14,371 nt of DNA from the NCBI GenBank assembly GCA_030148625.1, contig JASBTC010000002.1:1-14371 (forward strand). Reading direction: 5' to 3'. This stretch comes from Sphingobium sp. Lineage in GTDB: Bacteria > Pseudomonadota > Alphaproteobacteria > Sphingomonadales > Sphingomonadaceae. The notes under the pieces were generated by a model. That model searched no databases, was not told where the DNA came from, and saw nothing but the letters and a program-made list of their open reading frames with translations. The first letter of the stretch is position 1, and every line of letters starts with the position of its first letter. Both the position numbers and the translations under genes were made by a program. Shown here piece by piece: positions 1-14,371 of the stretch.

Positions 1-40
1 GGGGTGGCGTTCGTCACAATCGCGTCCTATCTGGCCAGTA

Positions 41-568
41 ATGGCGCGCTCTTCACGATCGATGGACTGGGGCTTTCCCCGCTGGCGCGCCTATGGCGCG
101 GACCGCGAGGCGGTGAAGGTGCGCCTGTGCGATCGCGAAGGATGCGATCGGCCCGGTGATCGGCCGGCACCCAAATCGCCGAACGGCAACGAACGCTGGT
201 ATTTCTGCGAAGAGCATGCCGGCGAATACAACCGCAACTGGAATTATTTCGAGGGGCTGACCGCCGAGGAAGCAGCCGCGCGCGAAGCGAAGGAGAGCCG
301 CGAGGCGGCCGGTTTCGAGCAGGCGCGCCATTATGGCTGGGGTGGCCCCGGCGACGGCACCCGTTCGCGAGACGAGCTCAACGCGCTGAAAGCGCTCGAA
401 CTCGACGACGATGCCGATTTCGAAGCGGTGAAAAAGGCCTGGCGCCGGCTGGCCAAGGAGAATCATCCCGATGTGAAGCCCGGCGATGCGATGGCGGCGG
501 TGCGCTTCCAGTCGATCCAGGCGGCGTTCGAGATATTGCGCCAGGCCGAGGAGCGCCGCCCGCGCTGA
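41..568 (+). CDS. J-domain (DnaJ-like) co-chaperone with N-terminal Cys/His cluster
   Basis: A 175-residue protein with a C-terminal J domain (about residues 112-172). It carries the HPD tripeptide at 142-144, preceded by a helix II-like basic stretch (VKKAWRRLAKEN); HPD is the residue set by which J proteins stimulate the ATPase of Hsp70/DnaK. There is no G/F region or DnaJ-type zinc domain, so this is a specialised class C J protein, not DnaJ itself. The N-terminal half contains C30, C35, C56 and H59, spaced like a small metal-binding knuckle (inference), followed by an aromatic patch (NRNWNYF) near 64-70. The start is uncertain: ATG at 41 or ATG at 62, neither with a strong ribosome binding site. 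Its TGA overlaps the ATG of the ferredoxin gene (TGATG), suggesting translational coupling. Client unknown. Confidence 0.85.
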   Translation: MARSSRSMDWGFPRWRAYGADREAVKVRLCDREGCDRPGDRPAPKSPNGNERWYFCEEHAGEYNRNWNYFEGLTAEEAAAREAKESREAAGFEQARHYGWGGPGDGTRSRDELNALKALELDDDADFEAVKKAWRRLAKENHPDVKPGDAMAAVRFQSIQAAFEILRQAEERRPR

Positions 569-891
569 TGCGCGCGGTTCGCTCCAACTGGCAGACGGCC
601 TTGCTGGTTTGCCGCAAATGTTCGAAGCGCCAGCATGGCGGCTTCGGACCGAAGGGCAAGATGCCGCTCGCCAAGGCGCTCAAGAAGGAACTGGGCGGGA
701 AGAAGGGGCGCAAGGCCCCCGTCGGAATCATCGAGGTGAAATGCCTGGGTGTCTGCCCGCGTCACGCGGTGACGATGGTCGATGCGCGCCGTCCGCGCGA
801 CTGGCTGCTGGTCAAGCCGGGGACGGGGATGGATGAGGTGGTCGCGGCGGTGGGGCTGGGGGAGTCCGCTGAGGCGCTTCTCAATCCGTAA
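568..891 (+). CDS. (2Fe-2S) ferredoxin domain protein, thioredoxin-like type
   Basis: A 107-residue soluble protein with four cysteines in two pairs: C15/C18 (VCRKC) and C59/C63 (CLGVCP). The pattern, with the second pair as C-x3-C in a CLG-x-CP context, matches thioredoxin-fold [2Fe-2S] ferredoxins related to the NuoE C-terminal domain. The stretch between the pairs is very basic (many Lys, Gly), which is atypical for an electron carrier and may mean a negatively charged partner. The start overlaps the stop of the J-domain gene, so the two are probably cotranslated. sufE lies just beyond, facing it. Redox partner not identifiable. A palindromic repeat begins directly after the TAA stop, so the present C-terminus may have been shaped by that insertion. 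Confidence 0.75.
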   Translation: MRAVRSNWQTALLVCRKCSKRQHGGFGPKGKMPLAKALKKELGGKKGRKAPVGIIEVKCLGVCPRHAVTMVDARRPRDWLLVKPGTGMDEVVAAVGLGESAEALLNP

Positions 892-1021
892 CGTCACCCC
901 AGCCCTTCGACTGCCTGCAAGGCAGGCGCTCAGGATAAACTTCGCCTTCGGCGAAGGCTGGGGTCTGCCAACCAGATCGCGCTTTATCCTTTGCGAGATG
1001 CCAGCTTTCGCTGGCATGACG
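892..1021. repeat. 130-bp compound palindromic repeat between convergent genes
   Basis: The ends are CGTCA (892-896) and TGACG (1017-1021). Inside, ACCCCAGCC at 896-904 pairs with GGCTGGGGT at 956-964. Two smaller hairpins lie within that span (CTGCCT/AGGCAG at 911-925 and TTCGCC/GGCGAA at 941-955). A third hairpin, ATGCCAGC-TTTC-GCTGGCAT, occupies 998-1017. This nested structure fits a non-autonomous palindromic (REP/MITE-like) element, possibly two fused units. Lying between convergent genes, it could also act as a bidirectional transcription stop, but no clear U-tract is present. Confidence 0.7.
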
Positions 1022-1038
1022 TCTTGGATTTATATCGG

Positions 1039-1461
1039 TCAGACGGGCTTCTCGGCGTATCGCCCAGCCGTCTCGCGGATCAGCGCGATCATGTTGGGAA
1101 TGCCCTGGGTACGGTTCGAGCTGAGCTGGTTCCTGAGATCGAAGGGCGCCAGCGCGCCTTCGATGTCGAGCGCGAGGATTTCCGTTCCTGTCCGATTCTG
1201 GACGATCTTGAGAATGAGCGCGATGATGCCCTTGGTGATCGCGGCATTGCTGTCGGCCAGGAAATGGAGCCGGTCGTTGTCGATGATGGTGGGATAGACC
1301 CAGACTGCCGCCGAACAGCCGCGGACCAATGTGGCGTCGGTCTTGAGGGCGGCGGGCATCTCGTCGAGCGCGCGGCCCAGATCGATCAGGAGACGGTAGC
1401 GGTCGTCGCTGTCGAGGAACTCATATTCTTCGCGGATGTCGTCGAGCGTGGGATCGGCCAT
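1039..1461 (-). CDS. sufE: SufE family cysteine-desulfurase activator
   Basis: A 140-residue protein of typical SufE length. The conserved acceptor cysteine is C49, in VRGCSAAVWV. SufE takes persulfide sulfur from the cysteine desulfurase SufS and passes it to the SufBCD scaffold for Fe-S cluster assembly in the cytoplasm. The N-terminal LDDIREEYEFL and the R-x-GCxxxVW core are family hallmarks. No suf operon genes are adjacent, as is common for stand-alone sufE. It lies 41 nt downstream of the last leftward ORF of the psp cluster, so readthrough from that operon is possible. A small hairpin abuts the start codon. The fold and function assignment are firm; the transcriptional unit is not. Confidence 0.93.
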   Translation of the reverse strand: MADPTLDDIREEYEFLDSDDRYRLLIDLGRALDEMPAALKTDATLVRGCSAAVWVYPTIIDNDRLHFLADSNAAITKGIIALILKIVQNRTGTEILALDIEGALAPFDLRNQLSSNRTQGIPNMIALIRETAGRYAEKPV

Positions 1462-1462
1462 C

Positions 1463-1479
1463 CGCCGCGCTTAGCGGCG
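1463..1479 (-). promoter_or_regulatory. Hairpin abutting the sufE start codon
   Basis: On the minus strand CGCCGC and GCGGCG (6 bp) flank a five-base loop TAAGC, ending one base before the sufE ATG. The purine-rich part of the 3' arm is the only candidate ribosome binding site, so the structure could limit sufE translation. In GC-rich DNA a six-base dyad can occur by chance. Confidence 0.3.
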
Positions 1480-1502
1480 TGAAGCGAGGCCGGCAATGTC
1501 CG

Positions 1503-1643
1503 TCAGGCGGCGGGCGTCGAAGGTGTCGGCTTGGACGGCGTGGTTTCGACAGAGTGGCGGGGCCGGGGCTTTTGCGATTGTCCGGCGTCCGCCTGCTCCA
1601 TCATCCGGCCGAACAGGCCGACCGATTTGCGGCGACTGGTCAC
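1503..1643 (-). CDS. Possible 46-residue small protein at the end of the psp cluster
   Basis: A GTG codon at 1643 overlaps the TGA of the preceding 77-residue gene (GTGA), the arrangement typical of translational coupling. The reading frame gives 46 residues: a basic N-terminus, the stretch VGLFGRMMEQAD near residues 8-19, then a Pro/Ser/Thr/Lys-rich tail ending TPSTPAA. No transmembrane segment is visible. I do not recognise a family. It may be a real terminal gene of the psp operon or simply open sequence before sufE; overlap and position are the only support. Confidence 0.35.
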   Translation of the reverse strand: MTSRRKSVGLFGRMMEQADAGQSQKPRPRHSVETTPSKPTPSTPAA

Positions 1644-1873
1644 AGGTCGACGCCCGCGGCGATCGCTTCGAGTTTGCGGATGCGTTCCTTGAGATCGGCG
1701 ATCTCGATACGCGAACCCGCCGAGGACGGCACGATCTCGTTGCGCGCATGCTGTTGCAGTTCGGCGCGCTTGAACTCGAGCCATCCCCGCCAGCCGCGCA
1801 GTGCGCCGAAGGTCAGGATGCCGATCCCCGACAGAGCGGAGAGCGCGAGGACGATGATGGGATAGTCGGTCAT
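1640..1873 (-). CDS. Small single-pass membrane protein with coiled-coil tail, psp-associated
   Basis: A 77-residue protein. Residues 4-24 (YPIIVLALSALSGIGILTF) form one hydrophobic segment, followed by an amphipathic charged region. The tail (IADLKERIRKLEAIAAG, about 59-75) is coiled-coil-like and resembles the LKERI-x-x-LE part of the neighbouring proteins and of PspB, but it stops before the final EI-x-x-LR element. A good ribosome binding site (GGGGAAG) precedes the ATG. It starts 32 nt after the previous psp-cluster gene and shares its direction, so it is very probably in the same operon. Architecture matches PspB-like proteins; a function in envelope stress is inferred from context only. 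Confidence 0.72.
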   Translation of the reverse strand: MTDYPIIVLALSALSGIGILTFGALRGWRGWLEFKRAELQQHARNEIVPSSAGSRIEIADLKERIRKLEAIAAGVDL

Positions 1874-1905
1874 TGGTCTTCCCCATGTCTGCGATCGGCC
1901 GGGCG

Positions 1906-2157
1906 TTACACCCGGTCGCGATCCCGGAGCTTCTCGATTTCCCGGTCGAGGCTGCTCGTATTGTCGGTCGCCAGGCGCTCCAGCACCGCGATCCGTTCCT
2001 TCAACTGCTTCACTTCGTCGCGAAGCCGATCCGAATTTGCGTCGTGGACCGCCGGGCCGTCGCCGCGCCCATGTCTTCCGACGCCATATTTTGCGCGAAA
2101 GATGCTGGCGATCATCACGATCGCAACGATCAGCACCACCATTTCAAACGGATTCAT
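1906..2157 (-). CDS. PspB-like small membrane protein with PspC-type tail
   Basis: An 83-residue protein. Residues 5-21 (EMVVLIVAIVMIASIF) form an N-terminal membrane segment. A short basic/glycine linker (KYGVGRHGRGDG) follows, then a charged coiled coil from about residue 43 to the end. The tail reads LKERIAVLERLATDNTSSL followed by REIEKLR, closely matching the tails of the two genes upstream and, more loosely, the C-terminus of PspC. An AAGGA ribosome binding site lies just before the ATG. It sits 25 nt after the preceding gene. Probably a membrane-anchored partner or modulator of the PspA/B/C complex (inference). Confidence 0.8.
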   Translation of the reverse strand: MNPFEMVVLIVAIVMIASIFRAKYGVGRHGRGDGPAVHDANSDRLRDEVKQLKERIAVLERLATDNTSSLDREIEKLRDRDRV

Positions 2158-2182
2158 GTCCTTGTTCCTCTCAGAACGAATA

Positions 2183-2518
2183 TCAGTTGGTCTTGCCGCG
2201 AAGCTGTTCGATCTCGCGGTTCAGCGTGTGTGCTTCGTCGGTCACGATACGCTCGACATTGGCGAGGCGATCCTTGATCGATCCGATCTCGGCGCGAAGC
2301 TGGGCATTTTCCTGCGTCAGCAGCTTCACCCGTTCGATTGCCTCGTCGTTCTTGCGCGGATAGACCGCCTGGCCCCAGGCGCCGTCCAGCGGATAGCCGT
2401 GACGGATGCGCATCCAGGTGGTGATCACCCATCCGGCAACCGCCACGACGACGATGATGGCGATGACGGGGCCCAGATTCTGTATGAGGCCCTGCGCCAA
2501 TGTCAGCTTGTCTTCCAT
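2183..2518 (-). CDS. PspB-like small membrane protein, tandem paralogue A
   Basis: A 111-residue protein with one membrane segment at about residues 16-35 (LGPVIAIIVVVAVAGWVITT). A juxtamembrane motif GWVITTWMRIRHGYP then LDGAWG follows, then a long coiled coil (about 55-105) ending NREIEQLRGKTN. The juxtamembrane motif is nearly identical in the upstream gene (2542-2832), showing tandem duplication. An AAAGGGAAA ribosome binding site precedes the ATG, 23 nt after the previous stop. The extended N-terminus (MEDKLTLAQGLIQN) is unique to this copy. I know no named function; the PspB-like layout and operon position suggest a role in the membrane arm of the Psp response. Confidence 0.82.
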   Translation of the reverse strand: MEDKLTLAQGLIQNLGPVIAIIVVVAVAGWVITTWMRIRHGYPLDGAWGQAVYPRKNDEAIERVKLLTQENAQLRAEIGSIKDRLANVERIVTDEAHTLNREIEQLRGKTN

Positions 2519-2541
2519 GATTTTCCCTTTCCCAGTCGGGT

Positions 2542-2832
2542 TCAGCGCAGCGCGTCGATCTCGTCGGACAGGCGGCCGGTGCGATCGGTGGCGATCCGTT
2601 CCAGCACTGCGATCCGCTCTTCGAGTCTGCCGATCCGATCCTTCAACTGGCCATTTTCATTCGAAAGCAGTTCGATTTTTCGATCGGCGTCGGGATGGCT
2701 TCGATCAACGGTGCCGCCCCATTCGCCTTCCAGCGGATATCCGTGCTTTGCGCGGATCCATGTCGTGATCACCCAGCCGCCGATGCTCATCGCGATGATC
2801 GCAATGACGAAGCCTGGTCCTGCCCAGCCCAT
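2542..2832 (-). CDS. PspB-like small membrane protein, tandem paralogue B
   Basis: A 96-residue protein with a membrane segment at residues 5-25 (GPGFVIAIIAMSIGGWVITTW). The motif RAKHGYPLEGEWGGTV follows, shared with paralogue A. After it comes a leucine-rich coiled coil (about 50-92) ending ERIATDRTGRLSDEIDALR. The tail resembles that of PspC, while the overall topology (N-terminal membrane segment, cytoplasmic coiled coil) resembles PspB. A GGGGAGACAGGA ribosome binding site precedes the ATG, 27 nt after pspC. Operon membership is strongly implied by spacing and direction; molecular function is inferred. Confidence 0.82.
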   Translation of the reverse strand: MGWAGPGFVIAIIAMSIGGWVITTWIRAKHGYPLEGEWGGTVDRSHPDADRKIELLSNENGQLKDRIGRLEERIAVLERIATDRTGRLSDEIDALR

Positions 2833-2859
2833 ATCCTGTCTCCCCTGTGTCCGGGCCGA

Positions 2860-3240
2860 TCAGCGCAGCCGCTCGATCTCGTCGGCGAGCGCGGTGTTGC
2901 GGCTGGTATAATAGAGTTCGACATCGGCCAGGCGGCGATCGATGTCGCGGAACTTGGAGCGGACCTCGCGGGTGCTGCGCGCCGGCGAGCGGCGGACGCC
3001 CTGCCAGAATTTCTGATCCTCGACGTCGCTGTAAAGGCCGGCGGGCTTGGGATTGGCGATCCAGGCGGCGGTCCAATAGGCGATCAGCGTCCAGGGAAAG
3101 CCCCCCATGATGGTGAGCAACACGGCGCCCACGCGGACCCAGGTTGCATCGACGCCGGTATAGTCGGCGATCCCCGCGCAGACGCCCAGCCATTTGCGGT
3201 TCTGCTTGTCGAGGTAGAATTTGGTGCGGCTGGCGGACAT
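2860..3240 (-). CDS. pspC: Envelope stress response membrane protein PspC
   Basis: A 126-residue protein. An N-terminal PspC domain (about residues 7-64) contains FYLDKQNRKWLGVCAGIADY and a membrane segment at about 36-61 (WVRVGAVLLTIMGGFPWTLIAYWTAAW). A cytoplasmic region follows, ending in a helix with VELYYTSRNTALADEIERLR. In the known Psp system PspC senses inner-membrane stress together with PspB and sequesters PspA away from PspF. A GGGAGGAAC ribosome binding site lies before the ATG, 35 nt after pspB. The C-terminal helix has the signature that recurs in the downstream small proteins. Family assignment is firm. Confidence 0.93.
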   Translation of the reverse strand: MSASRTKFYLDKQNRKWLGVCAGIADYTGVDATWVRVGAVLLTIMGGFPWTLIAYWTAAWIANPKPAGLYSDVEDQKFWQGVRRSPARSTREVRSKFRDIDRRLADVELYYTSRNTALADEIERLR

Positions 3241-3275
3241 TTCTGTGTTCCTCCCTGTCCAAATTTGGTGCCGGC

Positions 3276-3536
3276 TCAGCGGCGGTCTTCCAGGCGATCG
3301 AATTGCGACACGGTGTCGCCCAGACGCCAGTTCGGATTGTCGGCGGCGATGATGCGCTCGATGCTGTGGAGCCGGTCATCGAGCCGCCGTGCGGTGTCGT
3401 GGAGCTCGTCGAGCAGGTTCTCGTCCTCGCGCGTGATGTTCCCGGCCCGCTTCCACTGCGTGACATAGTGGAGGATGATCCAGGGCATCCCGATGAAGAT
3501 CGCGACGATCGCGAGGACGGGGACGAAATCCTCCAT
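3276..3536 (-). CDS. pspB: Envelope stress response membrane protein PspB
   Basis: An 86-residue protein of near-standard PspB length (about 75-85). One N-terminal membrane segment (residues 5-24, VPVLAIVAIFIGMPWIILHY) precedes WKRAG and a coiled coil. The PspB hallmark near the C-terminus is SIERIIAADNPNWR, about residues 58-71. PspB works with PspC at the inner membrane to relieve PspA inhibition of PspF. The ATG lies 4 nt after the pspA stop and its ribosome binding site (AGGAGGG) lies inside the end of pspA, implying tight cotranslation. The tail beyond NPNWR (LGDTVSQFDRLEDRR) is slightly longer than usual. Confidence 0.93.
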   Translation of the reverse strand: MEDFVPVLAIVAIFIGMPWIILHYVTQWKRAGNITREDENLLDELHDTARRLDDRLHSIERIIAADNPNWRLGDTVSQFDRLEDRR

Positions 3537-3540
3537 GAGC

Positions 3541-4212
3541 TCAGCCCTCCTGGCCGGCGGTCCGAGCCTTCAGCGCGGCAAGTTCGGCATCGACCTTTTC
3601 GGACGAGCGCAGCTCCGCGATCTCCTCTTCGAGCGTCTTGCCCGGCCCGCCCAGCGCGAGCGCGTCCGCACGGCCCTCGGCCAGGTCGACGCGGCGCTCG
3701 AGCAGGTCGAAGCGCGAAAAGGCGTCCTCGACTTTCTGGCCGGCATAGGCTTCACGAACCCGGGCGCGGTTCTGCGCGCTTTCCAGTCGCGTGACGATCG
3801 AGTTCTGGCGGGCGCGCGCTTCGCGCAGCTTGGCCTGGAGCTTGGAGATATCCTCTTCCGAAGCGCGCAGTGCATCGTCGAGCACGGTGATCTCCGACTG
3901 GAGCTGCTCGGCCATGTCGAATGCCTTCTGGCGCTCCATCAGCGCGGCCTTGGCGAGATCCTCGCGATCCTTGGACAGCGCCAGTTCGGCCTTCTCCATC
4001 CAGCTTTCCTGGAGTTTTTCGAGCTTCACGATGTGACGGCGCATTTCCTTCTGATCCGCGATGGTGCGCGCGGCGGACGCACGGACCTCGACCAGCGTTT
4101 CCTCCATCTCGAGGATGATCATGCGGATCATCTTCGCGGGATCTTCGGCCTTGTCGAGCAGGTCGGTGACGTTGGCGGCGATGATGTCGCGGGTTCGAGA
4201 GAAAATGCCCAT
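3541..4212 (-). CDS. pspA: Phage shock protein A (PspA/IM30 family)
   Basis: A 223-residue protein from the ATG at 4212, matching the usual PspA length of about 222. The family N-terminus MGIFSRTRDIIAANV (amphipathic membrane-binding helix) is followed by DLLDKAEDPAKMIRMIILEMEETL and then an almost wholly helical coiled-coil protein. PspA binds and inhibits PspF in unstressed cells and, when released, assembles on damaged inner membrane. The start six codons upstream (4230) is rejected because the family motif begins at 4212 and TAGGAG sits at a correct distance before it. It lies downstream of the sigma-54 promoter and the 50-residue ORF. Assignment is firm. Confidence 0.96.
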   Translation of the reverse strand: MGIFSRTRDIIAANVTDLLDKAEDPAKMIRMIILEMEETLVEVRASAARTIADQKEMRRHIVKLEKLQESWMEKAELALSKDREDLAKAALMERQKAFDMAEQLQSEITVLDDALRASEEDISKLQAKLREARARQNSIVTRLESAQNRARVREAYAGQKVEDAFSRFDLLERRVDLAEGRADALALGGPGKTLEEEIAELRSSEKVDAELAALKARTAGQEG

Positions 4213-4249
4213 CTGGAAACTCCTAAACATGGTCTGGTCGAAAGAGGGT

Positions 4250-4280
4250 GCCGGGGCGGCGCAAGGGATACCGCCCCGGC
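4250..4280 (-). other. GC-rich inverted repeat between the small ORF and pspA
   Basis: A perfect 10-bp stem (GCCGGGGCGG with CCGCCCCGGC) encloses an 11-base loop in the leader between the 50-residue ORF and pspA. No U-run follows in the direction of transcription, so it is not a standard terminator. It could be an RNA processing or stabilising structure that sets the relative level of the first cistron and pspA (inference). Confidence 0.6.
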
Positions 4281-4291
4281 CGTGTATGTCG

Positions 4292-4444
4292 TCAGGCCAG
4301 CGGCCGGACGACGGGGGCTTCGTTGGCGCCGGTATCGGCGCGTGCCGGCCCGACCGCGCTCAGCACGCAGGTGGCGCTGAACAGGACGGTGCAGACGATG
4401 GCGGTGAGGGTCTTGGCGAACCGGTTTTCGGTGATGTTGATCAT
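4292..4444 (-). CDS. 50-residue putative secreted peptide, first gene of the psp operon
   Basis: A short reading frame of 50 residues. The ATG at 4444 is preceded by a good ribosome binding site (CAGGGAGTT). The N-terminus has K11/R8, then a hydrophobic stretch of about residues 13-31 (LTAIVCTVLFSATCVLSAV), then GPARA followed by D37. This looks like a Sec signal peptide with an A-R-A cleavage site after A36, leaving a mature peptide of only about 14 residues ending VVRPLA. If uncleaved it would be a single-pass membrane miniprotein. It is the first cistron after the sigma-54 promoter and precedes pspA, so it should be induced with the Psp response. I do not know a named family. GC-rich third positions and the ribosome binding site favour a real gene. 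Confidence 0.68.
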   Translation of the reverse strand: MINITENRFAKTLTAIVCTVLFSATCVLSAVGPARADTGANEAPVVRPLA

Positions 4445-4501
4445 TGTAAAACTCCCTGAACCTTTGGCCCGGTGTCGGGCCGTGTTGCTTGTCCTTCCCT
4501 A

Positions 4502-4517
4502 AGCATGCGCCGTGCCA
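4502..4517 (-). promoter_or_regulatory. Sigma-54 (RpoN) promoter of the psp operon
   Basis: On the minus strand the sequence TGGCACGGCGCATGCT matches the sigma-54 consensus TGGCACG-N4-TTGCW at every defined position except one (ATGC for TTGC). The -24 GG and -12 GC are correctly spaced. Transcription would begin near 4491, giving a leader of about 47 nt before the 50-residue ORF. A sigma-54 promoter here is expected because pspF encodes a sigma-54 activator next door. Confidence 0.85.
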
Positions 4518-4518
4518 A

Positions 4519-4590
4519 TTTCTGAAAATCGCAGAAAAGTGCGGATTTTATGCTGTGCCAGGGGGTGTTGTGCCAGTTTTCTGTTGCCAA
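4519..4590. promoter_or_regulatory. Candidate PspF enhancer region
   Basis: Between the sigma-54 promoter and the pspF start are two exact copies of TGTGCCAG (4554-4561 and 4569-4576, 15 bp apart) and a third TGCCA at 4585-4589, all in the same orientation. Closer to the promoter is a dyad TTTCTG-N7-CAGAAA at 4519-4537. The repeats fall about 65-100 bp upstream of the predicted start, where upstream activator sites of enhancer-binding proteins normally lie. They are also close to the pspF start, which would allow autoregulation. Which of these PspF binds cannot be told from sequence alone. Confidence 0.4.
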
Positions 4591-4613
4591 ATTTTGGGAA
4601 AATTCGCTAACTC

Positions 4614-5648
4614 ATGGGCATGGATCGCGACAATAGTTTTATCGGTCAATCGACCGCTTTCCTCGATTCGGTGGAACGCGCGAGCCGCGCCGCCGCGCTC
4701 AATCGTCCGGTGCTGGTGATCGGCGAGCGGGGCACGGGCAAGGAACTGGTCGCCGAGCGCCTGCATCGCCTGAGCCCGCGCTGGGACGGGCCCCTGGTCA
4801 CGATGAATTGCGCCGCTTTGCCCGAGACGCTGGTCGAGGCCGAGCTGTTCGGTCATGAGGCGGGTGCATTCACCGGCGCGACCCGCATGCGCGCCGGCCG
4901 TTTCGAGGAAGCGGACGGCGGCACCCTGTTCCTCGACGAACTGGCGACGCTGTCCGCCTCCGCGCAGGAGCGGCTGCTGCGCGCGGTCGAATATGGTGAA
5001 GTGACGCGGATCGGGTCGAACAATCCGCTGCGCGTCGACATCCGCATCGTCGCCGCGACCAACGAGCATCTGCCGGCGCTGGTCGAGGCCGGCCGGTTCC
5101 GCGCCGATCTGCTCGATCGAATGAGCTTCGAGGTCGTGACCCTGCCGCCTTTGCGTGCACGCGAAGGCGATGTGCCGGTGCTCGCGGATCATTTCGCGCG
5201 GCGCATGGCGGCCGAGCTCGACTGGCCGCATTGGCCGGGTTTTTCGGCGGATGCCGCCGCGGCGCTGCTGGCGCATGACTGGCCGGGCAATGTGCGTGAG
5301 TTGCGCAATGTGATCGAGCGTGCGGTCTATCGCTGGGATGATCCCGAGCGTCCGGTCGACGAGATCGTCTTCGATCCATTCGCATCGCCCTGGCGCCCCG
5401 AGAGTCAGGTGAGCAAGGCACCGTCCGCGCCGCCGGCGTCGGACGTGGAGCCGCGCGCGCTGCCGGCTCCGGCCCAGCCCGATCTGCCCGAAGTCGACGA
5501 TCTGCGGCGTGCGGTCGACGGGCATGAGCGGCGCATCCTCGAAGCGGCACTGGCACGCAACCGGTTCAACCAGCGCGCCACCGCCAAGAGCCTCAACCTG
5601 AGTTATGACCAGCTTCGCCATGCGCTCAAGCGGCACGACCTGCTCTGA
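4614..5648 (+). CDS. pspF: Psp operon sigma-54 transcriptional activator PspF
   Basis: A 344-residue AAA+ bacterial enhancer-binding protein. Walker A is GERGTGKE at 37-44, the sigma-54-contacting GAFTGA loop is at 84-89, and Walker B is GTLFLDEL at 103-110. [10 protein letters not shown] and a Pro/Ala-rich linker precede a C-terminal Fis-type helix-turn-helix (about 305-344, ending [13 protein letters not shown]). There is no N-terminal receiver or GAF domain, exactly as in PspF, which is controlled by direct binding of PspA to the AAA+ domain. It is divergent from the psp operon, the canonical arrangement. The ATG at 4614 or 4620 is possible; no strong ribosome binding site discriminates. 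The linker is somewhat longer than in enterobacterial PspF. Confidence 0.95.
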
Positions 5649-5816
5649 TATGAGGTCGCCCGACGATTGAGCGAACCGATCCCGGATGTGTCTGCATCCC
5701 CGGAATCGCACAAGAGGCCGACCGGCCAAAATTCGCTTTCAACGCCAAAACGAAAACCCGCGAGACAAATTCGCGCGTCGGGCGTTGAGCACACGCATCC
5801 CAAATCGGAGGACCTG
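5649..5816 (+). other. Intergenic region upstream of sodB
   Basis: 168 bases between pspF and sodB. It is open in the sodB frame from a TTG at 5667, but the translated sequence is Pro/Ser/Arg-rich and not part of the superoxide dismutase family, so I read it as leader/promoter DNA. No convincing promoter box or terminator was identified. The sodB ribosome binding site (CGGAGG, 5807-5812) closes the region. Confidence 0.5.
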
Positions 5817-6440
5817 ATGCCTTTCAAACTACCCGACCTGCCCTATGAGAAGACCGCCCTCGAACCGCATATGTCCGCGGAAACGTTCGATTATCACCAT
5901 GGCAAGCATCACAAGGCCTATGTCGACAAGGTCAATGGCTGGATCGATGAAAAGGGTCTGGCGGGGCTGAGCCTCATCCAGACGATCGAGAAAGCAAAAG
6001 CGGACGGCGACAAGGGCCTGTTCAACAATGCTGCCCAGATCTGGAACCACAGCTTCTTCTGGCAATGCCTGACGCCCGACAGCGCCGCGCCCTCCGCTGC
6101 GCTGCAGGCGCTGATCGACGAGGCTTTCGGATCGACCGATGCGTTGATCGCCAAGCTCAAGGAAGAATCGATCGGTCATTTCGGGTCGGGCTGGGGCTGG
6201 CTGGTGCTCAAGGACGGCAAGCTCGCCGTCACCTCGCTGCACGATGCCGATACGCCGGTCGTCTATCCCGATATCAAGCCGCTGCTGACGCTCGATGTCT
6301 GGGAACATGCCTATTATGTCGATTATCGGAATGCGCGGCCGGACTATCTGGACGCAGTGCTGAAGAAGCTCGTCAACTGGGCGTTCGTCGAACAGAATCT
6401 CGACGGCAAGGGTGCCGAGCGCGCCGACCAGGCGCAATAA
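5817..6440 (+). CDS. sodB: Superoxide dismutase, Fe type
   Basis: A 207-residue cytoplasmic enzyme converting superoxide to hydrogen peroxide and oxygen. Metal ligands are H27 (in YHHGKHH), H78 (in WNHSFFW), D160 and H164 (in LDVWEHAYYVDY). Q74 in NNAAQIWNH is the outer-sphere glutamine position characteristic of iron enzymes (manganese enzymes usually have Gly here), so Fe is the likely metal; cambialism cannot be excluded. The ATG at 5817 is chosen because the family N-terminus MPFKLPDLPYE begins there, with a CGGAGG ribosome binding site 5 nt upstream. It is convergent with yciB across a palindromic repeat. Confidence 0.96.
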   Translation: MPFKLPDLPYEKTALEPHMSAETFDYHHGKHHKAYVDKVNGWIDEKGLAGLSLIQTIEKAKADGDKGLFNNAAQIWNHSFFWQCLTPDSAAPSAALQALIDEAFGSTDALIAKLKEESIGHFGSGWGWLVLKDGKLAVTSLHDADTPVVYPDIKPLLTLDVWEHAYYVDYRNARPDYLDAVLKKLVNWAFVEQNLDGKGAERADQAQ

Positions 6441-6448
6441 CGACACAT

Positions 6449-6526
6449 CGTCATTGCGAGCGGAGCGAAGCAATCCAGGGATGCATCAACCTCTGGATTG
6501 TTTCGTCGCTGCGTCTCTCCATGACG
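6449..6526. repeat. Palindromic repeat element between sodB and yciB
   Basis: The left arm starts CGTCATTGCGAGCGGAGCGA and continues to the CAATCCAG end at about 6478. The right arm (about 6492-6526) holds CTGGATTG and ends ATGACG, an imperfect inverted copy with several mismatches in the middle. This matches a dispersed palindromic repeat type common in proteobacterial genomes (recalled pattern). It sits 9 bases after the sodB stop, where it might also terminate the convergent transcripts. The right arm is more decayed than the left. Confidence 0.75.
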
Positions 6527-6540
6527 GCGGGTGGCTGGAT

Positions 6541-7173
6541 TTACCCTTCGGGCGGTTTTTCCTCGATCACGTCCTTGGCGTCCATTGACAGGCCATGGCG
6601 CATCAGCATCGGGATGTTGGCCAAGCCGAAGACCATCGACAATATCGTGACGCCCCAGACTTTTAGCGTCAGCCATAAATCGAAGCTCAGTGTGGCGCGC
6701 ATGGCTTCGTTGAGCACCGCCATACCTGCGAAGAAGATCGCCATATTGCGCGAAAATTTGAGCCAGCCTTGCTCATTAACCCCGTCAAAGGCGGCATGGA
6801 GCAGAAATTTGAGCAGTGGCTTACCCATCATCAACCCGCCGAACAAAATCAGCGAGCAGAGTGTATAGATAATTGTCGGTTTGATCTGGATGAAGCGCTC
6901 GTCGCGAAAATAGATGGTGAGTCCGCCAAAGCCGACCACCAATATGGCAGAGAGCCAGAGCATGGGCGAGACTTTGCCCAGCTTCAGCTTCGAGATGACC
7001 ACCGCCACCGCGATTGCTGCCATGAAAACTGCGGTTCCTGCGATCACACCGGTCAGCTTGTAGGCGATGAAGAAGATAAGTAGCGGTCCGAAATCGAGCG
7101 CGATGCCCAATCCTCCCGGCTTCTTCTCAACTTTGTCGGGCTGCTCCTCGGTCTTGATGGGCTCACTGGTCAT
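6541..7173 (-). CDS. yciB: Inner-membrane septation/intracellular-septation family protein YciB
   Basis: A 210-residue polytopic membrane protein of the YciB/IspZ (IspA, septation protein A) family. After a charged 20-residue N-terminus come LDFGPLLIFFIAYKLTG and about five hydrophobic segments. Family features include the FGGLTIYFRDERFIQIKPTI region near 81-100 and a NEQGW-x-KFSRNMAIFF stretch. In other bacteria YciB is an inner-membrane protein linked to cell-envelope synthesis and division. The ATG overlaps the TGA of ftsY (ATGA), so it is translationally coupled to the SRP receptor gene. The C-terminus is short and acidic. Confidence 0.9.
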   Translation of the reverse strand: MTSEPIKTEEQPDKVEKKPGGLGIALDFGPLLIFFIAYKLTGVIAGTAVFMAAIAVAVVISKLKLGKVSPMLWLSAILVVGFGGLTIYFRDERFIQIKPTIIYTLCSLILFGGLMMGKPLLKFLLHAAFDGVNEQGWLKFSRNMAIFFAGMAVLNEAMRATLSFDLWLTLKVWGVTILSMVFGLANIPMLMRHGLSMDAKDVIEEKPPEG

Positions 7174-8096
7174 CGATCGGTTCCTGCTATGGCGCCGGCA
7201 AGCTCCTTCGCGTCGAACGGGCGCAGATCGTCCAGCGTCTCGCCGACGCCGATGGCGTGGATCGGCAGGCCGAACTTCTCCGCGGCCGCCACCAGCACGC
7301 CGCCGCGCGCGGTGCCGTCGAGCTTGGTCATCACCAGGCCGGTCACGCCCGCGACTTCCTTGAAGATCTCGATCTGCGACAGCGCATTCTGTCCGGTGGT
7401 GGCGTCGAGCACCAGCACCACGTCATGCGGCGATGCCGGGTTGATCCGGCCGAGCACGCGGCGGATCTTGGCAAGCTCGTCCATCAACTCGCGCTTGTTC
7501 TGCAAGCGGCCGGCGGTGTCGACGATCAGTACGTCGATGCCGGTCTCCGTCGCTTTCTTGACCGCGTCCCAGACGATGCCTGCCGAATCGCCGCCCTCGG
7601 GACCGCTGACGATCGGCACGCCGATCCGGTCCGCCCAAACCTTGAGCTGTCCGATCGCAGCCGCGCGGAACGTGTCGCCCGCCGCCAGCATCACGCCATA
7701 ATCCTGTTCGAGGAACAGATGCGCGAGCTTGGCGATGGTGGTGGTCTTGCCCGATCCGTTGACCCCGATCACCAGGATCACCTGGGGACGCGGAAAGGCT
7801 TCCACCTCCAGCGGCTTCGCCACGGGTGCGAGCACCTTCTCGACCTCTTCTGCGACGAGCTGGCGGACGCCGGCCTCGTCGATGCCGCGATCATAACGCC
7901 CTTCGGCCAGCCGCTCGCGCACGCGCGCCGCCATGCCGGGGCCGAGATCTGAGACGATCAGCGCTTCTTCGATCTCGTCGAGCTGGGCCTCGTCGAGCGC
8001 GGATTTGGTGAACAGCCCGGTCAGATTCTCGCCGAGCTTGTCGGAGGTTCGCTTGAAGCCGCCGATCAGTTTCCGATGCCAGGGAGTCTCGCTCAT
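7170..8096 (-). CDS. ftsY: Signal recognition particle receptor FtsY
   Basis: A 308-residue SRP GTPase made of N and G domains only. The P-loop GVNGSGKTTT is at 111-120, DTFRAAA at 141-147, DTAGRLQNK at 193-201 and TKLDGTARGG at 257-266. FtsY docks the SRP-ribosome complex at the inner membrane and hands it to the Sec translocon or YidC; its partner Ffh is encoded at 12178-13638. The long acidic A domain of E. coli FtsY is absent, as in many alphaproteobacteria; the first 30 residues contain a basic amphipathic helix (WHRKLIGGFKRTSDKL) likely to bind the membrane. Its ATG overlaps the mtaB stop (ATGA), and its stop overlaps the yciB start. Confidence 0.97.
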   Translation of the reverse strand: MSETPWHRKLIGGFKRTSDKLGENLTGLFTKSALDEAQLDEIEEALIVSDLGPGMAARVRERLAEGRYDRGIDEAGVRQLVAEEVEKVLAPVAKPLEVEAFPRPQVILVIGVNGSGKTTTIAKLAHLFLEQDYGVMLAAGDTFRAAAIGQLKVWADRIGVPIVSGPEGGDSAGIVWDAVKKATETGIDVLIVDTAGRLQNKRELMDELAKIRRVLGRINPASPHDVVLVLDATTGQNALSQIEIFKEVAGVTGLVMTKLDGTARGGVLVAAAEKFGLPIHAIGVGETLDDLRPFDAKELAGAIAGTDR

Positions 8097-9409
8097 ATCG
8101 GCGCGCCGATCAGCCGATTGCGATCAACATCGGTAATTTTCACGTCCAGAATTCCTCCAACGTCATTCCCGCGAAAGCGGGAATCCCGCTTTCTATTCTG
8201 TGCCGTCTCCTGAAAAGCGGGATTCCCGCTTTCGCGGGAATGACGGAGAGGCTGAAGTCTCGCAAAATTGCCGGCATGGCCGCCGCCATCGCGCTCGACG
8301 AGAACCGCCTGCACACTGCCGATCAGGCTTTCCAGCCAGCGCCCCTGCCGTGCCGTGGCGGCCTCACGCAGGCGCCGCGCGCGTGCCTTGGCAACCTCGC
8401 GTTCGACCTGGGGCATGCGCGCGGCCGGGGTTCCGGCGCGCGGCGAATAGGGAAAGACATGGGCGTGGACGATGTCGCAATCGTCGATCAGCGCCAGCGT
8501 GTTCTCGAACATCGCGTCGGTCTCGGTCGGGAATCCGGCGATGATGTCCGCGCCGATCGCGATCTCCGGCCGTGCGGCCTTCAGCCGCTCGACGATCGCG
8601 ACGGACTGCGCGCGATCGTGGCGCCGCTTCATCCGCTTGAGGACCATGTCGTCGCCGGCCTGGAGCGAGAGATGGAGGTGCGGCATCACCCGCGGCTCAC
8701 CGGTCAGCAGCGCGAACAGCCGATCGTCGATCTCGACCGAGTCGAGCGAAGACAGGCGCAGGCGGGGCAGGGTGGGGACATGCGTCAGGATACGCTCGAC
8801 CAGCGTGCCGAGCGTGGGGCTGCCCGGCAGGTCGGGGCCGTAGCTGGTCAAATCGACGCCGGTCAGCACGACTTCGTTATAGCCGGCATCGACCAGCGCC
8901 TTGATGCGGTCGATCACCGCGCCGGCGGGCACCGAGCGGCTGTTGCCGCGGCCATAGGGGATGACGCAGAAGGTGCAGCGATGGTCGCAGCCATTCTGCA
9001 CCTCGACGAATGCGCGGCTATTGTCGGCGAAGCTCGAGACGAGATGCGGGGCGGTCTGCCGCACCGCCATGATGTCGGACACCTGGACGCGTTCACCCAT
9101 GGCGGCGGGCGGCAGAAAGGCGCTGGCCTCCAGTTTCTCGCGATTGCCGAGCACGAGCGACACTTCGGGCATGGCTGCGAAGCCTTCGGGTTCGATCTGC
9201 GCGGCGCAGCCGGTGACGACGATCCGCGCCTCCGGCCGGGCGCGGTGCGCACGACGGATTGCCTGCCGTGTCTGGCGAACGGCTTCGGCGGTCACCGCGC
9301 AGCTGTTCACGATCACCAGATCGTCGGCGTCGGGCGTCAGCGCGCGCATCGCTTCGCTTTCGGCGATGTTGAGGCGGCAGCCCATCGTGATGATCTCGGG
9401 CCCACTCAT
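8093..9409 (-). CDS. mtaB: tRNA (t6A37) methylthiotransferase MtaB with repeat-encoded insertion
   Basis: A 438-residue radical-SAM methylthiotransferase that converts t6A37 to ms2t6A37 in tRNA. N-terminal UPF0004 cysteines are C11 (MGCRLN), C37 (NSCAVT) and C68 (TGCAAQ); the radical-SAM cluster is C141-x3-C145-x2-C148 (NGCDHRCTFC). The C-terminal TRAM-like domain (about 375-438) is interrupted at residues 389-416 by HSRESGNP...RDSRFRGND, which is the direct translation of an 85-bp palindrome. The flanking parts (GHAGNFARLQPL and ILDVKITDVDRNRLIG) still look like the two halves of the domain, so the frame is preserved. The start at 9409 is chosen for the SGPEIITMGC family N-terminus and GCGGAGCC upstream; starting at 9466 would overlap dapF by 41 bases. 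Confidence 0.92.
   Translation of the reverse strand: MSGPEIITMGCRLNIAESEAMRALTPDADDLVIVNSCAVTAEAVRQTRQAIRRAHRARPEARIVVTGCAAQIEPEGFAAMPEVSLVLGNREKLEASAFLPPAAMGERVQVSDIMAVRQTAPHLVSSFADNSRAFVEVQNGCDHRCTFCVIPYGRGNSRSVPAGAVIDRIKALVDAGYNEVVLTGVDLTSYGPDLPGSPTLGTLVERILTHVPTLPRLRLSSLDSVEIDDRLFALLTGEPRVMPHLHLSLQAGDDMVLKRMKRRHDRAQSVAIVERLKAARPEIAIGADIIAGFPTETDAMFENTLALIDDCDIVHAHVFPYSPRAGTPAARMPQVEREVAKARARRLREAATARQGRWLESLIGSVQAVLVERDGGGHAGNFARLQPLRHSRESGNPAFQETAQNRKRDSRFRGNDVGGILDVKITDVDRNRLIGAPI
8161..8245. repeat. 85-bp palindromic repeat inside mtaB
   Basis: Two perfect 32-base inverted arms (8161-8192 and 8214-8245) flank a 21-base loop. Outer ends are CGTCATTCCCGCG and its complement. Each arm itself contains the small hairpin TCCCGC-GAAA-GCGGGA. 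It lies wholly within the mtaB coding sequence. The perfect arms suggest recent insertion or strong constraint. The length (85) is not a multiple of three, so frame maintenance required one more change at the junction; no target duplication is obvious. Confidence 0.92.
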
Positions 9410-9425
9410 TCCGGCCGGCTCCGCA

Positions 9426-10241
9426 TCAGTCCAGCCAGCCAGTGTCGATCTCGCCCGAAAACACATGGGTGGCGGCGCCTGTCATGTGAATCGCTTCGCC
9501 CGGCTGCCAATCGATCTCCAGCGCGCCGCCGGGCAGGGTGACGGTGACCGGGCCGGAAACCAGGCCCAGCCGGATCGCGGCGACCGCGGTCGCGCAGGCG
9601 CCGGTGCCGCAGGCGCGGGTCAGGCCGACGCCGCGTTCCCAGACGCGGAGGTCGATCGCGGATGGGCCGGTGACCGTCGCGACGTTGACGTTGATGCGTT
9701 CGGGGAACAGCGCGTCGGTTTCGATACGTGGGCCGAGCATTTCCAGCGGCACCGCATGGGCGTCGGCGACGAAGAAGACCACATGCGGGTTGCCGACATT
9801 GACGACGGTCGGGCGTTCCAGCCCGTCCCAGCCGACCGGCATGTCGCGCGTATCCATGGCATAGGCCAGCGGAATGGTCTGCCAGTCGAAGCGCGGATGG
9901 CCCATGTCGATCGTGGCGCCGTCGCCGGCCGTGCGGCCATGGAGGATTCCGGCCAGCGTCTCGATGCGGACGTCACTGCCGAGCAGGCGCGTGACGCAGC
10001 GCGTGGCGTTGCCGCATGCCTCCACCTCGCTGCCATCGGCATTGAAGATGCGCATGCGCGCATCGGCCTCGGTCGACGCTTCGATGATGATGAGCTGATC
10101 GCAGCCGACGCCGGTATGGCGATCGGCGATCGCGCGGATATGCGCCTCGCTCAGCGAGACCGGCTGCACGCGCGCATCGATCACGACGAAGTCGTTGCCG
10201 AGCCCATGCATCTTGTGAAAGGCGATGCCCATTCCCCGCAT
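9426..10241 (-). CDS. dapF: Diaminopimelate epimerase
   Basis: A 271-residue cytoplasmic enzyme that epimerises LL- to meso-diaminopimelate for lysine and peptidoglycan synthesis. The two-base catalytic cysteines are C76 (EACGNATRC) and C211 (RACGTGACAT); the N-terminal signature FHKMHGLGNDFVVIDAR and the DMGHPRF and NVGNPHVV segments are typical. Start ATG is at 10241; ATG at 10232 (MGIAFHK) is an equally possible start. Its stop lies 16 nt before mtaB, and mtaB overlaps ftsY, so dapF-mtaB-ftsY-yciB is probably one operon. Confidence 0.96.
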   Translation of the reverse strand: MRGMGIAFHKMHGLGNDFVVIDARVQPVSLSEAHIRAIADRHTGVGCDQLIIIEASTEADARMRIFNADGSEVEACGNATRCVTRLLGSDVRIETLAGILHGRTAGDGATIDMGHPRFDWQTIPLAYAMDTRDMPVGWDGLERPTVVNVGNPHVVFFVADAHAVPLEMLGPRIETDALFPERINVNVATVTGPSAIDLRVWERGVGLTRACGTGACATAVAAIRLGLVSGPVTVTLPGGALEIDWQPGEAIHMTGAATHVFSGEIDTGWLD

Positions 10242-10310
10242 CTAGGGCCTGCCCCGGTAACTCGCAATGCCGGGATCGGTCGAAGTCGGCGGTGGCCGCG
10301 ATCCGTATCG

Positions 10311-11972
10311 TCAGCCGGTCTTGCGGACGGTCTCGATCGGTTCGACGGGCTCGTCGGCATCGGTGCCGCGCGCGCGCAGCGCGGGCAGCAGATGCTTGTC
10401 GGCCAGCAGCCGCCGAACCTGGGTGACCGGGATCGGCTTGCCGAAATACCAGCCCTGGCCCTTGTGGACGCCCAGCAGGCGCAGCCGCTGCATGATCTCT
10501 TCGTCCTCGATGCCTTCGGCGGTGACGGGCAGGCCCAGGCTGTCGCCCAGCCGAGTGATCGCATTGACGATCGCCGCACTCTCCGGATTCTCGTTGATCG
10601 ACGAGACGAAGCTGCGATCGATCTTGATGCGATCGAAGGGCAGCGCGCGCAGATGCGCCAGCGAGCTGTAGCCGGTGCCGAAATCGTCGAGCGCCAGCTT
10701 GATGCCCTGATTCTTCAGGCTACCGACGATCGATTGGGCCAGCGACAGATTCTCGAACAGCGAACTTTCGGTGATCTCGACTTCGAGCCGGTTGGCGGGG
10801 AAGCCGGTTTCGACGATCAGCTTCACCAGCTTCTGAGCCAGCCAGGGATCCTTGAGCTGCGCCGGCGAGATGTTGACCGACAGGCTGAGCGATGGATCCC
10901 AGTCGCGGCCATGCTCCATCGCCTGGCGGATGACCGACATCGACATTTCGGCGATCAGGCCGGTTTCCTCGGCCACGGGAACGAACTGGTCGGGCGAGAT
11001 CAGGCCCTGTGCCGGGCTTTCCCAGCGCGCCAGCACTTCGAAACCGTTGAGGCGGCCGGTGGCGAGGTCCACCTGCTGTTCGTAATAGGGAACGAACTCG
11101 CCCTTGGGGATTCCGGTGCGCAGGCCGGCTTCGACCGCGTTGCGCGCCTGAAGGTCGCGCTCCATCGAGGTGTCGAACCAGCAATAGCGGTTCCGGCCCG
11201 AATTCTTCGCCGCATACATGGCGATATCGGCGCGGCGCATCAGCGATTCGACGCTGTCGCAGTCGATCTCCGAGCGCGCGATGCCGACCGAGACGCTGAT
11301 ATGGGTATGCGCGCCATCGGTGTCGAAGGGCTGGGCGAGGCGCGAGACGATCTGCTCGGCGATGCGGTTGACCGTTTCGTCATTTTGCGGATCGAACAGG
11401 AAGGCGCAGGCGAATTCGTCGCCGCCCAGGCGTGCGGTCAGCGAGACCGGGGGCATGGCGCGCTGGATCTCGGCCGAAACGGTGCGGAGCAGCGCGTCGC
11501 CGGTGGCGTGGCCGTGCACGTCATTGACGTTCTTGAAGTTATCGAGGTCGAGCATCAGCATCGCCACGCATTTCTGGCGGCGATCGGCGCGCGCGAGCAT
11601 CGCGGCGCCTTCTTCGGCAAGCGAACGGCGGTTCAGGAATCCGGTAAGGGGGTCGGTGGAGGCGAGTTGGCGTGCGCGCTCTTCGGCGGCGGTGCGCTCG
11701 CGCACCTCGGTGGCGAGGTCGGTGTAGCGGCGCCAGCCGAACAGGATCAGCGCGACGTTGAGCAGCAGCATGATCGCGACCGTGCGGTTCGGGCCGCCGC
11801 CGACGCCGGTGATCGTGTCGATCGCGCTGCTCACCACGTTTCCGCCAGTGCCGACGAACAGCAGGATCGCCGCGACGGTGACTCCGCCGGTCAGCAGATC
11901 GCGCCGCGCGCTGTTCACGGCGGACCCTCGACTGTTGAGTTCGCTGCTATCCCCGTTCATGTTCTGCCCCAT
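10311..11972 (-). CDS. Membrane GGDEF-EAL cyclic-di-GMP signalling protein
   Basis: A 553-residue protein from ATG 11972 (ATG 11960, five residues... four codons on, has a better-spaced GGGGCAG ribosome site). Two membrane segments lie at about 27-50 and 64-80, then a short linker and a GGDEF domain (TDPLTGFLNRR at 106-116, DLDNFK at 142-147, GGDEF at 183-187, intact). No RxxD inhibitory site precedes GGDEF. The EAL domain follows with EVL in place of EAL (FEVLARW); the other phosphodiesterase residues are present: SVNISPAQL, EVEITES, LDDFGTGYSS, IKIDRSF, TAEGIE and GQGWYFGKP. Both cyclase and phosphodiesterase activities are therefore possible. There is no periplasmic sensor domain between the two membrane segments. 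It is divergent from ffh and 69 nt from dapF. Confidence 0.93.
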   Translation of the reverse strand: MGQNMNGDSSELNSRGSAVNSARRDLLTGGVTVAAILLFVGTGGNVVSSAIDTITGVGGGPNRTVAIMLLLNVALILFGWRRYTDLATEVRERTAAEERARQLASTDPLTGFLNRRSLAEEGAAMLARADRRQKCVAMLMLDLDNFKNVNDVHGHATGDALLRTVSAEIQRAMPPVSLTARLGGDEFACAFLFDPQNDETVNRIAEQIVSRLAQPFDTDGAHTHISVSVGIARSEIDCDSVESLMRRADIAMYAAKNSGRNRYCWFDTSMERDLQARNAVEAGLRTGIPKGEFVPYYEQQVDLATGRLNGFEVLARWESPAQGLISPDQFVPVAEETGLIAEMSMSVIRQAMEHGRDWDPSLSLSVNISPAQLKDPWLAQKLVKLIVETGFPANRLEVEITESSLFENLSLAQSIVGSLKNQGIKLALDDFGTGYSSLAHLRALPFDRIKIDRSFVSSINENPESAAIVNAITRLGDSLGLPVTAEGIEDEEIMQRLRLLGVHKGQGWYFGKPIPVTQVRRLLADKHLLPALRARGTDADEPVEPIETVRKTG

Positions 11973-12177
11973 ATCCCCGATCCATCGGCGTTCTTGGGCC
12001 AAAGGCGTATAAATTGCGTTAAGCGTGCCCGGCTTGCGCGCGATCGCACTTTGGGCTAGTGGCGCCGCAAGATCGTTCCGAACGGTTCGAGGCAATGGTT
12101 CACGCTGGCTGACGAGGTTTCGTCCGCCGGCGTTTCTTGCGTTTCGCGGATCGTCGGCACGGAAGTGGAGCGTTGCG
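11973..12177. promoter_or_regulatory. Divergent intergenic region, GGDEF-EAL gene / ffh
   Basis: 205 bases between two divergent starts, so promoters for both genes should lie here. It includes an AT-richer patch (TATAAATTGCGTTAA, around 12008-12022) unusual for this DNA. A weak rightward promoter candidate is TTGCGC with TAGTGG 17 bases on. The ffh ribosome site (GTGGAGCG) lies near 12166-12173. Promoter boxes are not reliable from sequence alone. Confidence 0.4.
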
Positions 12178-13638
12178 ATGTTCGAATCTCTGAGCGAAAG
12201 GCTGGGCGGCGTCTTCGATCGCCTGCGCGGGCGCGGTGCGCTTGGCGAGGCCGATGTGCGCGCGGCGATGCGCGAAGTCCGCATCGCGCTGCTCGAGGCC
12301 GACGTCGCGCTGCCGGTGGTCCGCGATTTCATCGACAAGGTGACCGAACGCGCGGTCGGCCATCAGGTGATCAAATCGGTCACGCCTGGCCAGCAGGTCG
12401 TCAAGATCGTCAACGACGCGCTCGTCGAGATGCTGGGCGGCGAGAATGGCGGCGAAGCGGCCGAGCTCGAACTCGGCGTCACCCCGCCCGCGATCGTGAT
12501 GATGGTCGGCCTTCAGGGTTCGGGTAAGACCACCACGACCGCCAAGCTTGCCAAGCGGCTGACCGAGAAGGACCGCAAAAAGGTTCTGATGGCGTCGCTC
12601 GACGTCAATCGCCCCGCCGCGCAGGAACAACTCGCGACGCTGGGCGAACAGGTGAGCGTCACCACGCTCCCGATCGTCGCCGGGCAGCAGCCCGTGGATA
12701 TCGCGCGCCGTGCGCTCAACGCCGCGAAGCTCCAGGGCTTCGACGTGCTGATGCTCGACACCGCGGGCCGCCTCCATATCGATCAGGCGCTGATGGAGGA
12801 GATGAAGGCGGTCGCCGACGTCGCGCAACCGCAGGAAATCCTGCTGGTGGTCGACTCGCTGACCGGCCAGGACGCCGTCAACGTCGCCAAGAGCTTCTCC
12901 GAGCAGGTGCCGCTCACAGGTGTCGTGCTCACCCGCATGGACGGCGATGCGCGCGGCGGTGCCGCGCTGTCGATGCGCGCGGTCACCGGCAAGCCGATCA
13001 AGTTCGCCGGTGTCGGTGAAAAGCTCGATGCGATCGAGCCTTTCCACCCGAGCCGCGTCGCCGGCCGCATCCTGGGCATGGGCGATGTCGTCAGCCTGGT
13101 CGAGCGCGCCACCGAGACCATCCAGGCCGACGAGGCCGAAAAGCTCGCGCAGAAGATGGCCAAGGGCCAGTTCGACATGAACGATCTGCGCTCGCAGCTT
13201 CAGCAGATGAAGCGCATGGGCGGCCTGGGCGCGCTCGCATCGATGATGCCGGGCGTGAAGAAGGTCCAGAACGCGATGGCGAACGGGCAGGTCGACGATC
13301 GCATCCTGGTCCGCATGGACGCGATCATCGGATCGATGACGCCCAAGGAGCGCACCAAGCCCGAGCTGCTCAATGCCAAGCGCAAGATCCGCGTCGCCAA
13401 TGGCAGCGGCACCACCGTCCAGGACGTCAACCGGCTGCTCAAGATGCACCAGGAAATGGCGACCGCGATGAAGAAGATCCGCAAGATGGGCGGGTTGAAG
13501 GGGCTCGGCGCGCTGTTCGGGCGCGGCGGAATCGAAGGCGTGATGGGCAGCGGCGCGCTGCCGCCCATGGGTGGCCTGCCCGGTCTGGGCGGCCCGCCGG
13601 GATTGCCCCCCGGCTTCGGAAAGTTTCGGAAGAAGTAA
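12178..13638 (+). CDS. ffh: Signal recognition particle GTPase Ffh (SRP54)
   Basis: A 486-residue protein with N, G and M domains. P-loop GLQGSGKTTT is at 111-120; DVNRPAAQEQ, DTAGRLHID and TRMDGDARGG follow in order. The methionine-rich M domain (from about 315) includes FDMNDLRSQLQQMKRMGG and the 4.5S-RNA-binding region KRKIRVANGSGTTVQDVN. The C-terminus is a Gly/Pro-rich tail ending GKFRKK. Ffh with 4.5S RNA binds signal sequences on ribosomes and delivers them to FtsY. ATG 12178 is chosen because the family N-terminus MFESLSERLGGVFDRLRG starts there; the frame is open upstream but without family sequence. It heads the common ffh-rpsP-rimM order. Confidence 0.97.
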   Translation: MFESLSERLGGVFDRLRGRGALGEADVRAAMREVRIALLEADVALPVVRDFIDKVTERAVGHQVIKSVTPGQQVVKIVNDALVEMLGGENGGEAAELELGVTPPAIVMMVGLQGSGKTTTTAKLAKRLTEKDRKKVLMASLDVNRPAAQEQLATLGEQVSVTTLPIVAGQQPVDIARRALNAAKLQGFDVLMLDTAGRLHIDQALMEEMKAVADVAQPQEILLVVDSLTGQDAVNVAKSFSEQVPLTGVVLTRMDGDARGGAALSMRAVTGKPIKFAGVGEKLDAIEPFHPSRVAGRILGMGDVVSLVERATETIQADEAEKLAQKMAKGQFDMNDLRSQLQQMKRMGGLGALASMMPGVKKVQNAMANGQVDDRILVRMDAIIGSMTPKERTKPELLNAKRKIRVANGSGTTVQDVNRLLKMHQEMATAMKKIRKMGGLKGLGALFGRGGIEGVMGSGALPPMGGLPGLGGPPGLPPGFGKFRKK

Positions 13639-13687
13639 TCAGTTTAAATCAACCAATTCAAAGCATTGAAAAGAAGGAAGAAGAAAA

Positions 13688-14203
13688 ATGGCAGTTTCCA
13701 TTCGTCTGTCGCGTGGCGGTTCCAAGAAGCGTCCTTATTATCGCATCGTCGTTGCCGACGCGCGTTCGCCGCGTGACGGCAATTTCATCGAGAAGATCGG
13801 CACCTATAACCCGCTGCTCGCCAAGGATTCGCCGGATCGCGTGAAGCTCGACGCCGATCGTGCGAAGCACTGGCTGTCGGTCGGCGCGCAGCCCACCGAT
13901 CGTGTCGCCCGTTTCCTCGACGTCGCCGGCGTCAAGGAGCGCGCTGCGCGCAACAATCCCAAGAAGGCCGAGCCGGGCGAGAAGGCCAAGGAGCGCGCCG
14001 AGGAGCGTGCCGAGAAGGCCAAGGCCGCCGAGGAAGCCGCTGCCGAGGCAGCTGCCGCCGCCGCCGCTCCTGCCGAGGGTTCGAACGAGGAAGCCGAGGC
14101 CGTAATGGCCGCTGAAGTCGAGGCCGCCACCGAAGAGCCGACTCCGGAGGCCGAGCAGGTCGCCGAGGCGACCGCCGAAGAGACCCCGCCGGCGGAGGCG
14201 TAA
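13688..14203 (+). CDS. rpsP: 30S ribosomal protein S16 with extended Ala/Glu-rich tail
   Basis: A 171-residue protein. The S16 core occupies about residues 1-90 ([20 protein letters not shown], then [16 protein letters not shown] and the ALRWL-equivalent [13 protein letters not shown]). Standard bacterial S16 is about 80-90 residues; here about 80 further residues follow, first a Lys/Glu/Ala charged helix ([19 protein letters not shown]), then an acidic Ala/Glu/Pro-rich tail ending PPAEA. Such tails occur in alphaproteobacterial S16 but this one is long. A purine-rich leader (AAGAAGGAAGAAG) supplies the ribosome site; it lies 49 nt after ffh in unusually AT-rich DNA. Confidence 0.96.
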
Positions 14204-14211
14204 GCTCTTCC

Positions 14212-14318
14212 AGCCCCTCCCCTTCAAGGGAGGGGTTGGGGTGGGGAACTTGATCTGGATGCGGTGTAGCGCGTGAATACTGCCCCACCCCCAACCCCTC
14301 CCCTGAAGGGGAGGGGCT
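14212..14318. repeat. G/C-run palindromic repeat between rpsP and rimM
   Basis: The left arm (14212-14246) begins AGCCCCTCCCCTTCA and ends GGTTGGGGTGGGG; the right arm (14283-14318) is its near-perfect inverted copy, with one substitution and one extra G. About 36 bases separate the arms. Each arm has its own small hairpin around TTCA. The right arm runs into the rimM coding frame. This is a dispersed repeat type recalled from sphingomonad-like genomes. Confidence 0.85.
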
Positions 14319-14371
14319 TTGACGCTCCCGTCACGCTCGCCGTCGTGATCGGCGCGCACGGCGTGACGGGC
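14273..14371 (+). CDS. rimM: RimM, 16S rRNA processing/ribosome maturation factor (5' part only)
   Basis: The last 14 codons of the window (14330-14371) encode VTLAVVIGAHGVTG, the N-terminal signature of RimM, which assists 30S subunit maturation by binding S19. Position after rpsP agrees with the common rpsP-rimM-trmD order. The gene runs off the window. The start is unclear: there is no in-frame ATG between the repeat and the signature; the in-frame TAG at 14267 limits the frame, and the first initiator is GTG at 14273, which would add an N-terminus (NTAPPPTPPLKGRGF) encoded by the palindromic repeat. CTG at 14303 and GTG at 14345 are alternatives; the latter would lose the first beta strand. 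Confidence 0.72.
   Translation, partial: MNTAPPPTPPLKGRGFDAPVTLAVVIGAHGVTG

Follow-up and report, generated by a model that had tools for sequence, protein, structure and literature searches.

A set of small membrane proteins with PspC-like tails extends the psp operon of sphingomonads

The window, by which we mean the whole stretch of 14,371 nucleotides of Sphingobium sp. contig JASBTC010000002.1 that was analyzed, contains a psp locus in which pspA, pspB, and pspC are followed by four small genes, termed here o1 to o4 (Table 1). PspA, PspB, PspC, and PspF of the window all score above their NCBIfam cut-offs (TIGR02977, TIGR02976, TIGR02978, and TIGR02974, respectively). The initial annotation had described four genes of 77–111 codons at 2832–1640, running in the same direction as pspABC with gaps of 23–32 nt, and the open reading frame (ORF) list agrees with this description throughout, the gaps from pspC through o1, o2, and o3 to o4 being 27, 23, 25, and 32 nt. 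For the ribosome binding sites that it claimed, candidates are seen by eye, as a purine-rich stretch before the ATG of every one of the four genes.

Table 1. Features of the psp locus in the window and of the pspA2-pspC2-o4 loci in four other genomes
Feature	Coordinates	Strand	Evidence or remark
pspF, sigma-54 activator, divergent	4614..5648	+	TIGR02974, 483.3 bits (cut-off 443.55)
Sigma-54 (-24/-12) promoter-like site, TGGCACGGCGCATGCT	4502..4517	-	One mismatch to searched pattern
Possible small gene, 50-aa signal-peptide-like ORF between promoter and pspA	4292..4444	-	
pspA	3541..4230	-	TIGR02977, 276.4 bits (cut-off 242.95)
pspB	3276..3536	-	TIGR02976, 78.8 bits; PF06667, 88.3 bits
pspC	2860..3240	-	TIGR02978, 118.3 bits (cut-off 104)
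o1, 96 aa: one predicted TM segment, GYPL motif, PspC-type tail	2542..2832	-	
o2, 111 aa: one predicted TM segment, conserved GYPLDGxWG motif, PspC-type tail	2183..2518	-	
o3, 83 aa: FEM-type predicted TM segment, PspB/PspC-type tail	1906..2157	-	
o4, 77 aa: one predicted TM segment, short divergent tail (ADLKERIRKLEAIAAG)	1640..1873	-	
Possible 46-aa ORF, 4-nt overlap (GTGA) with o4 stop	1503..1643	-	Weak
sufE, usual 3' neighbor of the set	1039..1461	-	PF02657, 1.7e-33
pspA2-pspC2-o4	L133:2470-3882; L134:2485-3964; L135:2734-4164; L136:2774-4289		Own-strand coordinates

When GTDB genomes were scanned with an o2 alignment, at least 429 relatives were confirmed, and the best 80 loci were retained; since these are the best o2 relatives, the loci are selected by o2. 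Together with the window and one plasmid-borne locus they make up 82 loci, all of which contain pspA, pspB, and pspC, and 78 of which contain sufE. Genes of the o families, counted as HMM matches within 3.5 kb after pspC, follow pspC in all 80 o2-selected loci, with five genes in 38 loci, four in 23, six in 12, three in 4, seven in 2, and two in 1. The commonest order, o1-o2-o5-o3-o4 (32 of 80 loci), includes a fifth family of AEKAAQYA type, o5, that was not found in the window; the o1-o2-o3-o4 order of the window recurs in 10 of 80. A psp locus of sphingomonad type (L071) also appears in a record titled Bacillus sp. 2B10, which is probably a mislabeled or mixed assembly.

Linkage to psp holds across the order as well. 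The o2 query, which also picks up o1- and o3-type paralogues, matches in 123 of 197 sampled genomes, and the pspB model in 190. The 150 o2-query matches listed span 113 of the 123 positive genomes (pspB matches of o2-negative genomes were excluded), and 145 of them (109 genomes) lie 681–1759 bp downstream of pspB on the same strand. None of the 150 was found away from psp, the other five (four genomes) being without a listed pspB match. Conserved synteny with psp, which the initial annotation had proposed as a check, is thus observed for o2-type homologues both among these matches and in the o2-selected loci. Twenty pspB-positive loci without o2, hand-picked from the pspB matches listed, include eight with o5/o3/o4-type sets, three with one o-family gene, and nine with none.

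In a class-wide sample, TIGR02978 matched in 36 of 289 genomes. Among 30 loci fetched, sets are present in five, all from genomes shared with the order sample, and none of these genes is seen in the 1.5 kb after pspC in 23. Some psp loci therefore lack them, which we count against the reading, developed below, that the small proteins act as accessory subunits in the Psp membrane complex. Two class-wide loci (L121 and L122) carry one small PspC-tail protein and one small PspB-tail protein after pspC, a parallel case that supports the same reading. The two genes of this pair, at about 1908–2400 on their own strand, are adjacent and have similar apparent membrane anchors. A second weak PspB-like match lies before pspC in L110 and L112, both among the 23. 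Taken together, the class-wide and order-wide loci indicate that the expansion marks sphingomonads, with a smaller parallel case elsewhere.

The small-gene extension of the psp operon is therefore real, conserved, and lineage-wide rather than a one-off oddity: o1–o4 run in the direction of pspABC, lie close behind it, and keep that position across loci. Its rarity had been overstated. The initial annotation set it against textbook pspABC loci with at most one or two additional genes, yet sets of two to seven genes are the norm in the loci examined, and PMC11237479 already notes that psp operons can contain PspB duplicates.

Several lines of evidence bear on whether o1–o4 are genuine genes. Relative to S. 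colocasiae (L002), dN/dS is 0.153 for o1, 0.160 for o2, 0.114 for o3, and 0.141 for o4, compared with 0.185 for pspB and 0.089 for pspC; relative to L004 and L005, the values for o1–o4 range from 0.148 to 0.399. This purifying selection, together with the presence of the set behind pspC in every o2-selected locus, identifies o1–o4 as real genes and rules out chance or spurious ORFs. The 46-aa ORF overlapping o4 has a similar ORF, of 47 aa, in L002 only. The 50-aa ORF before pspA has a phmmer match in 28 of 82 loci, and its slot holds an annotated ORF in S. parapaucimobilis too; its dN/dS is 0.35 versus L002, 1.07 versus L004, and 1.54 versus L005. In Zymomonas, ZMO1062, which adjoins pspA, has been named pspD (PMC8645129). 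Other loci contain additional small ORFs. An extra ORF of 51–58 aa lies between pspC and o1 at L036:5513-5686, L050:5525-5683, and L065:5488-5664; it is of the type MFTLIxLGLIxWFxYRHFAxKKR, and similar ORFs are present in L045, L046, and L067. A hydrophobic ORF of 58–59 aa that ends in RPGGL(S/M)G follows o4 in L059, L066, L068, L073, and L081, overlapping the o4 stop by 4 nt.

The initial annotation assigned to each small protein the layout of PspB, with one N-terminal membrane segment and a cytoplasmic coiled coil, and predictions agree. A script based on simple hydropathy and charge detects a membrane-like segment near the N terminus, with K/R more frequent on the C-terminal side, in 71 of 78 o1, 77 of 82 o2, 83 of 88 o3, 82 of 87 o4, 75 of 85 o5, and 88 of 102 pspB members, so that all of these families are predicted to be N-out/C-in. 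AlphaFold2 models o2 as an N-terminal helix and a long C-terminal helix (helices at 2–39, 48–51, and 56–109; mean pLDDT 77.1, pTM 0.34), a model that is silent on partners. Foldseek with this model gave no PDB match at E ≤ 0.001 (the single match has an E of 8.7), and PDB sequence searches with PspC and PspB reached a best E of only 0.74 and 0.69, respectively. The AlphaFold2 model of PspC is poor (pLDDT 58), and the tail equivalence described below therefore has no structural comparison behind it.

We scanned for a strict sigma-54 motif, TGGYAYR-N5-TGC, in the 77 of 82 loci that have pspA, pspC, sufE, and pspF in the expected orientation. The motif is present upstream of pspA in 57 of these 77 loci; the antisense strand of the same stretch has it in 0 of 77, and shuffled sequences in 1 of 1540. 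A scan of a wider stretch finds the motif in 69 of 82 loci. Between pspC and sufE, the strict motif was found in 0 of 77 loci, the scan covering the sigma-54 type. Under a loose scan of the window alone, its site at 4517–4502 does not rise above chance (two found, 3.35 expected), and an internal sigma-70 scan of the window gives one weak match at 2506–2477 (0.5 expected). With a sigma-54 motif upstream of pspA and none inside the set, it is likely that o1–o4 are transcribed together with pspABC as one PspF/sigma-54-driven transcript.

One run of genes behind a sigma-54 motif also fits a different role. PspD and PspG of enterobacteria are small extra proteins of the PspF regulon, a description that would also fit o1–o4; PspD or PspG models are not among the listed matches of o1–o4. 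The small proteins could similarly be stress effectors under PspF that exert their own effect at the membrane, perhaps by forming oligomeric scaffolds, and have no contact with PspA or PspC. A gene number that varies from two to seven, with turnover of paralogues between genomes, is what dispensable effectors would display. We nevertheless consider this role unlikely, because a pure effector would not need a tail of the PspC type, and the tail that the set has in common with PspC is conserved beyond heptad periodicity, as described next.

For comparison of the families, HMM seeds were chosen by motif and position. The HMMs of o1, o2, o3, and o5 cross-match each other, and the pspA HMM, which represents a coiled coil from the same operon, matches none. 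The pspC HMM matches 63 of 82 o2, 3 of 88 o3, and 1 of 78 o1 members; the pspB HMM matches 1 of 420 o-family ORFs. In hhalign, the o1, o2, o3, and o5 profiles align among themselves at 97.5–99.9% (o1-o2 99.9, o1-o3 99.3, and o2-o3 98.8%), and to the PspC tail at 89.8% (o1), 94.1% (o2), 92.9% (o3), and 63.6% (o5). The corresponding values for PspB are 75.9, 60.2, 79.5, and 39.5%, and those for PspA, the control, are at most 2.3%. PspB and PspC themselves align at 24.8% only, which counts against the accessory-subunit reading. When profile columns were permuted within heptad positions (25 trials per comparison), the real score was reached in 0 of 25 shuffles for o1, o2, o3, and o5, versus PspC as well as versus PspB. 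A plain coiled-coil resemblance of o1–o3 and o5 is ruled out by these shuffles and the PspA control. The o1, o2, and o3 family profiles, each scoring above 25 of 25 shuffles, belong with the C-terminal tail of PspC; the o4 profile shows no such excess over shuffles.

Among curated models, the o2 protein matches TIGR02978 with an E of 2.7e-5 over profile positions 39–121, at 24 bits, far under the 104-bit cut-off. At E ≤ 0.01, 35 of 35 o2 relatives match the PspC model TIGR02978 and 0 of 35 the PspB model TIGR02976. Among 30 o3 relatives, 15 match the PspB model of NCBIfam and 6 that of Pfam, 11 match the PspC model, and 4 match FtsL. Weak matches of o1 and o2 to bZIP models also occur, and 29 of 35 o2 relatives match NF045622, an unrelated coiled-coil model (best E 4.4e-4); single matches are therefore weak, and the shuffle test bears the weight. 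Against the 51.7-bit cut-off of TIGR02976, o3 scores 16.8 and o2 scores 9.9 bits, with o1 and o4 unlisted, and neither PF06667 (PspB) nor PF04024 (the PspC domain) matches any of o1–o4.

From the HMM, hhalign, shuffle, and curated-model results, we conclude that o1, o2, o3, and o5 are paralogues whose common tail is, in sequence, closest to the C terminus of PspC, on a layout that is PspB-like, with o3 between the two. The likeness to PspB claimed in the initial annotation thus stands for the layout and gives way for the sequence. The proteins of the window share with PspB their size, the single N-terminal membrane segment, and the predicted C-in coiled coil; however, PspB runs AADNPNW where their tails run TD..L..EI..LR. 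With PspC, o1–o3 share an E..xTS/TD core followed by L..EI..LR, but o1–o4 lack the PF04024 domain and have one membrane segment, and o2 stays well short of the TIGR02978 cut-off. That the small proteins are plain PspB duplicates, functionally redundant with PspB, would account for the layout, for the o3 relatives that match PspB models, and for the PspB duplicates reported in psp operons (PMC11237479). It is nonetheless very improbable, given that o1, o2, and o3 score higher to the PspC tail than to PspB, that the matches of o2 relatives are to PspC models rather than PspB models, that the pspB HMM recovers almost none of the o-family ORFs, and that the GYPL motif of o1 and o2 is absent from the PspB consensus.

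Where such tails occur in a genome is also informative. When 60 genomes were searched with a model of the tail alone, S. colocasiae gave four places, which are o1, o2, o3, and pspC of one locus. Their recovery is partly built in, as tails of this kind went into the model; the lack of further places is not. By eye, the 15 genomes with at least four matches have them in one psp cluster, with the exception of one zinc-ribbon-like protein in G033, a distribution that again argues against effectors acting apart from PspA and PspC.

Outside sphingomonads, the association with psp is looser for o3. The o3 query matches 63 of 99 genomes, and of 14 places off the main psp locus that were fetched, 11 have o3-like genes alone or in tandem (L141–L148, L150, L153, and L154, all from relatives outside sphingomonads); two others, L149 and L152, are psp loci, and L151 encodes a zinc-ribbon-like protein. 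Most genomes with o3-like genes off psp belong to the order sample and lack the o-sets; among the genomes with such genes are those of Paremcibacter congregatus (G031) and Pseudokordiimonas caeni (G065). The second o3-like gene of the Paremcibacter genome (L153:3881-4153) lies, by eye, directly 3' of an rpoD-like gene. The protein at L151:3770-4159 combines a zinc-ribbon-like CPKC...CGEC motif, identified by eye, with an o1-type tail and looks like module reuse. The strict sigma-54 motif was found before 0 of 11 of the stand-alone genes, leaving the idea that they are PspF-controlled like pspG unsupported.

The linkage to psp expected from the initial annotation therefore holds for o2-type genes in sphingomonads and not for o3-like homologues in outside relatives, and the tail family is wider than the operon set. 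Homologues located mostly off psp are the outcome that the initial annotation had named as a refutation, and o3-like genes of outside relatives show it; we also count their stand-alone position against the accessory-subunit reading. These stand-alone and tandem genes without a sigma-54 motif, and the zinc-ribbon-like protein with its o1-type tail in one genome, are what would be expected if the small proteins were members of a wider group of small coiled-coil membrane proteins with a separate role, some of which were captured by the sphingomonad psp operon and share with it the promoter alone. We regard such a capture as quite doubtful, since among the matches listed no o2-query match lies elsewhere in sphingomonads and o2 relatives match the PspC model; the behavior of o4 argues in the same direction.

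The o4 family stands somewhat apart. It aligns with o3 at 78–84% in hhalign and with o2 at only 2.3%, and its scores versus o3, o5, and o1 lie above 30 of 30 shuffles. Its scores versus PspC and PspB are no better than shuffles (18 of 25 and 3 of 25 reach the real score), and neither curated model, TIGR02978 or TIGR02976, is matched; the o4 tail is short and divergent. The o4 family is present in 37 of 99 sampled genomes and, judged by eye from coordinates, lies at the main psp locus in 33, the o4 of G045 being assigned there from a neighboring o3 match alone. In the other four (G091, G094, G098, and G104), the sole o4 is off the main locus and directly follows pspA2-pspC2 in 4 of 4 cases (L133–L136; Table 1), and the main psp loci of these genomes (L137–L140) are without o4. 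Because the moved copies follow pspA2-pspC2 in every case, o4 goes with PspA/PspC and not with sufE, and a role as a companion of sufE is ruled out; capture from a broader family is also difficult to reconcile with this pattern. One of the four pspA2 loci has the strict sigma-54 motif, which we count against the accessory-subunit reading. The pspA2-pspC2-o4 locus has no pspB match, and the four genomes are 2.2–2.5 Mb in size. PspA2 has an apparent N-terminal extension that depends on predicted start codons, and in L134–L136 pspA2 is preceded by small ORFs that by eye resemble the 50-aa ORF of the window. S. colocasiae has an additional o4 copy, separated by two small ORFs from a preceding SPFH/Band_7 gene; this cluster (L132:5847-7516, minus strand) also includes a gene for a HicB-like protein and an 89-aa ORF that matches no Pfam family.

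Published work gives the PspC tail a role in binding PspA. In Escherichia coli, the leucine zipper of PspC is required for interaction with PspA (PMC3068692), and in the on state the C-terminal cytoplasmic domain of PspC binds PspA (PMC5596341). PspC also interacts with PspG, and the older topology that places the PspC tail in the periplasm, discussed in the same work (PMC3068692), counts against the reading that follows. We consider it probable that o1–o4, having originated by duplication within the operon, serve the Psp membrane complex as accessory subunits, with tails that bind PspA, pair with the tails of PspC or PspB, or both. A PspC-type tail on a simple anchor, encoded in the same operon, makes further docking sites for PspA, or partners for the PspC and PspB tails, the most likely function, and the tail-bearing small proteins may serve as such extra docking points.

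In the mechanism that we propose, each duplicate would be a single-span, N-out/C-in anchor, with o1, o2, and o3 terminating in the zipper module found at the C terminus of PspC and, in more divergent form, of PspB, and with o4 ending in a short divergent version. Transcription by PspF-sigma-54 would yield o1–o4 alongside PspA, PspB, and PspC. Once in the membrane, o1–o4 would use their tails to engage the PspC or PspB tail, to bind PspA in the manner of the PspC tail, or both, and the additional anchoring points could shift the threshold for pulling PspA off PspF. More tentatively, and with less than even expectation on our part, the PspC tail could be a reusable plug, such that a combinatorial set of two to seven single-span anchors decides PspA recruitment in sphingomonads and o4 is a general adaptor shared with PspA2-PspC2 and perhaps with the SPFH protein. 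The anchors would differ in their juxtamembrane parts and have closely similar tails; those that are made or engaged would then set where, and how strongly, PspA is recruited.

The Psp system and PspB duplicates are known, and the extension by a set of PspC-tail paralogues is a lineage-wide variation on that system. Ravi et al. (2024; PMC11237479) report duplicates of PspB within psp operons, as well as the fusion of PspC to a divergent PspB at the C terminus. Those duplicates are, like o1–o4, extra PspB-like genes inside a psp operon, but the sections of that paper considered here give them one clause and one accession, and contain no PspC-tail paralogues, five-family set, or pspA2-pspC2-o4 locus. 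No description of the PspC-tail paralogue set was found in the literature listings and abstract openings searched, and the part of PMC9239133 considered does not treat these genes. Zymomonas pspABC is up under ethanol or xylose (PMC3495753, PMC8645129), with no mention of small genes after pspC in the portions of those papers covered.

At E ≤ 1e-3, the o2 query finds 7164 proteins and the o3 query 2450, paralogues included, and the names among the best 120 of each are mostly "hypothetical protein." The way in which PspB and PspC detect membrane damage and pass PspA on is not yet settled, and common model organisms provide a single PspC tail for study. With several natural PspC-tail proteins on one-helix anchors, sphingomonads separate the tail from the sensor domain, and this natural set provides ready-made tools for testing which part binds PspA. 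An accessory function of o1–o4 in the Psp membrane complex would also suggest a role for this large set of proteins.
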